64,000 nucleotides of DNA from Lysobacterales bacterium (lineage in GTDB: Bacteria > Pseudomonadota > Gammaproteobacteria > Xanthomonadales > SZUA-36). The notes beneath the pieces were generated by a model. The model was not told the DNA's origin and did no database searches. It was given only the letters and a program-made list of their open reading frames with translations. The translations under genes were made by a program, and so were the position numbers. Below, piece by piece: positions 1-64,000 of this stretch. Each line of letters starts with the position of its first letter. The first letter of the stretch is position 1. The stretch is from positions 1 to 64,000 of the forward strand of contig JAKITK010000004.1 of NCBI GenBank assembly GCA_021648125.1. Reading direction: 5' to 3'.

Positions 1-156
1 TACGGGCTCGAGGGTTTCGCAATAAGGCGCGCTACCGGAATGCCATTTACTTCCATCTTGGCGGACTAAACCTTTACCCTGAAGGCCTCGATAGGTAAAT
101 ATTACCCACTCGATCTGATGAAGACCCCTTTCTTTTAATGAGTCGGATGAATCACA
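1..156 (-). other. Open minus-strand frame at left edge, unrecognised
   Basis: The minus strand is open without a stop from position 156 to the window edge, 52 codons. The peptide has protein-like composition and includes EWVIFTYRGLQGKG and WHSGSAPYC. No ATG, GTG or TTG lies in the frame before the upstream stop at 157-159, so the start is missing: this is either a 5'-decayed gene or chance. I do not recognise the family. It sits back to back with a decayed hipA, so it may be part of the same degraded accessory patch. Confidence 0.25.
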
Positions 157-212
157 TTATTGTATGACTGAAGCTTTAACAATCCAGATTTTCACAAATA
201 CACTTTGGCAGG

Positions 213-767
213 ATGGAGTCTATTTATTCAATTCTGGAAGAGCCGCCCGCAAAGCCGTTACTGCATACAGATGTGCTTGCACGCCTGATTAAAATAATGC
301 AGGCTAAAGAATATTCAGGGGATACACAAACCTTGCTGGATCAAGCTGATGGTGTCGCCCAGTTTATCATCGAATGGGTACGCAGAGACCTATTGAATAT
401 CGCTTTTGGGAATTCTAATAACCATGGCAGAAATACCGCCTTTTTAAAAACAAACAATTATATTTCACTTGCGCAGATTTTTGATTTTGCCCCAATGAAG
501 GCCGATCCGGAAATAGTCACACGCAGTTTTACCTGGGGTCATGGTATGGAGCTTGGTGGCCATTATGATTTCCAGAAAATCAGTCTCCACCTTCAGCAGT
601 GGATAGAACCGGATAAACTACTTTCAGCACTTCAACAAACTGCTTCTCAGCTTTGTGGTCTACACAAAAGGTTGGAAAATCGGGGCGTACCCAATTCAAT
701 CACCGCTTTTCCTACTATAGGATTATCTCATCTTGAGGAAAAACTAAGTCAGTGGGGACTATTATGA
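213..767 (+). pseudogene. HipA-like kinase, 5'-truncated remnant
   Basis: The 184-residue frame matches only the C-terminal part of HipA-family Ser/Thr kinases, which are normally about 400-440 residues. Recognisable parts are the catalytic-loop region (FGNSNNHGRNTAF, about residues 66-78) and the following metal-binding segment (LAQIFDFAPM). In this family the catalytic loop usually reads like N-P-D-N-H-G-R-N; here the Asp position is Asn, so the kinase should be dead even apart from the lost N-terminus. An in-frame stop at 177-179 blocks any upstream extension. The stop codon overlaps the ATG of the Xre gene (ATGA at 764-767), so the operon order is toxin first, then DNA-binding partner. 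Family assignment is by motif recognition only. Confidence 0.7.
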
Positions 768-1120
768 AAGATACAAAATCTGGAAAATTGACGGGTAGGC
801 AACCACTGGCAAATAAACGAATAAATTTATCCAAGCAAGCGCGCGAGCAGTTATTGCTGGAAATCAGTACTGAAATATTACATGCAAAGCTGAGCAAAGG
901 TGCCGCACTAAAAAAACTCAGGTTACAACTATTTTCCGCAAGTCAGGCGGATTATGCCTCAATGGTAGGTATAGGCCGCAAGGCACTTTCAGAAATCGAG
1001 AATGATAAAGGCAACTACACCGAGGCCTTTTTACAAAAAGTGTTCGCACCCTTGGGGCTAGTGGTGACAGTCATTCCAAAAAACCTTGAGATTCTCAGAG
1101 AGACATTGAAGACAAGTTAG
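764..1120 (+). CDS. Xre-family HTH protein, HipB-like antitoxin
   Basis: This 118-residue protein has a Lys-rich N-terminus and a C-terminal helix-turn-helix of the Xre type (about residues 62-110, SQADYASMVGIGRKALSEIE followed by a helix around TEAFLQKVFAPLGL). The family role is to repress the toxin operon and hold the HipA-type kinase inactive. I chose ATG 764 because it overlaps the hipA stop as ATGA, the usual translational coupling; a GTG at 752 is also in frame. The partner kinase is truncated, so this is probably an orphan antitoxin that may still act as a DNA-binding regulator. Confidence 0.75.
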   Translation: MKDTKSGKLTGRQPLANKRINLSKQAREQLLLEISTEILHAKLSKGAALKKLRLQLFSASQADYASMVGIGRKALSEIENDKGNYTEAFLQKVFAPLGLVVTVIPKNLEILRETLKTS

Positions 1121-1641
1121 AATTACTCACACTTCAATAGCCTAGGTAGGGTAGGCATTTATGCTCACGCGTTACCGTCTGGCATTTTAAATTCCTTGCG
1201 CCAACTGACAAACATTGTCACTTAACGACAGCTACCGTCATTATTTTGCCGTTGTAAAATAGTTGCTCTTCCCAAGACAACCAACAATACCAACCCATTC
1301 ATCTGCTTTGTAATTTTAGGCACGCTAATTGCATTAAGTAACTTGCTAATGGAATTATTAGTAGTTTGCTAAACGGAGTTAGCATAAGGAATGCTAAGCA
1401 ATTTGCTATAGGGAGTTGGCAGTTTTAAGGGAGCTGAAACACCTGGCGACAGGTGCTAGAGTACGAAGGAAGGGAGCTGGGGCAAATGGGGATTCGCATC
1501 AGTAAGCCGAGCGGCGTGGGGGTAGAATTTCACGCCGCACTTTCGGTTTTTGTAAAAATGAAGTATCGTTAGCGTGTTGTCACGGATGTGCAGCATATAA
1601 TTTTGAACCAATTATATCCCGGGAGGGACAAGGAAATGAAT
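1121..1641. other. Gene-free spacer with several inverted repeats
   Basis: About 520 bases separate the Xre gene from the pilin gene and no convincing reading frame is seen. It holds a degenerate copy of the dispersed GGCATTTATGCC-type palindrome (1146-1172), a 6-bp inverted repeat TGCTAA/TTAGCA (1367-1384) among several TTGCTA-like words, a perfect hairpin CACCTG-GCGA-CAGGTG (1440-1455) and a larger hairpin at 1511-1538. The pilin promoter must lie here. I searched for a sigma-54 GG-N10-GC pair and found none that was convincing. Confidence 0.5.
1511..1551 (+). terminator. Hairpin with trailing T run upstream of pilin
   Basis: GCGGCGTG at 1511-1518 is perfectly complementary to CACGCCGC at 1531-1538 across a 12-base loop, and a T-rich stretch reaches 1551. 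It may be a weak terminator for transcription entering from the hip remnant, or a leader hairpin of the pilin mRNA. The T run lies about nine bases from the stem, which is loose for an intrinsic terminator. Confidence 0.35.
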
Positions 1642-2076
1642 ATGAAAAACTTTAAAACTATTAAACGAATCCAATCTGGTTTTACTTTGATTGAGTTGAT
1701 GATTGTTATTGCGATTATCGCTATCTTGGTAGCACTGGCTATACCAGCGTATCAAGATTACTCCATACGCACGAAAAACTCAGAAGCCATCTCAGTGTCT
1801 GGGTCAGCAAAACTCGCTATTGCAGAAACCTGTCAGACTACCAACAGTGTTAACAACAACGGTTATGTATTTACAGCCTCCAAGTATGTTACCTCGGTAA
1901 CCCCAGGTGGTAGCTGTGCAGAACCAACCGTCACCGCCGTAAGCTCAACAAATACCGGCGGGCCAACTGCAACTTTCCTCTTCACTGGAAATTACGCTGT
2001 AAACACTGGCAGAATTGACTGGGTCTGCACATCATCCGGTGCAACACCTGCACAGGTACCTGCAGATTGCAGATAA
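1642..2076 (+). CDS. pilA: Type IV major pilin (PilA-like)
   Basis: This 144-residue prepilin has a short basic leader ([13 protein letters not shown]) and then the class IVa cleavage/N-methylation site G|FTLIE, with Glu5 present, and a hydrophobic helix ending near IPAYQDY. Two Cys in the distal half (IAETCQ and the C-terminal WVCTSS/ADCR region) could form the D-loop disulfide; a third lies at GGSCAE. I chose ATG 1642 because the AAGGA at 1630-1634 is about seven bases upstream, whereas ATG 1636 is too close. It is followed by a strong terminator and then pilB-pilC-pilD, the classic pil cluster order, so this is probably the main pilus subunit, processed by the neighbouring PilD. Confidence 0.9.
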
Positions 2077-2119
2077 TGAATGATAATATCTATTGATTAG
2101 ATTTTTTCATGAGTATTTA

Positions 2120-2147
2120 AACCCTCACTACGGTGGGGGTTTTTTTT
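2120..2147 (+). terminator. Rho-independent terminator after pilA
   Basis: ACCCTCAC (2121-2128) pairs with GTGGGGGT (one G-U pair) across a short loop and is followed directly by a run of eight Ts. It separates the abundant pilin transcript from pilB. The stretch 2148-2386 beyond it is AT-rich and shows a -10-like TATAAT at 2235-2240 without a good -35, so pilB may have its own promoter. Confidence 0.85.
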
Positions 2148-2386
2148 AATGGCAAACGCCTTAATCAATATATATTGGCAAATCCTGAGTTTACCCCTAC
2201 ATTGCTAGATAACACATTAAATTATAATTCAAGCTATAATAATAATTAATGGTAATTAGCCTAAGGGCTACTGGCGGATGCAAGGATAGCAGAAACCATA
2301 TAAGTTAATACATTACAAGCTAGTAGGATTTCCTAGGGGAATATCTATAGGCCAAGAATAATCACACGGGGAGCGGGGATAAATCT

Positions 2387-4108
2387 ATGAACACGGATGT
2401 AAAAACCACCGTACGCTTAAACGGGCTTGCCCGACGGCTGCTTAATGCCGGCGCACTTGATGCCGATACTGCCCGTGATGCCATCCATAGCGCCAGTCAC
2501 AGCGGCTCTACTCTGCTGGGTTACTTAATTGCCAACAATCTGGTACCACTAGACCAGCTTGCCACCGCAGCCGCCGCTGAATTTGGTATTCCCCTAGTGG
2601 ATATCAATGCCCTCGATCTTAAAGATGCACCGATTAGCCTTATCAGTGATACATTGTTAAACCGGCATAAATTATTACCTGTTTTTGTACGCGGAAAAAC
2701 CCTGTTTGTGGCTACCGCTGACCCAACCAATCAGCTGGCACTGGATGAAGTATCTTTTAACTCCGGATTAATCGTAGAACCCTTGATTGTAGCCGCGGAT
2801 AGATTGAATGCAGCCATCGAAAGTGCTGACAATGCCCAGGATACCAGTTTTGATGATTTTGGTGACGATGATGATGATATCCTCAGCAATTTGGAAGCCG
2901 ATTCTAGTGCACTAGAACAAGAATCAACGGAAGATAACGCCGCCGATGAAGCCCCAGTGGTGCGCTTTGTCAGTAAAATATTACTGGATGCCATCCGCAA
3001 GGCGGCATCCGACATCCATTTTGAACCCTACGAAGATCGCTACCGAGTTCGCTATCGGCTCGATGGGGTGTTAAAACAGGTCGCATCACCACCCAACCTG
3101 ATGGCGCGCCGCATTGCATCGCGGCTTAAAGTTATGGCCGAACTCGACATTGCCGAGCGCCGGGTACCCCAGGATGGGCGCTTAAAACTGACCTTGTCAA
3201 AGAAAAAATCCGTTGATTTCCGGGTCAGCACGCTGCCTACGCTGTTTGGTGAAAAAATTGTATTGCGTATTTTAGACTCATCGGTCACCCGACTAGGCAT
3301 CGAGGTATTGGGCTTTGAGGAAAAACAACAAGAGGACTTTCTTAGCGCAGTGAACAAACCTTATGGCATGGTGCTGGTTACTGGGCCAACCGGTAGTGGT
3401 AAAACCGTAACCCTGTATACAGCGCTTAATATTTTGAATGACGATGGCCGCAATATCTCTACGGTTGAAGATCCGGTGGAAATCCGGGTTGAAGGGATTA
3501 ACCAAGTACAACAAAACATTAAAGCAGGTCTAACCTTTGCCAAAGCCCTGCGATCGTTTTTACGCCAAGACCCCGATGTAATTATGGTAGGTGAGATTCG
3601 AGACTTGGAAACTGCAGATATCGCCATTAAAGCCGCACAAACAGGCCACCTGGTGCTTTCCACTTTGCATACTAACGATGCCTCGGAATCCATCACCCGG
3701 CTCTCACAAATGGGGGTCGCAGCCTTCAATATTATTTCTGCGGTTAACATCGTTTTAGCACAACGGCTGGTACGGGTGTTACACAAATGCAAACATGCCG
3801 AAGACATTCCCGCTACCGCAATGCTGGAATTAGGCTATAGTGAAGAAGAAATAAACAATAAATTCACCCTCTTTGCACCTACAGGATGTAGTGCATGTAC
3901 TGATGGTTATAAAGGTCGTAGTGGTATTTTTGAAGTCATGCCCATCACTACAGAGCTGAAAGACATTATTTTAAAGGGCGGTAACGCCCTGGAAATTGCC
4001 ACCCAGGCGCGCAGCGAAGGGATTATCGACCTGCGCAGGGCGGCTCTTAATAAAGTTAGCCTTGGCATTACCGGGCTGGCTGAAATCAACCGTGTAACCA
4101 AGGACTGA
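2387..4108 (+). CDS. pilB: Type IV pilus extension ATPase PilB
   Basis: A 573-residue GspE/PilB-family secretion ATPase. The N-terminal N1/MshEN-type domain covers about residues 1-150, followed by an acidic linker rich in Asp and Glu (about 153-188), then the ATPase. Walker A is GPTGSGKT near 333-340; the Asp box STVEDPVE, Walker B region IMVGEIRD (about 399-406) and His box TGHLVLSTLHTND follow. A Cys-containing region near 467-504 (HKCKHA, GCSACTDGYKGR) matches the family's metal-binding insertion. It powers pilus polymerisation at the inner membrane with PilC. pilC begins four bases after its stop, so the two are one operon. Confidence 0.97.
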   Translation: MNTDVKTTVRLNGLARRLLNAGALDADTARDAIHSASHSGSTLLGYLIANNLVPLDQLATAAAAEFGIPLVDINALDLKDAPISLISDTLLNRHKLLPVFVRGKTLFVATADPTNQLALDEVSFNSGLIVEPLIVAADRLNAAIESADNAQDTSFDDFGDDDDDILSNLEADSSALEQESTEDNAADEAPVVRFVSKILLDAIRKAASDIHFEPYEDRYRVRYRLDGVLKQVASPPNLMARRIASRLKVMAELDIAERRVPQDGRLKLTLSKKKSVDFRVSTLPTLFGEKIVLRILDSSVTRLGIEVLGFEEKQQEDFLSAVNKPYGMVLVTGPTGSGKTVTLYTALNILNDDGRNISTVEDPVEIRVEGINQVQQNIKAGLTFAKALRSFLRQDPDVIMVGEIRDLETADIAIKAAQTGHLVLSTLHTNDASESITRLSQMGVAAFNIISAVNIVLAQRLVRVLHKCKHAEDIPATAMLELGYSEEEINNKFTLFAPTGCSACTDGYKGRSGIFEVMPITTELKDIILKGGNALEIATQARSEGIIDLRRAALNKVSLGITGLAEINRVTKD

Positions 4109-4112
4109 AATC

Positions 4113-5333
4113 ATGGCGGCAAAAATAACAGAACTGGAATTGTATCTCTGGGAAGGACGAGATAAACGCGGCAAAAAACTCAAGGGTCAGCAATCCGGTC
4201 GCAACCAGAACCTGATTCGGGCGGAACTACGCCGTCAGGGCATCACCCCGACCCGGGTCAGACGCAAACCCAAACCGCTCTTTGGTGGCGCCGGAAGACC
4301 CATCACCCCCAAAGAAATTGCGGTTTTTTCCCGACAACTGGCGACTATGCTCAAGTCAGGAGTACCGCTTGTGGGTTCGCTTGAAATTATTCAGCATGGC
4401 AGCAGCAACCCACGCATGGGTAAAATGATAAGCGATATTCGGCAGGATATCGAAAGCGGCTCGACCCTGGCTGAATCACTGGCCAAACACCCGGTTCAAT
4501 TCGATGAACTTTACCAAAACCTAGTAAATGCCGGCGAACAAGCCGGTGTGCTTGACGGCCTGCTTGAGTCCATTGCAACCTATAAAGAGCGGGTAGAAAG
4601 CATAAAAGGCAAGATTAAAAAGGCATTGTTTTATCCTATAGCGGTAATTGCGATCGCTTTTGTTGTAGCGGGCATTTTATTGGTATTTGTAATTCCACAG
4701 TTTGAAGAAACCTTTGCAAGCTTTGGTGCCGACCTACCAGCTTTTACTGCAATGGTAGTGAGTATTTCCCGAAATGTCCGTGATCACGGTCTGCTGTATC
4801 TGATGATATTCGCAGCCATAGTATTTGGCTTGATTTTCGCGAAAAAACGCTCTGTTGGCTTTCAGCACTGGATAGACCGGGCATCCCTCAAAATACCAGT
4901 AATTGGCCCGATACTAGAAAAAGCAGCACTGGCGCGATTCGCACGCACACTGGCCACAACATTTGCCGCAGGCGTACCGTTAGTTGATGCGCTAAAAATT
5001 GTTTCCGGCTCTACCGGTAATCAGGTTTATAATTCTGCTACAAAAGAAGTTCGTGATGATGTTGCAGTAGGTCATAGCCTGAAGCTCGCGATGGAACAAA
5101 CCGGTGTTTTCCCGCACATGGTCATCCAAATGACCGCGATTGGTGAAGAGGCAGGTTCTCTAGATGATATGCTGAATAAAGTCGCCGATTTTTATGAAGA
5201 AGAAGTTAATGATTCAGTCGATGCCATGTCGAGCCTGATCGAACCTTTTGTGATTGTTATTATTGGCACAATGGTTGGTGGCATGGTTGTGGCCATGTAC
5301 CTGCCAATTTTCAAGCTCGCTGCGGTAATGTAG
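4113..5333 (+). CDS. pilC: Type IV pilus inner-membrane platform PilC
   Basis: This 406-residue GspF/PilC-family protein has two T2SSF domains, the first beginning around IAVFSRQLATMLKSGVPL and the second around ALARFARTLATTFAAGVPL. Each is followed by transmembrane helices (AVIAIAFVVAGILLVFVIP, and the C-terminal VIVIIGTMVGGMVVAMYLPIF). The role known for the family is the platform that couples PilB motion to insertion of pilins. It lies between pilB and pilD with spacings of 4 and 11 bases. Confidence 0.97.
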   Translation: MAAKITELELYLWEGRDKRGKKLKGQQSGRNQNLIRAELRRQGITPTRVRRKPKPLFGGAGRPITPKEIAVFSRQLATMLKSGVPLVGSLEIIQHGSSNPRMGKMISDIRQDIESGSTLAESLAKHPVQFDELYQNLVNAGEQAGVLDGLLESIATYKERVESIKGKIKKALFYPIAVIAIAFVVAGILLVFVIPQFEETFASFGADLPAFTAMVVSISRNVRDHGLLYLMIFAAIVFGLIFAKKRSVGFQHWIDRASLKIPVIGPILEKAALARFARTLATTFAAGVPLVDALKIVSGSTGNQVYNSATKEVRDDVAVGHSLKLAMEQTGVFPHMVIQMTAIGEEAGSLDDMLNKVADFYEEEVNDSVDAMSSLIEPFVIVIIGTMVGGMVVAMYLPIFKLAAVM

Positions 5334-5344
5334 GCAATCACTGA

Positions 5345-6241
5345 ATGCAAATAATGACCGATCTGGGGCAAATTTTGTCCCAGAACCTTACACTTTTACT
5401 CAGCTTGGCTACGGTATTCGGTCTGTTGGTTGGCAGCTTTCTCAATGTAGTTATCCTACGCCAGCCCAAGCGCATGTTTTACCAATGGCGCCAACAATGC
5501 CAACAGCTACTCACAGACAACCAAGATAACCTGACATCACCATCAGATGATAACGCACCACCGGGTATCGTAAAACAGCGGTCATTTTGCCCACAGTGTA
5601 AACATTCGTTATCTGCCCTAGATAATATCCCGCTTTTGAGTTACCTGATACTGCGCGGCAAGTGCCGCTACTGCAAGAAAAAAATATCCGATCGTTATCC
5701 CCTAGTTGAATTGTTATCCGCATTGATTTCAGTTGCAGTTGTCTGGCATTTTGGTTATTCAATTGAGTCAGTATTCGTGCTGGTGTTCAGTTACACCCTG
5801 ATAGTACTTGCTGGCATAGATATTGATCACCAACTGTTGCCGGATGAAATCGTCCTGCCATTGCTGTGGATTGGCCTATTGCATAGTCTAACTGTGGGAG
5901 GAGTAAGCCCGGCTGATGCCATATTAGGTGCGGTGGCTGGCTATTTAATCCTCTGGTCTATATTCCAGCTGTTCAAGTTGCTGACGGGCAAAGAGGGTAT
6001 GGGCTATGGTGATTTCAAACTACTCGCCGCACTGGGCGCCTGGTTAGGCTGGCAGATGCTGCCACTGGTGGTGTTACTTTCTTCACTGCTTGGGGCGGTA
6101 ATCGGCGGGATTATGCTCGCGGTACGGCGTAAAGGCAGCCAGGCTATCCCCTTTGGACCATACCTAGCAATAGCGGGCTGGATTGCACTACTTTGGGGTA
6201 AGCAACTTAGTGATTATTACCTCAGAACAATGGGTTTATAG
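5345..6241 (+). CDS. pilD: Prepilin peptidase/N-methyltransferase PilD
   Basis: A 298-residue polytopic aspartic protease that removes prepilin leaders and methylates the new N-terminus. The N-terminal cytoplasmic domain carries two CxxC pairs (CPQC near 82-85 and CRYC near 107-110). The two catalytic Asp lie in the GIDIDHQLLPDE and GMGYGDFKLL segments, matching the GxGD protease family. About eight hydrophobic segments follow. ATG 5345 is used; ATG 5354 is an alternative three codons in. Substrates visible in this window are PilA, FimT, PilV, PilW, PilX and PilE. Confidence 0.96.
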   Translation: MQIMTDLGQILSQNLTLLLSLATVFGLLVGSFLNVVILRQPKRMFYQWRQQCQQLLTDNQDNLTSPSDDNAPPGIVKQRSFCPQCKHSLSALDNIPLLSYLILRGKCRYCKKKISDRYPLVELLSALISVAVVWHFGYSIESVFVLVFSYTLIVLAGIDIDHQLLPDEIVLPLLWIGLLHSLTVGGVSPADAILGAVAGYLILWSIFQLFKLLTGKEGMGYGDFKLLAALGAWLGWQMLPLVVLLSSLLGAVIGGIMLAVRRKGSQAIPFGPYLAIAGWIALLWGKQLSDYYLRTMGL

Positions 6242-6249
6242 CTCGCGTA

Positions 6250-6906
6250 ATGCGTTCTGAACACCCGAAAACTTCAGCCTTTGTGATCGCTCTTACTGGC
6301 GGTATAGCTTCCGGAAAAACCGCAGTGTCAGATGCTTTCGCTGAACTGGGAGTTACCGTTGTTGACACCGACTTGATAGCTCGTGAAGTCGTTTTACCCC
6401 AAACTGTCGGGCTTGCTGAAATTATTGTACAGTTTGGTGAACAAGTCGTCGACGGAAAGGGACTGCTCAATCGTAAATATTTACGAGAAATTATATTTTC
6501 TGACGCTGACAAACGAAAACGCCTCGAATCCATTCTGCACCCGTTAATCAGGGTAGCCGCAATCGTTCAGTTACAAGCCGTAACTTCGAAACTGGCCTTA
6601 CTCGTTGTACCACTGCTTGCAGAAGTGAGTCGACAAAATAACAGTTATCAGTGGGTAGACAGAATACTAGTGGTTGATGTAGGACCGACAACGCAAGTTC
6701 AACGATTAACTACCAGAGACCACATAAACATAAAACAGGCAAAGGCTATTCTTGCAAGTCAGGTTGGTCGTCAGCAACGGAATTCACTCGCCGACGATAT
6801 TATCAGTAACGAAAACAGCAGAGTTAGTTTAGTCACCGAAGTTAAAAAACTACATAATAAATATCTAAAACTCGCTGCGGCAAAAACCGCTAGGGCTTTG
6901 TCATAA
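6250..6906 (+). CDS. coaE: Dephospho-CoA kinase CoaE
   Basis: This 218-residue P-loop kinase catalyses the last step of coenzyme A synthesis, phosphorylating the 3'-OH of dephospho-CoA. The Walker A is GGIASGKT near the N-terminus, followed by VVDTDLIAREVV and the HPLIR...PLLAE...ILVVDV core. It starts eight bases after pilD, the usual pilD-coaE arrangement. The yacG/zapD genes that often follow coaE are not here; a large membrane protein follows instead. A second, diverged coaE fragment lies 2 kb downstream, so this copy may not be the ancestral one. Confidence 0.95.
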   Translation: MRSEHPKTSAFVIALTGGIASGKTAVSDAFAELGVTVVDTDLIAREVVLPQTVGLAEIIVQFGEQVVDGKGLLNRKYLREIIFSDADKRKRLESILHPLIRVAAIVQLQAVTSKLALLVVPLLAEVSRQNNSYQWVDRILVVDVGPTTQVQRLTTRDHINIKQAKAILASQVGRQQRNSLADDIISNENSRVSLVTEVKKLHNKYLKLAAAKTARALS

Positions 6907-6916
6907 TAGGGATTAT

Positions 6917-8965
6917 ATGAGCTGGTTTGCATACACTGAACAACGAAAGAAATTTATTATTACAGGGGTAACAATCCTTTGTGTAGCAATACTGTTTCTG
7001 ACGGCGAGGAGAAATGTCTTTTCATTCGACGGGTATTGGCACCTGCAAACAGGCCTGGACTGGCTGAGGGCGGGCCTGAATCCCTGGGTAGATCATTTCA
7101 GCTATACATTCAATGGTGATTCCATATCAGGCTCACCTTATATATTTCAAGCGCTATTGGCTGGCCTGGTGAGTCTTTTTGGACTGGAGCCAGGCTTCCA
7201 AATTTATAAATTTATTAGCTTTAGCGCTCTTATAACACTGTATATTGTGTTCCTGCACAAACTCAACTCTAAAGCTATAATTTATGTACTGGTGCTACCG
7301 CTGGTGGTAGTGCTATTGCAGTACAGAAACATGGCCCGGCCTGAGCTTATCAGTTACTGTTTATCCGTGATTGCCATAATGCTGTATTATCGCGCTAGGT
7401 CGAATATGACTGTCGCTAATATGCTACCCATACTTGTGCTCATGCTATTTTGGGTCAATTATCATAACCCTATCTTTGGCTATATAATATTTTTTGGATA
7501 TTTCGTTGATCTCGGATTACAAAATCTACAACAAAAAGTCAATCAGGAATCATGGATAATATGGCTGGGTTGGGGTCTTGCTATCGTAATGGTTGGGTTT
7601 TTAACCCCATATTTTCAACACCCACTGATTAGTCTACTGACCTTTGATCCCGCGTGGAAAGACCTCATTCAGGAATATACACCTGCAATTAATTTGTACC
7701 ATAAATCACCCGCAATTTATGTCTTATTGCTAATCTCCCTGATCACACTATTTCTATTGATCAAAAAAAGACAGCTTGGGTTAATTATTGTTTATGTAAT
7801 TATATCTTACGGCGCGATATCAATGGGACGACTGGTTGCCCCATCTGGGATTATTATATTATGTATTTTTATCTGGCTGGCAAGTGAAGTAGATTTTGAA
7901 ATGTTCTTGAGCAAAGCCAAAGGGTTAACCGCTAATATTATCGGGGCAATTGTTTTTTTAATGTTTGCCATCACGCTATGGATTGGCGTTATCACCGCGC
8001 GCAACCTAATGCAGGAAAATTTATTAACTAACGCTCGTTTTCCTGCCGCTATTATCGAGTATATGCAAAACAATAATATTTCGGGAAGAATTTTTAATAA
8101 TTATGAAATGGGCGGCTACCTGATATATTCGCTGTCACCGAAAAGCACCGTATATATTGACGGTCGTACTGATATTCTTTATCCAAGCGATCATTTTAAT
8201 CGCTACCTCGAAACCATGAAATCAACCGCAAGTCTGGAGGAACAAATTGAGCAATATGATATTAACCTTGCTTTTCTAGTAAACAACTACTACACATTTT
8301 ACTTAATGGCGGGAACCAAAGACATACATCTAGACTATGTAGGTGCAAAGTATTCTTTATACAGGAAACACAACCCTAATTTTCCACTGTTTGGTAAGTT
8401 ACTTGTCATCCCGGCTTGCTGGAATCCTGCAATGACACCCATGCTTCAAGCTGAAGCAGATAAAGCAACAAAGGTACTTCCAGAGTACTCTCCCTTGCAT
8501 GCATTTATTCAATCGGTACTGAGCTATTCATTTACAGAGGATAAAGAAGCATATCTTCTGGGCCAAGAAAAGGTAACTGAGCGAACGGATTTTGAAATTC
8601 GATTCCTGCATTACCAGGCAATCCAAAAGGAGCAATACCTTTTAGCTATTGAACTTTCTAAATTCATTAAAGAGCAAACATTTAAAGATTTTTTAACCAT
8701 TGCGCTAGCTAACATTCATCTTGGAAGGCTGGGTGATGCAGAGCGAGCATTAGATACAACAACAAAAGTCAGATGGCCCAATATGAGGGATGTCGACTTA
8801 GCACTATTATATCGGTTATTAGAACATATTCGACAACATGGTGAATTTGAGATTATAGAACAATCCTACTTTGACTCACTAAATGATAGTACTGCCAATC
8901 ATCGTAGTACTTCTGAATTACACTTGCCTGATTACAATGATTTCTGTCCAGTCAACGGAATATAA
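6917..8965 (+). CDS. Polytopic WHL/DGR-type membrane protein, possible GT-C glycosyltransferase
   Basis: This 682-residue protein has about ten or more hydrophobic segments in its first 380 residues and a soluble C-terminal half. The first loop reads GYWHLQTGLDWLRAG..DHFSYTFNG, and the post-membrane region reads NYEMGGYLIYSLSP followed by VYIDGRTDILYP. I recognise this pattern pair from a broad family of uncharacterised bacterial membrane proteins with a GT-C-like layout; the last 200 residues look helical, perhaps TPR-like. It starts ten bases after coaE. The convergent downstream operon encodes GT2 and GtrA proteins, which suggests a lipid-linked sugar acceptor step. Enzyme activity and substrate are not shown by sequence. 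Confidence 0.7.
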   Translation: MSWFAYTEQRKKFIITGVTILCVAILFLTARRNVFSFDGYWHLQTGLDWLRAGLNPWVDHFSYTFNGDSISGSPYIFQALLAGLVSLFGLEPGFQIYKFISFSALITLYIVFLHKLNSKAIIYVLVLPLVVVLLQYRNMARPELISYCLSVIAIMLYYRARSNMTVANMLPILVLMLFWVNYHNPIFGYIIFFGYFVDLGLQNLQQKVNQESWIIWLGWGLAIVMVGFLTPYFQHPLISLLTFDPAWKDLIQEYTPAINLYHKSPAIYVLLLISLITLFLLIKKRQLGLIIVYVIISYGAISMGRLVAPSGIIILCIFIWLASEVDFEMFLSKAKGLTANIIGAIVFLMFAITLWIGVITARNLMQENLLTNARFPAAIIEYMQNNNISGRIFNNYEMGGYLIYSLSPKSTVYIDGRTDILYPSDHFNRYLETMKSTASLEEQIEQYDINLAFLVNNYYTFYLMAGTKDIHLDYVGAKYSLYRKHNPNFPLFGKLLVIPACWNPAMTPMLQAEADKATKVLPEYSPLHAFIQSVLSYSFTEDKEAYLLGQEKVTERTDFEIRFLHYQAIQKEQYLLAIELSKFIKEQTFKDFLTIALANIHLGRLGDAERALDTTTKVRWPNMRDVDLALLYRLLEHIRQHGEFEIIEQSYFDSLNDSTANHRSTSELHLPDYNDFCPVNGI

Positions 8966-8986
8966 CGAGGCACAAAATAATCTTAA

Positions 8987-9130
8987 TGCTTGATACGCTC
9001 CGAGGCCATTAGGCAATTACAGCAAGTTGATGCCCCGCTGGCAATATTGGTTATTCCACTGTTGGCAGAAAGCCTAGACAGCGGCAATGCCTATCAGTGG
9101 GTTGATCGGGTGTTGGTGGTGGCTAGCTGG
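8987..9130 (+). pseudogene. Stranded fragment of a second coaE
   Basis: From the TTG at 8990 the frame reads LIRSEAIRQLQ, then LAILVIPLLAES, then YQWVDRVLVV. This lines up with HPLIRVAAIVQLQ, LALLVVPLLAEV and YQWVDRILVV of the intact CoaE at 6250-6906. Only about 46 residues of the middle of the enzyme remain. There is no P-loop half, the match ends near 9125, and a TAA sits just upstream at 8984-8986. The DNA is clearly diverged from the intact gene, so this is an old or foreign copy rather than a fresh duplication. A 69-residue frame runs on to 9199 but overlaps the gtrA-like gene. Confidence 0.75.
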
Positions 9131-9154
9131 CCTAAAATCCCTGCTCCACGGGTA

Positions 9155-9574
9155 TTAACTGGCCTTCGAGCTTTCTTTAGTAAAAACATAAAACCTTAAA
9201 CCCAGATATGAAATGATGGCGTAAGGAAGAACACCTAATGCCTGCGCAAAATAGCTATTTATAAGCAACTCATTAATTGAGTATAAAACGATTGAAAGAT
9301 TGACTAAGTAAGCTATAAGTATAACCATACAAAACTTATAAACTACCGGCAAAAGCCTGCCTTGGTATCTGAAAGTCCAGCTTGAATTTAATTGGAAGCT
9401 AAGCAGCAATCCGCAGCTATAACCGAAGATGTTTGCAGTAATATCACCCGCACCCAGTAGTTTACCTAGGTAAATCATCAGCAAGCCAAAAAGAGTATTT
9501 GCAATACCTGTTATACCAAAACGAATAATGGAGGAGCTAAGCAGGTTTTTCAGCATAAACATAGTACTGTGCAC
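9155..9574 (-). CDS. GtrA-family flippase-like membrane protein
   Basis: Up to 139 residues with four hydrophobic helices in the GtrA pattern (IIRFGITGIANTLFGLLMIYLG; ANIFGYSCGLLLSFQLNSSWTF; FCMVILIAYLVNLSIVLY; ALGVLPYAIISYLGLRFYVF). The N-S-S-W-T-F after helix 2 and the R-F-Y-V-F end are typical. GtrA proteins are thought to flip undecaprenyl-phosphate-linked sugars to the periplasm. It is the last gene of a four-gene minus-strand operon and overlaps the end of the methyltransferase gene; ATG 9556 would reduce the overlap from 38 to 20 bases. Confidence 0.85.
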   Translation of the reverse strand: MHSTMFMLKNLLSSSIIRFGITGIANTLFGLLMIYLGKLLGAGDITANIFGYSCGLLLSFQLNSSWTFRYQGRLLPVVYKFCMVILIAYLVNLSIVLYSINELLINSYFAQALGVLPYAIISYLGLRFYVFTKESSKAS

Positions 9575-10256
9575 CCAATGGAAGCCATTTTAGATAGCTT
9601 TCCAAAGGGCGTAAAAGTCGCAAAAAACCCGGGAAGAAAATACGATAATGAAGTTGTTCATTCCTCATGCCGGCGTTATTAAGTAAGCTGCGAAAGGCTT
9701 TGCCTTGAATTAGAATGGCATTCTCATCAAAACTGCAGGCATTCACTGCCCTCACAGTTAGGAAGTTTTTGGGGTTATGCTCAAAAGCAACGAATATGCC
9801 TCCCGGTTTGAGGATACGGTAAATTTCACTTATTAAACTTTCATGCGCCTCTGGGGGTATATGATGAAATACGCAGGCGGTAAAGACTACATCGAATGTA
9901 TTATCCGGGAGTGGAATTTTTTTACCATCGAAGTGTAAAAATTTTGCCCTTTTGCTGAATTTTGAAGCACCAATATCTAGACTTTTACGGGAAACATCAA
10001 GGCAGGTAAGCTTGCAATCGGGGAGGTGTTTTAGAAAGTATGGAACCGAAGTTCCGATCCCGGCCCCAAAATCCAGTATTGAAAGGTTTGCCGGATATTT
10101 ATACTTATTAATCAACTGTACGGTATCTTTAATTTTATACTCAGCAAAGAACTCAGCGCTTTCACCGGAAGGCCCTAAAACACTTTGATAAAGTTCATTG
10201 TATTCATCCGCAAATTTATCAAACTCAGCTTCTTCCATTTGGTGTTTATTCTTCAT
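9537..10256 (-). CDS. Class I SAM-dependent methyltransferase
   Basis: A 239-residue protein with the class I methyltransferase motif I ILDFGAGIGTSVPYF (about residues 59-73), the acidic end of strand 2 (LTCLDVS), a later VVFTACVFHHIPPEAH segment and the RILKPGGIFVAFEHNP strand. The family methylates small molecules or sugars. Its ATG overlaps the stop of the upstream epimerase-like gene by four bases (ATGA), so it is translationally coupled in a glycan operon. The natural guess is methylation of a nucleotide- or lipid-linked sugar, but the substrate cannot be read from sequence. Confidence 0.85.
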   Translation of the reverse strand: MKNKHQMEEAEFDKFADEYNELYQSVLGPSGESAEFFAEYKIKDTVQLINKYKYPANLSILDFGAGIGTSVPYFLKHLPDCKLTCLDVSRKSLDIGASKFSKRAKFLHFDGKKIPLPDNTFDVVFTACVFHHIPPEAHESLISEIYRILKPGGIFVAFEHNPKNFLTVRAVNACSFDENAILIQGKAFRSLLNNAGMRNEQLHYRIFFPGFLRLLRPLESYLKWLPLGAQYYVYAEKPA

Positions 10257-11251
10257 ATCGTTTTATTTCGTGGCAAGTTATCAGCTACCAGTCTATATGA
10301 CATTCCCGATAGTATCCTATTCTTTACCGCATGAATTTCTGTATTCAGATCCGCTGACTTCCAGTTTGCAGGTAACGCTAACGAGCTTATTGTAATATCA
10401 CTGATATTTTCAGTTTCTGCTGTGGAGTAAAAATTCAAATAGATTTTTTTATTGATAGTGCGTTCAACGCAATGTTTAATCTCGTAAATTGATGAGGGCT
10501 TGCCAGAAGCCAACAAAAAATAATTTACCCTTTTTTGACGCATGATGCCTAATACACATTGGCTAATGAACATCCCAATATCCTTGTTTGAGACATAATC
10601 CCTAAGTGTGCTTAAATTACCATAAATAGTCGATACCTTATTGGTTAATCCATTTTTCAGCAGGGTTGGTATCAAGCCCATTCGCTGCCCTGGGCCGATA
10701 TAACCAAATACTGAGCTTGGCCGGTAAATAAATTTACCAATGCTCGCATTCATCTGTAGTAGCAGTTCTTCCTGTTTCAATTTTAGACGGCCGTAATCTC
10801 GCCTGGGTTGTGGTACTGAATTATGATCAACGAGTTTAAAATTTTCAAACAAGCCGCCTGCAGAACTCAATAAATGAACACTAGTATGCCTTGTCATATT
10901 TAGCTTATGGGTTTTATTGATAATTTCCAATACTTGTTTAAAACTGCTGAACTCTTTTTGTATATCATCTTCATCCGCACCAAAGCCTGCCCTACCGGCA
11001 CACCAGATAAAGGCGATGTCAGTTTCGCCTGAATTAATACTAGTCAATATTCTAAGCAAACTCTTGTTGATGTATTCACTGTCTTTCCTGCGTGCTTTTA
11101 TATCGCTCCAGGCAAAAGGATAGTATGACCAAGAGCCTTTGATTAGCGTATTTATGGCATCACCAACAGCTGTGCCAATCAGTCCGGCACCAAACAAAAC
11201 AATGACTTTAGAATTGCTATTCGAGTCAGGTTCTTTTTGGAATAGAATCAT
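10253..11251 (-). CDS. NAD(P)-dependent epimerase/dehydratase-like protein
   Basis: This 332-residue protein has a Rossmann start (VIVLFGAGLIGTAVG, about residues 17-31) and a Y-G-R-L-K segment that fits the catalytic YxxxK of extended short-chain dehydrogenases. A later YRPSSVFGYIGPGQ segment resembles the substrate-loop region of NDP-sugar epimerases and reductases. It overlaps both neighbours by four bases, so it belongs to the GT2-epimerase-methyltransferase-GtrA operon and probably makes or modifies the sugar that the operon transfers. The precise reaction is unknown. Confidence 0.75.
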   Translation of the reverse strand: MILFQKEPDSNSNSKVIVLFGAGLIGTAVGDAINTLIKGSWSYYPFAWSDIKARRKDSEYINKSLLRILTSINSGETDIAFIWCAGRAGFGADEDDIQKEFSSFKQVLEIINKTHKLNMTRHTSVHLLSSAGGLFENFKLVDHNSVPQPRRDYGRLKLKQEELLLQMNASIGKFIYRPSSVFGYIGPGQRMGLIPTLLKNGLTNKVSTIYGNLSTLRDYVSNKDIGMFISQCVLGIMRQKRVNYFLLASGKPSSIYEIKHCVERTINKKIYLNFYSTAETENISDITISSLALPANWKSADLNTEIHAVKNRILSGMSYRLVADNLPRNKTI

Positions 11252-12252
11252 TTTGAGTTCTTGTCGAAATAATCCCGTAAGGCTTTGTCCGACCTTCTAT
11301 CGACTACAAAAAATGTAGGCTTTCCTTGAATGTGTAAAACAATAACAGAGATATACTCTAAAACTATACCCACAAGAATTGTGATAAGGCCGCTAAAAAA
11401 CAAAACCGTTAATATAAGAGATGTCCAGCCCTGAACCGGAATGGATTCTGGGCTGAATAACTTGTCATAAAAAATATTTAAGCCGAAGATAATCGCAATG
11501 AAAATAGCAATAAAACCAATAAGCGCCCCAAAACGAAGCACTTTTGCTTCGGAGCTAATAATAAGTCTACGGGCATGACTGAATAATTTTCGTAAGGTAT
11601 AACCGCTGTTCCCGCTTTCAACGAAGCGCTGATCTACCAAAGGTAGGGAGACCGCTGAAATTTTATCGGTAAACCAGCACAAAACCACATCAAGATAAGT
11701 ACCATGAGCACACACACTGGCTGCCCCACGCGCTATATCGCCGCGAATCAGCCTGAAGCTGTTGAATTTTTTCACATGCCGGTTTCCTGTAATACGAGCG
11801 ACAAGATTTTTATAGATACTTGAGCCCCAGTCACGAATTATATTTTTATGCACGCTGCTGTCAGGGTTTGCAAAGGTGATATCCCGCTTTTGGTTGATGG
11901 TGTGCTGCAGCATTTCATCAATAAATATCGGATCGTGTTGCAGGTCTTCATCCAGCGTAATTACCCAGTCACCGGAAGAATGCAAAATTCCGGCAATAGT
12001 CGCCTGATGCTGTCCAAAATTCCGTGAGAGGTTAATAATCCGAATCCAAGGTCTGGATTCCTGTAGCGTGTAAAGAATCTCTAATGAGTTATCAATCGAG
12101 GCATCATTAACAAAAATTGCCTCGGTCAGCTCAAGAGGTATTTCTGACACTGCCCAACGGTCACGCAGTGCTTCAATTTTATTAACTAATTGCGGCAGGT
12201 ATTCCGCACCTGCGTATACTGGTGTGACGGTATTTAAACTAAGCGTCTTCAT
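11248..12252 (-). CDS. GT2-family glycosyltransferase, GtrB/DPM1-like
   Basis: A 334-residue family-2 glycosyltransferase. The N-terminus reads NTVTPVYAGAEYLPQLV, followed by FVNDASIDNS, the LSRNFGQHQATIAG segment and the nucleotide-sugar/metal site TLDEDLQHDP, the classic signature of polyprenyl-phosphate sugar transferases. Two C-terminal transmembrane helices (FGALIGFIAIFIAIIFGLNIF and ILTVLFFSGLITILVGIVL) are as in GtrB and ArnC. It probably loads a sugar on undecaprenyl phosphate at the cytoplasmic face for the GtrA protein to flip. It is the first gene of the operon. Confidence 0.88.
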   Translation of the reverse strand: MKTLSLNTVTPVYAGAEYLPQLVNKIEALRDRWAVSEIPLELTEAIFVNDASIDNSLEILYTLQESRPWIRIINLSRNFGQHQATIAGILHSSGDWVITLDEDLQHDPIFIDEMLQHTINQKRDITFANPDSSVHKNIIRDWGSSIYKNLVARITGNRHVKKFNSFRLIRGDIARGAASVCAHGTYLDVVLCWFTDKISAVSLPLVDQRFVESGNSGYTLRKLFSHARRLIISSEAKVLRFGALIGFIAIFIAIIFGLNIFYDKLFSPESIPVQGWTSLILTVLFFSGLITILVGIVLEYISVIVLHIQGKPTFFVVDRRSDKALRDYFDKNSK

Positions 12253-12691
12253 ATTAATTGGGCGAGCTCAAGCAGTGCATGATAGGTGTCGTTCCTTTTT
12301 TCCTCATTTAAGTAAAGATTATATGCGAATAAGCAGCGATAACAAAGACGAATAAGCAGCGATAACAAAGACAATGCGTTGCATGCAACTCATAAACCTG
12401 CAAACAAACCATAATAGCGAGAATTTATCATAAACTTGTAATTTATACTTGCGGTTTAACAACGTATCTACCGGGTTTGGATCTCTGAACAAGCTAAACG
12501 CCTGACCTAAGAGCAGGCGATCCAGATATTGGGTGTATATGAGCGCACTTTTCCAGCGTGTTGATATTTGAGTCATTCTATGATGGCATTAGCCCTTCCA
12601 TCATGGGCAGAAATATAATCAGTTCAGTATCATTTCATATTGGACAGAATTTATCCTTGTATATCTTCTGCTGAATAGTATAATTGCAAGG
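12253..12691. other. Spacer between glycan operon and ATPase gene
   Basis: About 440 bases with no supported gene. It must hold the promoters of two divergent units. A perfect 23-bp tandem duplication lies at 12327-12372. A minus-strand 85-codon frame (12319-12576) reads through that duplication and has no recognisable domain, so I do not call it a gene. Confidence 0.5.
12327..12372. repeat. Perfect 23-bp tandem duplication
   Basis: The unit 12327-12349, which begins GAATAAGCAGCGATAAC, is repeated without change at 12350-12372. Only two copies are present. It lies about 75 bases upstream of the first gene of the minus-strand glycan operon and may change promoter spacing, or be a neutral slippage product. 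Confidence 0.9.
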
Positions 12692-13864
12692 ATGATAGAG
12701 CGAAGATTACACCAATATTTACATTCATTGCTACAATCGAACGCTGCAGTGGTGCTGGTTGGGCCGCGGCAAATTGGTAAAACAACGCTTGCCCTGAAGG
12801 TCACAGATTCAATCAAAGGGGTTTATCGGGACTTGGAAGACCCACGCGATGCAGATCAGGTACGAGATATTATACTTTTTGCTGAGCAGTACCCCAATCA
12901 ATTGATTATTCTGGATGAGATTCAACGACTACCAAACCTGTTCGCTCCCCTAAGGGTAATTATCGACCAACGCCGCCGTACGGGACAGCCTTACGGGCAG
13001 TTTCTGTTTCTGGGTTCTGCATCTCTTGATCTATTAGGCCAAACTAGCGAAAGCTTGGCTGGGCGCGTTGCACATGCAGAGCTTGTCGGCATTAATGTGC
13101 TTGAGCTTGAAAAAACTAAGCAGTCTTTGGGTACATTATGGTTGCGTGGTGGCTTTCCGGAGAGCCTTCTATCTCCGAATGATAATACCAGTATTCAGTG
13201 GCGTGGCGATCTCATTCGCAGTTACCTTGAGCGGGATATCCCTCAGTTTGGTTTTCGAATTCCTGCCGAAACATTAAGGCGATTTTGGACCATGCTAGCC
13301 CATCATCAAGGTGGTTTGCTAAATGCTGCCCAATTGGCCGCTAGCTTGGGTGTGAGTGGACAAAGTATCGCAAGGTACCTAGATATACTCGTTGACTTGT
13401 TACTGGTTCGGCGCTTACAACCCTGGTTTGCCAATGTGGGTAAACGCCTGGTTAAATCGCCGAAAATCTACATTCGCGACAGTGGGATTCTACATGCCCT
13501 GCTAGGGCTTAGCAGCAAAGAGCAACTGCTTTCACACCCAGTACTCGGGGCGAGTTGGGAAGGTTTTGCAATTGAAAACTTGGTCAATGTATGCAAAGAC
13601 TATCAGCCCTATTTTTACCGCACCAGCGCAGGTGCTGAGATCGACCTTATACTGGTGCGAGGCGGTAAACCCGTTATTGCAATTGAGGTGAAACGCGCTT
13701 CAGCACCAAAGCTCAAAAAGGGATTTTATCTGGCTTGTAGCGACCTTGGAATTACTAATAAATATATTGTCTATCCTGGCCAGAAAAGTTACACATTGCC
13801 TGAAAATATTCAAGTAATACCTTTGTTGGAGTTAATGCGCATCTTGCAGGACGATGAGCTATAA
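12692..13864 (+). CDS. AAA ATPase with DUF4143 domain
   Basis: A 390-residue protein of the widespread AAA_14/DUF4143 family. Walker A is GPRQIGKTTL near residue 24, Walker B is LIILDEIQRL near residue 71, and an LFLGSASLDLL sensor-like strand follows. The C-terminal DUF4143 part carries a winged-helix-like stretch (LAASLGVSGQSIARYLDIL) and a DLILVRGGKPVIAIEVKRA segment that resembles the D/E-x-K core of the PD-(D/E)XK fold. The role of the family is unclear. It stands alone between the glycan operon and the minor-pilin operon, as such mobile genes often do. Confidence 0.85.
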   Translation: MIERRLHQYLHSLLQSNAAVVLVGPRQIGKTTLALKVTDSIKGVYRDLEDPRDADQVRDIILFAEQYPNQLIILDEIQRLPNLFAPLRVIIDQRRRTGQPYGQFLFLGSASLDLLGQTSESLAGRVAHAELVGINVLELEKTKQSLGTLWLRGGFPESLLSPNDNTSIQWRGDLIRSYLERDIPQFGFRIPAETLRRFWTMLAHHQGGLLNAAQLAASLGVSGQSIARYLDILVDLLLVRRLQPWFANVGKRLVKSPKIYIRDSGILHALLGLSSKEQLLSHPVLGASWEGFAIENLVNVCKDYQPYFYRTSAGAEIDLILVRGGKPVIAIEVKRASAPKLKKGFYLACSDLGITNKYIVYPGQKSYTLPENIQVIPLLELMRILQDDEL

Positions 13865-14107
13865 GCCCTAAACCGTTGTTGCTGACCCCCAGAAGCGTAT
13901 CATTCTTGCTATGATTTGGTCTGAGACTATATTAGAAGCAGGCCATGATTTATCCTTTTTCATTACCCAGCTACCCGCAAGAATCACCGTTACACAAGCT
14001 ATCACCAAGATGCTTGCGATAATTGGTATGCTTTTATGGATAAACGGCAACTGTTAACCCATAGATATCACCTATAATTAGGATCTAGAGAAAGTATTGG
14101 AACGCAA

Positions 14108-14569
14108 ATGCAAAAAACACAGGGATTTACCCTAGTAGAATTACTCATCACCATTGCTATTATGGCAATTATGATGGCGCTGGCTGTGCCCAGTTTCACG
14201 CAGATGGTAGAACGAAACCAGGTAACAACTACAGGCAACGATATGATTGCGTCCATTATGATGGCTCGTAGCACGGCAGTTACCCGAGAGGAAAATATAA
14301 GGCTTCGAAGGCTTTCTAACTGGAATACTGGCTGGACAGTTAGAGATGCCGCCAACAATGTAATATTAAGACACGAGACTAGCCACCCTAATCTCTTAAT
14401 TACTGCACAAGGCAGCAACACCAGCAACTCTATCACCTACACAGCCCAGGGAAGAACATCACCGGCGCTTGTTGCCGGCGATGATTATTTTAAAATCAGC
14501 TTGGGAAGTAGTGAGCGTTGCATTAACTTTTCAACCTCAGGACGGCCGAGTACTGGAGATTGCCCATGA
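14108..14569 (+). CDS. fimT: GspH/FimT-family minor pilin
   Basis: A 153-residue prepilin with leader MQKTQG|FTLVE, Glu5 present, and an N-terminal helix (LLITIAIMAIMMALAVPSF). The GspH-type C-terminal domain includes SIMMARSTAVTREENI, a signature of FimT/FimU. It is the first gene of the minor-pilin operon. FimT/FimU-class proteins sit in the priming complex at the pilus tip, and in some naturally competent species FimT also binds DNA. The gene ends with ATGA overlapping the pilV start. I cannot decide between fimT and fimU naming. Confidence 0.9.
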   Translation: MQKTQGFTLVELLITIAIMAIMMALAVPSFTQMVERNQVTTTGNDMIASIMMARSTAVTREENIRLRRLSNWNTGWTVRDAANNVILRHETSHPNLLITAQGSNTSNSITYTAQGRTSPALVAGDDYFKISLGSSERCINFSTSGRPSTGDCP

Positions 14570-15111
14570 GTACCACCTCTTTTTCAAAACAACGAGGTAC
14601 CAGTCTGCTTGAGGTGCTAATAGCAGCCATAATAGTTGCGATCGGCTTGCTTGGAATTGCAGCACTGCAAATGAAATCTGTGCAGTATTCAGTAGATTCA
14701 CAATACCGCTCGGTAGCAACCGATATTGCCTGGTCAATGGCGGATAGAATTCGTGCCAATCTTGCTGAAGACAACAGCTATTCCGCAATTGCAGCCGACT
14801 GCAACACCGTTGTCCAAAGTTGCGCCATGATACCAACTGCTTCAGATGCCTCTAGTACTGATTCTTGCACGGCAGTGGAAATTGCCGCATATGATATTAA
14901 ATCTGTGCTGTGTACTGTTGGCGGGCAGCCAGAATTACCCGGTGGTACTTTAAGGATTGCTAGATGCGCAGATGCTGATAACACAGACACGGATGACTGT
15001 TCACCGCATTCGACCTTTGAAATCCAAGTTACCTGGAATACCCGCTCAGACCTTGGCAATGGATTTCAAGATAGTGTGGTTATGGTTATAGTTCCCGGTA
15101 CTGAGCAGTGA
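14566..15111 (+). CDS. pilV: Minor pilin PilV
   Basis: A 181-residue prepilin with leader ending QRG|TSLLE, Glu5 present, then VLIAAIIVAIGLLGIAALQMKS, the PilV pattern. Several Cys (DCNTVVQSC, DSCTAV, SVLCTV, DDCS) suggest disulfides in the head domain. ATG 14566 overlaps the fimT stop as ATGA. PilV is a structural part of the minor-pilin initiation complex that primes pilus assembly and supports PilY1 surface display. Confidence 0.92.
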   Translation: MSTTSFSKQRGTSLLEVLIAAIIVAIGLLGIAALQMKSVQYSVDSQYRSVATDIAWSMADRIRANLAEDNSYSAIAADCNTVVQSCAMIPTASDASSTDSCTAVEIAAYDIKSVLCTVGGQPELPGGTLRIARCADADNTDTDDCSPHSTFEIQVTWNTRSDLGNGFQDSVVMVIVPGTEQ

Positions 15112-15857
15112 AAACGATTATGAAAACATTTCCTAGCAGCAAACACAGCGGCATTACCCTTATATCATTGTTAATTGCAACCGCGCTTGGCATTTTTATA
15201 ATGGCTGCTGCAGGACAAGTCTACATTAATAGTCAGGCAGCCTACAGCTTACGCAGTTCTGTTTCTGCAGTTGGTGAAAACGGGCGTTATGCCCTAGATG
15301 ATATCCGCCGCACCCTAGTAATGACAGGCCGTGGTATTAGTGCTGCCCAGAGTGCATTCGCCCAGATTGATCCATCTGGTATAAGCGATGCAGGCGCTAG
15401 CTCGAGCGCCTCTGATATTATCGCCGTGCGCTATGCAGAAGGCAGCTCCTGTGCCGGTAATGTCAGTGGATTCAGCACCATTCGAATTAAAGTAGTCAAC
15501 AACATACTAATATGCGAGCTTAATGGTGCAAATGTGCCGTTGGTATCAGGCGTACATTTAATGCGGGTGCTCTACGGTGTTGCGGACAATCCATTAACCA
15601 ACAGCTCTGCAAATCGCTACCTTACCGCTGCAGCAGTTGATACAGCCGGCGCATGGAGGGATGTGGTTGCCATGCGCGTCGGGCTGGTAGTAAGTTCAGA
15701 CAACGAAACCCTGCCTGTTCATATGCGCGACTCAAGCGTTCAGACAATAGACCTGCTGGGAATGACCTTTACCCCCCCCGATGCCGAACGCCTCTTTCGT
15801 GCGGTCACAACGACTGTGGTTTTACGCAATTTAAACCCTATTATTTCGAAGCAATAA
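15108..15857 (+). CDS. pilW: Minor pilin PilW with non-canonical residue 5
   Basis: A 249-residue protein starting at GTG 15108, coupled to the pilV stop (GTGA), or at ATG 15120. The PilW family shape is present: ATALGIFIMAAAGQVYINSQAAYSLRSS, then VGENGRYALDDIRRTL, and a C-terminal FRAVTTTVVLRN. The cleavage site reads SG|ITLIS, so position 5 of the mature protein is Ser, not the Glu found in nearly all type IV pilins. The neighbours and the rest of the protein argue against decay. Confidence 0.9.
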   Translation: MKTIMKTFPSSKHSGITLISLLIATALGIFIMAAAGQVYINSQAAYSLRSSVSAVGENGRYALDDIRRTLVMTGRGISAAQSAFAQIDPSGISDAGASSSASDIIAVRYAEGSSCAGNVSGFSTIRIKVVNNILICELNGANVPLVSGVHLMRVLYGVADNPLTNSSANRYLTAAAVDTAGAWRDVVAMRVGLVVSSDNETLPVHMRDSSVQTIDLLGMTFTPPDAERLFRAVTTTVVLRNLNPIISKQ

Positions 15858-15859
15858 TT

Positions 15860-16333
15860 ATGAAAAACACTCATATATACAACAAGCATAAACAACATGG
15901 TGTGGCGCTGATTGCCAGCATGGTGTTATTACTGGTAATAACACTGCTTAGCCTCAGCTCCATGCGTAATACCAATATAGATACTAAAATTGCGGTAAAT
16001 CATCAACATAAGCAAATTAGTTTTCAGGCCGCCGAAAGCGCCTTGTTTAAACTGATGAGCCCTAACCCAACGGTTACCGTACCCCTGACAGAAGCCGCAG
16101 TACCAATCATGAATAGCGACTATTTTAAATCAAACAAGAGTGCTTCACGGCCCGGTGTAGAAGCCGATCTAAGTATGGATTATATTCGTGCTTCGAACCC
16201 AGGCGAATTTAAATTTAATGGCTTCGGCTTGAGCTTAACTACACTGATATACCAAGCGGATGCAATTGGCAGTGTTGCTGGCAGCAAAGCAACCGCACAC
16301 AACCGCATGGGCGTTGTGTTAATACGAAATTAA
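15860..16333 (+). CDS. pilX: Minor pilin PilX
   Basis: A 157-residue protein with a PilX_N-type start. The leader ends KQHG and the mature start reads VALIASMVLLLVITLLSLSSMRNTN, followed by the ISFQAAESAL box. It lacks Glu5, as PilX proteins commonly do. ATG 15860 lies two bases after the pilW stop; the same frame is open further upstream inside pilW but without PilX-like sequence. It belongs to the tip-priming complex with PilV, PilW, PilE and PilY1. Confidence 0.9.
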   Translation: MKNTHIYNKHKQHGVALIASMVLLLVITLLSLSSMRNTNIDTKIAVNHQHKQISFQAAESALFKLMSPNPTVTVPLTEAAVPIMNSDYFKSNKSASRPGVEADLSMDYIRASNPGEFKFNGFGLSLTTLIYQADAIGSVAGSKATAHNRMGVVLIRN

Positions 16334-16346
16334 GAAGGAATTCAAC

Positions 16347-19313
16347 ATGAAAGTAATGCCACAATACACACTTAAAAAACTGGGCTTATCTATATTTCTA
16401 GGACTGATACTGGGTACATCTTCCGTACAGGCTAATGATGTAGAGGTTTATCGAACCCAAGGTACTGCCACTGCTGTTAAACCTAACATGCTTTTTGTAC
16501 TTGATGAATCCAGCAGTATGAGGGAAAAAGACGGTGATAGCACTACTCGAACCCAAGAGCTACAAGCGGCCTTACGAGCTATTTTCGCGAAGCCTGAAGA
16601 CGGTGGACTTGAAGAAGTTAATGCGGCTTTTATGGGCTATAGCAAACGGAAATATGGTGGTAGGCGACTGATTACCGTTGGCCCAAGCACAGGGTTTTAC
16701 GATGTAGATAAAGACCGGGGCCAACTGGTGAATGATATTAATGATATATATCATATCAGCGGTACGGTAACTGTGCAGGCAATGGCAGCCGCCGTTGAAT
16801 GGTTCAAAACTGGGTTCACAGATGATGATGGTACTGGTAGTTATGATGGTTGCTACAAGGACCAGGGTACATGTCTCAAAGGTACCGGTGTAGGATCTGA
16901 TGAGGTCGTTACCACCCCGGTAACTAGAGACCTGTATTGTGCGCAAAATTCCATTATCCTGCTCACAGATGGTGCCCCCTACTCTGATCAATGGAGAGGC
17001 GACTCTGACTATGCTGACCCGAATCCCTATAAACCCAACTTTATATATCAAGGCAGTTCCTGCACCAATCCAGATCCCAGCGGATTTAGTATGAACCGTG
17101 CGGGTTGCACCGGTGATATTGCCGAGTGGGGTTTCAACAACGACTTGTCCCCTTCAATTCAGGGGCTTCAAAATGTAGCCACCCACACAATTGGCTTCCA
17201 TACAAAGCCCAATGAATTAGCCTACTTACAGGATATCGCCCTCCGTGGTGGTGGGAAGTACTATCCCTCCAGTGACACCGCTTCATTGGTAGCAGCATTC
17301 AACGCCATTGCAACCAGTGCCAAGTCCTCGATTAAATACACATTTAATGCGCCATTGGTGCCATTTAATGCAACTAACACTGCGGTAACCGGTGAATTCA
17401 TCTATGTTCCGGTATTCGAACCCAGTGTCACCGCCTTCTGGAAAGGCAACATCAAGAAATACAAGATAAGCGTTAGCGATTCCAACATTACCCTCTCTAG
17501 CGCCCCGGGTGGTGGCACAGTATTGGGAGCTAACAATTTATTCCTGCCTACCGCCAGAAGTTATTGGGGCGGTGCTATCGATGATGGTAATCAATCGCTG
17601 GTTGGTGGTGCGGTAGATAATTTTAACGGTACAAGAAAGTTATATACCTATGTTGCCGGCAGTCCTTCTAAAAACTTGGCGACCAATGTAGAGAACCATG
17701 TCACGGATGATAACTCCTTAGTAACCCATGCTATGCTCGGTTTATCTACCCCAACAAATATAAATGACCCCTCCGACCCGCTCAACATAAAGCGTAAAAG
17801 CCTGATTAAATGGTCGAACTGGACCGATGATGACAATTTACACGAGGGTGAAATGGGTGCCCCTATTCATACATTACCTGTTGTGGTTGATGCTTACGAT
17901 CCTGACAACGATGTTATTCTGATGCCCACATCCGAGGGTGTACTCGAAGCCATAGACGCAAAAACCGGCAAACCCCTGTGGGCATTTATGCCCGAAGCTA
18001 TGCTGAAAAACATTAGCGAACTAAAAGATAATGCCAAACGCGATGTGCCTTTATATGGTCTAGATGGACCCATGACTGTGTATAAAACCAACGGAAAAAC
18101 CATGGTGGTTTTTGGCATGCGCCGAGGTGGCAGAAATTATTACGCGCTGGATATTACCGACCGCACCAACCCTAAATTTGCCTGGGAGATTATTGGTGGA
18201 GTAACAGCTCGTTTTCTCAATTTGGGACAAACCTGGTCCAAGCCCTTATTCGTTAAAATGGAAATTGCCGGAGTGCCTACCAATAAACAGGTGCTGGCTT
18301 TCGGTGGTGGATACGATGATGATGTCCAACATGATGTTACCACCCGAATTAATGACACCTTGGGCAAAGGTGTTTATATAGTAAATGCTGAGACGGGTGC
18401 CTGGATCACAACTTATACCCCAACCGATAATTTAAATGGTATTGCCGCCGATCTGTTACCCGTAGACATTAATGCGAATGGAATTATTGACCGCTTTTAT
18501 GCCGCTGATATCGGTGGCAGAATCATTCGTATTGATACCCCTGACAGTGATTTTGCCAGTTCCTTAAGAACACCAACATCCGGTGTTATTGCTGATGTAA
18601 ATGAGAACAGCAATGTTTACCATCAATTTTTCAATACCCCGGAAGTTGGCTACTTCAATAAAGGCAGCAGCCAGTTCCTGATTGTACTGATTGGTTCCGG
18701 TGCCCGCCCTGACCCTCTGGATAAACTGGTAACCAATAGTTTTTACATGATTAAAGACCCTGATATATGGACAGCACCAGCGACCTATGAAACTGTCACC
18801 CGGGATGACTTACACAATACCACTGCAAATTTAGTGCAAGTCGGAAGTACCAATCAGCAAACCCAGGCATTGGCTGCTTTAAATACAAGCAGCGGCTGGT
18901 ATATAAATATGCCATCTGGTAGCGGTGAAAAAGTATTTTCAAAAGCTAGCCTCTACGATTTTTCGGTACTTTTTACTACCTACAGTGGTACCCGTTCAAA
19001 CTCTAATGATGTCTGTTCTGCAGGTGTAACCAAAGGGGAGTCTCAATTTTGGGCAGTTCACATGCTAACAGGCGCGGCGGTGTTCTCAGATCTTGATGGT
19101 GATGCCGACGATCTGGTTACCGGCGACAGAACCAAATCGTTGAATATCCCCGGCATGCCACCCGCTCCAACATTATTGTTCCCGGGCACGGCAGATGGTC
19201 CGGGTAAGGTTGTGGTCGCGCTGGTAGGACTACAAGAAGTGACCCGCTGGCCTGACCGTTTCCATGCGATCTACTGGGAACAAGTTATTGACGGCGGCGG
19301 AAATGGAAATTAA
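16347..19313 (+). CDS. pilY1: Pilus tip-associated protein PilY1
   Basis: A 988-residue exported protein. The signal peptide ends about SVQA|ND (residue 29). A von Willebrand A-like region follows at once, with the metal-site pattern LDESSSM (D53, S55, S57). The C-terminal PilY1 beta-propeller covers roughly residues 500-950, with LEAIDAKTGKPLWAFMP and the calcium-loop pattern VDINANGIIDRFYAADIGG near 704-722. PilY1 is a tip adhesin and mechanosensor that controls pilus retraction. It is at the short end for the family (often above 1100 residues). An AAGGA box precedes the ATG. Confidence 0.95.
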   Translation: MKVMPQYTLKKLGLSIFLGLILGTSSVQANDVEVYRTQGTATAVKPNMLFVLDESSSMREKDGDSTTRTQELQAALRAIFAKPEDGGLEEVNAAFMGYSKRKYGGRRLITVGPSTGFYDVDKDRGQLVNDINDIYHISGTVTVQAMAAAVEWFKTGFTDDDGTGSYDGCYKDQGTCLKGTGVGSDEVVTTPVTRDLYCAQNSIILLTDGAPYSDQWRGDSDYADPNPYKPNFIYQGSSCTNPDPSGFSMNRAGCTGDIAEWGFNNDLSPSIQGLQNVATHTIGFHTKPNELAYLQDIALRGGGKYYPSSDTASLVAAFNAIATSAKSSIKYTFNAPLVPFNATNTAVTGEFIYVPVFEPSVTAFWKGNIKKYKISVSDSNITLSSAPGGGTVLGANNLFLPTARSYWGGAIDDGNQSLVGGAVDNFNGTRKLYTYVAGSPSKNLATNVENHVTDDNSLVTHAMLGLSTPTNINDPSDPLNIKRKSLIKWSNWTDDDNLHEGEMGAPIHTLPVVVDAYDPDNDVILMPTSEGVLEAIDAKTGKPLWAFMPEAMLKNISELKDNAKRDVPLYGLDGPMTVYKTNGKTMVVFGMRRGGRNYYALDITDRTNPKFAWEIIGGVTARFLNLGQTWSKPLFVKMEIAGVPTNKQVLAFGGGYDDDVQHDVTTRINDTLGKGVYIVNAETGAWITTYTPTDNLNGIAADLLPVDINANGIIDRFYAADIGGRIIRIDTPDSDFASSLRTPTSGVIADVNENSNVYHQFFNTPEVGYFNKGSSQFLIVLIGSGARPDPLDKLVTNSFYMIKDPDIWTAPATYETVTRDDLHNTTANLVQVGSTNQQTQALAALNTSSGWYINMPSGSGEKVFSKASLYDFSVLFTTYSGTRSNSNDVCSAGVTKGESQFWAVHMLTGAAVFSDLDGDADDLVTGDRTKSLNIPGMPPAPTLLFPGTADGPGKVVVALVGLQEVTRWPDRFHAIYWEQVIDGGGNGN

Positions 19314-19333
19314 ATTAATTAAAAGAGACAAAA

Positions 19334-19753
19334 ATGCATACTATCAATAAAACCAAGGGCTTTACCCTGATTGAACTGATGATTACGGTTGCTATTGTAG
19401 CAATTTTGGTCAGCATTGCCTATCCCAGTTATCAGGACTCTGTCAGGAAAGGCCACCGAAATGATGGCCAGGCAGCGCTGATGGATTTGGCTGGTAGACA
19501 AGAGGCGCATTATGCTAAAAATGCGACTTATACCACAGATCGGCGCGACCTGAATTTTCCCCAGAAGAGCCCGGAAGAATACTACAATATTAATATCAAT
19601 ATTGGTAATGCAACAAGCTATAGGTTAACCGCCGTTGCCCAGGCTAAGGGAGGGCAAAACCAGGACAAAATCAAAAGGTTTCGCTTACACTCCGATGGCA
19701 GAAAGCAATACGATGATGGTTCTTCATGGAGTAACGGCTGGAGCGGCCGCTAA
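19334..19753 (+). CDS. pilE: Minor pilin PilE
   Basis: A 139-residue prepilin with leader MHTINKTKG|FTLIE and helix LMITVAIVAILVSIAYPSYQDSV. The following GHRNDGQAALMDLAGRQEAHYAKNATYT is the standard PilE-type signature. It is the last gene of the fimT-pilVWXY1E operon, 20 bases after pilY1. It links the tip complex to the shaft. It converges with the DUF4124 gene, the two stops being ten bases apart. Confidence 0.93.
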   Translation: MHTINKTKGFTLIELMITVAIVAILVSIAYPSYQDSVRKGHRNDGQAALMDLAGRQEAHYAKNATYTTDRRDLNFPQKSPEEYYNININIGNATSYRLTAVAQAKGGQNQDKIKRFRLHSDGRKQYDDGSSWSNGWSGR

Positions 19754-19763
19754 ACAGCCGCGC

Positions 19764-20189
19764 TTATTGTGATTCACACCAAGTTTTAACCAGCGCCTGA
19801 TTGTTGCGTATCCGCTCATTCAGCTCTGCTTGAGTGTAGGTTATCTGCTCACCCTCACCCTCGTCTGAGGCAAATTCTGTTTCAGGTGAGGCCATGCGCA
19901 GCATTGCAATATTCGCTTTTACTGTTTCACAATTGCGCTTAGCAATATCAGCTTCAGTTTGAGCTTCAGCGGGTTCAGGCTCTGTTACTGCCTTATCCGC
20001 CTGATCCTCAGGCAAGTTATCTTCAGAGGTTTCAGCTAATTTAATAACCACCGCGACACTATCATCGCTTGGTGGTGTTTGTGAATAAACCAACTCTCCA
20101 TCCGCATTTGTCCATTTATAGATTTCAGCTGAAACCTGGGAACTAATGCAAATCATTAAAAACAAACCAGCTGTAATACCTAATTTCAT
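19764..20189 (-). CDS. DUF4124-domain exported protein
   Basis: A 141-residue protein with a signal peptide (MKLGITAGLFLMICISSQVSA) and then the DUF4124 pattern EIYKWTNADGELVYSQTPP. The middle is acidic and Pro/Glu-rich; the C-terminus is helical. I chose the internal ATG at 20189 because the signal peptide starts there and AGGAG precedes it; the longer frame begins at TTG 20258. Function unknown; DUF4124 proteins are common small periplasmic proteins of gammaproteobacteria. Confidence 0.85.
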   Translation of the reverse strand: MKLGITAGLFLMICISSQVSAEIYKWTNADGELVYSQTPPSDDSVAVVIKLAETSEDNLPEDQADKAVTEPEPAEAQTEADIAKRNCETVKANIAMLRMASPETEFASDEGEGEQITYTQAELNERIRNNQALVKTWCESQ

Positions 20190-20393
20190 ATCCTTCTCCT
20201 GATAAATATATTTTATCAACGGTTGTTTGCGTAGATAAATGCTAGCATATTTTGGCAAGCCAGTGGCCTAAAACTTATTTTCATTCAACCGGGGGGCGGG
20301 TGAATGCCGGGGTTGGCTGGGTAGTTGCTCGTTGCTGTGGTGTGTATCAGTAACTGCGGTGCCGGCGCAGTGACAAGACAGAATAATGTGAAA

Positions 20394-20804
20394 TTATGTA
20401 GTTTCAAAAAAAAGATTAAGGCTTTTTACCACCTGTTTTAATTTATTGTCATTGGTGGCTATCGGTAATTGTTCTCGTTGTGCTAGGGCAACATAAGCCA
20501 TGTCGTATGAGCTGAGCTGATGCTGGCGTGCTAAAGCAATATTCTTGCTATCAGCTATTGAAAACACTTCTCTGTCTGTTTGAATATTCATCGATTGCAA
20601 AATTGTGAGAAAATCCTCACTGGCTGTGGCATTAATTCTTTTCTTGCGTTCAGCTACTAATAAAACATTGGTAATTTCCAAATGCCATAATTGCGGTACC
20701 AGTGCTGTTTGTGTTTTTAAGCATTCCAGTACGGCATCGGCATATTGGCTATTTTCATCTTCAAAGCACCAGGCCATACAGACTGAGCAATCAAGAATGA
20801 ACAT
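20394..20804 (-). CDS. VapC-type PIN-domain toxin
   Basis: A 136-residue PIN-domain protein of the kind that cleaves RNA in type II toxin-antitoxin pairs. The acidic residues expected for the active site are visible: D5 in FILDCSV, Glu in LEITNVLLVAE, Asp in LSSYDMAYVALA and Asp in IATNDNKL. The ATG overlaps the antitoxin stop by one base (TGATG), so the two are coupled. The target RNA is not predictable. Confidence 0.9.
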   Translation of the reverse strand: MFILDCSVCMAWCFEDENSQYADAVLECLKTQTALVPQLWHLEITNVLLVAERKKRINATASEDFLTILQSMNIQTDREVFSIADSKNIALARQHQLSSYDMAYVALAQREQLPIATNDNKLKQVVKSLNLFFETT

Positions 20805-21046
20805 CAGCGCTGACCCTGTTTTCTAAAATCAGCGATACTTTCGTCTTTTGCTAGGGCATGTTTATTGAAGCCCTGCATTTTAACTACTGCCAATGAGTAC
20901 TGCTGCAAACTTGCCTGCTTTTGCATGGGTGTAAGGCGTGCGATAGCCTTACCGTGGCGGGTAATTTCGACTTCTTGCCCAGCTTCAACTTTGCGAAGTA
21001 CTTCTGCCAGTCGGGCTTTTATTTCGTTTGATTGCATCGTTAACAT
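20804..21046 (-). CDS. Phd/YefM-family antitoxin
   Basis: An 80-residue protein with the Phd/YefM N-terminal fold (SNEIKARLAEVLRKVEAGQEVEITRHGKAIARL) and a C-terminal tail (FNKHALAKDESIADFRKQGQR) that would bind the PIN toxin. A second ATG lies three codons in. Family members bind DNA upstream of their own operon, and three tandem 10-bp repeats lie 25-54 bases upstream. Confidence 0.88.
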   Translation of the reverse strand: MLTMQSNEIKARLAEVLRKVEAGQEVEITRHGKAIARLTPMQKQASLQQYSLAVVKMQGFNKHALAKDESIADFRKQGQR

Positions 21047-21070
21047 TGCGTAGCGCCTTTAATGACTAAT

Positions 21071-21100
21071 TATGACCGGTTATGACCGGTTATGACCGGT
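21071..21100 (-). promoter_or_regulatory. Triple 10-bp repeat, probable toxin-antitoxin operator
   Basis: The word TATGACCGGT occurs three times in a row without change (21071-21080, 21081-21090, 21091-21100). Each copy contains the palindrome ACCGGT, so binding sites recur once per helical turn. The position just upstream of the antitoxin start fits an autoregulatory operator for the Phd/YefM-PIN complex. Binding is inferred. Confidence 0.65.
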
Positions 21101-21193
21101 TTACTTTATTATAGGCGTTAATTTATTGGGGTCAAGTGGGTTTTGGGGGTTTTTATTAGCCGGCGACTGCTTTTAACGGGATAATTGTTGGGT

Positions 21194-21407
21194 CACTGCT
21201 GTCCCGTTAACTGTTCAAGCATGAATTCTGGGTGCTCGCCTGAGACCTCCACCCGCATGGATGCGGGTGAAGAGCCCCCATGGATGGGTTTACGGCGTGT
21301 CTCAGGCGAGCACCCGGGATTCATGTCCTCGGTGACAAAAACTGGTGTGCGCCAAACGATAGTAAGGGTTATCATCAGCTAGGCACAAAGTTAACGGGAC
21401 AGCAGTG
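21194..21407. mobile_element. 214-bp MITE-like element with 9-bp target duplication
   Basis: The ends are perfect 19-bp inverted repeats: CACTGCTGTCCCGTTAACT at 21194-21212 and its complement at 21389-21407. TTGTTGGGT flanks it on both sides (21185-21193 and 21408-21416), a 9-bp target duplication. Inside is a 27-bp inverted pair with two mismatches (21220-21246 with 21299-21325) and a tight hairpin CACCCGCAT-GG-ATGCGGGTG (21250-21269). No transposase fits in the space, so it would move with the enzyme of a related full-length element. Overlapping frames inside it on both strands come from the palindromes. Confidence 0.85.
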
Positions 21408-21459
21408 TTGTTGGGTATATAATTAATTTATGACATGTGTGGGATTTTTTGAAGCAGTG

Positions 21460-21543
21460 ACGCGTGGGCATAAATACCCACCCTACCGGGATTGGGGGTG
21501 AGTATTGGGCTTTGGGGCGCGGGCATTTATGCCCATCCACGCC
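21460..21543. repeat. Inverted pair of dispersed palindromes (copy B)
   Basis: Two copies of the GTGGGCATAAATGCCCAC-type palindrome in opposite orientation, at 21460-21486 and about 21518-21543, slightly degenerate. They lie between the MITE-like element and the end of secA, where they could also stabilise the secA mRNA 3' end. Confidence 0.75.
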
Positions 21544-21555
21544 ACGGGTTATAGC

Positions 21556-24252
21556 TTAGGTTAGTTTACCGTGGCATTGCTTGTATTTTTTGCCGGAGCC
21601 ACAGGGGCACGGTTCGTTGCGGCCTACTTTGCGACCTTCTCTGATAAATGTCGCGTTTTCTGCCGCTTCGGCGCGTTGGCCATCTTCCATTGCCGATGCG
21701 TTGGCGTGCTGGTATTCCATTTGCTGTGGGGGTTTATTGCTTTCTTCTACGGCTTCTACATCTTCTTCGGTTTGAATTTGCACGCGGGATAAAACCCGGG
21801 CTACTTCGTGACGGAAGGTGTCCAGCATAATGGTGAACATTTCATAGGATTCTTGTTTGTATTCCTGGGTCGGTTTTTTCTGTGCATACGCGCGTAAACC
21901 AATACCCTGACGCAAATAATCCATATTCGCCAAGTGGTCTTTCCACTGGCTGTCGAGGATATTAAGTAACAGGGCTTTTTCGAAATTGCGCATTACTTCA
22001 GGGCCCGTACTTTCTTCTTTGTCTGCGAAATGCTGGGCAACGGCTTCCATTACCCGCTTATCGATGGTTTCGGTATCCAGTTCGCTTTCTTCCTGCCAGG
22101 ATGTGACCGGTACCTTTATGCCATATTCAGCATCAAGGGCTTTTTCCAGACCTTCCAGGCTCCATTGCTCATCAATACTGCCTGGAGGTACATGCTGAGC
22201 AATTAAATCTAAAAATACTTTGTCTTTGAAATCATCAATCAGGTCTTTAACATCGCTAGAACCCATAAAGTCATCGCGTTGTTCATAGATGACTTTACGC
22301 TGGTCATTGGCGACATCATCGTATTCCAGCAGATGTTTACGCATATCGAAGTTATGCCCTTCTACCTTACGCTGGGCGTTTTCAATAGCTTTAGACACCC
22401 AGGGGTGTTCGATGGCTTCATTTTCTTCCATGCCGATGCGTTTCATCATTGAGGCCATCCGGTCGGAGGCAAAAATACGCATCAAATTATCTTCAAGCGA
22501 GAGATAAAAGCGTGATGAACCGGCATCGCCCTGGCGGCCTGAACGACCACGCAGCTGGTTATCGATACGCCGTGATTCATGCCGTTCGGTGCCAATGATA
22601 TGTAGACCTCCGGACTCTAAAACCTGTTCATGGCGTTCCTTCCAGGCAACTTTTACTGCTTCAATTTGTTCTTCTGTAGCGGTTTCATGCAAATCGCGAA
22701 GCTCGGCCTCCAGGTTCCCACCGAGTACAATATCAGTACCACGACCTGCCATATTAGTAGCAATGGTGATAGCACCGGGGCGACCGGCATTCTCGACAAT
22801 CATGGCCTCGCGTTCATGCTGTTTCGCATTCAGCACTTCGTGCTTAGTTCCGTCTTTTTTCAGTAACTTAGAAATAAGTTCGGAGGTTTCAATAGAAGTT
22901 GTACCCACTAATGCCGGTTGACCGCGCTCGACACAATCTTTGATGTCTTCTTTGATGGCTATGTATTTTTCATCAGCGGTGAGGAAAATTAAATCGCCAT
23001 GATCTTTGCGTACCATTTCCCGGTGGGTAGGCGTAACGATAACTTCAAGGCCGTAGATCGACTGAAATTCATACGCCTCTGTATCGGCCGTACCTGTCAT
23101 CCCGGAAAGCTTATTGTATAAACGGAAATAATTCTGGAAAGTAATTGAGGCCAAGGTCTGATTGTCGCGTTGAATTGACACACCTTCTTTTGCTTCAATA
23201 GCCTGGTGCAGTCCATCCGACCAACGGCGACCTGATAGTGTTCGCCCGGTAAACTCATCCACAATCACTACCTCACCATCACTAACAATGTAGTCGACAT
23301 CTTTACTGTAAAGGTGTTCAGCCCGTAGACCGGCATTCAAATGGTGAACCAGCGACAAATTTTGTGCCTGATAAAGGCTGTCATCCGGTTGAATCAAGTT
23401 TTGTTTGACCATTAGCTCTTCAACTTTGGCCATGCCCTCTTCGGTTAGATGAACCTGCTTGGTTTTCTCATCGACACTGAAATCGCCGGGACCATCTTCT
23501 TCTTCGCGTGGTTGCAGGTGGGGTATTAGTGAATGAATTTGTTCATACAGGTGCGGGCTGTCATCAGCCGGGCCGGAAATAATCAACGGCGTACGAGCTT
23601 CATCAATTAAAATTGAATCAACTTCATCCACCACCGCGAAAAACTGACCGCGCTGGGTTTTTTCTTCAAGGTTGAAAGCCATGTTATCGCGCAGATAATC
23701 AAAGCCAAATTCGTTATTGGTGCCGTAGGTGATATCGGTTGCATAAGCGACCCGTTTGGCCGCTGGCGTCATACCCGGGATGGAAACACCAACGCTCAGC
23801 CCCAATGCTTCAAAAACTGGCTGCATCCAGTCGGCATCCCGTTGAGCGAGATAATCATTCACGGTGACGATATGTACACCTTTACCGGGAATGGCATTCA
23901 AATAGGCGGCCAGAACCGACATCAGGGTTTTACCCTCACCGGTTTTCATTTCTGAAATTTTACCTTGATGCAGTACCATGCCGCCGATCATTTGTACATC
24001 ATAATGACGCAAGCCTAAGGACCGTACCGAGGCTTCACGCACAACGGCGAAGGCTTCAGGCAACATATCATCAAGGCTTTCACCCTGATCAAGGCGGATA
24101 CGGAACTCTGCTGTTTTTCCTTTCAGAGCAGCATCGTCCAATGCCTGCAGTGCTTCTTCAAAGGCGTTGATTCCGGCAACATCTTTGCGCATTTTTTTCA
24201 GTAGGCGGTCATTACGGCTGCCGATGAAACTGGTAATAATTTTATTCAGCAT
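21556..24252 (-). CDS. secA: Preprotein translocase ATPase SecA
   Basis: This 898-residue motor drives protein export through SecYEG. Near the N-terminus are [13 protein letters not shown] and the Walker A region MKTGEGKTL. The [19 protein letters not shown] segment is the DEAD-like Walker B, followed by preprotein cross-linking and helical scaffold domains ([37 protein letters not shown]). The C-terminus ends with the zinc-binding, SecB-contacting tail [14 protein letters not shown]. Length is normal for gammaproteobacteria. The M23 peptidase gene lies upstream on the same strand. No secM-like leader gene is evident. Confidence 0.98.
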
Positions 24253-24441
24253 GGTGTTTTATTATCTCTGGGTCCGTTCAGCACGATAAACATCAAATAC
24301 ATAGGATTTCGGGTGACTTAATGGGGGTGAAAGCCCTCAAATACAACCCCAATACAAGCCCGCCACCTCAAGCTGAACATTATAACGCCTAAGTGTGCTT
24401 TGAGGAGAAAACCTGAGGTTGAAGAGCCGTGAAGCTGAATT

Positions 24442-25368
24442 TTATTTGAGAAATTTCCAAGGGTTGACGCTACGACCGTCTTTATGAACTTCAAAATGCA
24501 CATGGGGAGCCGATGCGCGACCGGTTGAACCCAGCTTGCCGATAACTGAACCAGCTTTAACTTCACGGCCTACACTGACTAAAAGCTCATCATTATGGGC
24601 ATAACGGGTGAGATAACCATTGCCGTGGTCGATATCGATAGATTTTCCATAACCACCACTGTAGGCTGCCCAGACAATCACACCATCGGCTACCGCAAGG
24701 ACATCATCACCGCGTTTGCCAACAAAATCTACACCTGAGTGGCGTGCCTGCTTGCCGGTAAACGGGTCTGTGCGGGTACCATAGGCCGATGATATCCAGC
24801 CTTTGCTAACCGGCCAGCCCTTAGGTGTGGTTTCACGGTCGAGTTCACGCCCCATCAATAATGATTCCAGACTGTGGAATTTCAGTTGCTGATTTTGCAA
24901 CTGGGTCGAAAACATATCAATATCCAGATTCAGCGAGCCCATAGAGCTACTGACCAGCGCGAATGATTCCGGGCCACCAACAGGGGCTTCACGGGTAAAG
25001 TTAAACTCTTCTGAATCAAGCTTGCCTTGTTCAACCAGCCGTTGACCTAATGCATTCATCCGGGTAGCACCGGCTTGCAAGCTGGCCAGACGGGCAGACA
25101 TGCCGTTAACTTTGGCTTGGGTACTGGCTTTGAGTCCGGAAAAGACTTGTTGCTGTTCTACCAGCTGCGAGTTAAGTTCAGCCAGTCCAACTTGAGCTTC
25201 AGGGCTTATTTCTGTAGTGATTCTGCCAAGGTAAAATGCAGAAACCAGGAGAGCAACCGTCGTTCCTGTCAGCAAAGCGATCCGTAAATCAGGCTTTATT
25301 TTTGTGCCGAGGGTAGATTCCCGGGTAGTATTTGCGTTATTCTGCATCTGTGAATTCCTTCTACTCAT
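24442..25368 (-). CDS. M23-family (LytM) peptidoglycan peptidase
   Basis: A 308-residue membrane-anchored protein. A cytoplasmic N-tail is followed by a transmembrane helix (LRIALLTGTTVALLVSAFYLGRI, about residues 28-50), a coiled-coil-like stretch, and a C-terminal M23 domain with HSGVDFVGKRGDDVLAVADGVIVWA and PHVHFEVHKDG. The Zn-ligand residues (H..D and HxH) look intact, so it is probably an active endopeptidase rather than an EnvC/NlpD-like activator. Genes of this type precede secA in pseudomonads. An alternative ATG is at 25347, which would avoid overlap with the divergent dciA. Confidence 0.9.
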   Translation of the reverse strand: MSRRNSQMQNNANTTRESTLGTKIKPDLRIALLTGTTVALLVSAFYLGRITTEISPEAQVGLAELNSQLVEQQQVFSGLKASTQAKVNGMSARLASLQAGATRMNALGQRLVEQGKLDSEEFNFTREAPVGGPESFALVSSSMGSLNLDIDMFSTQLQNQQLKFHSLESLLMGRELDRETTPKGWPVSKGWISSAYGTRTDPFTGKQARHSGVDFVGKRGDDVLAVADGVIVWAAYSGGYGKSIDIDHGNGYLTRYAHNDELLVSVGREVKAGSVIGKLGSTGRASAPHVHFEVHKDGRSVNPWKFLK

Positions 25369-25808
25369 CCAAAAAGCGTCGTACTTGTACCGTCAGGGAG
25401 CTGACCCATAATGACGAGCATTTGGCGGGACTATTAAAACAGGCATCAGGTTATCAACACCTGGAGCGCATGCTTAACCCCCTATTGGGCCCGGAAGTAG
25501 CGACCCAAACACGGGTAGCTTGCCTGCGAGATGGTGAGCTGATTATTCTCGCTAACTCACCTGTCTGGGCGAACCGGGTACGCATGGCGGCGTTTCGTAT
25601 ACTGGCTCGACTTAAACACCACCCTGGATTAAATATCCAAAGCATCAAAGTAAAAGTAGAACCTCAAAATCAACCACCAGCCGCTGCTATAGTGCGGTAT
25701 CCTCTTTCAGACTCTGCGCGTAAATGCCTAAAGCAATTCGCAGATTCCTCTGCTAACAAAGAACTCAGCGAAATCGCCAGGGACCTGTCTAAACACAAAG
25801 GCCGTTAA
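25350..25808 (+). CDS. dciA: DciA-like (DUF721) helicase-loader protein
   Basis: About 152 residues with the DUF721/DciA core (LLKQASGYQHLERMLNPLLGPEVATQTRVACLRDGELIILANSPVWANRVRMAAFRIL). DciA loads the replicative helicase DnaB in bacteria that lack DnaC. There is no ATG in the 5' part. GTG 25350 is a plausible start and overlaps the 5' end of the divergent M23 gene by 19 bases; TTG 25332 is also possible. A divergent dciA/M23-secA arrangement is known from Pseudomonas; lpxC, often nearby, is not in the window. Confidence 0.82.
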   Translation: MNSFYSSKKRRTCTVRELTHNDEHLAGLLKQASGYQHLERMLNPLLGPEVATQTRVACLRDGELIILANSPVWANRVRMAAFRILARLKHHPGLNIQSIKVKVEPQNQPPAAAIVRYPLSDSARKCLKQFADSSANKELSEIARDLSKHKGR

Positions 25809-25887
25809 TACTAGCAGATTTGCCCGAAAATTCCCATTTTTAGGGGTTTTCATGCATAAGATATTATTTGGTTAAGCACAATTTCCC

Positions 25888-25984
25888 GTAGGGAGGGTAT
25901 TTATGACCACGCGTAAAAGCTTCGTGCTAGCAACCAATCCCTGAATTTAAAACATTAGAACCGTGGGCATAAATGCCACTCTAC
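25888..25984. repeat. Inverted pair of dispersed palindromes (copy C)
   Basis: The left arm at 25888-25914 (GTAGGGAGGGTATTTATG, then ACCACGCGT) and the right arm at 25963-25984 (GTGGGCATAAATGCCAC, then TCTAC) form an inverted pair 97 bp long. The right arm supplies the stop codon of the adjacent ubiquinone hydroxylase gene. Confidence 0.8.
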
Positions 25985-27204
25985 TTGCGCATGATTTCGC
26001 GTAGAGTCTCGCCTTTTGCTAATCGGGGGGCGTCGCTGTGTTGGCCGGCGGCGTGTAATAGTAGGCGGTCTTTGGTAAACCAGCTTTTGTTGGTTATACG
26101 CATACCCATTTGCCGGATTTTGCTGGAAATTTGTCCCGGCAGGGCAAACAACTCATGAATAGCATGAAACCCACGGGTCATTAATACACTGTCAGAACGC
26201 CGCCAACGGGCGTAATGGCGGAGCGCACGGTCAAGCGAGTGTTTATCGGCTGCCAACAGGCTCTCTGTGAGTGCTGCTGCATCAAGAAAGCCTAGGTTTA
26301 CCCCTTGCCCGGCTAGAGGATGCACTGCATGGGCTGCATCACCAAGTAAGACAACCCGACCATCCAGGAAGTGTTCGCTGATTCGGGTTCGCAGGGGAAA
26401 TGAAGCGCGCTCTGAAACCGCCACAACCCGCCCAAACACATTTCGGCAGGCGTCGCCTAGCTCGGCTAAAAATTCAGCCTCCGGTAGCCCGACACGCCGC
26501 CGCGCATCGGTATCAGATTGTGTCCACACAATGGATGAACGGCCATCACTCAAGGGCAGCAGCGCCAGTGGGCCACCGGATAAAAACCGCTGCCAGGCGA
26601 TACCGGGATTCGGTTCTTCTGTGGTAATAACTGCAACCAAACCGCGTTCGTTATATTCCCAAACCTGCTGGTCGATTCCAACCATTTTTCTTACACCGCT
26701 TAGGGCGCCATCTGATGCCGCCAGAACTTTACACTCAAGCGACTTACCTGATGCTAGCGTGACACTTACGCCACCCGCATGCTGCTCAAGCTTCGATAAG
26801 CTGTCCGGGCTATAAACATCAACTTCACCAGCGGCTTCTATGCTTTTCCATAAACATGCCTGGACTAACTGATTTTCGACGATATAACCGAGGGCATCAT
26901 GCCCGAACTCATCAGCCAGGAAGTCCAGACCGCGATTCGATCCCTGTTCTTCGACATGCATTTCCCGGTAAGCACAATAACGCTGTTTTTGAATACACTT
27001 CCAGGCACCTGCCTGCTCGAGTATTGCCCTTGATCCTGCTGAAATAGCTGAAACCCGCAAGCCAACTTCGTCCTCCGGGTTAAATTCATCTGGACGGTTG
27101 GCCTCCAACAAAGCCACATCATATCCGGCGCGTGATAATAACGCCGCCTGTGCGGCACCGACCATGCCGCCACCAACCACACAAACATCATATGCTTTGC
27201 TCAT
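25981..27204 (-). CDS. UbiH/UbiI-family FAD monooxygenase
   Basis: A 407-residue class A flavoprotein hydroxylase. The FAD-binding GxGxxG (VCVVGGGMVGAAQAALLSRAG) is at the N-terminus, ALDGALSG-like DG motif (AASDGALSGVRK) mid-protein and GDAAHAVHPLAGQGVNLGFLDAAAL near residue 290. These enzymes hydroxylate the ubiquinone ring. As the gene after ubiH in a pepP-ubiH-(visC/ubiI) order, it is most likely UbiI (C5 hydroxylase), but UbiF/UbiM-type alternatives cannot be excluded. Its start touches the ubiH stop (one shared base). Confidence 0.9.
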   Translation of the reverse strand: MSKAYDVCVVGGGMVGAAQAALLSRAGYDVALLEANRPDEFNPEDEVGLRVSAISAGSRAILEQAGAWKCIQKQRYCAYREMHVEEQGSNRGLDFLADEFGHDALGYIVENQLVQACLWKSIEAAGEVDVYSPDSLSKLEQHAGGVSVTLASGKSLECKVLAASDGALSGVRKMVGIDQQVWEYNERGLVAVITTEEPNPGIAWQRFLSGGPLALLPLSDGRSSIVWTQSDTDARRRVGLPEAEFLAELGDACRNVFGRVVAVSERASFPLRTRISEHFLDGRVVLLGDAAHAVHPLAGQGVNLGFLDAAALTESLLAADKHSLDRALRHYARWRRSDSVLMTRGFHAIHELFALPGQISSKIRQMGMRITNKSWFTKDRLLLHAAGQHSDAPRLAKGETLREIMRK

Positions 27205-28478
27205 TATGCTTTTTGGCCCCTATTGGAGATAACCTTGGCGTTAACCGGAGTTTCACCCCGCGCCAGTTTTGGTAGCCGACCACGAAAACCCATCGCGCCC
27301 AATGCCAGTTTGCGCTTCAACGGTGGAAACAATTCATGTAGCGCAATCCCGCCTCCGCGCACCAGACCGGCCAGCCAGCCAGGATTGGCAAATAACCTTG
27401 CCAGGCCATCTGAATAACGAATGGTTTCACGCTGGTCCGGTTGACGCCATTGGTCGTAGGCTTTTAGTTGTTTCGCGCAGCCCGCATCGCCGCTATATTG
27501 CTCTATTAAGACTTCCGCCAGTGCCGCGCCATCGCGCAGGGCGAGATTAAAACCCTGAGCAGAATTAGGATGGATAGCATGTGCCGCATTGCCGATTAGT
27601 ACCACCCGGGGTGCGAGGTTGGTTTTAGGTTGCACCAAATAAAGCGGATATGAACTGCGTCTGCCGATTTTTACAAAATTCCCGAGCAACTCACGAACTT
27701 GCGAGCTGACCCGTTGATTCAGCTGAGTTAATATTTCCTCATCAGAAAGCGCCTGAAGGACTTGCTCTTCCCCGCGCGGCACTGTCCAGACCATCCCGCA
27801 ACGATCGCCAACATGCGGCAATATCGCCAAGGGCCCGGTTTGAGTAAATCTCTCAAAAGCCCGATTTTTATGCGGTTTTTCCGGGGTAACATTGGCGATA
27901 ACCGCAGTTTGTTGATAATCGTGTACCTCGGTCGGGATATTCAGCATTTCCCGAATGCTTGAGCGGGCACCGTCTGCGGCAACCACCAGACGGGTTGTCA
28001 GTTTGATTTCCTCGGCTTCCAGTTGGCAATGCAGCGTTACTTCATCTTCTGCGGTTTGCATTGAAATCAGCTGCACCGGGCAGAAACGACTGAGGTTACT
28101 TACCGATTCCAAGCGATTAAGCAATGCCGACCCAATGGCACGAGCCTCGATTACCGAGCCGAAATTCTTAAAACCCATATCAGGCGCGCGCAATTGCACT
28201 TTACCGGGGCGTTTGAGTTCGCTTACAAAAATTTCTTCTATTGCGGTGGCACTGGATGACAAGTCGCCCCATATTCCCAGTGTTTCTAGTATTCGGCAGG
28301 AGGTCCAGGCAACCGCAAGAGTGCGGTCATCATAGCTGGGCTGGCTCGCAGCAGCGGCGTCCACAGCTTCGATCATGGCGACTTTATAGGGGCTATCAGC
28401 CAGGGCAAGCGCCAATGAGGCACCGGCGAGGCCGCCGCCGACAATCACGATATCAAAGTTATTTTCTTTTCCTAGCAC
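27204..28478 (-). CDS. ubiH: 2-octaprenyl-6-methoxyphenol hydroxylase UbiH
   Basis: A 424-residue FAD monooxygenase with FDIVIVGGGLAGASLALALA at the N-terminus, VVAADGARSSIREML as the DG motif and VVLIGNAAHAIHPNSAQGFNLALRDGAALAEVL as the second FAD motif. The RTLAVAWTSCRILETLGIW segment is typical of UbiH. It acts in aerobic ubiquinone synthesis at the membrane. It lies downstream of pepP and upstream of a second UbiH-family gene, the usual gammaproteobacterial cluster. Confidence 0.92.
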   Translation of the reverse strand: MLGKENNFDIVIVGGGLAGASLALALADSPYKVAMIEAVDAAAASQPSYDDRTLAVAWTSCRILETLGIWGDLSSSATAIEEIFVSELKRPGKVQLRAPDMGFKNFGSVIEARAIGSALLNRLESVSNLSRFCPVQLISMQTAEDEVTLHCQLEAEEIKLTTRLVVAADGARSSIREMLNIPTEVHDYQQTAVIANVTPEKPHKNRAFERFTQTGPLAILPHVGDRCGMVWTVPRGEEQVLQALSDEEILTQLNQRVSSQVRELLGNFVKIGRRSSYPLYLVQPKTNLAPRVVLIGNAAHAIHPNSAQGFNLALRDGAALAEVLIEQYSGDAGCAKQLKAYDQWRQPDQRETIRYSDGLARLFANPGWLAGLVRGGGIALHELFPPLKRKLALGAMGFRGRLPKLARGETPVNAKVISNRGQKA

Positions 28479-28508
28479 TTGTGGTTCCTGTTTAATTCTT
28501 TAACCTTC

Positions 28509-28584
28509 GGTGCGTTACGCCTGCGGCTAACAGCACCCTACTCCGGGATAATTAGGTAGGGTGCGTTAAACTCACGAGCGCACC
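28509..28584. repeat. Inverted repeat pair, GTAGGGTGCG type
   Basis: GGTGCGTTACGC begins the left half, which ends GCACCCTAC at 28533-28541. The right half begins GTAGGGTGCGTTAA at 28556 and ends GCGCACC at 28584. The halves are inverted around a 14-base centre. This word pair differs from the GCATTTATGCC family, so it is a second class of dispersed palindromic repeat, here between pepP and ubiH. Confidence 0.65.
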
Positions 28585-28614
28585 GGCACTTTCCGGGCTA
28601 CCCAGCCTTTACTA

Positions 28615-29928
28615 TTATGCCTGCATTAAAGCTTCAATTTCAGCCACGCTTTTGGGCGCATCTTGGCTTAATACTTCATTACCATCGCGAGTTACCAGCA
28701 CATCATCTTCGATACGGATACCAATTCCACGCCAACGCGGTTCTACCAATTCGCAATCCGGGGCGATATACAGACCCGGCTCTATTGTCAGCACCATGCC
28801 GGGTTCCAACTGACGCGATTCACCATCGATGGTGTAATCACCTACATCATGCACATCCAGACCCAGCCAATGACCGGTTTTATGCATATAAAACTCTTTA
28901 TACGCTTCGGAATCTATTAACTCTTTCAACTCACCTTGCAATAGACCCAGCTCAACCAGCCCTAGGGTAAGAATCTCGACAACTTTATGGTGGGCATCCA
29001 GCCACAAATTTCCAGGGCTCACCAGTTCAATTGCGGCCAGCTGTGATTTCAATACCAACTCATACAGGGCTTTCTGTTCTGGGCTAAAGCGTCCGTTTGC
29101 AGGAAATGTTCGGGTAATATCAGAAGCATAGCCCTCGCACTCACAACCGGCATCCACTAGGATCAAATCTCCAGAGTTAATCGGCTGATTATTATCAACA
29201 TAATGTAAAACGCAACCATTATCGCCTGCACCAACGATGGGTTGATATGCCCAAGGACAATGATTGCGATAAAAAATCAACATTAACTCCGCTTGTAATT
29301 CAGCCTCGTTGCTGGCACCAGCAGCAGCCTGCATCACTTTGATATGCGCTTTTGACCCTATCTGCGCCGCCGTACGCATAGCTTTAACTTCTGCCTTGGA
29401 CTTAAACAGGCGCAATTCATGCAAATCGTGTTCCAGAGAAACCAATTCCTGGGGCAAGTGTGCGTCTTTACTATCGTGCAACTGGTGCATCCAACGCATA
29501 ACTTGGCGGTCGAAATCCGGTTCACAACCAACTTTGTAATATACTTTTTCTGCCGCTGCCATTAATTCTGGCAAGCGTTTATCAAGTTCGGCAATATCAA
29601 AGGCTTCATCCATGCCAAAATCAGCAAGCGCGCCTTCCAGACCAGCTCTGGGGCCATCCCATATTGCCCGGTCGGGGTCGCTCGGGCGACAAAACAATAA
29701 CGAACGGTTGCCGGCTTCCCTTGCAATTAACACCAATACGGCTTCCGGTTCGGAAAAACCGCTGATATAAAGGAAATCACTATCTTGGCGGTACGGATAA
29801 AGAACATCGCTATTACGGGTTTTTTCCGAAGCTGCCTGGAGCAATATAATACTGCCCGGCCCGGTCATTTGCAGGAGATTTTCCCGGCGGCGTAAAAATT
29901 CAGCTGACTTGATAATTGTTGATTTCAT
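28615..29928 (-). CDS. pepP: Xaa-Pro aminopeptidase PepP
   Basis: A 437-residue creatinase-fold metallopeptidase that removes N-terminal residues before proline. The N-terminal domain (EFLRRRENLLQMTGPGSIILLQAA) is followed by the pita-bread domain. Metal ligands are visible in LVDAGCECEGYASDITRTFP (two Asp), TGHWLGLDVHDVGDY (His), LTIEPGLYIAP (Glu) and IGIRIEDDVLVT (Glu). Order and length match proteobacterial PepP of the pepP-ubiH operon. Confidence 0.95.
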   Translation of the reverse strand: MKSTIIKSAEFLRRRENLLQMTGPGSIILLQAASEKTRNSDVLYPYRQDSDFLYISGFSEPEAVLVLIAREAGNRSLLFCRPSDPDRAIWDGPRAGLEGALADFGMDEAFDIAELDKRLPELMAAAEKVYYKVGCEPDFDRQVMRWMHQLHDSKDAHLPQELVSLEHDLHELRLFKSKAEVKAMRTAAQIGSKAHIKVMQAAAGASNEAELQAELMLIFYRNHCPWAYQPIVGAGDNGCVLHYVDNNQPINSGDLILVDAGCECEGYASDITRTFPANGRFSPEQKALYELVLKSQLAAIELVSPGNLWLDAHHKVVEILTLGLVELGLLQGELKELIDSEAYKEFYMHKTGHWLGLDVHDVGDYTIDGESRQLEPGMVLTIEPGLYIAPDCELVEPRWRGIGIRIEDDVLVTRDGNEVLSQDAPKSVAEIEALMQA

Positions 29929-29965
29929 TGAGGGAATAATTCCGGGTTTTTATGTACATTAATTA

Positions 29966-30553
29966 TTAATGAATAGAGTCCAGTTCATCCGGACCCCGCA
30001 GCATCTCATGAAACAACAACAATGCTACTCGGCAATACTCGCTGATCTGGATAAAGTCATCTTCGTTATCATCGCTGCCGTCAATTGGCTCATCGACAAT
30101 TCTGGCAATGCTGGTAAAGTCCCGCAAGGCTTCTGCGGCATCCATATTGTCACTATCTTCATTGCGTGACTCTGCATAGATTTTGCTCAAGGCTTCACCG
30201 GCAAGCTCGCTTAATCCCGCGAGCACCCCGCTGCACCAGTCGGCAAGACAAGCTGTACGAATTGCCAGTTTGGTTTCATCATCCGGCAACCAGACCACTA
30301 AACTCATGTCTTCATCCTCCAGCTGCAGGCGGCTGGCCATGAGTATATCAGCCAGCTGATCTACTATCGCTGATTCAAGCACTGCAGCCTGGCCCATTTT
30401 AGGCAGAATAGCGGTTAGCTCCATCAAGCCCAGGTTCGGTTTTGCACACAACAGGCCACAGATTGAACCATGCAGCGCAGAGAGTTCAAACGGGCTGATA
30501 TCGCTGCCAACCTGGGCCAAACAGAGTTCAAAATCAGGTAAATTCATTTCCAT
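29966..30553 (-). CDS. ygfB: YgfB/UPF0149-family protein
   Basis: About 195 residues with the UPF0149 pattern SPFELSALHGSICGLLCAKP near the N-terminus and WCSGVLAGLSELAG, then EALRDFTSIARI, later. The family has a helical fold and a poorly defined role; in Pseudomonas a homologue has been tied to regulation of beta-lactamase and amidase expression. Two in-frame ATGs (30553 and 30547) are possible starts; the longer GTG-type extension lacks conserved sequence. It is first in the ygfB-pepP-ubiH order and divergent from the zapB-like gene. Confidence 0.88.
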   Translation of the reverse strand: MEMNLPDFELCLAQVGSDISPFELSALHGSICGLLCAKPNLGLMELTAILPKMGQAAVLESAIVDQLADILMASRLQLEDEDMSLVVWLPDDETKLAIRTACLADWCSGVLAGLSELAGEALSKIYAESRNEDSDNMDAAEALRDFTSIARIVDEPIDGSDDNEDDFIQISEYCRVALLLFHEMLRGPDELDSIH

Positions 30554-30615
30554 CCGAGCATAGTAACACCGCACTGGATTGACCAACAGAATGAAATAAA
30601 TATATCAAAGATAAA

Positions 30616-30644
30616 TTGACCAAAATTAACCTATAAATTATAGT
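30616..30644 (+). promoter_or_regulatory. Sigma-70 promoter of zapB-like/zapA
   Basis: TTGACC (30616-30621), 17 bases, then TATAGT (30639-30644). The spacing is ideal and both boxes are near consensus. The expected start site, six or seven bases on, falls at or next to the A of the ATG at 30651, so the mRNA may have almost no leader. Confidence 0.7.
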
Positions 30645-30650
30645 GTTGCC

Positions 30651-30872
30651 ATGGATTCCTTAGAAACAACTCGCAAAGACCTCGAACGGCTTGAAAATCA
30701 ACTGCAGCAGTTATTAGATAATGCAGATAAATTGCACGATGAAAATCAATCCCTACACCAACGCCAGGCGACACTGGTTAGTGAAAAAGCCAAATTACTG
30801 GCTAAAAATGATGAGGCTCGCTCCCGGGTTGAAGCCATGATCCACCGACTTAAAGGGCTGGAACAGTCCTGA
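30651..30872 (+). CDS. ZapB-like coiled-coil protein (TIGR02449 type)
   Basis: A 73-residue protein, almost all heptad-patterned coiled coil (LETTRKDLERLENQLQQLL, then KLHDENQSLHQRQATLV). It belongs to the short protein class found directly before zapA in gammaproteobacteria and is thought to help organise the Z ring. No Shine-Dalgarno sequence precedes the ATG. zapA follows after 28 bases. Confidence 0.85.
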   Translation: MDSLETTRKDLERLENQLQQLLDNADKLHDENQSLHQRQATLVSEKAKLLAKNDEARSRVEAMIHRLKGLEQS

Positions 30873-30900
30873 ACCACCAATAACTACACGGACACACTTC

Positions 30901-31194
30901 ATGAGCGCAGGCCCCGAACCCATCTCAGTAATGATTCTCGATCGCGAATATCGGGTCAGCTGCCCCCCCGAAGAACGCAGTTCTTTACTAGAGGCTGCCA
31001 GTATCCTCGATAGCCAGATGCGTGAAATTCGCAACAACGGCCGACTCATGGCCTTAGAAAGAATTGCAGTATTGGCAGCTTTAAATCTTACCGATGAGAA
31101 GCTCAAAGCTGACAAGCTGGAAACCGAACGCCAGCAGATCAATCGTAGGGTTAAACAATTAGCTGACCGGGTTGAAACTGCACTACAGAAATAA
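30901..31194 (+). CDS. zapA: Cell-division protein ZapA
   Basis: A 97-residue FtsZ-ring-associated protein. It has an N-terminal beta domain with VMILDREYRVSCPPEERSSLLEAASILDSQMREIRNNGRLMALERIAVLAALNL, abbreviated here to its recognisable ends VMILDREYRVSCP and LERIAVLAALNL, and a C-terminal coiled coil that mediates tetramer formation. ZapA cross-links FtsZ filaments. 6S RNA and fau follow, the classic zapA-ssrS-fau order. Confidence 0.94.
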   Translation: MSAGPEPISVMILDREYRVSCPPEERSSLLEAASILDSQMREIRNNGRLMALERIAVLAALNLTDEKLKADKLETERQQINRRVKQLADRVETALQK

Positions 31195-31218
31195 TTTATT
31201 CTGGGGTTTAAAGTTTCC

Positions 31219-31249
31219 TTAACATTTTTTTCTGCAATTAGTTTAGAAT
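31219..31249 (+). promoter_or_regulatory. Putative promoter of 6S RNA
   Basis: A -10-like TAGAAT (31244-31249) lies about seven bases before the predicted 5' end of 6S RNA. The best -35-like word, TTAACA at 31219-31224, has a long 19-base spacer, so the -35 call is weak. Confidence 0.45.
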
Positions 31250-31255
31250 GGTAGT

Positions 31256-31438
31256 TGTCCTCTGAGGTGTTTGCCAGTGGCAACGCACGATACCTTGTCC
31301 CTATTTATCGACCTCGGGGTCGCAAGTCCACTACCAGTGTGCATGTTCGCGCAAGCGAAAAGCCTTAGGTGTTGGTTAGCCTCCCCACCTGGACCCTTTC
31401 GGTTCAAGGTCAGCGTTGTTTCAGCGGCACCCTGGAGG
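31256..31438 (+). ncRNA. ssrS: 6S RNA
   Basis: About 183 bases between zapA and fau, the standard ssrS site. The closing stem pairs CCTCTGAGGTG near the 5' end with CACCCTGGAGG near the 3' end. Family hallmarks are present: GAAAAGCCTTAGG, GTTGGTTAGC and the late hairpin GGACCCTTTCGGTTCAAGG. 6S RNA mimics an open promoter and holds sigma-70 RNA polymerase in stationary phase. Ends are estimated from the stem and may be off by a few bases. Confidence 0.9.
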
Positions 31439-31446
31439 GCACTGCT

Positions 31447-32049
31447 TTGAAAACTAAAAACCCCACTGACGACTCCAACCCGCTTCAAACCTTACGCTTA
31501 AACCTGCGTGCCACCAGAAAATCTTTAACATCTGACCGGCGTGAGGTATTCAACCATCATATTCAGGAACAGATCCAAACCTGGGTAAAACATCAGAAAC
31601 CTGTATCCATTGCCCTTTTTCTACCTTTTGATGGTGAGCCTGACCTGCTACCAATCGTTGCTTGGCTGAGAAACCGAGGAATTCAACTGGCGTTACCGGT
31701 GATACACTCTAGCCAAACTGGAGTCATGCAATTCCATCTGTGGACTGAAAATACACAGCTACGGGTGAATCGGTTCGGTATAGAAGAACCACTGGAATCT
31801 ACCGAAATTACCATCCCTGAAGTTATCTTCGCACCACTGGTTGCCTTCAGCAGCAAGGGTACGCGCTTAGGCATGGGGGCAGGATACTACGATCGCTGGT
31901 TGGCAAATTTTCAATCCCGGCCCCTTGTAGTAGGCATTGCTTACGAACTACAGCGGCTAGAAAACCTGCCCCGGCGAGAGTGGGATATTCCACTGGATAT
32001 GATTTTTACCGAAAAAGGTCGATTTTCTTTCGCTAAGCAAGGACAATAA
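31447..32049 (+). CDS. fau: 5-formyltetrahydrofolate cyclo-ligase
   Basis: A 200-residue ATP-dependent enzyme that converts 5-formyl-THF to 5,10-methenyl-THF. The signature LGMGAGYYDRWL is near the C-terminus; FAPLVAFSSKGTRLG precedes it, and LRATRKSLT near the start supplies the basic ATP-contact region. The frame is open into 6S RNA, but I place the start at TTG 31447 because GGAGGG lies seven bases upstream and homologous sequence begins there. Co-transcription with 6S RNA is usual. Confidence 0.9.
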   Translation: MKTKNPTDDSNPLQTLRLNLRATRKSLTSDRREVFNHHIQEQIQTWVKHQKPVSIALFLPFDGEPDLLPIVAWLRNRGIQLALPVIHSSQTGVMQFHLWTENTQLRVNRFGIEEPLESTEITIPEVIFAPLVAFSSKGTRLGMGAGYYDRWLANFQSRPLVVGIAYELQRLENLPRREWDIPLDMIFTEKGRFSFAKQGQ

Positions 32050-32116
32050 GAAGATATTTACAAGAGCATAAGTATCGCGTATTTGGTTAACACATTTTCG
32101 AACTGGAATAAAAATC

Positions 32117-32770
32117 ATGGACCAAAATGAACTAAAACGCCAGGTTGCGAAAGCCGCCCTTTCTTTCATCGATGATGATTGTATTCTGGGAGTCGGTACC
32201 GGCAGTACCGTAAACTGCTTGATTGATGCATTAGCAGATAGCGGCATCCGTATAGAAGCCGCCGTGTCTTCATCTGAAGAAAGTACCCGGCGCTTGCAAG
32301 AAATCGGTATTACGGTGGTCGATCTTAACACCGCCGGACCACTGGATTTGTATATTGATGGTGCCGATGAGTTCGATGCCAACCGCTACCTGATTAAAGG
32401 CGGCGGCGGTGCTTTAACCCGCGAAAAAATTATTGCCGAAGCCGCACGACGCTTTATTTGTATTGTAGATCAGAGCAAAAAAGTGAAGGTTCTGGGTAAA
32501 TTTCCATTACCTGTAGAAGTCATCCCCATGGCCCGTGGCTTGGTGGCCCGTAAACTGGTGGCATTGGGCGGGCAACCTGAGCTGCGTGAAAACTTCACCA
32601 CCGACAACCACAACCTGATCCTTGATGTGCATAATCTGGATTTGGTAGATGCCGCAGGTATGGAACGAAATATCAACAATATTCCCGGAGTTGTTTGCTG
32701 CGGTATTTTTGCTTTACGCAATGCGGATACGGTGTTAGTTTCAAGCGAAAGCGGTATTCAGCGGTTTTAA
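32117..32770 (+). CDS. rpiA: Ribose-5-phosphate isomerase A
   Basis: A 217-residue enzyme interconverting ribose 5-phosphate and ribulose 5-phosphate. Family motifs are [15 protein letters not shown] (phosphate loop), [32 protein letters not shown] and VDQSKKV. Length is normal. It follows fau by 67 bases, a common neighbour order. Confidence 0.96.
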
Positions 32771-32784
32771 TAAGTTACGGTTTG

Positions 32785-32879
32785 GTAGGGTGGGCATTTA
32801 TGCCCACGCGTAAAATTTGCCAATATCTATTTCTCGGAAATTTATGCTTTCGACGCGTGGGCATAAATGCCCACGCTAC
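32785..32879. repeat. Inverted pair of dispersed palindromes (copy D, best preserved)
   Basis: The left arm (32785-32811) reads GTAGGGTGGGCATTTATG then CCCACGCGT; the right arm (32853-32879) is nearly its exact reverse complement, ACGCGTGGGCATAAATG then CCCACGCTAC. A 41-base unrelated centre lies between. This is the REPIN-like layout: two palindromic units in inverted order at a gene boundary, here between convergent rpiA and the next gene. Confidence 0.88.
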
Positions 32880-32881
32880 GG

Positions 32882-34063
32882 TTATTTCTTGGCGGCTAAT
32901 AGTTCCTCAGCCGCCTCAAGGCTCAAGTCTTTGAGTAACAGGCAAGAAGATGGCTTTGGCGCATTTTTATTCTGACGCTCTGCGAAATACTGATCGGATG
33001 CCACCGCCATGGCCTGCATTTCGCCCATGGATTCACGCAACTGGGTCATTTTCAGGAATACCGCAAATTGCACCATTTCGGAAACTTCCGAGTTTGTAGG
33101 ATCACCCCATGTAGCCAAACACTCATAAGCCAACCGGTTACTGATTTCTAGCCGGGTTGCTTCCAACTGCTGATCAGATCCCGGGGTGCTTAAAGAGGCG
33201 ATGATCGCATTCGCGATACGATTATCCATCACTGTGTTTTTGTCCGAGCGGAACAATTCCATCAAACGAATGCATTCAAGCACCGTTTTATCATCAAAAC
33301 TTGGCCACAACTGTCGCTGAGTGTTAGTGCAATAACTTATGGCATTCATAGGATATGCCACATATACCGCTACAGTAATGATTAAAAAGTGATAGGCAAA
33401 CATATCCTCTACATTACCGCTAAACCCAAACCCAGCGGGAACCACAATAGGCTCTAGCTGATGGCTACGATAATATTCACGTAGATGAGTGGTGTAGGCC
33501 TGCATACCATAGCCAAAATAATCTGTTACATATTTGGCTGAAGCCGCTTTTTCTAACAGGCGTTGATTATCGCGGTTATAGGGATCGTCTGCGGAGAAAT
33601 CCATCTGAAATAAATAGGCATACGCGTTGTCGGCGTCCTTTTTAATAAATTGATTGACGATGCGGTTTTTCTTACACCAGTTCACAAGTTGGTTAGCACT
33701 CTCATTTTCCGTACTTTCTTGTTTAATGAACGCTGTCTTGAGGTGTGCCTCTTGGCAAAACCTTGCCAGCCGGTGCCAGTCAGATTTCTGCAGTTGCTTA
33801 GAACCTATACCCGCGTTTAAAATCTCAAGCACTCTGTCTACGGATGGCCGCTTGTGGATACTTAACCCAGTCACTGCAAGCATCAGGTTGCTTCTAAGAT
33901 AACCCTGATCCTGAAACCAGTCGGAAACCTCTAACATTTGCTGATCCATCTTCTGCTGATTCATCTCCATCTCGGCTTGATCTAACGCCTGAGCAGACAA
34001 CGTAAATGTTGCGAGAAGTAAAACCAATACTGAGCTTGATACTAAAGTTGAATATTTCATCAT
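32882..34063 (-). CDS. Unrecognised exported protein
   Basis: A 393-residue protein with a signal peptide (MMKYSTLVSSSVLVLLLATFTLSAQA). The mature part is mainly helical, begins with a Met/Gln-rich segment (EMEMNQQKMDQQM) and has several Cys. One hydrophobic patch (MFAYHFLIITVAVYVAYPM) could be buried or membrane-associated. I do not recognise a domain. Alone on its strand between rpiA and ctaA, it has no informative operon partners. Confidence 0.8.
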   Translation of the reverse strand: MMKYSTLVSSSVLVLLLATFTLSAQALDQAEMEMNQQKMDQQMLEVSDWFQDQGYLRSNLMLAVTGLSIHKRPSVDRVLEILNAGIGSKQLQKSDWHRLARFCQEAHLKTAFIKQESTENESANQLVNWCKKNRIVNQFIKKDADNAYAYLFQMDFSADDPYNRDNQRLLEKAASAKYVTDYFGYGMQAYTTHLREYYRSHQLEPIVVPAGFGFSGNVEDMFAYHFLIITVAVYVAYPMNAISYCTNTQRQLWPSFDDKTVLECIRLMELFRSDKNTVMDNRIANAIIASLSTPGSDQQLEATRLEISNRLAYECLATWGDPTNSEVSEMVQFAVFLKMTQLRESMGEMQAMAVASDQYFAERQNKNAPKPSSCLLLKDLSLEAAEELLAAKK

Positions 34064-34186
34064 AAGATCCCCGGAGTGATGTATTGGTTACAGTATAGCC
34101 AGTGGAGTAGCGCATGACAATATGGCAAAAGTCATTGGCTTTTATACCAATTTCATAAATTTTTTCGTACTCGAAATATCGTTATA

Positions 34187-35227
34187 TTACCAAACACGCG
34201 TCCCGCGCAACGCGTGGTTGTAATAGATAGCAATAGTAAACAAAACCATTGCCATACCCTGATGTAAAACACCGAGGGTGGTGGGTACAAACATCAATAA
34301 TGTAGCAATTCCCAGACTAAACTGCACAAGCACTGCCAACATCAGCAAATGCAATGCAGGCCGAGCCCTTGGCGGCATTCCCCGATTGCGCGCATATAAC
34401 CAGAAAGCTGAAATAACCAGCAAAGTTAGTGTTGCCAACACCCGGTGGTCGAATTGAACGGTTAACAGGCTCTCAGTAAAGTTCCGCCACATGGGCTGCA
34501 TTGCTAAAAGATCTTTATGAATCCACTGACCATCCATTTTCGGGAAAGTATTAAACACAAAGCCAGCTTTTAGACCGGCTACAAATGCACCGGAAAGAAC
34601 TGTGGTAGTGATTAGCCCTGTGAGCCACAGACTTTTATTGTATAACCGGTCCCGATGCCCGTCTGTAGCGTGGAATAACAAGCTCATTGCCACCCAAAAC
34701 ATATACGCATAAATAATAAAGGCTGAGATTAAATGGGCTGCCAGTCGGTATTGGCTGACATGGGGATTGTTTACCAGTCCGCTTTTCACCATATACCAGC
34801 CCAGCAAACCCTGAAAACCGCCCAACAGGAACATCAGGCCGTATTTAGGAAACTCCTGTTTTTTTATCCTACCGGTGGCCAAAAAGAACAAAAACGGCAA
34901 TAAGAAAACCACCCCGAGTGCACGCCCCAATAAGCGATGATAATACTCAAGCCAGAAGATCTCCTTGAACGCATCAACATTGAAATGCTTATTCACCTTT
35001 TGGTATTGAGGCGATTGTTGATAAAGTTCAAACTTATCCAACCATGCTTGCTCGCTGGTAGGCGGCAACACCCCCATGATTGGTTTCCAGTCTACGATAG
35101 ACAAACCAGAGCCGGTAAGCCGAGTCGCACCGCCGAGCACAACCATAAGAAATACCAGTGCACAACAAACCAGCAGCCATGCCGCTACCTGCCGATTATG
35201 TTGTATCTGCTTGAGATAGACAGTCAA
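34187..35227 (-). CDS. ctaA: Heme A synthase (COX15/CtaA family)
   Basis: A 346-residue, roughly eight-helix membrane protein. GGATRLTGSGLSIVDWKPIMG after helix 1, FWLEYYHRLLGRALG (heme-ligand His region), then AAHLISAF and FDHRVLATLT with further His, match CtaA/COX15. It converts heme O to heme A for cytochrome c oxidases. cyoE/ctaB and the oxidase subunits are not in the window. Confidence 0.92.
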   Translation of the reverse strand: MTVYLKQIQHNRQVAAWLLVCCALVFLMVVLGGATRLTGSGLSIVDWKPIMGVLPPTSEQAWLDKFELYQQSPQYQKVNKHFNVDAFKEIFWLEYYHRLLGRALGVVFLLPFLFFLATGRIKKQEFPKYGLMFLLGGFQGLLGWYMVKSGLVNNPHVSQYRLAAHLISAFIIYAYMFWVAMSLLFHATDGHRDRLYNKSLWLTGLITTTVLSGAFVAGLKAGFVFNTFPKMDGQWIHKDLLAMQPMWRNFTESLLTVQFDHRVLATLTLLVISAFWLYARNRGMPPRARPALHLLMLAVLVQFSLGIATLLMFVPTTLGVLHQGMAMVLFTIAIYYNHALRGTRVW

Positions 35228-35370
35228 AGGGATTCCTGTTTGTGAAATTAAGTAAAGCTAGATCGCACCATATTATCGCTTAAATTATACTATTTGTAAT
35301 CCACATTATTGTAATTGCTAAAGTATAATCCATGGCTTAATCAATCAAGAAAATATCTTTGGTAACTATT

Positions 35371-35760
35371 ATGGAATCACTCTACCCGATTATTAAACAC
35401 AGTCATATGACGCTGGCGCTCTTGAGCATCTTAGGGTTTATCCTTAGATTTGTCTGGAAACAGTACCGCCCAGAGTTGCTGCAGAAAAAACTGGTGCGGA
35501 TATTGCCGCATATCATCGACACTTTGTTGCTTGTCTTTGGCCTTTGGCTGCTTACTATGGTGCCATTTTCACACGCCTGGTTGGGGGCAAAGCTCATCGG
35601 CCTGGTGGTGTATATTATATTCGGCATGCTGGCACTGAAACGCTGTACTACCCGCAGCTGTCAATATTTGAGCTTTGTGGTTGCCATTACTGTGTTCGCC
35701 TGGATTGCATCGGTGGCTATCAGTCACCAAGCGTTGGGGTTTCTTACCTTCGGGGGCTAG
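35371..35760 (+). CDS. SirB2-family membrane protein
   Basis: A 129-residue protein with four hydrophobic helices (MTLALLSILGFILRFVW; LPHIIDTLLLVFGLWLLTM; LIGLVVYIIFGMLAL; LSFVVAITVFAWIASVAIS). HSHMTLALLSILGFILR, then LPHIIDT, is the SirB2 pattern. Function is not established; sirB2-like genes often sit near heme or invasion-regulator genes. ATG 35371 is preferred over the upstream TTG at 35359. Confidence 0.85.
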   Translation: MESLYPIIKHSHMTLALLSILGFILRFVWKQYRPELLQKKLVRILPHIIDTLLLVFGLWLLTMVPFSHAWLGAKLIGLVVYIIFGMLALKRCTTRSCQYLSFVVAITVFAWIASVAISHQALGFLTFGG

Positions 35761-35835
35761 CACACTATCGACAACTGACTTAGCAGCCGGATTATTGCCT
35801 GATAAATTGCTTTATAAATTACCTAAAAATTTGGG

Positions 35836-36222
35836 TCAGTCTTCGCTATTGACCTCAACATAACTTTCAGCTGACATCAGGCCATCAACTTCACTGGGGT
35901 CATCGGCTTTGATGCGGAACAGCCAACCTTCGCCGTAGGCATCATCATTGATGGTTTCAGGGGCGTTTTCAAGCAGTTCATTCACCTCAACCACTTCGCC
36001 GCTGATGGGGGCATAGATATCAGAAGCGGCTTTGACGGATTCAACCACCGCACAGGGGTCACCTGCAGTAAAAGCATCACCCACTTCAGGTAGTTCTACA
36101 AATACTACATCACCTAACTGACCTTGCGCGTGATCAGAAATACCGATAGTCGCAATCTCATCATCCATTTTTACCCATTCATGGGACTCGGTATAAAACA
36201 TATCGCCCGGAACATCATTCAT
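35836..36222 (-). CDS. gcvH: Glycine cleavage system H protein
   Basis: A 128-residue lipoyl carrier of the glycine cleavage system. The lipoylated Lys is K64 in [22 protein letters not shown] at the N-terminus and GEGWLFRIK near the C-terminus are standard. It shuttles the aminomethyl group between P, T and L proteins. It is downstream of gcvT on the same strand; gcvP is not in the window. Confidence 0.97.
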
Positions 36223-36293
36223 TTTTGGACTTCCTTATTATTTATTACTAATATTTAGTAGCTTACTCATTACCTAGCTTAATTCTAATAGAA

Positions 36294-37391
36294 TTAATCT
36301 AAAATGCCATCACAAACGCTACCTTTTCGTGCAAATGGCATTTTTACTAGGCGGACGGGCAGTTTACGGCCACGAATATCGACTAAACAATTATCTACTA
36401 TATCCCGATCTAGCCTTGCCATAGCTATTGCTTTTTTCAGTGTTGGTGAAAAGCTACCGGAAGTGGTTTCGCCGACAATATCGCCCGCTGCATTGATCAG
36501 GCTTTGATGCGGGCGTATAACGCCACGGCCTTCCAACACCAAACCCACCAGTTTTTGTTTTAAACCCGCTGCTTTCTGTGTTATCAAAGCCGAGCGACCA
36601 ATAAATTCCCGCTCATCTTTGAGCGCCACCGTCCACGCCAAAGCGGATACATAAGGGCTAGTGGTTTCATCCATATCCTGCCCATACAAATTCATTCCAG
36701 CTTCCAGGCGCAAGGTATCGCGCGCGCCAAGGCCGCAAGGTTTTACTTGTTCTTTTAAGAGTTTGTTCCAGAGCTCGATTGCAGCGTCTGCTGGCAGCAT
36801 GATTTCAAAACCGTCTTCACCGGTATAACCCGTTCTGGCAATAAACAGATCACCAATCTGAGCTGCCTGAAAAATATTTAATGCCATGGCTGATTCTGCA
36901 TCTTCAGCACTGAGTATATTCGCGGTTTTCTGACGCGCATCAGGACCCTGAACCGCCAGCATTGCGAGGTCTCTTCGTTCGCTTACCACAACCTCATATC
37001 CACCTGCCTGCTTCTCCAGCCAGGCCATATCTTTATCATGAGTCGCTGCATTCACTACCATCCGAAAATGATTTTCACTGATAAAGTAAGTTATCAGGTC
37101 GTCAATAATGCCGCCTTCAGAATTAAGCATGCAGCTATATAGCGCTTTGCCCGGTTGCTGTAATTTGGCAATATCATTGGCGAGAAGCTTACTAAGAAAA
37201 GCCCGCGCGTCCTGGCCTTTAATTTCTACTACCGTCATATGTGATACATCAAACATACCCGCAGCATTACGAACCGTATGATGCTCATCAATTTGCGAGC
37301 CGTAATTGATGGGCAAATCCCAACCACCAAAATCAACCATGCGTGCAGCGGCGTCGATATGCGCCTGATAAAGAGGAGTTTTACGGGTCAT
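36294..37391 (-). CDS. gcvT: Glycine cleavage system T protein (aminomethyltransferase)
   Basis: A 365-residue folate-dependent enzyme. Family markers are TPLYQAHIDAAARMVDFGGWDLPINYG, GMFDVSHM, TGYTGEDGFEIM and CGLGARDTLRLEAGMNLYGQDMDE, here seen as separate blocks. It transfers methylene from the H protein to tetrahydrofolate, releasing ammonia. ATG 37391 is chosen; the TTG 15 bases upstream is unlikely. I looked for a glycine riboswitch upstream and saw no convincing match. Confidence 0.96.
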   Translation of the reverse strand: MTRKTPLYQAHIDAAARMVDFGGWDLPINYGSQIDEHHTVRNAAGMFDVSHMTVVEIKGQDARAFLSKLLANDIAKLQQPGKALYSCMLNSEGGIIDDLITYFISENHFRMVVNAATHDKDMAWLEKQAGGYEVVVSERRDLAMLAVQGPDARQKTANILSAEDAESAMALNIFQAAQIGDLFIARTGYTGEDGFEIMLPADAAIELWNKLLKEQVKPCGLGARDTLRLEAGMNLYGQDMDETTSPYVSALAWTVALKDEREFIGRSALITQKAAGLKQKLVGLVLEGRGVIRPHQSLINAAGDIVGETTSGSFSPTLKKAIAMARLDRDIVDNCLVDIRGRKLPVRLVKMPFARKGSVCDGILD

Positions 37392-37637
37392 TACGATAGT
37401 TCTCAAGATAAATGCGACAGCGGTATTCTAATCTTTTCTTCAGCTCAGTGTGCACTTCCAGAGGGGGCAACCCCCCAACCTGCATCTGTATACGCAATTT
37501 TACTTATGTTCATTCACTACTCTCCTTCAAAGCTTTAAAAAATCCTTAAAAAACTGCTTGAATCAACTATCATGCTCTATATTATCACATAAATAAATAC
37601 TATGTACTGATTAGTACATTGTTAAGAGGTAACTATC

Positions 37638-38189
37638 ATGGGTAATCGTCTTTCAAAAATCTACACTCGCACAGGCGATGACGGCAGTACCGGACTTGGT
37701 GATGGTGAACGCACCGGCAAGGACAGCATTCGCGTAGAGGCTTTCGGCACGGTTGATGAGCTCAACAGTGCCATTGGCATGGTGGTTAGTGCGGAAAACA
37801 ATACGGCTATTAAAGGCTTGTTGCTATCCATTCAACATCACCTGTTTGACCTTGGTGGAGAGCTTTCAATGCCGGGCTATACGCTATTACCCGAAGGGCG
37901 AGTGGCAAAGCTTGAAAATATTCTTGATGAGTACAATCAGGATTTATCCATGCTCAAGGAGTTCATCCTCCCGGGAGGTGGCACCGCAGCAGCAGCCTGC
38001 CACCTCGCCAGAACGATATGCCGGCGTGCAGAACGCCGGGTGGTAGAGTTAGGGCGTACTGAAAAAGTGAACCCTGAGGCTATCCGCTACTTGAATCGGC
38101 TTTCTGATTTGTTGTTTGTGCTATCCAGAGTAATGGCACGCGAAGACGGTGTGGGTGAGATTCTTTGGGACCACCAACGAAACCAATGA
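37638..38189 (+). CDS. ATP:cob(I)alamin adenosyltransferase, PduO type
   Basis: A 183-residue helical enzyme that makes adenosylcobalamin. YTRTGDDGSTGLGDGERTGKD at the N-terminus is the ATP-binding region (given as its ends YTRTGDD and GERTGKD), and RTICRRAERRVVEL with the later YLNRLSDLLFVLSR are the conserved C-terminal helices. It stands alone, with an AAGAGG box before the ATG. No cobalamin riboswitch was recognised in the 231-base spacer upstream. Confidence 0.94.
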   Translation: MGNRLSKIYTRTGDDGSTGLGDGERTGKDSIRVEAFGTVDELNSAIGMVVSAENNTAIKGLLLSIQHHLFDLGGELSMPGYTLLPEGRVAKLENILDEYNQDLSMLKEFILPGGGTAAAACHLARTICRRAERRVVELGRTEKVNPEAIRYLNRLSDLLFVLSRVMAREDGVGEILWDHQRNQ

Positions 38190-38222
38190 AAGTAGTTCAG
38201 AGGATATTTGTAGCTTAGGCCA

Positions 38223-38245
38223 CATGGGCATGAATGCCACCCTAC
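38223..38245. repeat. Single dispersed palindrome (copy E)
   Basis: CATGGGCATGAATGCCACCC followed by TAC matches the dispersed GTGGGCATAAATGCCCACCC family with small changes. It is a lone unit between convergent genes. Confidence 0.6.
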
Positions 38246-38286
38246 CAAAAACTCGAAATACTGGGCTGCTGTAGATTATCGGTATG

Positions 38287-39282
38287 CTACTTATTTATGG
38301 ATTGTTCAAATCTGCCTAATATGTAGCTTTCTATCCAACTGTGCATTTGCCAATTTTCAAGAAATGCACAATGCCCGCCTTTGCGGGTATATAGCCTTTC
38401 AAGACAGGCTATAGAAGGCAGTTTTTCGACTTCAGCAATAGGGATTACCGGGTCATCCAAGGTTGCCACAATAGTAGTGGGAACTGCCAGCCCGGCAAGT
38501 GCATCACCATCGAGTGAGTAACCATCTAGGTATTCATTCAATGAATCCCAGGGTGTGTGGTTTACGACCAAATTTTCGGTTCGATCTCTAAGCCGGGGCA
38601 TTTTGTACCAGCTACTAAAGTCATACCGGTATGGAAACAACTGTTCTTTTTTGCGCAGAGATTTTTCCCATTTGCGATTAAAGTAGTACTCGTAAATCGG
38701 CAATCCGCTTTCCAATGCATCCATTACATCGTGAGGGCGTATAACCGGGCACACCGCAACCACATGTTGCAAAGGAATATTGTTTGCCGGGGCGCTGAGG
38801 GCCACTCTGAGAGTGAAGTTGGCACCCAGGGAAAAACCCGCCATAAACAGCGGTCGCGTGTTGATCCTGCTACAGGCATCGGCAATAGCATGTACGACTT
38901 CTTCAATCATCCGCGAATGGAATATCCCTTCATTCAGGTGGTGGCTATCGCCGTGATCACGCAGGTTAAGGCGAAGAATATCGAAACCCTGATTGAACAG
39001 AGTGGAGGCGGTTGCCAGCAAATAATTGGATTCCGAACTGCCCTCCCAACCGTGAATCAAAATAACTAAGCCGCGTCCTTTTGCCGACTCAGCCTGAGCT
39101 GAATAAAACCCCAGCAGGCGAATGCCATCACCACCGTCAAGAATCCATTTTTCACTCGCTGCTAATAATGCCACCGCCTGTGGCAGAATTTTTTTACGCC
39201 GATATGAACTACTACTGAGTAGCGTTTGCACATGGGTATTGGCCAAAACACCCCGTGGAGAAAAGCTATCATCAAACTTCAT
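38287..39282 (-). CDS. YheT-family alpha/beta hydrolase
   Basis: A 331-residue hydrolase of the YheT/ABHD type. SPRGVLANTHVQTLLSSSSYRR at the start (ends SPRGVLANTHVQ) is the family N-terminus; LVILIHGWEGSSESNY is the oxyanion-hole region, and the nucleophile elbow is GFSLGAN. Later Asp (LDDPVIP) and His (KGGHCAF) complete the triad. Substrate unknown. The start at ATG 39282 overlaps the upstream acyltransferase by 11 bases. Confidence 0.88.
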   Translation of the reverse strand: MKFDDSFSPRGVLANTHVQTLLSSSSYRRKKILPQAVALLAASEKWILDGGDGIRLLGFYSAQAESAKGRGLVILIHGWEGSSESNYLLATASTLFNQGFDILRLNLRDHGDSHHLNEGIFHSRMIEEVVHAIADACSRINTRPLFMAGFSLGANFTLRVALSAPANNIPLQHVVAVCPVIRPHDVMDALESGLPIYEYYFNRKWEKSLRKKEQLFPYRYDFSSWYKMPRLRDRTENLVVNHTPWDSLNEYLDGYSLDGDALAGLAVPTTIVATLDDPVIPIAEVEKLPSIACLERLYTRKGGHCAFLENWQMHSWIESYILGRFEQSINK

Positions 39283-40093
39283 TACTAAGCCCGTGAGCAC
39301 CATATACTGCAGTTACTGCGTTCTGTGATGCTTCAGCCAATTGCCTTCTGCTATTTCCTGCGGAGCTTATGGGGGCGAGGAAATGTAACTCCGCAATACT
39401 GCCTGGCTCACCCAACAAACGAATGGCATTCCAGAAAAACCTTTCTTCACGATCACATAAACAAATGCGGGGGTTTAGGCTGCCATCGCGCAAATAGCGG
39501 ATACAGACTGGCTGGACCTGAATTTCCTGCTGAATGGGTACTTGGAACAATCGGGCATGAAAGCGATGGACTTTATCGCCACAAAATATTCTACCTTCCG
39601 GAAATACAGCAACGCGTTTACTCTCACTGGTTTTCGCGGAAATTGCATCAATCGCCGCCTGTAGGGAATTACCGGAGCCTCGATGATGAAACACTGTATC
39701 GCCCAGCCGTGCAATAGTACCAACCAGTGGCCATTTGGCAATTTCCGCTTTGGAAACAAAACTCATTTTGGTAACTGAGCCAAGCAATAAAATATCGAGA
39801 AAAGAAACATGGTTGGCAACCACAAATAACGGTCCTGAATTGATGCCCCCAATAACCTCCCTGTGAATACCAAAAGCCAAGCATAAACTATTTGCCCAGC
39901 CAGTTTGCATAACTTCATCGAGCTGGCGTTTTCCAACCGCAATAGCAGCGCCATAGCGATTGACCGTCAACATTAATAAAGGCAGGCCGAGGATAATCAG
40001 CAACAGTAAAAAAGGCAGGCGAAGTAGAATTCGCAAAGGATGTACCCAGCTCCAACCCGAGCCTATAGTTGTTAGTGGTGAAGATTCCTGCAT
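39272..40093 (-). CDS. 1-acylglycerol-3-phosphate acyltransferase-like (PlsC family)
   Basis: A 273-residue membrane acyltransferase. One N-terminal helix (LLRLPFLLLLIILGLPLLMLTV) precedes motif I NHVSFLD (HX4D) and motif III VFPEGR. It probably acylates lysophosphatidic acid or a related lipid at the inner membrane. The downstream YheT hydrolase overlaps its end, suggesting joint expression. Main alternative: an ornithine-lipid or hemolysin-type acyltransferase of the same superfamily. Confidence 0.85.
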   Translation of the reverse strand: MQESSPLTTIGSGWSWVHPLRILLRLPFLLLLIILGLPLLMLTVNRYGAAIAVGKRQLDEVMQTGWANSLCLAFGIHREVIGGINSGPLFVVANHVSFLDILLLGSVTKMSFVSKAEIAKWPLVGTIARLGDTVFHHRGSGNSLQAAIDAISAKTSESKRVAVFPEGRIFCGDKVHRFHARLFQVPIQQEIQVQPVCIRYLRDGSLNPRICLCDREERFFWNAIRLLGEPGSIAELHFLAPISSAGNSRRQLAEASQNAVTAVYGAHGLSNEV

Positions 40094-40189
40094 GCGGTAT
40101 TTGCCCGATTTCCAGCTCGACAGAATAACACAGCCACAAAGAGTAAAAAGTAGTTAAAATACCGCTTTATCGCAAAATATAGATTCACA

Positions 40190-41245
40190 ATGCCTGATAC
40201 CAACCAACACACAATCAAGTTGCAGCTCAGTGGCAATACTTTTAGCACAAAAAATGATGAAAGCGTGCTTGAGGCTGCTGGTAGACAAGGAGTAAAACTT
40301 CCCTATAGCTGCAAAAATGGTACCTGTGGTAACTGCAAAGCTAGGCTTATCAGCGGCACAATCAGCTATCCAGGCCACCCGCCCCTGGGCTTGGATGAAA
40401 ATGAAAAAGCCAACGGGGATGTTTTATTGTGTCAGGCTGTTGCTGATAGCGATTTACTGATTGCTGTACGCGAAATAGAAGCTATCAAAGACATACCCGT
40501 GCGCCTGCTACCTGCGCGCGTATCCAGTAAAGTATTTCTCTCGCCGAATGTGGTAAAGCTGAGATTAAAACTACCAAAAGCTCAAAGAATGCAGTTTCTG
40601 GCCGGCCAATATGTTGACATTCTGTTACCTGGCGGCAAACGCCGCGCTTTTTCAATCGCCAGTCCGCCCAATGACGCAGACGAGCTCGAACTGCATATCC
40701 GCCACATAGACGGAGGTGACTTTACATCCTGGGTATTTACTGAGCTGCAAGTTAAAGGAATATTACGCATAGAGGGCCCGCTAGGAACCTTTTTTATTCG
40801 CCATAACTCTAAGCGACCGATGATAATGATGGGTGGTGGTACTGGTTTTGCGCCTTTAAAATCAATGATCGAATATCTACTAAGGAAACAGAGCACCCGC
40901 CCCATCCACTTATTCTGGGGTGCGCGCAATGCGGATGAATTATATTGTCTTGATCTGCCCAAAGGCTGGGCTGAAACGCAGCCGCATATACAATTCACAC
41001 CAGTATTATCCGATCCTTCGCCCGCCGATAACTGGCAGGGGCGCACGGGTTTTGTGCATACTGCGGTGATGGATGATTACCCGGATATGTCCGCTCACGA
41101 TGTTTACATGAGTGGCCCTCCGATAATGATAGATACCGCCCGACATGCCTTTCCGGAACAAGGGCTACAGGATGATCGCCTGTTCTATGATTCCTTCGAG
41201 TTCGGTGCTGATGTTCCCTTTGAGATCCTTGCTGAACCACACTAA
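40190..41245 (+). CDS. 2Fe-2S ferredoxin-flavin oxidoreductase, CDP-glucoseen-reductase-like
   Basis: A 351-residue three-domain electron-transfer protein. The N-terminal plant-type [2Fe-2S] domain has C41, C46, C49 and C81; then comes an FAD-binding barrel (RRAFSIASPP is the FAD site) and an NAD-binding domain (MMGGGTGFAPLKSMIEYL, YMSGPPIMI). The layout matches AscD/RfbI and phenol-hydroxylase-type reductases. Homologues in pseudomonads are found outside sugar clusters, so a role in CDP-sugar synthesis should not be assumed. Its partner oxygenase is not in the window. Confidence 0.88.
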   Translation: MPDTNQHTIKLQLSGNTFSTKNDESVLEAAGRQGVKLPYSCKNGTCGNCKARLISGTISYPGHPPLGLDENEKANGDVLLCQAVADSDLLIAVREIEAIKDIPVRLLPARVSSKVFLSPNVVKLRLKLPKAQRMQFLAGQYVDILLPGGKRRAFSIASPPNDADELELHIRHIDGGDFTSWVFTELQVKGILRIEGPLGTFFIRHNSKRPMIMMGGGTGFAPLKSMIEYLLRKQSTRPIHLFWGARNADELYCLDLPKGWAETQPHIQFTPVLSDPSPADNWQGRTGFVHTAVMDDYPDMSAHDVYMSGPPIMIDTARHAFPEQGLQDDRLFYDSFEFGADVPFEILAEPH

Positions 41246-41298
41246 GCGCTGCGTAGGCATAAAATACTTAGCCAACCCAGAATGTATTTCTCAGAGGT

Positions 41299-42456
41299 TT
41301 ATAATTTCTTGGTGAGTTCGAATGCTTGGCGGTAGTAATCGCTGGCTTCTTCGAGATCTCCGAGGCGATGACAGAGAGCACCTAGGGTCGCGTAGGTATC
41401 CTCATCAGGGAGTTGGCGTAAGCTGGTTTCAAGGTGCTCCCGGGCTTTCCCCCAAATTTTATTGGCCAAGCACAAACGCCCGATAGCAAGATGAAGGCCT
41501 GGGTCTTCAGGCTGTTGGTATAACCACTTTTCTGTTTGTTTAAGCCGCGCTGATGGGTCGCCTCCATCAAGCATGGCATATTGATGAATAAGTTCAGCGG
41601 ACCATTCTCGCGAAAGAGATTTTCGCAATAGAGTTTCGGCCTGATCGGTGGCTAAGAATTTAAGTAATTGACCCGCGTAACTGCTGATCAGTGAAGTGTC
41701 TTTATGTGCATTGCGCGGCAATTTTTTCCAAGCTTTGTGTAAGGCTGGCAGGTCACCTGTTTGAACTAAGCCTTGCCGATACATTTTTTGTAAACAATCG
41801 GTTTCTTCCTGAGCATCAATCACACCCAGTTTACGCAAGCGCGGTGCAATCTCCCCTGCTTTTTGCCATTTTTTAGTGTTTCTATAGCAATGATAAAGAA
41901 AAGTTCGGGTTTGCTGGTGACGCGGGTTTTGTTTCTGTAATTCTTCCAGTACAGTCACCGCCTCTTGCCACTTTTCATTGGCCATTAACATTTCAGCACG
42001 CGATAAAGCCACCAGTATATTTTTCTTACCGCCACCCTTCACTTTGGTTAAATACTCTTCGCGGGCGGTGGGATCAGACAGCCCTTCCGCTGCTCTGGCA
42101 GCACCTAACAAGGCCACTGTTGACTGTTCGCCGGAAGATGATTTACTCAAGGCCTTTTCCGCGGTTTTAAAATCTCCTTCAACCAATGCCAGCAAGCCTT
42201 TTTCAAGGCGTTTGCGGGATGCATTCTCGCGCACTCTTTCTGCGGTTCTCAATGGCCAGCGCCAGAGCCAGAAAGCCAGGCGGATTAAAACAAAAATCAA
42301 TACCAAGGATACAATCAACACCAGCAGCGATGATTCTAGCGACCAGCCCTGAAAGCGCACCAGCACATAACCAGGGTCAGCCTTTAAAATGGGCGCCAGA
42401 AAAGCCGCCAAAACAACGAGCAGCAAGCCGCTGATTACCAGTATTATGACACGCAT
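41299..42456 (-). CDS. hemY: HemY-type TPR protein of heme synthesis operon
   Basis: A 385-residue protein with two N-terminal transmembrane helices (VIILVISGLLLVVLAAFLAP and SLLVLIVSLVLIFVLIRLAF), a HemY_N domain and C-terminal TPR-like helices. It is the last gene of hemC-hemD-hemX-hemY. The proteobacterial protein of this name is not the Gram-positive oxidase; its exact role is unclear. Its start shares one base with the hemX stop (TGATG). Confidence 0.92.
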   Translation of the reverse strand: MRVIILVISGLLLVVLAAFLAPILKADPGYVLVRFQGWSLESSLLVLIVSLVLIFVLIRLAFWLWRWPLRTAERVRENASRKRLEKGLLALVEGDFKTAEKALSKSSSGEQSTVALLGAARAAEGLSDPTAREEYLTKVKGGGKKNILVALSRAEMLMANEKWQEAVTVLEELQKQNPRHQQTRTFLYHCYRNTKKWQKAGEIAPRLRKLGVIDAQEETDCLQKMYRQGLVQTGDLPALHKAWKKLPRNAHKDTSLISSYAGQLLKFLATDQAETLLRKSLSREWSAELIHQYAMLDGGDPSARLKQTEKWLYQQPEDPGLHLAIGRLCLANKIWGKAREHLETSLRQLPDEDTYATLGALCHRLGDLEEASDYYRQAFELTKKL

Positions 42457-43784
42457 CAGCTTTCCGGCTCTGATTCTGGCTGGCTCTGCAAGACCGGCTC
42501 TACCGCTGTTTTAACTGGTCTGGCTTGCAGTTGTCGGGTTAGTACTAACAGCGGGTTCAAATCAGGCCATTCGGGGCTTAGCTCTACCCGTGAGAGTTCA
42601 TCCAGCGAGTTCAACGCACTTGCGTTGGCGCTCACCGATGGATCAAAGTATTCGCCTAACCAGTTGGAAACCCGGTTTACCGAGCTCTGGTAATTAGCCA
42701 CATGGCCGGCGATTGCGGCTACCCTTGCGGCCTGTAACTCCAGGCGAATACGGTCCTTCATTCGTTCCGCCTGTGTTAATGTGAGAAATTCGTTATTACC
42801 CTGATCTTCCCTGATGGTAACCAGAGAACCCAGCAGATAGGCAAGCTTAGCCCTAAGGTCAGATTCACCGTCAGCGCTTTCGCCCGGTGCTTCTTCACTG
42901 CGTTCCGGCAGATGGGTCTGCCAATGACTTACCGATTGTTCCAGCGCCAGCAATTGACCGGTAATAGCCACAATATCCGCTGCCGATAATGCATTGATCG
43001 CCAGTAAATCCTCCTGGATTCGGTGCCTTACCGGGGCAAACAAAAGGCTGTCCTGGCTTGCCAGTTGCTGATCAGCCAACTGTAACATTTCTACGGCCGC
43101 CGCCTGATCGTTAAATATTACCAGTCTCTGAGCGGCTACCCTGATCAGGAAAGTAACTTCAGCCAGCGCGACATCTCGGTCTGTTGCCTGTTTGTTTAAC
43201 GCCAATCTTGATAGAGTAACTTCTGTTACCTGTTGGCGATCGCCCAAACCGCTAAATACCTGTTCGAGTGCTGCCAGTCGGGATTGCAGTGCCGATTCGA
43301 CATCAATCTGCTGCAATTGGCTACTGGAAACCGCTTCAATCCGTGCGCCCAGCTTATCCAGTTTCGGCTGCAGCACATCCTCGCCGAGAATTTTCCCACC
43401 CATTGACTCAACGGCAACTTGCAAGCCTTCAATTTCAGCCTGTAAGCGCGCATTCTCATTACTGGCCTGGGCCAGTGCCGTGCTGTTCACTTCCTGATTT
43501 TGAAACTCGCGCCAATAACCCCCACCAATGGCGATAACTGCCAACAGCAGTGCGAGTATGGCAATAGCGCGGCCAGAAGAAGGCGGCTTAACTGGCTTAG
43601 GCGACTTGGGTGCTTGCGTTGCGCTAGGTTTTTTATTTTCGGCTTTATCAGCAGCGCTGGAAGCCGATTTTGTAACGGGCTTCTGCCGGCTTACCGGCTT
43701 CTTTTTAGCTGTTTTTGCCGTTGGCTTAACAGTTGCCTTTGCAAGTAATTTTTCGGCTTTATCGGGGGATTTTTCTTCACTCAT
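42456..43784 (-). CDS. hemX: HemX family protein
   Basis: A 442-residue protein with a long Lys/Ala/Pro-rich cytoplasmic N-tail (about residues 1-70), one transmembrane helix (AIAILALLLAVIAIGGGYW), a coiled-coil stretch and the HemX domain with AEVTFLIRVAAQRLVIFND. It was once called uroporphyrinogen III methylase, but the methylase activity is not supported for this family. Third in the hemCDXY operon. Confidence 0.92.
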   Translation of the reverse strand: MSEEKSPDKAEKLLAKATVKPTAKTAKKKPVSRQKPVTKSASSAADKAENKKPSATQAPKSPKPVKPPSSGRAIAILALLLAVIAIGGGYWREFQNQEVNSTALAQASNENARLQAEIEGLQVAVESMGGKILGEDVLQPKLDKLGARIEAVSSSQLQQIDVESALQSRLAALEQVFSGLGDRQQVTEVTLSRLALNKQATDRDVALAEVTFLIRVAAQRLVIFNDQAAAVEMLQLADQQLASQDSLLFAPVRHRIQEDLLAINALSAADIVAITGQLLALEQSVSHWQTHLPERSEEAPGESADGESDLRAKLAYLLGSLVTIREDQGNNEFLTLTQAERMKDRIRLELQAARVAAIAGHVANYQSSVNRVSNWLGEYFDPSVSANASALNSLDELSRVELSPEWPDLNPLLVLTRQLQARPVKTAVEPVLQSQPESEPES

Positions 43785-43823
43785 GAAAATATACTCTTGG
43801 ACTTAATATAGATGCTACTAGAA

Positions 43824-44603
43824 TCACCGCACTGATGCACCGGTTTGTTGCACAATTTGCTCGCTAATTGCTAGATTATCTGTTGCAGCTGAAACCCTGA
43901 CGATTTTAATCCCATAATCCAAGGCCTGCTGCTGTAACCTTTTTGAGAGAACCAGTGCCTGTCCCTTAATCAACTTAGCTGCAATTTGCGCTGGCCACTC
44001 GGTAAACGCAACTTTTAAGGCCAAAGATGATGTAAAAACACTGTTTAAGCTGATCTGCGCGCTGATAATATCGTTGGCTTCCGTTGACAACGCTAGCGTA
44101 CGGCGTTTATAGACGGTGATCTTATGTACCGCATAGCCTCTGGACTGTAGCGTTTTTTCGATTAAATCGCGCCCACCCGGCGCTGTGATTATAGCCATAT
44201 TTACAGCTAAATTGGCTACCTGCTGAATCTCCGGCAGTGCCAATAATGCCTCGGAATTAATCCCTTCTGAGCGGCTGATGTTCTGTACACCATGTGCTTT
44301 GAGCGCCTCGGCAGTCGCCGGGCCTACTGCTATACACATCGCCTGAAGCGGGAATCTCAGCGTGGCACTTTGCAGGCCTTGAACAAAACCTACAACCGCA
44401 TTAACACTGGGGAAAATAAGGCATAAGTCAGGTGTTTGTAATAACTGAATATATTCACGCAGATAATCGCCTGCGCGCAAATGAATTTCAAACGCAGGGG
44501 CAATCAGGCTATCGATACCGGCGGCCTTGAGCAAGACCCCCAGTTCCTGGCCTTTAGGTAACGGACGGGTGATTAAAACCAATGACTGCAGCGCTTTGGA
44601 CAT
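43824..44603 (-). CDS. hemD: Uroporphyrinogen-III synthase
   Basis: A 259-residue enzyme that closes hydroxymethylbilane with inversion of ring D. Sequence is loosely conserved in the family; recognisable parts are LVLITRPLPKGQELGVLLKAAG at the start (LVLITRPLP), a central AMCIAVGPATAEALKAHG and ITAPGGRDLIEKTL. Its position after hemC, with overlapping TAATG, supports the call strongly. Confidence 0.92.
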   Translation of the reverse strand: MSKALQSLVLITRPLPKGQELGVLLKAAGIDSLIAPAFEIHLRAGDYLREYIQLLQTPDLCLIFPSVNAVVGFVQGLQSATLRFPLQAMCIAVGPATAEALKAHGVQNISRSEGINSEALLALPEIQQVANLAVNMAIITAPGGRDLIEKTLQSRGYAVHKITVYKRRTLALSTEANDIISAQISLNSVFTSSLALKVAFTEWPAQIAAKLIKGQALVLSKRLQQQALDYGIKIVRVSAATDNLAISEQIVQQTGASVR

Positions 44604-45532
44604 TAATTATCTGAGGCATTATCTAGGGCAGCTACGATCTGGCGACCACCAGTGTCTAATAGCTGATCTGCAAGTCGGCTACCCAGCGCTTGTGCATCGG
44701 CACAATTGGCAGAGCCTTCAACCGCTACGCTGTGGCTACCGTCCGGCATTGCCAGCCCGGCGTGCATCTGCAACTGCATATCTGTGACTACAGCAAATGC
44801 TGATAACGGCCAATGGCAACCCGCCCCAAGCCGCGCGGCCAGTGCGCGCTCTGCCAGTGATGTACAGCGCGCAGTGGGGTCATCCAGTGCTTGTATATAT
44901 GCCGCTGCAGGGCTTCCATCACAACATTCGATGCCGATAGTTCCCTGACCGGGTGATGGCAACCAATGCGAAACGGACAATACTTCGGTGATTCGCTGGC
45001 CCCAGCCCAAGCGTTCAAGGCCGGCGCAGGCAAGGATAATAGCGGCATATTCACCGGCATCCAGCTTGGCGATTCGAGTATTTACATTGCCGCGCAGATC
45101 ACGAACATCAAGGTCCGAACGCCTGGCCAATAAATGACTGCGACGGCGCAGGCTGGAGGTTCCAACGATGGCCCCGGGCGGCAAGGATTCTAGATTCGCG
45201 TAATTATTTGATACGAAGGCATCTGCGGGATTCGCCCGTGCTAAAAAAGCCGGCATTTGCATAGCTGTGGGCAATACTGCAGGAACATCTTTAACTGAAT
45301 GTACGGCGATATCGGCCTCATCCGCAAGCAAGGCCTGTTCCAGTTCTTTTAAAAATAGGCCCTTACCCCCGATTTCCGCCAAGGGTTTATCCTGGATTTG
45401 GTCTCCCCGGGTTGTCATTGGCACTAGGCTGACGGAAAGCTCCGGGAATTTTTGTCGCAGCAACGCCTGCACATGCTCTGCCTGCCAGAGGGCAAGCTGT
45501 GATTCACGCGTGGCAATTCTGATTTTTTGCAT
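44603..45532 (-). CDS. hemC: Hydroxymethylbilane synthase (porphobilinogen deaminase)
   Basis: A 309-residue enzyme that polymerises four porphobilinogens. IRIATRESQLALWQAEHV at the N-terminus, GTSSLRRRSHLLARRSDL for substrate binding and the dipyrromethane-cofactor Cys in LGAGCHWPL are all present. First of the hemCDXY genes and directly downstream of the AlgR-type regulator, as in Pseudomonas. Confidence 0.97.
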   Translation of the reverse strand: MQKIRIATRESQLALWQAEHVQALLRQKFPELSVSLVPMTTRGDQIQDKPLAEIGGKGLFLKELEQALLADEADIAVHSVKDVPAVLPTAMQMPAFLARANPADAFVSNNYANLESLPPGAIVGTSSLRRRSHLLARRSDLDVRDLRGNVNTRIAKLDAGEYAAIILACAGLERLGWGQRITEVLSVSHWLPSPGQGTIGIECCDGSPAAAYIQALDDPTARCTSLAERALAARLGAGCHWPLSAFAVVTDMQLQMHAGLAMPDGSHSVAVEGSANCADAQALGSRLADQLLDTGGRQIVAALDNASDN

Positions 45533-45538
45533 TTGGTT

Positions 45539-46252
45539 TTATTGTTCCTTCAACCAGTCGCGAATGACAGCAACATTTCTGCGACTGACCTGCGGGGTAA
45601 GCTTGGTACCTTCCAGTAACAAGTGCTGCTGACCTTTTGAATCCCGGTGCAGTCCGCGAATTTTGTCCCGAGCCACCAGTGTATTGCGGTGAATTCGTAG
45701 GAATTCAGCAGCAAACTCTTGTTCCAGTTCTTTCAGGGGTTCATCAATGATGGCATCACCACCCTGATGACAAATTATCGTATATTTATCCTCGGCACGG
45801 ACACAATATATCTCCTCCATGGGGATTAATATTACTTTTTCACCGACCCGTGAGCGCAGATATTTACGCTGAACGGCATCAGTCGAACCCAGACCAAGAA
45901 ACTGGCGGGCCTTATTTAAAGCCGCAATTAAGCGTTCACGCCGGACGGGTTTAAGCAGGTAATCCAGTGCTTGCTGCTCGAAGGCCTGCAAGGCATGTTC
46001 ATCAAAGGCGGTACAAAAGACTATTGCCGGCTGAGGGCTCTTTAGTTTCAACTCAGCAGCGACCTGTAGACCATCCATATCTGGCATGTGAATATCCAGC
46101 AATAATAGATCCGGTTTAAGCTGGTTGTATTTTTCCAAGGCCTCACGGCCATTTAGCGCTTCACCAACGACCTCACAGAATGGTATTTCTGCCAGCAAGC
46201 GGTGCAAACGGCTCAGAGCCAGAGGTTCATCATCAACTATTAGAATATGCAT
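45539..46252 (-). CDS. algR: AlgR-type LytTR response regulator
   Basis: A 237-residue regulator. The receiver domain has the acidic pair VDDEP, the phosphorylated Asp in LLLLDIHMPD (about residue 54), Thr in FCTAF and Lys in LLKPV; the C-terminal LytTR DNA-binding domain covers about residues 130-237. In Pseudomonas, AlgR activates the fimU-pilVWXY1Y2E operon, and such an operon exists here at 14-19.7 kb. Two ATGs in tandem (46255, 46252) are possible starts. It overlaps its sensor gene and precedes hemC. Confidence 0.9.
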   Translation of the reverse strand: MHILIVDDEPLALSRLHRLLAEIPFCEVVGEALNGREALEKYNQLKPDLLLLDIHMPDMDGLQVAAELKLKSPQPAIVFCTAFDEHALQAFEQQALDYLLKPVRRERLIAALNKARQFLGLGSTDAVQRKYLRSRVGEKVILIPMEEIYCVRAEDKYTIICHQGGDAIIDEPLKELEQEFAAEFLRIHRNTLVARDKIRGLHRDSKGQQHLLLEGTKLTPQVSRRNVAVIRDWLKEQ

Positions 46253-47279
46253 CATAAGGGAACCGCAGTATTGTCTGGAACTGTTCTTCTTCCCGGTTCA
46301 GGCTCAGACTTGCCCGCCCCGCATAATGATATTGTAAGCGTTCACGGATATTGGCAACAGCCATCTGGTTACCCGTTCGCGAAGGCAAGCTGTTGGTAAG
46401 CGGTGAATTGACCACAATCACTACAAAATCTCCATCACAGGCCCCTGAAATCCCGACAACTCCACCGTTAGGACTGGGTTCGATACCATGAGCGACCGCG
46501 TTTTCAACCAGGGGTTGCAGCAATAAGCGCGGGACCCTGGCATCTGTAGGTAAATCATCGACCTGCCAGTCTATTTGCAAGCGGCTACCAAAGCGGTGAT
46601 GCTCAATGCGTAAGTATTTTCGCACCATTTCAAGTTCCTCACCGAGAGTGCCGGCGATACTGGTATCCCGCAGCGCACTACGAAATAAATCTGCCAAATC
46701 TTCGGTTGCCTGCTCCGCTTTAGTCGGATCTTCTGGGATGAGTGACGCAATCGAATTCAGACTGTTGAATAAAAAGTGTGGTCGAATACGACTTTGCAGC
46801 GCCTGTACTCTGGCTTCGGTTTGCGACAGGGTTTGCTGTTGCCATAATTGCTGAATATAAAAATAGCGTAGCATCGCGGCCGAAATCATTGCCACAACTA
46901 AGCTGATGCGCAGGCTAAAACCGGGCTGTTGGTCTAGCGGCACAGAAAACCCAAACCGCTGCAATAACAGCCAGCCGAGCCATGAGTAGAAAACCGCACT
47001 AAGCACAATCAGCAGCCAACTTAGCCACCAGGCCCGGTTGCCTTCAAAATTATTCAACCAGTTTCGCCACCAACACAAACTAGAAATCACCAATACAGAC
47101 AGTGCTGCAATCAGAAAGCTATAGAACCCCAATTGATACCAGTCCGTTAGCCCATGATGCAACAAAGCATTAGCAAGTAGAACGATTTCCCCCATCAATA
47201 CGGCTGTTAGCAGCACTTGCCAACGACAAAAATCTGGCAAAATGACCTGCAGGCTTTCTTCCTGTTGCTGTTTAGTCAT
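46233..47279 (-). CDS. algZ: AlgZ/FimS-like LytS-family sensor kinase
   Basis: A 348-residue membrane histidine kinase. Several transmembrane helices occupy residues about 20-150 (GEIVLLANALLHHG, LGFYSFLIAALSVLVIS, WWLSWLLIVLSAVFYSWLGWLLL by their starts). The His_kinase domain has the phospho-acceptor in RPHFLFNSLNSI and an N-box-like LLQPLVENAVAHG. It is the partner of the overlapping AlgR-type gene. In Pseudomonas this pair controls twitching motility and virulence factors. The signal is unknown. Confidence 0.88.
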   Translation of the reverse strand: MTKQQQEESLQVILPDFCRWQVLLTAVLMGEIVLLANALLHHGLTDWYQLGFYSFLIAALSVLVISSLCWWRNWLNNFEGNRAWWLSWLLIVLSAVFYSWLGWLLLQRFGFSVPLDQQPGFSLRISLVVAMISAAMLRYFYIQQLWQQQTLSQTEARVQALQSRIRPHFLFNSLNSIASLIPEDPTKAEQATEDLADLFRSALRDTSIAGTLGEELEMVRKYLRIEHHRFGSRLQIDWQVDDLPTDARVPRLLLQPLVENAVAHGIEPSPNGGVVGISGACDGDFVVIVVNSPLTNSLPSRTGNQMAVANIRERLQYHYAGRASLSLNREEEQFQTILRFPYDAYSNS

Positions 47280-47284
47280 TCAAT

Positions 47285-47986
47285 TTAGCCATTCAATTTA
47301 ACTGTAAAACGCTGACTTAACCAAGCACCGATATCCTTGGTTTCCTGCTGACATACCGCATGTGCCATGGTATATACCTGCCATTGCACCTGATAACCCA
47401 GTTTGCTGAGGCGGCTAGCAGCGGTTTTCCCCGCGTTATAGGGGACAACCGGATCCTGGCTACCGTGAGCTGCAAAAATATGCATTCCAGCCGTGGCCGG
47501 ATTATCCAAAGCTTCCAGCTGTTCAGGAAATAATAAATAGCAGGAAAGCGCCATAATACCCGCTAATTTTTGAGGGTATCGCAGGCCCACATGTAAGGCC
47601 ATCGCACCTCCCTGGGAAAAGCCAGCAAGAATAATCTCATTAGGTTTTCTGCCCGCTGTAATTTCAGCATCAATCAAGTCGCCGATGCGTTTGCTGGAAG
47701 CGGCAATTCCCTGTTCATCTTGGTCGCGGCGTAAATCCATACCTTTGATGTCATACCAGGCCGGCATCGACACACCGCCATTTATGGTCACCGGACGGGA
47801 GGCTGCATTGGGAAAAACAAAACGCACCCCGGCAGCTTGTAATTCTTCGCTTAAACCCAGTTGTGGGACGATGGCTTCAAAATCATGCCCGTCAGCACCC
47901 AGCCCATGCAACCAGATCACCGTAAAACGGGGGTCTTTAGCTGTTTCTACAAGCACGCAATCCGGATATTGTTGTTCTAGTGTCAC
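47285..47986 (-). CDS. Carboxylesterase / phospholipase-type hydrolase
   Basis: A 233-residue alpha/beta hydrolase of the acyl-protein thioesterase/EstB family. VIWLHGLGADGHDFEAIVP is the oxyanion-hole segment, GFSQGGAMAL the nucleophile elbow, and Asp in GSQDPVVPY and His in MAHAVC complete the triad. Substrate preference (short-chain esters or acyl-proteins) cannot be told from sequence. Confidence 0.92.
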   Translation of the reverse strand: MTLEQQYPDCVLVETAKDPRFTVIWLHGLGADGHDFEAIVPQLGLSEELQAAGVRFVFPNAASRPVTINGGVSMPAWYDIKGMDLRRDQDEQGIAASSKRIGDLIDAEITAGRKPNEIILAGFSQGGAMALHVGLRYPQKLAGIMALSCYLLFPEQLEALDNPATAGMHIFAAHGSQDPVVPYNAGKTAASRLSKLGYQVQWQVYTMAHAVCQQETKDIGAWLSQRFTVKLNG

Positions 47987-48086
47987 TTTTATTTTTTCCT
48001 TTAGAATTTTTTGTTTTATGTCGAGTAGTTAGTATATAGTTTACACAGTGTACGCTCAGTAAAATATGTCATTATAGGAAGCCGCC

Positions 48087-48242
48087 ATGAAACCATTGTT
48101 TATCCCGCTGCTGTTAGCACTGAGCTTGAGTGCCTGCGGCCAGAAAGGCGATCTATTCCTTAAAGAATCAAAGCCTGCTGGTGGCGAAACTGAAAAACCC
48201 ACTCCAATGCCCGAAACCCAAGCAGCAACACCCGGTCAGTAA
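48087..48242 (+). CDS. lptM: LptM (YifL)-type small lipoprotein
   Basis: A 51-residue lipoprotein. The signal peptide MKPLFIPLLLALSLSAC ends with lipobox L-S-A-C, and CGQKGDLFLK after it is the LptM signature; the tail is Pro/Glu-rich. In E. coli LptM assists LptD oxidative maturation. AGGAAG lies upstream of the ATG. It usually precedes lysA and dapF in this group; here dapF follows directly after three bases, without lysA. Confidence 0.9.
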   Translation: MKPLFIPLLLALSLSACGQKGDLFLKESKPAGGETEKPTPMPETQAATPGQ

Positions 48243-48245
48243 TCG

Positions 48246-49181
48246 ATGGATATTATGTTTCATAAGATGCACGGCTTGGGCAATAATTTCATCCTTATTG
48301 ATAATCGCCAGCAGTCGTTTAAGCCCCGCACCGAGCAATTACAGCAACTGGCCAACCGGCATACCGGTATCGGTTGTGATCAATTCCTTATTTTAGAAGC
48401 CGCAAGCTTACCGTCCGCCTACCTTGATTTTCGTATTTACAATGCCGATGGCACTGAAGCCGAACAATGTGGCAACGGCATGCGTTGTATCACCCATTAT
48501 CTGGGCATGAATGGGGAAATTTCCAACGAAGAATTTTCCATTCATGGAATTGCTGGGCCGGTATCATGCCGCTGGCAACCCAAGGGAGTAGCAGGCCAGG
48601 TAGCCATTAATATGGGACGGCCGATATTCGAGCCCACTGAGATTCCGTTGGATACCCGGCAGCTCAAATCACTGGCAAACTCCCGTTGGCAGTTGCAAGC
48701 AGGCGACATCAACTTGCCCTTCACCGGGGTTTCAATGGGCAACCCCCACGCTGTGTTCATTGCTGAGGATCAGGCTGCCATCAGCCTGGAAGCACTGGCA
48801 AATTCACTCAGTAACCACCCGGCCTTTCCGGCCGGTGTAAATATCAGCCTGATAGAAAATTATTCTGCTAGCAAGATTACTCTAAGTGTATTTGAACGCG
48901 GCAGCGGACCCACCCGTGCATGCGGAAGCGGCGCATGTGCTGCTATGGCTGCATTACGCCGAGCGGGAAAAATCAACCACCGAGTAACTGTTTGCCAACC
49001 CGGCGGCGATCTGGTGATAGAATGGTGCGGACTAAGGGAAAAGTCAGACAGTGATACCAGCCAAAATAGCGAGAACGAGCGGCTGTTATCTGAAACTGAC
49101 AATAATGAGTTATGGATGACTGGCCCTGCCAGCTACATTTATAAGGGAGAATTTAGGGATGAATACAAAAGCAAAAATTGA
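48246..49181 (+). CDS. dapF: Diaminopimelate epimerase DapF
   Basis: A 311-residue enzyme converting LL- to meso-diaminopimelate for lysine and peptidoglycan. KMHGLGNNFILID is the N-terminal signature; the two catalytic Cys are in AEQCGNGMRC and ACGSGACAAM. It is about 35 residues longer than usual: a hydrophilic insert (CGLREKSDSDTSQNSENERL, then LSETDNNE) separates the VIEW strand from WMTGPASYIYKGEF, and the C-terminus extends slightly. The start may be ATG 48246 or 48255. It overlaps the DUF484 gene by 23 bases. Confidence 0.95.
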   Translation: MDIMFHKMHGLGNNFILIDNRQQSFKPRTEQLQQLANRHTGIGCDQFLILEAASLPSAYLDFRIYNADGTEAEQCGNGMRCITHYLGMNGEISNEEFSIHGIAGPVSCRWQPKGVAGQVAINMGRPIFEPTEIPLDTRQLKSLANSRWQLQAGDINLPFTGVSMGNPHAVFIAEDQAAISLEALANSLSNHPAFPAGVNISLIENYSASKITLSVFERGSGPTRACGSGACAAMAALRRAGKINHRVTVCQPGGDLVIEWCGLREKSDSDTSQNSENERLLSETDNNELWMTGPASYIYKGEFRDEYKSKN

Positions 49182-49860
49182 TGAAAAATCAGTCATAAAT
49201 TGGTTGGAAGAAAATCCGGATATCTTCCAGCAACACCCGCAATTGCTGGAAATTATAGAACTCAGACATTCAAACAACAGCAACACCAGCTCCCTAATTG
49301 AGCGCCAAGTTAGTCGATTACGCGTTAAAAACCTCGATATTGCACGCAAAATACATCAAATGACGCAAAATGCTCTCGAAAATGAAGACCTTATGGGCAA
49401 GCTGCACAGCTTGTCTCTTGCCTTAGGTGAAACTGAGAGCCTGGGCGATTTTTTCCAACTGTTACGCGATGAACTCAAAAACCGCTTTAATGCAGACTAT
49501 GTTTATATTGGCCTGTTCGCAGATAAACTTAGTACCGATGATCAGTTACCACTGAGTATTCTTCAGCCTGATAATCAGGAATTAAATCCTTTCCATACCG
49601 TGCTCGAAGGTGGTCAAACCAGTTGCGGACGATTGGCTCATGAAAAGCTGCAGTTTCTATTTGGCCGCGATAACCCGATCAGATCTACTGCTCTGGTACC
49701 CATCGGCAAACAGGGCAGATACGGAATGCTAGCAATTGGATCGGAAAACCCAGGGAAATTTTTCCCTGGAATGGGCACCATGTTCCTGGAACTGCTAAGC
49801 GAAACAATCAGTCATCGATTGGCCAAGCAAGAAGCTGTTCTCCAGCGACTATCTGCTTGA
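49159..49860 (+). CDS. DUF484 family protein
   Basis: A 233-residue protein with the DUF484 start (VINWLEENPDIFQQHPQLLE), a coiled coil with SLIERQVSRLRVKN, and a GAF-like C-terminal domain (ALVPIGKQGRYGMLAIGSENPGKFFPGMGT by its ends ALVPIG and FFPGMGT). Function unknown; it is a fixed neighbour between dapF and xerC in gammaproteobacteria. Translation is probably coupled to dapF. Confidence 0.92.
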   Translation: MNTKAKIDEKSVINWLEENPDIFQQHPQLLEIIELRHSNNSNTSSLIERQVSRLRVKNLDIARKIHQMTQNALENEDLMGKLHSLSLALGETESLGDFFQLLRDELKNRFNADYVYIGLFADKLSTDDQLPLSILQPDNQELNPFHTVLEGGQTSCGRLAHEKLQFLFGRDNPIRSTALVPIGKQGRYGMLAIGSENPGKFFPGMGTMFLELLSETISHRLAKQEAVLQRLSA

Positions 49861-49877
49861 CAGCTAGATAAATCGGC

Positions 49878-50792
49878 GTGCCCGAACAGCGGCAAACACA
49901 GCTTGAAATCGATAATTTCCTGCAATATTTAAGCACGGAAAAACGACTCTCACCCAGAACAGTCAGTGCCTACCGGCGCGACCTGGACTGTTTGGAAAAA
50001 CATTTGTCGGCTAATGATTTAACTTCAATTAATGTAGTTGATGAAAGCCATATCCGTCGTTTTATTGCCGATCAGCACCGCCGCGGACTCGGCAGCCGTT
50101 CCCTACAGCGCTTGCTATCAGCTATCCGCAGTTTCTTCCGTTATTTGCTCCGGGAAGGAAAAGTCAGCAACAATCCGGCTATTAATATCCGCGCCCCAAA
50201 ACAGCAACAACGCTTACCTGCAACCCTAGATACCGACACCCTGAACCACCTGCTTTCTTTCGCAGCAAATACCCCGATAGCCATCCGCGATAAAGCCATG
50301 CTGGAATTATTCTATTCCTCCGGATTGCGTCTTAGCGAGCTTGCAGACCTTGAGTGGTCGGCTCTGGATGCCCGCTCAGGCATGTTAAGGGTGACCGGTA
50401 AAGGCAACAAAACCCGGGACCTGCCGGTTGGTACAATTGCCCTCAAGGCGCTGGAGGAATGGCGCCGGCAACGGGCGGAAATCGCCGATTTTGAAGAAAC
50501 GAAAATTTTTGTAAGCATGCGAGGCAATGCCATATCTGTACGCAGCATACAACAACGAGTTGCGCATTGGGCCAGAGTGCAGGGACTACCCCAGCGGGTC
50601 TACCCGCATTTGCTGCGTCACTCTTTTGCATCACATATGCTGGAGTCCAGCAGCAACTTACGCGCGGTTCAGGAACTGCTCGGGCATGCTGATATCTCCA
50701 CCACCCAAATATATACACATCTCGATTTCCAGCATCTGGCCAAAGTTTATGACAAAGCCCACCCTAGAGCGCGTAAAAAACCGAATAAATAA
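49878..50792 (+). CDS. xerC: Tyrosine recombinase XerC
   Basis: A 304-residue site-specific recombinase that resolves chromosome dimers at dif with XerD. The SAM-like core-binding domain (FLQYLSTEKRLSPRTVSAYRRDL) is followed by the catalytic domain. Catalytic residues are visible: Arg in SSGLRLSEL, HLLRHSFASH (His, Arg), LGHADIS (His) and Tyr in TTQIYTHLD. The start is GTG 49878, 17 bases after the DUF484 stop. The genomic order, not just sequence, supports XerC over XerD. Confidence 0.94.
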   Translation: MPEQRQTQLEIDNFLQYLSTEKRLSPRTVSAYRRDLDCLEKHLSANDLTSINVVDESHIRRFIADQHRRGLGSRSLQRLLSAIRSFFRYLLREGKVSNNPAINIRAPKQQQRLPATLDTDTLNHLLSFAANTPIAIRDKAMLELFYSSGLRLSELADLEWSALDARSGMLRVTGKGNKTRDLPVGTIALKALEEWRRQRAEIADFEETKIFVSMRGNAISVRSIQQRVAHWARVQGLPQRVYPHLLRHSFASHMLESSSNLRAVQELLGHADISTTQIYTHLDFQHLAKVYDKAHPRARKKPNK

Positions 50793-50826
50793 AACCGGTT
50801 TAAAAATCCTGAATAAACCCTGGTTA

Positions 50827-50898
50827 TCTCTCGCAAAGGCGCAGAGAACGCAAAGAAACCCTTTTTCACCTCTGCGTTCTCTGCGCCTCTGCGAGAGA
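50827..50898. repeat. Long imperfect palindrome after xerC
   Basis: TCTCTCGCAAAGGCGCAGAG at the left pairs with CTCTGCGCC and then TCTGCGAGAGA at the right, giving a hairpin of about 30 bp per arm with few mismatches and a T-rich loop. The CTCTGCGTTCTCTGCG wording is a well-known dispersed palindrome in many bacterial genomes. It may end the xerC transcript. Confidence 0.75.
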
Positions 50899-51046
50899 AA
50901 CCTTCCTTTTCTTGCCTAAATGCTCCTTACTATTCACCCATAATAGAATGCCAACAATGCGGTTAAAAATGCCTACAGCATCATCTTGTAAATCCGGCTT
51001 CTGCACCCCATGTATTAACTCACCAACAATGAATCTAGGTTTTTTC

Positions 51047-51589
51047 ATGCAACAGTATTGCGGTACCACAATTCTTTCTGTCCGCCGAGGCAACAGTGTT
51101 GTTATCGGTGGTGATGGCCAGGTGACTCTGGGCAACACAGTAATGAAATCCAATGCGCGTAAAGTTAGGCGCCTATACAAAGAAAAAATTATCGCCGGTT
51201 TTGCCGGCGCCACAGCCGATGCGTTTACTTTGTTCGAGCGTTTTGAAGGTAAGCTGGAAAAGCACCATGGTCATCTCACTCGAGCCGCAGTTGAAATGGC
51301 CAAGGATTGGCGTACCGACCGAGCCTTGCGTCAGCTTGAAGCTCTGCTTTCGGTCGCCGATGAATCTACCTCACTGGTCATTTCCGGAAATGGTGATGTT
51401 ATCGAGCCCGAACACGGACTGATTGCCATTGGCTCCGGCGGCCCCTTTGCCCAGGCGGCAGCCCAAGCCTTGTTAGATAACACCGACATGGACGCTGAAA
51501 CCATCGTCCGCAAAGCCCTCGGCATCGCCGCTGATATCTGTATTTATACCAACCACAACCTAGTGATTGAATCACTGGAGACAAAATAA
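51047..51589 (+). CDS. hslV: ATP-dependent protease proteolytic subunit HslV
   Basis: A 180-residue proteasome-like peptidase of the HslVU complex. The active-site Thr follows a short propeptide, [29 protein letters not shown] and [10 protein letters not shown] are also standard. ATG 51047 is chosen because homologous sequence starts there and TAGG lies seven bases upstream; the frame is open a further 45 codons upstream without conserved content. Its stop shares one base with the hslU ATG (TAATG). Confidence 0.96.
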
Positions 51590-52938
51590 TGTCTAGCATG
51601 ACCCCACGGGAAATAGTCCAAGAACTGGATAAACATATCATTGGCCAGTCTGATGCCAAACGGGCCGTCGCAATCGCCCTGCGTAATCGTTGGCGGCGAA
51701 TGCAGCTACCACTGGAGCTGCGCAATGAAATAACCCCGAAAAATATTTTGATGATAGGCCCGACCGGTGTCGGTAAAACTGAAATTGCGCGACGCTTAGC
51801 CAAGCTCGCTAACGCGCCTTTTATCAAAGTTGAAGCCACCAAATTTACTGAAGTAGGTTATGTGGGTAAAGATGTAGAATCTATTATCCGCGATTTGGTT
51901 GATTCAGCCATCAAAATGGCTCGTGAACAAGCCATGGCTGCGGTACGCGCACGCGCAGAAGACGCTGCTACCGACAGATTACTGGATATTCTATTACCAA
52001 AACCACAGAACATCGGCTTTGCCAATGAACCCGAATCAAGCGATGACCGCGATGATAACCGCAGTAGTGATACGCGCAAAAAATTCCGCAAAAAACTGCT
52101 GGATGGCGACTTGGATGAGCGTGAAATTGAATTCGATGTTGCATCCCAGATGGGTGTCGACATTATGACCCCTCCGGGAATGGAAGAAATGGCCAGTCAG
52201 TTACAAGGCATGTTTCAGAATATGGCAGCAACCCGCTCCCAGACTCGCAAAATGAAAATTGCCGAAGCCCGGCCGATTTTAATTGAAGATGAAGCCGCCA
52301 AATTAATTAACGACGAGGAAATCAAGCTACAGGCGCTGGAAAATACCGAGCAGAATGCCATCGTATTTATTGACGAACTGGATAAAGTCACCAAACGAGC
52401 AGAAACCGGCGGTGGTGATATTTCCCGTGAAGGCGTCCAGCGTGACCTGCTACCACTGGTGGAAGGCTGTACGGTTTCCACCCGCTACGGAATGATAAAA
52501 ACTGATCATATACTGTTTATCTCATCCGGTGCTTTCCACCTTTCAAAACCATCCGACTTAATCCCGGAGTTACAAGGCCGACTACCTATACGGGTTGAAC
52601 TGCATGCATTAGGGGTCAAGGAATTCACTCGTATTCTCACCGAACCTGACGCTTCATTAACTGAGCAGTATCATGCCCTAATGGGCACCGAAGGGGTCGC
52701 ACTGGAATTTATTGATGATGGTGTGCGACGGATTGCAGAAATTGCCTATCAGGTGAATGAGACCACCGAAAACATTGGTGCCCGCCGCTTGCACACAGTA
52801 ATGGAGCGATTACTCGATAATGTTTCTTATGATGCCCCTGAGCGAGACGGCGAGAAAATCAAAATTGATGCCGCCTATGTCGATCAGCACCTCAATGATT
52901 TGGCCGCTGATGAAGACCTGAGCCGGTATATCCTCTGA
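51589..52938 (+). CDS. hslU: HslVU unfoldase ATPase HslU
   Basis: A 449-residue AAA+ unfoldase. [32 protein letters not shown] is the family start (seen as ends [11 protein letters not shown] and [10 protein letters not shown]); Walker A is [12 protein letters not shown], then the I-domain (about residues 110-230), Walker [10 protein letters not shown], and the C-terminal EDLSRYIL tail that docks into HslV. Coupled to hslV. A hairpin GGAGTCA-GCAC-TGGCTCC follows about 30 bases downstream without a T run. Confidence 0.97.
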
Positions 52939-53104
52939 AGCAACCCCAACTAGGTACTACAGAAAAACCGGAGTCAGCACTGGCTCCGCAATAGTTTTCG
53001 GAAAAACCGGATAACCCACATCACAGTCACCCTTATACCCCGCTGTATTGTGAAACTATCAAAACCCATCCTGCTTAGTATCCGGACTATCAATTTGACT
53101 CAGT

Positions 53105-53137
53105 TGGTCTTATTGACCATAATAGGTTCATCTGGTC
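53105..53137 (+). promoter_or_regulatory. Possible operator of second toxin-antitoxin pair
   Basis: TGGTC (53105-53109) and GACCA (53115-53119) form an inverted repeat, and a third TGGTC is at 53133-53137. They lie 29-61 bases before the antitoxin ATG, where Phd/YefM proteins usually bind. The arms are short, so this is tentative. Confidence 0.4.
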
Positions 53138-53165
53138 TGATTAAACATGCGCGGGTTTAAATATT

Positions 53166-53399
53166 ATGATAGTCAATATTTCTGAAGCAAAAGCAAACTT
53201 ATCCAAGCTAATTGATATGGTATATCACGGTCAAAAAGTGGTGATTGCTAAAAATAATCTTCCTATCGCTGACTTGGTCATCCATAAACCCAAAGGCAAA
53301 AGGCAACTGGGCTTGCTTGCGGGAGAACTTGTTGTTCCCGATGATTTCAATGATGAAGATTTGCAGCTTGAAAAGATGTTTTATGGTTCCGATGAATGA
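53166..53399 (+). CDS. Phd/YefM-family antitoxin
   Basis: A 77-residue protein with the Phd/YefM start MIVNISEAKANLSKLIDMVYHGQ and VVIAKNNLPIADLV, here quoted in parts, and an acidic tail (PDDFNDEDLQLEKMFYGSDE) that fits toxin binding. It overlaps the PIN-toxin gene by four bases (ATGA). Not closely similar to the antitoxin at 20.8-21.0 kb. Confidence 0.88.
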   Translation: MIVNISEAKANLSKLIDMVYHGQKVVIAKNNLPIADLVIHKPKGKRQLGLLAGELVVPDDFNDEDLQLEKMFYGSDE

Positions 53400-53767
53400 A
53401 AATCATCCTTGATACACATATTTTCCTCTGGGCACTGGCATCTCCTGAAAAACTTTCAAAAAAGAAACTGTTTGCACTTGAAGCGCTTCCCAATACGATA
53501 TACATCAGTTCAATTTCTATTGCAGAAATTATGATCAAAGCATCCTTAGGAAAGTTAGACATCAATTTCGACCCAGTCAAAATTATTGAAAAATCAGGTT
53601 TTGAATTGCTGGATTATACCGCCAGAGATGCGGTGTTATTGAAAACACTACCTTTCCACCACAGAGACCCTTTTGACCGAATGCTTATTTGCCAAAGCAT
53701 TGCCAACAAGATGCATATCATGAGTAATGATCAAAAATTCAGTCTATACGACTGTAAATTGCTCTAG
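53396..53767 (+). CDS. VapC-type PIN-domain toxin
   Basis: A 123-residue PIN-domain ribonuclease of the VapC group with MKIILDTHIFLWAL (D6), ISSISIAEIMIK (Glu), HHRDPFDRML (Asp) and IMSNDQKF (Asp). The HRDPFDR motif is typical of the subfamily paired with Phd/YefM-type antitoxins. Probably an RNA endonuclease; target unknown. Confidence 0.9.
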   Translation: MKIILDTHIFLWALASPEKLSKKKLFALEALPNTIYISSISIAEIMIKASLGKLDINFDPVKIIEKSGFELLDYTARDAVLLKTLPFHHRDPFDRMLICQSIANKMHIMSNDQKFSLYDCKLL

Positions 53768-53790
53768 AAAAAACCACCGCTTCAAATAAT

Positions 53791-54993
53791 TCATTTGCTT
53801 TCTCTGGAGGCTGGCATTTCTTTGATATACACATCATTTTTGGTATAAGGAATCTCGATACCTTCAGATTGGAAGAGCTTGTAGATATCCATATACAGAT
53901 AATGCATAAGACGACCGCGTAATTCCGGCTCGTCAATGAAACACATCATTTCAAAATCAATACCGGATGCTCCAAAGCCTCGCATCCGCACTACCGGCAG
54001 CGGAAACTTGACAATATGCTCAAGGTCTACCGCTACCGATTTCAGCAATTCACAGACCTTATCCACATCACTGCCATAGGCCACACTGACCTGTAGGCGA
54101 ATCCGCTCCTTCACCCAAGGACCACCGCTTTCATTGACGATGGTGGAGTTAGCAATAACGGCGTTTGGAATATTGACTTCAATATCATCCCGGGTAATAA
54201 GCCGGGTGGAGCGTAAGCCCACATGGGTAACCTTGCCGCGCTCACCGCTATCGAGGTTAATGTAATCGCCTATTTTATAGGGCGCATCGGCAACAATGGA
54301 AACCCCGGAGATTAAATTTGCCAGGGTATCTTTGGCCGCAAAACCCACAGCGATACCAACGATACCGGCCGATGCCAGCCAAGCGGTTGCATTAACACCC
54401 CAAGCCCCCAGCAGCAGATAGACAGATACCGCAACGATCAGCCCCTTCAGAACCATATTAAATAATGGAATGGTGCGTTCTTCAATCAGGTTGAAGTGGT
54501 TTTTAATATGACTAAGGAATTCAAGGAATAAGCTTACTGAACTCAAGCCGGCAAAGGTCCATGTGAGCACAATCATCGACATCAAAACAGTATCCAGGCG
54601 CAACTCCCACTGGTGGGGCAGCTGTAGTGCTGCAACCGCTATCATCAGGAATATCATTAGCACCGATACAAACACAGGACGGGTCAACAACTTGACCAAG
54701 CGGTTATCAATATCCGACTTGCTACGGGTAGCTAGTCGTTCCAAAATACTGGTAAAGCCCCATTGCACCAACTTGGCGAAGACAACCCCGGCCATCAATA
54801 ACAATAGCGCCAGAAGAGCAGGATAGTCTTGTAACAGCCCCCAAAATGGCTGTAAAAAATCCGGTACGAGTTGCTCAAGATTATTGAGCAACAAACTTCC
54901 ATCGGAAACTTGCTCAACTACTGCCTGTTCCGGTAGCGCAGCTTTCTCTGGCCCTGCTGTAGCTGCTTGCTTTGTTGTGACTGTTTCAACCAT
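53791..54993 (-). CDS. MscS-family mechanosensitive channel
   Basis: A 400-residue protein. Four hydrophobic segments precede the MscS core: the pore helix WLASAGIVGIAVGFAAKDTLANL, quoted by its ends WLASAGIVG and AAKDTLANL, then PYKIGDYINLDSGERGKVTHVGLRSTRL (the beta domain) and PNAVIANSTIVN. It opens on membrane tension and protects against hypo-osmotic shock. Length suggests a small MscS-like channel with one extra N-terminal helix. Confidence 0.92.
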   Translation of the reverse strand: MVETVTTKQAATAGPEKAALPEQAVVEQVSDGSLLLNNLEQLVPDFLQPFWGLLQDYPALLALLLLMAGVVFAKLVQWGFTSILERLATRSKSDIDNRLVKLLTRPVFVSVLMIFLMIAVAALQLPHQWELRLDTVLMSMIVLTWTFAGLSSVSLFLEFLSHIKNHFNLIEERTIPLFNMVLKGLIVAVSVYLLLGAWGVNATAWLASAGIVGIAVGFAAKDTLANLISGVSIVADAPYKIGDYINLDSGERGKVTHVGLRSTRLITRDDIEVNIPNAVIANSTIVNESGGPWVKERIRLQVSVAYGSDVDKVCELLKSVAVDLEHIVKFPLPVVRMRGFGASGIDFEMMCFIDEPELRGRLMHYLYMDIYKLFQSEGIEIPYTKNDVYIKEMPASRESK

Positions 54994-55183
54994 CTTCGAA
55001 CCTTATATACTCATCGAGTATTTGCATAGTAACAAACCTGGGGTAAATTGGAACCTTTGCAGTACTTGCACTGATATCGTATTGGTCACGATAAGCGTTG
55101 GACGCACTGTCCATATAACGCGTACCTAAGGCAGCAGCTTCCTTTTAGCGATTCTAAGCAAGAGCTAAAAATCTCAATTTATA

Positions 55184-55212
55184 TTGCATTTACCTAATAG
55201 AAATGGTATAAA
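55184..55212 (+). promoter_or_regulatory. Sigma-70 promoter of rpsB-tsf
   Basis: TTGCAT (55184-55189), a 17-base spacer and TATAAA (55207-55212), followed by TACGGGC, give a near-consensus promoter. Predicted start is near 55219, leaving a 240-base leader. Confidence 0.75.
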
Positions 55213-55227
55213 TACGGGCTGATTTTC

Positions 55228-55262
55228 ATATCCGTTTCCGACGCTGTCGGAACAACGAATAT
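55228..55262 (+). promoter_or_regulatory. Leader hairpin of rpsB mRNA
   Basis: ATATCCGT at 55228-55235 pairs with ACGAATAT at 55255-55262 (one G-U pair), and inside it TTCCGAC-GCT-GTCGGAA (55236-55252) is perfect. It lies near the 5' end of the predicted rpsB transcript, where gammaproteobacteria carry the S2-responsive structure. S2 binding is inferred by position and shape only. Confidence 0.55.
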
Positions 55263-55462
55263 CCAAATCAAATTCACACACGCTGCTGTTAAGTTCAGCC
55301 GGGTGCCTGCTGATGCAAAAGTCATCACAGTCGATTAGCAATAATCAGGCCGCAGGTAAGTTGGACAGGTAGTGTGGAAGTTTAACCCTGGATTCAGAAG
55401 CACTTAAACTGTGCCGGAAGACGGCTGTGCACGAATCCATTTTACTAAAGGAATTACAGATC

Positions 55463-56569
55463 ATGGCAAATGTAACCATGCGTCAACTGCTCGAAGCCGG
55501 TGTTCATTTCGGTCACCAGACTCGTTACTGGAACCCCAAAATGGCACCTTATATCTTTGGTGCCCGTGGCAAGATCCACATTATCAATCTTGAAAAAACC
55601 GTACCAATGCTGAACGATGCCATGGGCTTCATTAGTCGGTTGTCTGCACGGCGCGGTAATATTATGTTTGTTGGCACCAAGCGTGCTGCCGGTGCAACTA
55701 TTGCCGCCGAAGCACAGCGTTGCGGTATGCCTTATGTTTCACATCGCTGGTTGGGCGGCATGCTCACCAACTTCCGCACAATTCGCCAATCTGTTCGTCG
55801 CCTGAAAGCACTTGAAGAAATGCAGAAAGACGGCAGCATGGATAAGCTGGTTAAAAAAGAGATTTTGCAACTGACCCGCGAACAAGACAAGCTGGAACGC
55901 AGCCTCGGTGGTATCAAGGACATGAAAGGTCTTCCAGATGCACTATTCATTATCGATATCGGACATGAAGACATTGCGATTAAAGAAGCCAAAAAACTCG
56001 GTATTCCAGTCATTGCTGTAGTTGACACTAACTACAACCCAGAAGGTATCGACTACCCGATAGCAGGTAATGATGACGCCATCCGTGCCATCCGTATTTA
56101 TACAGAATTGGCGGCAGACTCCGTTCTCGAAGGGCGCGCTTCCATGCCACATATTGGTGATAGCACTGAAGAGTTCGTCGAACTGGACGCAGACGGTAAC
56201 CCGCTTGAGAAAAAAGCAGCCGCTAAACCGGCTAAAAAAGTCAGCAAAAAAACTGCTGTGAAGAAAGCCGCTAAGGCTCCAGCTGAAGAAGCGCCTGCTG
56301 AAGCAAGCCCTACTGAAGAAGCTGCTACTAAAGAAGCTCCTGCCGCCGATAAAACACCTGCTGAAAAAGCGCCTGCTGAAAAAGCTCAGGCCGAAGAAGC
56401 TCAGGCCGAAGAAGCTCAGGCCGAAGAAGCTCAAGCTAATACAACCAGCGAAGTTAAAGCGGAAGCTACAGAAGAAGTAGCAACCGAGGTCGAGGCAACA
56501 AAGCCTGCGGCTAAGAAAAAAACCAGTAAGAAAAAAGCGGCTAAAAAAATCGCTAAAAAAGACGACTAA
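55463..56569 (+). CDS. rpsB: Ribosomal protein S2 with long Ala/Lys/Glu tail
   Basis: A 368-residue S2. The core (about residues 1-247) is normal: [34 protein letters not shown], and [24 protein letters not shown] by its ends. Family length is about 240-250, so about 120 residues are extra. The tail is low complexity and highly charged, with [14 protein letters not shown]-type basic blocks flanking an acidic centre that includes three exact 15-base repeats encoding AQAEE (56384-56428). ATG 55463 is chosen with AAAGGA upstream. S2 binds the 30S platform and S1. Confidence 0.96.
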
Positions 56570-56574
56570 TATTG

Positions 56575-56596
56575 ACCGGCAGCTAAGTCTGCCGGT
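56575..56596 (+). other. Hairpin between rpsB and tsf
   Basis: ACCGGCAG (56575-56582) pairs perfectly with CTGCCGGT (56589-56596) across a six-base loop, six bases after the rpsB stop. No T run follows, so it is an attenuating or mRNA-stabilising hairpin rather than a full terminator. A partial terminator in the same gap is known from E. coli. Confidence 0.6.
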
Positions 56597-56667
56597 TCGT
56601 CGAGCGAGTTAAATTTTAATGACAACTGGCCTTTGACTCAAAGGCCTATAACAAATGAGGTATCGTT

Positions 56668-57546
56668 ATGGCAATTACTGCTGCAATGGTTAAAGACCTA
56701 CGCGAACGCACAGGCGCAGGCATGATGGAATGTAAAAAAGCACTGGTCGCTGCCGATGGCAGTATAGATACAGCAATCGAGAACATGCGTAAAGCCGGCA
56801 TGGCTAAGGCTGATAAAAAAGCCAGCCGTGTTGCCGCAGAAGGCCTGGTTGTTGTGGCACAAAGCTCAGACAACAAAAAAGCGGTGCTTGTAGAGATTAA
56901 CAGCGAAACCGACTTTGCCGCTAAAGATGATAATTTTACCGGTTTTGTCCGTAGAGTCGCTGATGTTGCCTTGGCAGCTAACCCAAATAGTGTTGAAGAG
57001 CTGCTGGCTGCGGAATACGCAGACGGCGAAACAGTTGAAATAGCACGCCAGGCACTAATTTCAAAAATTGGTGAGAATATTCAAGTTCGGCGTTTTGAAC
57101 GGATCAATACAGACGGCGTAGTAGGAGCTTATATCCACGGCGGTCGTATCGGTGTACTGGTAGAACTACAGGGTGGCAATAGTGAATTAGCTAAAGATAT
57201 TGCCATGCATGTTGCTGCTATCAACCCGCAATTTGTTAGTGCCGAGCAGGTACCCGCTGAAGTACTTGAGAAGGAAAAAGCCATTCTCATCGCCCAGGCT
57301 GAAGACTCCGGTAAGCCAGCTGATATAATCGAAAAAATGGTTGTCGGTCGGATTCGCAAATTCCTCGCAGAAATCACCCTGTTGGGGCAGGCATTTGTGA
57401 AAGACTCTGAAATTACTGTAGAAAAATTACTACATAAACACGAAGCCAGCGTTATAAGATATACCCGACTGGCCGTGGGTGAAGGTATCGAGAAGAAAGA
57501 AGATAACTTTGCTGAAGAAGTTATGCAGCAAGTCAAGGGAGCATAA
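56668..57546 (+). CDS. tsf: Elongation factor Ts
   Basis: A 292-residue nucleotide exchange factor for EF-Tu. [19 protein letters not shown] at the start and [16 protein letters not shown] in the core are the two signature regions; [11 protein letters not shown] and the C-terminal module follow in standard order. AATGAGGT lies before the ATG. Second gene of the rpsB-tsf-pyrH unit. Confidence 0.97.
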
Positions 57547-57549
57547 GCT

Positions 57550-58269
57550 GTGGCTAAAGCTGCCTATCAGCGGATTCTACTCAAACTCAGCGGTGAAGCA
57601 TTGCTGGGTAATGAGAGTTACGGGATAGACCCCGTGATTATTTCCCGGATCGCAGAAGAGGTCCGGGAAATACTTGAAACTGGTGTTCAGGTAGCCATTG
57701 TTATTGGTGGTGGCAATATTTTCAGAGGCGCCGGCTTGGCAGCCTCCGGTATCGACCGGGTAACCGGCGACCATATGGGCATGCTGGCCACAGTCATCAA
57801 TTCACTAGCCCTACAAGACGCACTGGAACGAGTTGGTGTTTCTGCACGAGTTATGTCTGCCATTTCCATCAACGATGTTTGCGAAGACTATATTCGCCGC
57901 CGGGCAATTCGCCACTTGGAAAAAGGTCGGGTGGTGATTGTAGCTGCCGGCACCGGCAATCCATTCTTCACTACCGATTCGGCAGCCGCATTGCGCGCCA
58001 TAGAAATAGGTGCTGATCTGGTTATCAAAGCAACCAAAGTTGATGGTATTTATTCTGCCGATCCGGTGACTCACCCCGATGCCATTCGCTACGATCAGAT
58101 CAGTTACGACCAGGTTATTGCAGATAAGCTTGCCGTCATGGACACCAATGCAATTGTTCTTTGTCGCGATCAAAATATGCCTATCAGGGTATTTAATATG
58201 TTTGCTGAAGGCCACCTCCTGCGCCTGGTTTGTGGCGAAGCCATTGGCACCTTAGTTAATAAGGACTGA
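57550..58269 (+). CDS. pyrH: UMP kinase PyrH
   Basis: A 239-residue amino-acid-kinase-fold enzyme that phosphorylates [52 protein letters not shown] (ends quoted: [13 protein letters not shown] and [11 protein letters not shown]) and [19 protein letters not shown] are diagnostic. The start is GTG 57550, three bases after tsf. GTG may keep its translation below that of tsf. Confidence 0.97.
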
Positions 58270-58473
58270 TTCCAGCGCAGAATATAGCCCTATTTCTGCT
58301 ACAATCTGTCATAAATCCGTGCTTTAATTGTACGGGCAATTGTATAAGCTACTTATAATCTCATTGGCTGGTATCGGATATGGTCTGCGCCTGAGTTAAT
58401 AACTAAGTAAAAAACTGAGCAAAAACACTGGCAAGCAGCCTAAACCAACCACCAGACTGACAGAGACTTCAAC

Positions 58474-59031
58474 ATGATTAACGATATCATTAAAGACGCT
58501 AAAACCCGCATGGGTAAAAGCATCGAAACCCTGCGCCAGACACTGGCTAAAGTTCGCACCGGTCGCGCGCACCCCAGTTTGCTGGAGCATGTTACGGTTG
58601 AATATTATGGCTCCGAAGTGCCCTTGAGCCAGGTGTCCAATATTATTGTTGAAGACGCCCGTATGCTGAGCTTAATTCCCTGGGAAAAATCCATGGTTGG
58701 GCCGATTGAAAAAGCCATAATGAAATCCGATTTGGGGCTGAACCCGGCAACTTCAGGAACTAATATTCGCATTCCCTTACCGGCACTCACCGAAGAGCGT
58801 CGACGCGAACTCGGGAAAGTTGTCCACAACGACGGCGAAAACTGCAAAATCGCTATCCGTAATATCCGCCGCGATGCGAATCATCATATTAAAGACCTGC
58901 TCAAATCAAAGGATATATCCGAAGATGAAGAACGCCGCGCGGAAACCCAAGTGCAAGCGGTAACTGATGAGTTTGTTGCTCAGGTCGATAAAATTGTTTC
59001 GGTTAAAGAAAAAGAGTTACTGGAAATCTAG
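58474..59031 (+). CDS. frr: Ribosome recycling factor
   Basis: A 185-residue tRNA-mimicking factor that splits post-termination ribosomes with [23 protein letters not shown] near residue 30, [24 protein letters not shown] in the middle (ends quoted: [13 protein letters not shown]) and [15 protein letters not shown] at the end are standard. About 200 bases separate it from pyrH; a TATAAT at 58354-58359 may be a -10, but the best -35 is 20 bases away. Confidence 0.97.
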
Positions 59032-59060
59032 CTTGTTGCAGATTTTAATTTAAACAAAAA

Positions 59061-59816
59061 ATGAATAATATATCAATGCATAACAATAGCCTACCTCAGC
59101 ATCTAGCCATTATTATGGATGGCAATGGTCGCTGGGCAGCCCGTCAGGGGCAACCCAGAGGACTTGGCCACCGCGCAGGTCGTAAAGCACTGCGGGAAAT
59201 TGTTGAGCATGTTTCAGGACTGGGTATTCCGATACTGACTGTGTTCGCCTTCAGTAGTGAAAACTGGCAACGGCCCACTGCCGAGGTACAACTATTGCTG
59301 GAGCTTTTCAAGCGAGCACTGAACCGCGAAGTTCGAGAATTGCATACGAATAATATTGGAATTCGTTTTATTGGCGATCGTTCACGCTTCAGCACTAAAC
59401 TCCAGAATAAAATGCGCGAAGCTGAACTTCTAACCGCGAACAATGACAGCTTGCAATTAAACATCGCCGTAAATTACGGTGGACGCTGGGATATCACTCA
59501 GGCAGCGCGGCAACTGGCACTGAAAGTTGCTACAGGCGAGCTTCAGCCGGAACAAATTGACGAGGCTGCTTTTTCAAAAGAAATATCACTGGCTGATGGG
59601 ACTGCCCCGGATTTACTCATTCGTACCGGTGGCGAACAACGCATCAGCAATTTCCTGCTCTGGCAACTGGCCTATTGTGAGATTTATTTCACAGATACCT
59701 TATGGCCGGACTTTAATGCGGAAAACCTGAATTTGGCACTGCTGGAATACAGTCGCAGGCAACGGCGTTTTGGTAGCACCCCGCTGCAGGCCGCTGAACG
59801 GGCACAGAGTGTTTAA
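59061..59816 (+). CDS. uppS: Undecaprenyl diphosphate synthase
   Basis: A 251-residue cis-prenyltransferase that makes the C55 lipid carrier for peptidoglycan and surface glycans. HLAIIMDGNGRWAARQG is the first signature; AFSSENWQRP and DLLIRTGGEQRISNFLLWQLAYCEIYF (by its ends DLLIRTGGEQRIS and LAYCEIYF) follow. Six codons precede the family start, so ATG 59076 (MHNNS) may be used. Overlaps cdsA by eight bases. Confidence 0.97.
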   Translation: MNNISMHNNSLPQHLAIIMDGNGRWAARQGQPRGLGHRAGRKALREIVEHVSGLGIPILTVFAFSSENWQRPTAEVQLLLELFKRALNREVRELHTNNIGIRFIGDRSRFSTKLQNKMREAELLTANNDSLQLNIAVNYGGRWDITQAARQLALKVATGELQPEQIDEAAFSKEISLADGTAPDLLIRTGGEQRISNFLLWQLAYCEIYFTDTLWPDFNAENLNLALLEYSRRQRRFGSTPLQAAERAQSV

Positions 59817-60669
59817 GACCAGGGTTATTACTGCACTGGTTTTATTGCCGGTTTTTCTTTTTTTATTGTTCGGGCTTTCGGCACAAGCCTTTTCCCTGTT
59901 TTTCGGCGTGCTCATGCTGATAGGTGGCTGGGAATATTCGCGCCTGTGTGGCCTCGTTTCCGCCCCACGCCGTCTACTCTACCTATCCATCCTAGTAATA
60001 TTACTGGTTTACTTGGCAAGCCATAATGGCAACAACCCGCTGACTGGGCTGGCTAACGGGATCAGCCTTAATCCTGACCTCAATTACTTCTTTATGGGCT
60101 TCTGGTTATTAGCTTTAGTTCGCTTGCTCGGCTGGCAACCACCGGTTAAAGACTCCAGCCCAAGCCTGGCCAATATCAGCATTAATACCACCCTTAGCAT
60201 TTTTCTGCTGGCCGGGGCCTGGTATGCCATTAGCCGGCTACGCTTTCTTGAAATGGGTGAATGGTGGGTATTATCCTTATTTCTCATCGTCTGGGCAGCT
60301 GATGTAGGTGCATACCTCTGCGGCAAACAATTCGGGAACAGCCGACTTGTACCCCTTATTAGCCCTGGAAAAACCCGCGCCGGCGTCTACGGCGGGGTAA
60401 TTCTATCCCTGTTGATCGGCTGGCTGTTTATTCAGTTGGCACCCGTTCATGTTGCTACAATGCCCGTTTACCTACTAGGAGTATTGGCTCTCAGCCTGAT
60501 TTCAGTGGTTGGAGACCTTTATGTGAGCATGCATAAACGCAGCACGGGCATCAAAGACAGCGGCCATCTATTCCCCGGCCACGGCGGTATTCTCGACCGG
60601 CTTGACAGTACTATTGCTACCGCTCCTTTCTATTTGGCCTTGTTGGCTTGTCTACCGCAACCCCCTTAA
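59809..60669 (+). CDS. cdsA: Phosphatidate cytidylyltransferase CdsA
   Basis: A 286-residue polytopic enzyme that makes CDP-diacylglycerol. The signature SVVGDLYVSMHKRSTGIKDS then GHLFPGHGGILDRLDS is near the C-terminus; eight or so hydrophobic segments precede it. I chose GTG 59809 (VFKTRVITALVLL) because the family's N-terminal helix starts there, overlapping the uppS stop; the frame is open 13 codons further up. dxr, which normally follows, is absent here. Confidence 0.95.
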   Translation: MFKTRVITALVLLPVFLFLLFGLSAQAFSLFFGVLMLIGGWEYSRLCGLVSAPRRLLYLSILVILLVYLASHNGNNPLTGLANGISLNPDLNYFFMGFWLLALVRLLGWQPPVKDSSPSLANISINTTLSIFLLAGAWYAISRLRFLEMGEWWVLSLFLIVWAADVGAYLCGKQFGNSRLVPLISPGKTRAGVYGGVILSLLIGWLFIQLAPVHVATMPVYLLGVLALSLISVVGDLYVSMHKRSTGIKDSGHLFPGHGGILDRLDSTIATAPFYLALLACLPQPP

Positions 60670-60682
60670 AATACTGACATAA

Positions 60683-60865
60683 GGGCGCCTCTATTAATTC
60701 AATGAACGCGTATCTTGAGATTCAAAACCCGCCGCGTCGCTGTCGCCTAAAGCGCCTACTTTTGGTGTAAAACTTGTCAATAGCGAGCTATTAACTGTAT
60801 TTCAGGCCTTGAATCAACAAATTTTGGATCTCAATCTGACACATCCAGAATTAATAGAGGCGCCC
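60683..60865. mobile_element. 183-bp inverted-repeat (MITE-like) element
   Basis: GGGCGCCTCTATTAATTC (60683-60700) and its perfect 18-base reverse complement (60848-60865) bound the element. ATAA occurs directly outside both ends (60679-60682 and 60866-60869), a possible 4-bp target duplication. No frame fits a transposase. It fills the gap between cdsA and rseP, where dxr is usually found. The four-base duplication could be chance; the inverted repeats are not. Confidence 0.75.
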
Positions 60866-60971
60866 ATAAAACAATTCTCATAATTAATTGCGGTATTAAC
60901 ATAAAAACCCTGTAAAATACAAAATCGGAATAGTGAGCGCCGCGAGTGTTCCTGTGCCATATTTTTCAGTG

Positions 60972-62354
60972 ATGGATGTTATGACAGACTTTTTTGGCTC
61001 AATAATCTGGTTGATCGTCGCCCTTGGGGTATTGGTCACCTTCCACGAATTCGGACACTATTGGGTGGCCCGAAAAATGGGAGTGAAGGTTTTGCGCTTT
61101 TCTGTCGGCTTCGGCAAGATATTGTGGCGACGAACAGATAAACACGGCACTGAGTTTGTGATTGCTGCATTGCCGCTTGGCGGTTATGTCAAATTCCTCG
61201 ATGAACGCGAATCAGATGTCTCAACCCCAGATCAGGCTTTCGCCTTTAACCGCAAATCTGTGGGCCAAAAAATTGCTATCGTTGCCGCCGGCCCAATTTT
61301 CAACCTGATCCTGGCGGTTGTGGCGTTCTGGGTCATGTTTATGGTAGGCATTCCCGAATTACGCCCAGTAATGGGCCAGGTAGATGGGGTGGCTGCCACC
61401 GCTGGAATTCAACCCGGTGATACCTTTGTCAGTGTAGATGGTGAGCCAACACTCACTCTTTCACACACACGCCTTGCCCTAATCGGCCCAGCGCTTGACC
61501 GTAGCGATATCCCGGTGGTTGTCATGAACGCCAACGGTATTGAGTCCACACATATTCTCCCCCTCAGTCGGCTGGATGACAACTTTGAGGAAGAACACCT
61601 GTTGACCGGTATTGGCCTTACCCCCTGGGTTCCACAGCGAGACGCTGTGATTGATCAAGTAAGTCCTAATTCGCCGGCTGCATTGGCCGGACTAAGAAAA
61701 AATGATGAGATCATAAGCATTGCGGGCCAAGCAGTAACTGACTGGGGTTATATTGGCCCATTGATCGCCCGGCATGGCTCTGCTGATAAGGATTTGGTTA
61801 TCGAGATCCGTCGCGATAGTCAGTCCCAACAATTACTTTTAAAACCCATTTTGTCGACAGATACCGGTCAGAAAAGACTAATCATCGGCATTTCTGCGGC
61901 TCCTCTTGATGCCAAGCAAAGACAGCATTTGGAACATATCTGGATGCAATTACGCTACCCACCGGTTGAGGCTCTCGGCCGGGCAGTTAATGAAACCTGG
62001 CGTTTGACCACGGTAACCCTGGGCATGCTCGGTAGAATGATCACCGGAACAGCCTCATTAAAAAACATATCCGGGCCCATTACAATTGCTAAGGCAGCAA
62101 ATCAGTCGGCTAAGATGGGCGTGAGTTCATTTCTATTTTTTCTTGGACTTATCAGCCTAAGCCTCGGCATTCTTAACCTGTTGCCAATACCCGTTCTGGA
62201 TGGTGGCCATCTGATGTATTACCTGGTTGAAATAATAAAAGGAAGTCCGGTTTCGGAACAAACCCAAGTAGCCGGTCAATACTTCGGCCTGCTCATTCTC
62301 GCCGGCTTAATGAGTTTGGCCTTTTTTAACGATATTTTACGGCTGTTCAATTAA
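60972..62354 (+). CDS. rseP: Site-2 protease RseP
   Basis: A 460-residue intramembrane zinc protease that cuts RseA-type anti-sigma factors and remnant signal peptides. The HExxH site is TFHEFGHYW in helix 1; the third metal ligand region is NLLPIPVLDGGHL in the last helices. Two PDZ domains lie between (around AATAGIQPGDTFVSVDG and PAALAGLRKNDEIISIAG). ATG 60972 or 60981 is the likely start; the longer GTG frame at 60933 adds non-conserved residues. Upstream of bamA as usual. Confidence 0.95.
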   Translation: MDVMTDFFGSIIWLIVALGVLVTFHEFGHYWVARKMGVKVLRFSVGFGKILWRRTDKHGTEFVIAALPLGGYVKFLDERESDVSTPDQAFAFNRKSVGQKIAIVAAGPIFNLILAVVAFWVMFMVGIPELRPVMGQVDGVAATAGIQPGDTFVSVDGEPTLTLSHTRLALIGPALDRSDIPVVVMNANGIESTHILPLSRLDDNFEEEHLLTGIGLTPWVPQRDAVIDQVSPNSPAALAGLRKNDEIISIAGQAVTDWGYIGPLIARHGSADKDLVIEIRRDSQSQQLLLKPILSTDTGQKRLIIGISAAPLDAKQRQHLEHIWMQLRYPPVEALGRAVNETWRLTTVTLGMLGRMITGTASLKNISGPITIAKAANQSAKMGVSSFLFFLGLISLSLGILNLLPIPVLDGGHLMYYLVEIIKGSPVSEQTQVAGQYFGLLILAGLMSLAFFNDILRLFN

Positions 62355-62389
62355 ACTGCCTCATGATTCTGTCCTGATATATAAATAAT

Positions 62390-64000
62390 ATGAAAAAAAT
62401 AATTCTCAGCCTATTTTTCCTGGTTTTTAGTTACTCGACACTCTCAGCTAGTACTGAGTTTGTTATCAGCGACATTCGCGTGGAAGGCCTGCAACGGATT
62501 ACCGAGGGCACGGTATTTAACTACCTGCCGTTAGAAACCGATGACCGGCTAACCTCTTATAACACCCGCTCTGCGATACGGGAGTTATATAAAACCGGTT
62601 TCTTCGAAGATGTCCAGGTTAGCCACGATGGTACCATTCTTATTATTACCGTTAAGGAAAGGCCCGCTATTTCTGAAATCGATATTTCCGGCAATAAAGC
62701 CCTGAAAACGGATGACCTGATGGTGGCCCTGCATGATATCGGCTTATCGGAGGGCGACACTTTCGATCAACTGGCGCTTGACCGGGTACAGCAGGAGCTG
62801 GTAAAGCAGTACTATTCTCAAGGTAAATACGCTGTAAAAGTCAGCGGCACGGTAAGCCGGCTTGACCGCAACCGGGTAAGGGTTAGCATTAACATCGATG
62901 AAGGCAAAAATGCTCGCGTACGCCACCTTAATATTGTTGGCAACACCTTGTTTACTGAAAAAGAGCTGCGCGAAGCATTCGAAACAGCCACTACCAACTG
63001 GACGAGCTTTTGGACTAAAGACGATCAGTACGCCCGCGAAAAACTCAGTGGTGATACCGAAATACTTCGTTCCTATTATCAGGATCGTGGCTATGTTGAT
63101 TTTGACATCGAGTCGACTCAAGTGTCCATCAGCCCGAACAAACGAGACATCTATGTCACCGCCAACATCCATGAAGGCGAGCAATACACCGTTAAGGATA
63201 TCAAGCTGGCAGGCGACATGGTCGTTCAAGAGGCTACCCTTCGGCGCTTAATCATGACCAACGATGGTGATATATTCTCCCGTTCACGGATGGAGAGAAG
63301 TGTTGAAAACATCAGTGCCATTCTTGCCAATGTTGGTTATGCTTTTGCTAATGTGTCTCCTTCACCGGAAATTGACCGAGAAAATCGTACCGTTAGCATT
63401 ACCTATTTTGTTGACCCCGGTAAACGCGTCTATGTACGCCGGGTTCTGTTTGCTGGTAACACCAAAACCAAAGATGAAGTTCTACGCCGGGAATTACGAC
63501 AGTTTGAAGGCGCCTGGTTTTCACAAGCATCCGTTGATCGCACCAAGATCAGGTTGCAGCGGCTTACTTATTTCGATGAAGTCAATATAGAAACCCCGCA
63601 GGTACCTGGCAGCGAAGATCAAGTAGATGTCATCGTTAATGTAAAAGAACGCCCTTCGGGTAGTTTTTCCGCTGGTCTGGGTTTCTCTCAGGTTCAGGGT
63701 TTGATTTTATCTCTTGCCATCAATCAGGATAATTTCCTTGGTAGCGGCAATAAAGTGGGTATGTCGATCAGCAACAGTGCTATTCTGACGCAAGTTAGTC
63801 TGTCATATACCAACCCATACTGGACCGATAATGGTATCAGCCGTGGTTTCTTTATCCGTTATAGCGACTTCGATCAACGCCAGGCTAATATTGCTTCATT
63901 TACCTCTAGCGAAGGTGCCCTTGGGGTGAATTTCGGCTTTCCGGTATCTGAAGTGGATTATGTCGGCGCCGGGTTGTCTTACCGGGACACCAGCCTGAAT
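62390..64000 (+). CDS. bamA: Outer-membrane assembly factor BamA (partial, runs off right edge)
   Basis: The first 537 codons of BamA. The signal peptide is MKKIILSLFFLVFSYSTLSA. Five POTRA repeats follow, the first starting FVISDIRVEGLQRITEGTVF; later ones include ISEIDISGNKAL and VRRVLFAGNTKTKDEVLRREL. The beta-barrel begins near GSFSAGLGFSQVQGLILSLAI, quoted here as GSFSAGLGFSQVQG. It folds outer-membrane proteins from the periplasm. The frame is intact to base 64000 with no stop. 35 bases after rseP. Confidence 0.96.
   Translation, partial: MKKIILSLFFLVFSYSTLSASTEFVISDIRVEGLQRITEGTVFNYLPLETDDRLTSYNTRSAIRELYKTGFFEDVQVSHDGTILIITVKERPAISEIDISGNKALKTDDLMVALHDIGLSEGDTFDQLALDRVQQELVKQYYSQGKYAVKVSGTVSRLDRNRVRVSINIDEGKNARVRHLNIVGNTLFTEKELREAFETATTNWTSFWTKDDQYAREKLSGDTEILRSYYQDRGYVDFDIESTQVSISPNKRDIYVTANIHEGEQYTVKDIKLAGDMVVQEATLRRLIMTNDGDIFSRSRMERSVENISAILANVGYAFANVSPSPEIDRENRTVSITYFVDPGKRVYVRRVLFAGNTKTKDEVLRRELRQFEGAWFSQASVDRTKIRLQRLTYFDEVNIETPQVPGSEDQVDVIVNVKERPSGSFSAGLGFSQVQGLILSLAINQDNFLGSGNKVGMSISNSAILTQVSLSYTNPYWTDNGISRGFFIRYSDFDQRQANIASFTSSEGALGVNFGFPVSEVDYVGAGLSYRDTSLN

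Follow-up and report, generated by a model that had tools for sequence, protein, structure and literature searches.

The locus considered here lies in a window of 64,000 nucleotides (the whole stretch of Lysobacterales DNA that was analysed) and raises two questions: what kind of element occupies the space between SecA and, at the opposite flank, a PIN-domain protein and a Phd/YefM antitoxin, and whether the large hairpin inside it has a role of its own. A reading of the letters alone, made without database searches (the sequence-only reading), had described a complete MITE-like element with perfect 19-bp terminal inverted repeats (TIRs), a 9-bp target-site duplication (TSD), a nested 27-bp arm pair and no coding capacity. 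Read base for base, the sequence contained each of these parts where that reading had placed them: the element is 214 bp long (21194-21407) and non-coding, with no open reading frame of 80 amino acids or more inside it. Its features are as follows.

21185-21193, no strand: left TSD, TTGTTGGGT, 9 bp
21194-21212, plus: left TIR, 19 nt, 100% complementary to the right TIR
21213-21219, plus: short spacer 5' of the hairpin
21220-21246, plus: left arm of the long hairpin, 27 nt, 93% complementary to the right arm; covariation
21250-21269, plus: stem-loop 1, loop ATGGAT at 21257-21262 (GGA)
21274-21296, plus: stem-loop 2, loop ATGGAT at 21280-21285 (GGA)
21299-21325, plus: right arm of the long hairpin, 27 nt; covariation
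21320-21327, minus: GACATGAA motif, 81 bp from the right end
21328-21388, minus: variable leader from the motif to the right TIR, 61 bp
21389-21407, minus: right TIR, 19 nt
21408-21416, no strand: right TSD, TTGTTGGGT, 9 bp

The element is short, non-coding and bounded by TIRs, as a MITE is. The 19-bp end pattern had two matches in the window at up to three mismatches, against 0.02 expected. Its folding energy was -122.5 kcal/mol, with a z score of -11.3 against shuffles. Close to the element, the plus strand has a single promoter-like match, at 21396-21423; it begins within the right TIR and points away from the hairpin, and at the window copy there was no upstream gene on the hairpin strand.

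The perfect ends had been taken as a sign of recent movement, and a genome search for the 19-bp end had been proposed as the check. In the organism's own genome (a 111-contig assembly of 3.23 Mb), the end was found at 29 places with up to three mismatches, compared with 0 for the reversed pattern, and these places included seven paired copies: C109 (the window copy, 214 bp), C8 (214 bp), C73 (215 bp), C71 (118 bp), C22 (160 bp), C51 (167 bp), and C93 (219 bp). Exact 9-bp TSDs flanked C109, C8, and C71 and were absent from the other four; the remaining matches were single ends, some of them close to contig ends. C8 was 100% identical to the window copy across the element and had a 9-bp TSD of its own, ACCTGAAGT, a combination that fits recent movement. 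In two genomes of the same genus, G001 and G003, the element was absent from the secA-to-antitoxin intergenic region, and in G003 the left homology stopped inside the duplicated site (window position 21190). The right side in G003 was too altered to yield a clean empty site and consisted of other repeats and a RAYT-like open reading frame. With the identical second copy, the absence from two congeners, and TSD-flanked relatives elsewhere, the window element is well supported as a genuine, recently mobile MITE.

Several other features of the neighbourhood were observed. Three ATGACCGGTT-like repeats, perhaps an autoregulatory operator, lie at 21062-21101 between the start of the Phd/YefM antitoxin gene and a promoter-like site (21135-21108, minus strand), and the MITE is inserted just upstream of this region. 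A palindromic, REP-like repeat around GGGCATAAATGCCCA occupies 21461-21487 and 21521-21535 and has dozens of copies in G001 and G003; the RAYT-like open reading frame of G003 was recognised by reading the sequence of the equivalent intergenic region (L219, 3058-3606). At gathering threshold, Rfam matched only a 6S RNA in the window (31256-31442, plus strand).

An exact end-pattern scan of genome contigs recovered at least 119 stretches with related elements. Among the matches listed, the sources were mostly gammaproteobacterial metagenome bins, together with cultured strains of Nitrosomonas, Psychromonas, and Zhongshania and a few bins labelled otherwise. Both flanks could be read for 40 non-redundant short pairs among these matches; their 9-bp flanks were identical in 19 cases, alike at eight of nine bases in 12, and less alike in 9, so that the TSD has a constant length of 9 bp in several copies, as in a MITE family. 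Searched against the plasmid collection, the window element matched nothing, and viral contigs contained no instance of the exact end pattern. The interiors of the relatives varied widely, comprising two-loop hairpins, modules that are termed REP-like in this analysis, or almost nothing (elements of 106-111 bp). One internal motif was fixed: GACATGAA, which was picked after the elements had been inspected, stood 79-84 bp from one end exactly in 25 of 44 elements and with at most one mismatch in 32, compared with 0 and 0 at 60-65 bp, 0 and 0 at 100-105 bp, and 1 and 3 at 40-45 bp. In the exact-end scan, it occurred at 79-84 bp with at most one mismatch in 20 of 118 cases, compared with 1 of 131 at an outside control position. 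Members with other interiors also had it at a nearly equal distance. These observations suggest a MITE family in which the ends and the internal motif are constant and the cargo is exchangeable. Two loci, L179 (4186-4441 and 7730-7839) and L162 (6484-6594), hold minimal elements of 110-111 bp and a similar one with a REP-like module directly after GACATGAA, an arrangement that looks like a cargo slot. By eye, a 468-bp element with variant ends (L290, 160-627) was seen to contain two hairpins, with GACATGAA about 80 bp from one end.

The hairpin of the window element, as folded, is a stem with 27-bp arms that is topped by two stem-loops, both with GGA in the loop. A rule that required ANGGAN loops and paired arms picked 42 hairpin heads from MITEs and other genomes, of which 41 were aligned; in this first set, which is not blind to pairing or GGA, 93.8% of pair cells were paired, compared with 62.6% in shuffles, and both sides had changed in 25 of 28 pairs. 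Sliding the partners by one column lowered pairing to about 40%. The arms of the 14 MITE heads alone were 97.1% paired, against a shuffle mean of 66.4% and maximum of 70.4%, and among six MITE rows compared arm identity was 14-62% and head identity 63-94%. A covariance model built from the first set (R1) gave 56 hits in 42 fetched loci, 51 of them distinct; in this second set, likewise not blind to pairing or GGA, 97.5% of cells were paired and all 51 rows had GGA in both loops. Among the 37 rows that were not identical to any row of the first set, 97.8% of cells were paired and GGA stood in both loops in all 37. In the arms, G-U pairs outnumbered A-C on the GGA strand: the counts were 36 against 11 for the first set, 28 against 2 for the second (binomial 2e-4 and 4e-7, respectively, with rows that are not fully independent), 18 against 1 for the 37 new rows, and 12 against 2 for the MITE rows. 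Arms that diverge between lineages yet stay complementary, with this G-U excess on one strand, point to selection on an RNA, and on this comparative evidence the hairpin has probably been selected as such.

R1 had hits in at least 34 of 61 genomes, with the most in G057 (at least 73); at least 3 were in the own genome, all three within the MITE, and at least 25 in G002, and among the matches listed there were none in G001 or G003. From G002, 20 stretches were fetched (15 around listed hairpin hits and 5 around DNA matches), of which 19 had at least one MITE end and six had both; exact 9-bp TSDs flanked three of these six, two others agreed at 8 of 9 bases, and one had none. Three of four hairpin loci fetched from G028 lay inside elements with a variant end, CACTGCTGTCC..., whose flanks were alike at 9, 8, and 8 of 9 bases. 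In contrast, the 16 loci fetched from G057 and G021 had no such MITE ends, and the inverted repeats around their hairpins were few, of 9 to 14 bases, and none had a 5- to 12-bp duplication. The hairpin therefore travels on these elements in some lineages, and in others it is dispersed in a different way. Two-GGA hairpins were also seen as divergent pairs roughly 100-530 bp apart (L042, L048, L055, L066, L068, L283, L285, L296, and L298), with, by eye, a terminator-like hairpin between the pair in L042.

Sense orientation downstream of genes was considered as a general rule for the hairpin, using mechanical open reading frame calls, and was rejected: it held for 20 loci from other genomes (one of G028 type), where the upstream frame was co-directional in 14 of 18 with a neighbour, and not for 18 MITE copies, where this was so in 5 of 17, with one copy entered twice, as L180 and as L263, and giving a different answer each time. 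The latter count speaks against read-through from neighbours as the general mode of the MITE copies. Their lying in either orientation to neighbouring frames would suit an ordinary MITE, moved by an IS4-type transposase, whose hairpin is carried along without meaning or RNA function, and so would the REP-like modules that other members hold in the same slot and the members with almost no module (106-111 bp). Such a reading is unlikely given the strong compensatory change, the GGA loops, and the G-U excess, and it does not sit well with the many hairpin copies in other genomes, which in part lack these ends.

The hairpin may also be something other than a CsrA-type site: a structure that terminates or insulates transcription, or a cruciform extruded from the DNA. 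The very stable fold is compatible with this, as is the frequent position of the other-genome copies between convergent frames (the downstream frame was convergent in 12 of 18); yet no T-run terminator was scored at the element, a terminator has no need of GGA loops, and a G-U excess on one strand speaks against a cruciform. This alternative is rated as doubtful. An attC or REP identity for the hairpin was set aside in view of the TIRs and of a double-loop head that covaries, and matches to miRNA families were taken as chance.

For the preferred reading, an RNA hairpin carried as cargo, the nearest known type is TwoAYGGAY (Rfam RF01731), which PMC4333381 treats as an RNA of unknown function with proposed CsrA binding. 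The window hairpin has the arrangement that marks this type, an outer stem enclosing two hairpins whose loops resemble AYGGAY, and scored 22.4 bits (E 0.12) against a gathering cut-off of 43; a MITE-borne relative tested alone reached 39.4 bits (E 3.4e-5), also below 43. RF01731 had hits in 16 of 61 genomes and none in the own genome or its congeners. At 30 RF01731 loci, R1 hit seven, four with matching position and strand (L193, L194, L201, and L203, of which only L193, a weak hit, is independent, since L194, L201, and L203, like L216, belonged to the R1 training set) and three elsewhere in the locus, and it gave no hit at the other 23; conversely, 12 R1 hairpin loci had no RF01731 hit at E 0.01. 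Because of the scores below cut-off and the partial overlap of the two models, the hairpin is termed TwoAYGGAY-like and is not filed as a member. If transcribed, the plus strand would display a long stem bearing two GGA stem-loops at a spacing of 23 nt. The likeliest predicted role of such an RNA is to bind a CsrA/RsmA dimer, and each insertion would then add a potential CsrA site or decoy. The own genome encodes CsrA; that the hairpin binds a CsrA-type protein is a tentative model, with somewhat less than an even chance.

The means of movement was sought among elements of insertion-sequence size. Five such pairs with matching ends (1271-1275 bp) were found among the matches listed, and three of them (1273, 1274, and 1275 bp; L109, L110, and L178) had exact 9-bp TSDs and differed from the 19-bp TIR by 0 to 2 mismatches per end; the other two lacked an exact TSD. 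IS4-family transposases carry the signature Y-x2-R-x3-E-x6-K in the DDE domain. This signature was present in four of the five elements, with C in place of Y in L178, whose reading frame is broken. Both transposases that were scanned contained DUF4372 and DDE_Tnp_1 (Pfam PF14294 and PF01609) and scored 269 and 278 bits with the NCBIfam model IS4_1 (NF033592; cut-off 115), which places the partner transposase in the IS4 family. Plasmid-borne relatives of the transposase were all less than 60% identical, those named ISAbe18 being 46% identical.

The sequence-only reading had raised the possibility of an active parent transposase elsewhere in the genome and had looked towards a full-length element that shares the ends and the duplication. 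The latter exists in other bacteria; in the own genome, no intact transposase was found, and what was found were fragments, namely, one from the N-terminal part (C26), one from the C-terminal part (C71), and, at C89, the left end of an insertion sequence including a start codon, which does not bear out the former possibility. At E 1e-10, G001, G002, and G003 also gave no transposase match, G002 being the genome with at least 25 hairpin matches. Mobilisation in trans is inferred from the shared ends and TSD length: an IS4-type (DUF4372 plus DDE) transposase would recognise the 19-bp ends and move anything between them, and recognition of the ends alone would explain the wide differences among interiors. 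The match between the window element and the five larger elements was confined to the terminal 17-29 bp, with inner matches at E 0.16 or worse, and at the distance of GACATGAA the five had best matches with 4 or 5 mismatches. By this comparison, the interior has not arisen from the insertion sequence with these ends, in keeping with the earlier remark that the hairpin is odd for a simple deletion derivative. Movement by a different transposase that shares these ends, to which the lack of an intact IS4-type gene in the own genome and the variant-ended G028 elements (transposase search there empty at E 1e-10) might point, is improbable against three full-length IS4-type elements with the same 19-bp ends and exact 9-bp TSDs. 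That the element is mobile is all but certain, and its mobility by an IS4-type (DUF4372 plus DDE) transposase is very probable.

Taken as a whole, the window element is, with good likelihood, a 214-bp non-autonomous MITE that is mobilised by an IS4-type transposase and carries a TwoAYGGAY-like RNA hairpin as cargo. The analysis describes a MITE family with constant ends and internal motif and exchangeable cargo, and it connects a structured RNA of orphan type with a means of transposition, whereby the role of the TwoAYGGAY-like RNA becomes directly testable. A broader proposal is speculative, namely, that RNA modules which bind CsrA/RsmA are spread through genomes by transposition, as double-GGA cargo in the exchangeable slot of a MITE family that IS4-type enzymes mobilise. 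Under it, transposition bursts would add mobile CsrA sites or decoys and could rewire a global regulon, and part of the scattered distribution of the orphan RNA type would be accounted for. Within the portions of the literature that the search covered, no paper was found that connects bacterial MITEs with TwoAYGGAY or with CsrA sites.

Among known systems, the CsrA-sequestering RNAs CsrB, RsmY, and RsmZ likewise have GGA in hairpin loops, in pairs, according to PMC4333381, whereas the window-type hairpin, known here from sequence, has two loops only, a very long variable stem, and dispersed copies. TwoAYGGAY RNAs share with it the two stem-loops with ANGGAN loops, the enclosing outer stem, and a partial model score; unlike them, the window hairpin stays below the gathering score and sits inside a transposable element. 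With IS4-family insertion sequences that encode DUF4372, the window element shares the 19-bp ends and the 9-bp TSD common to L109, L110, and L178, and it differs in its lack of a transposase gene and in an interior unrelated to theirs. Like the window element, REP/RAYT repeats and other bacterial MITEs are intergenic, palindromic, and repeated; the window element is set apart from them by true 19-bp TIRs, a 9-bp TSD, and a covarying structured head.
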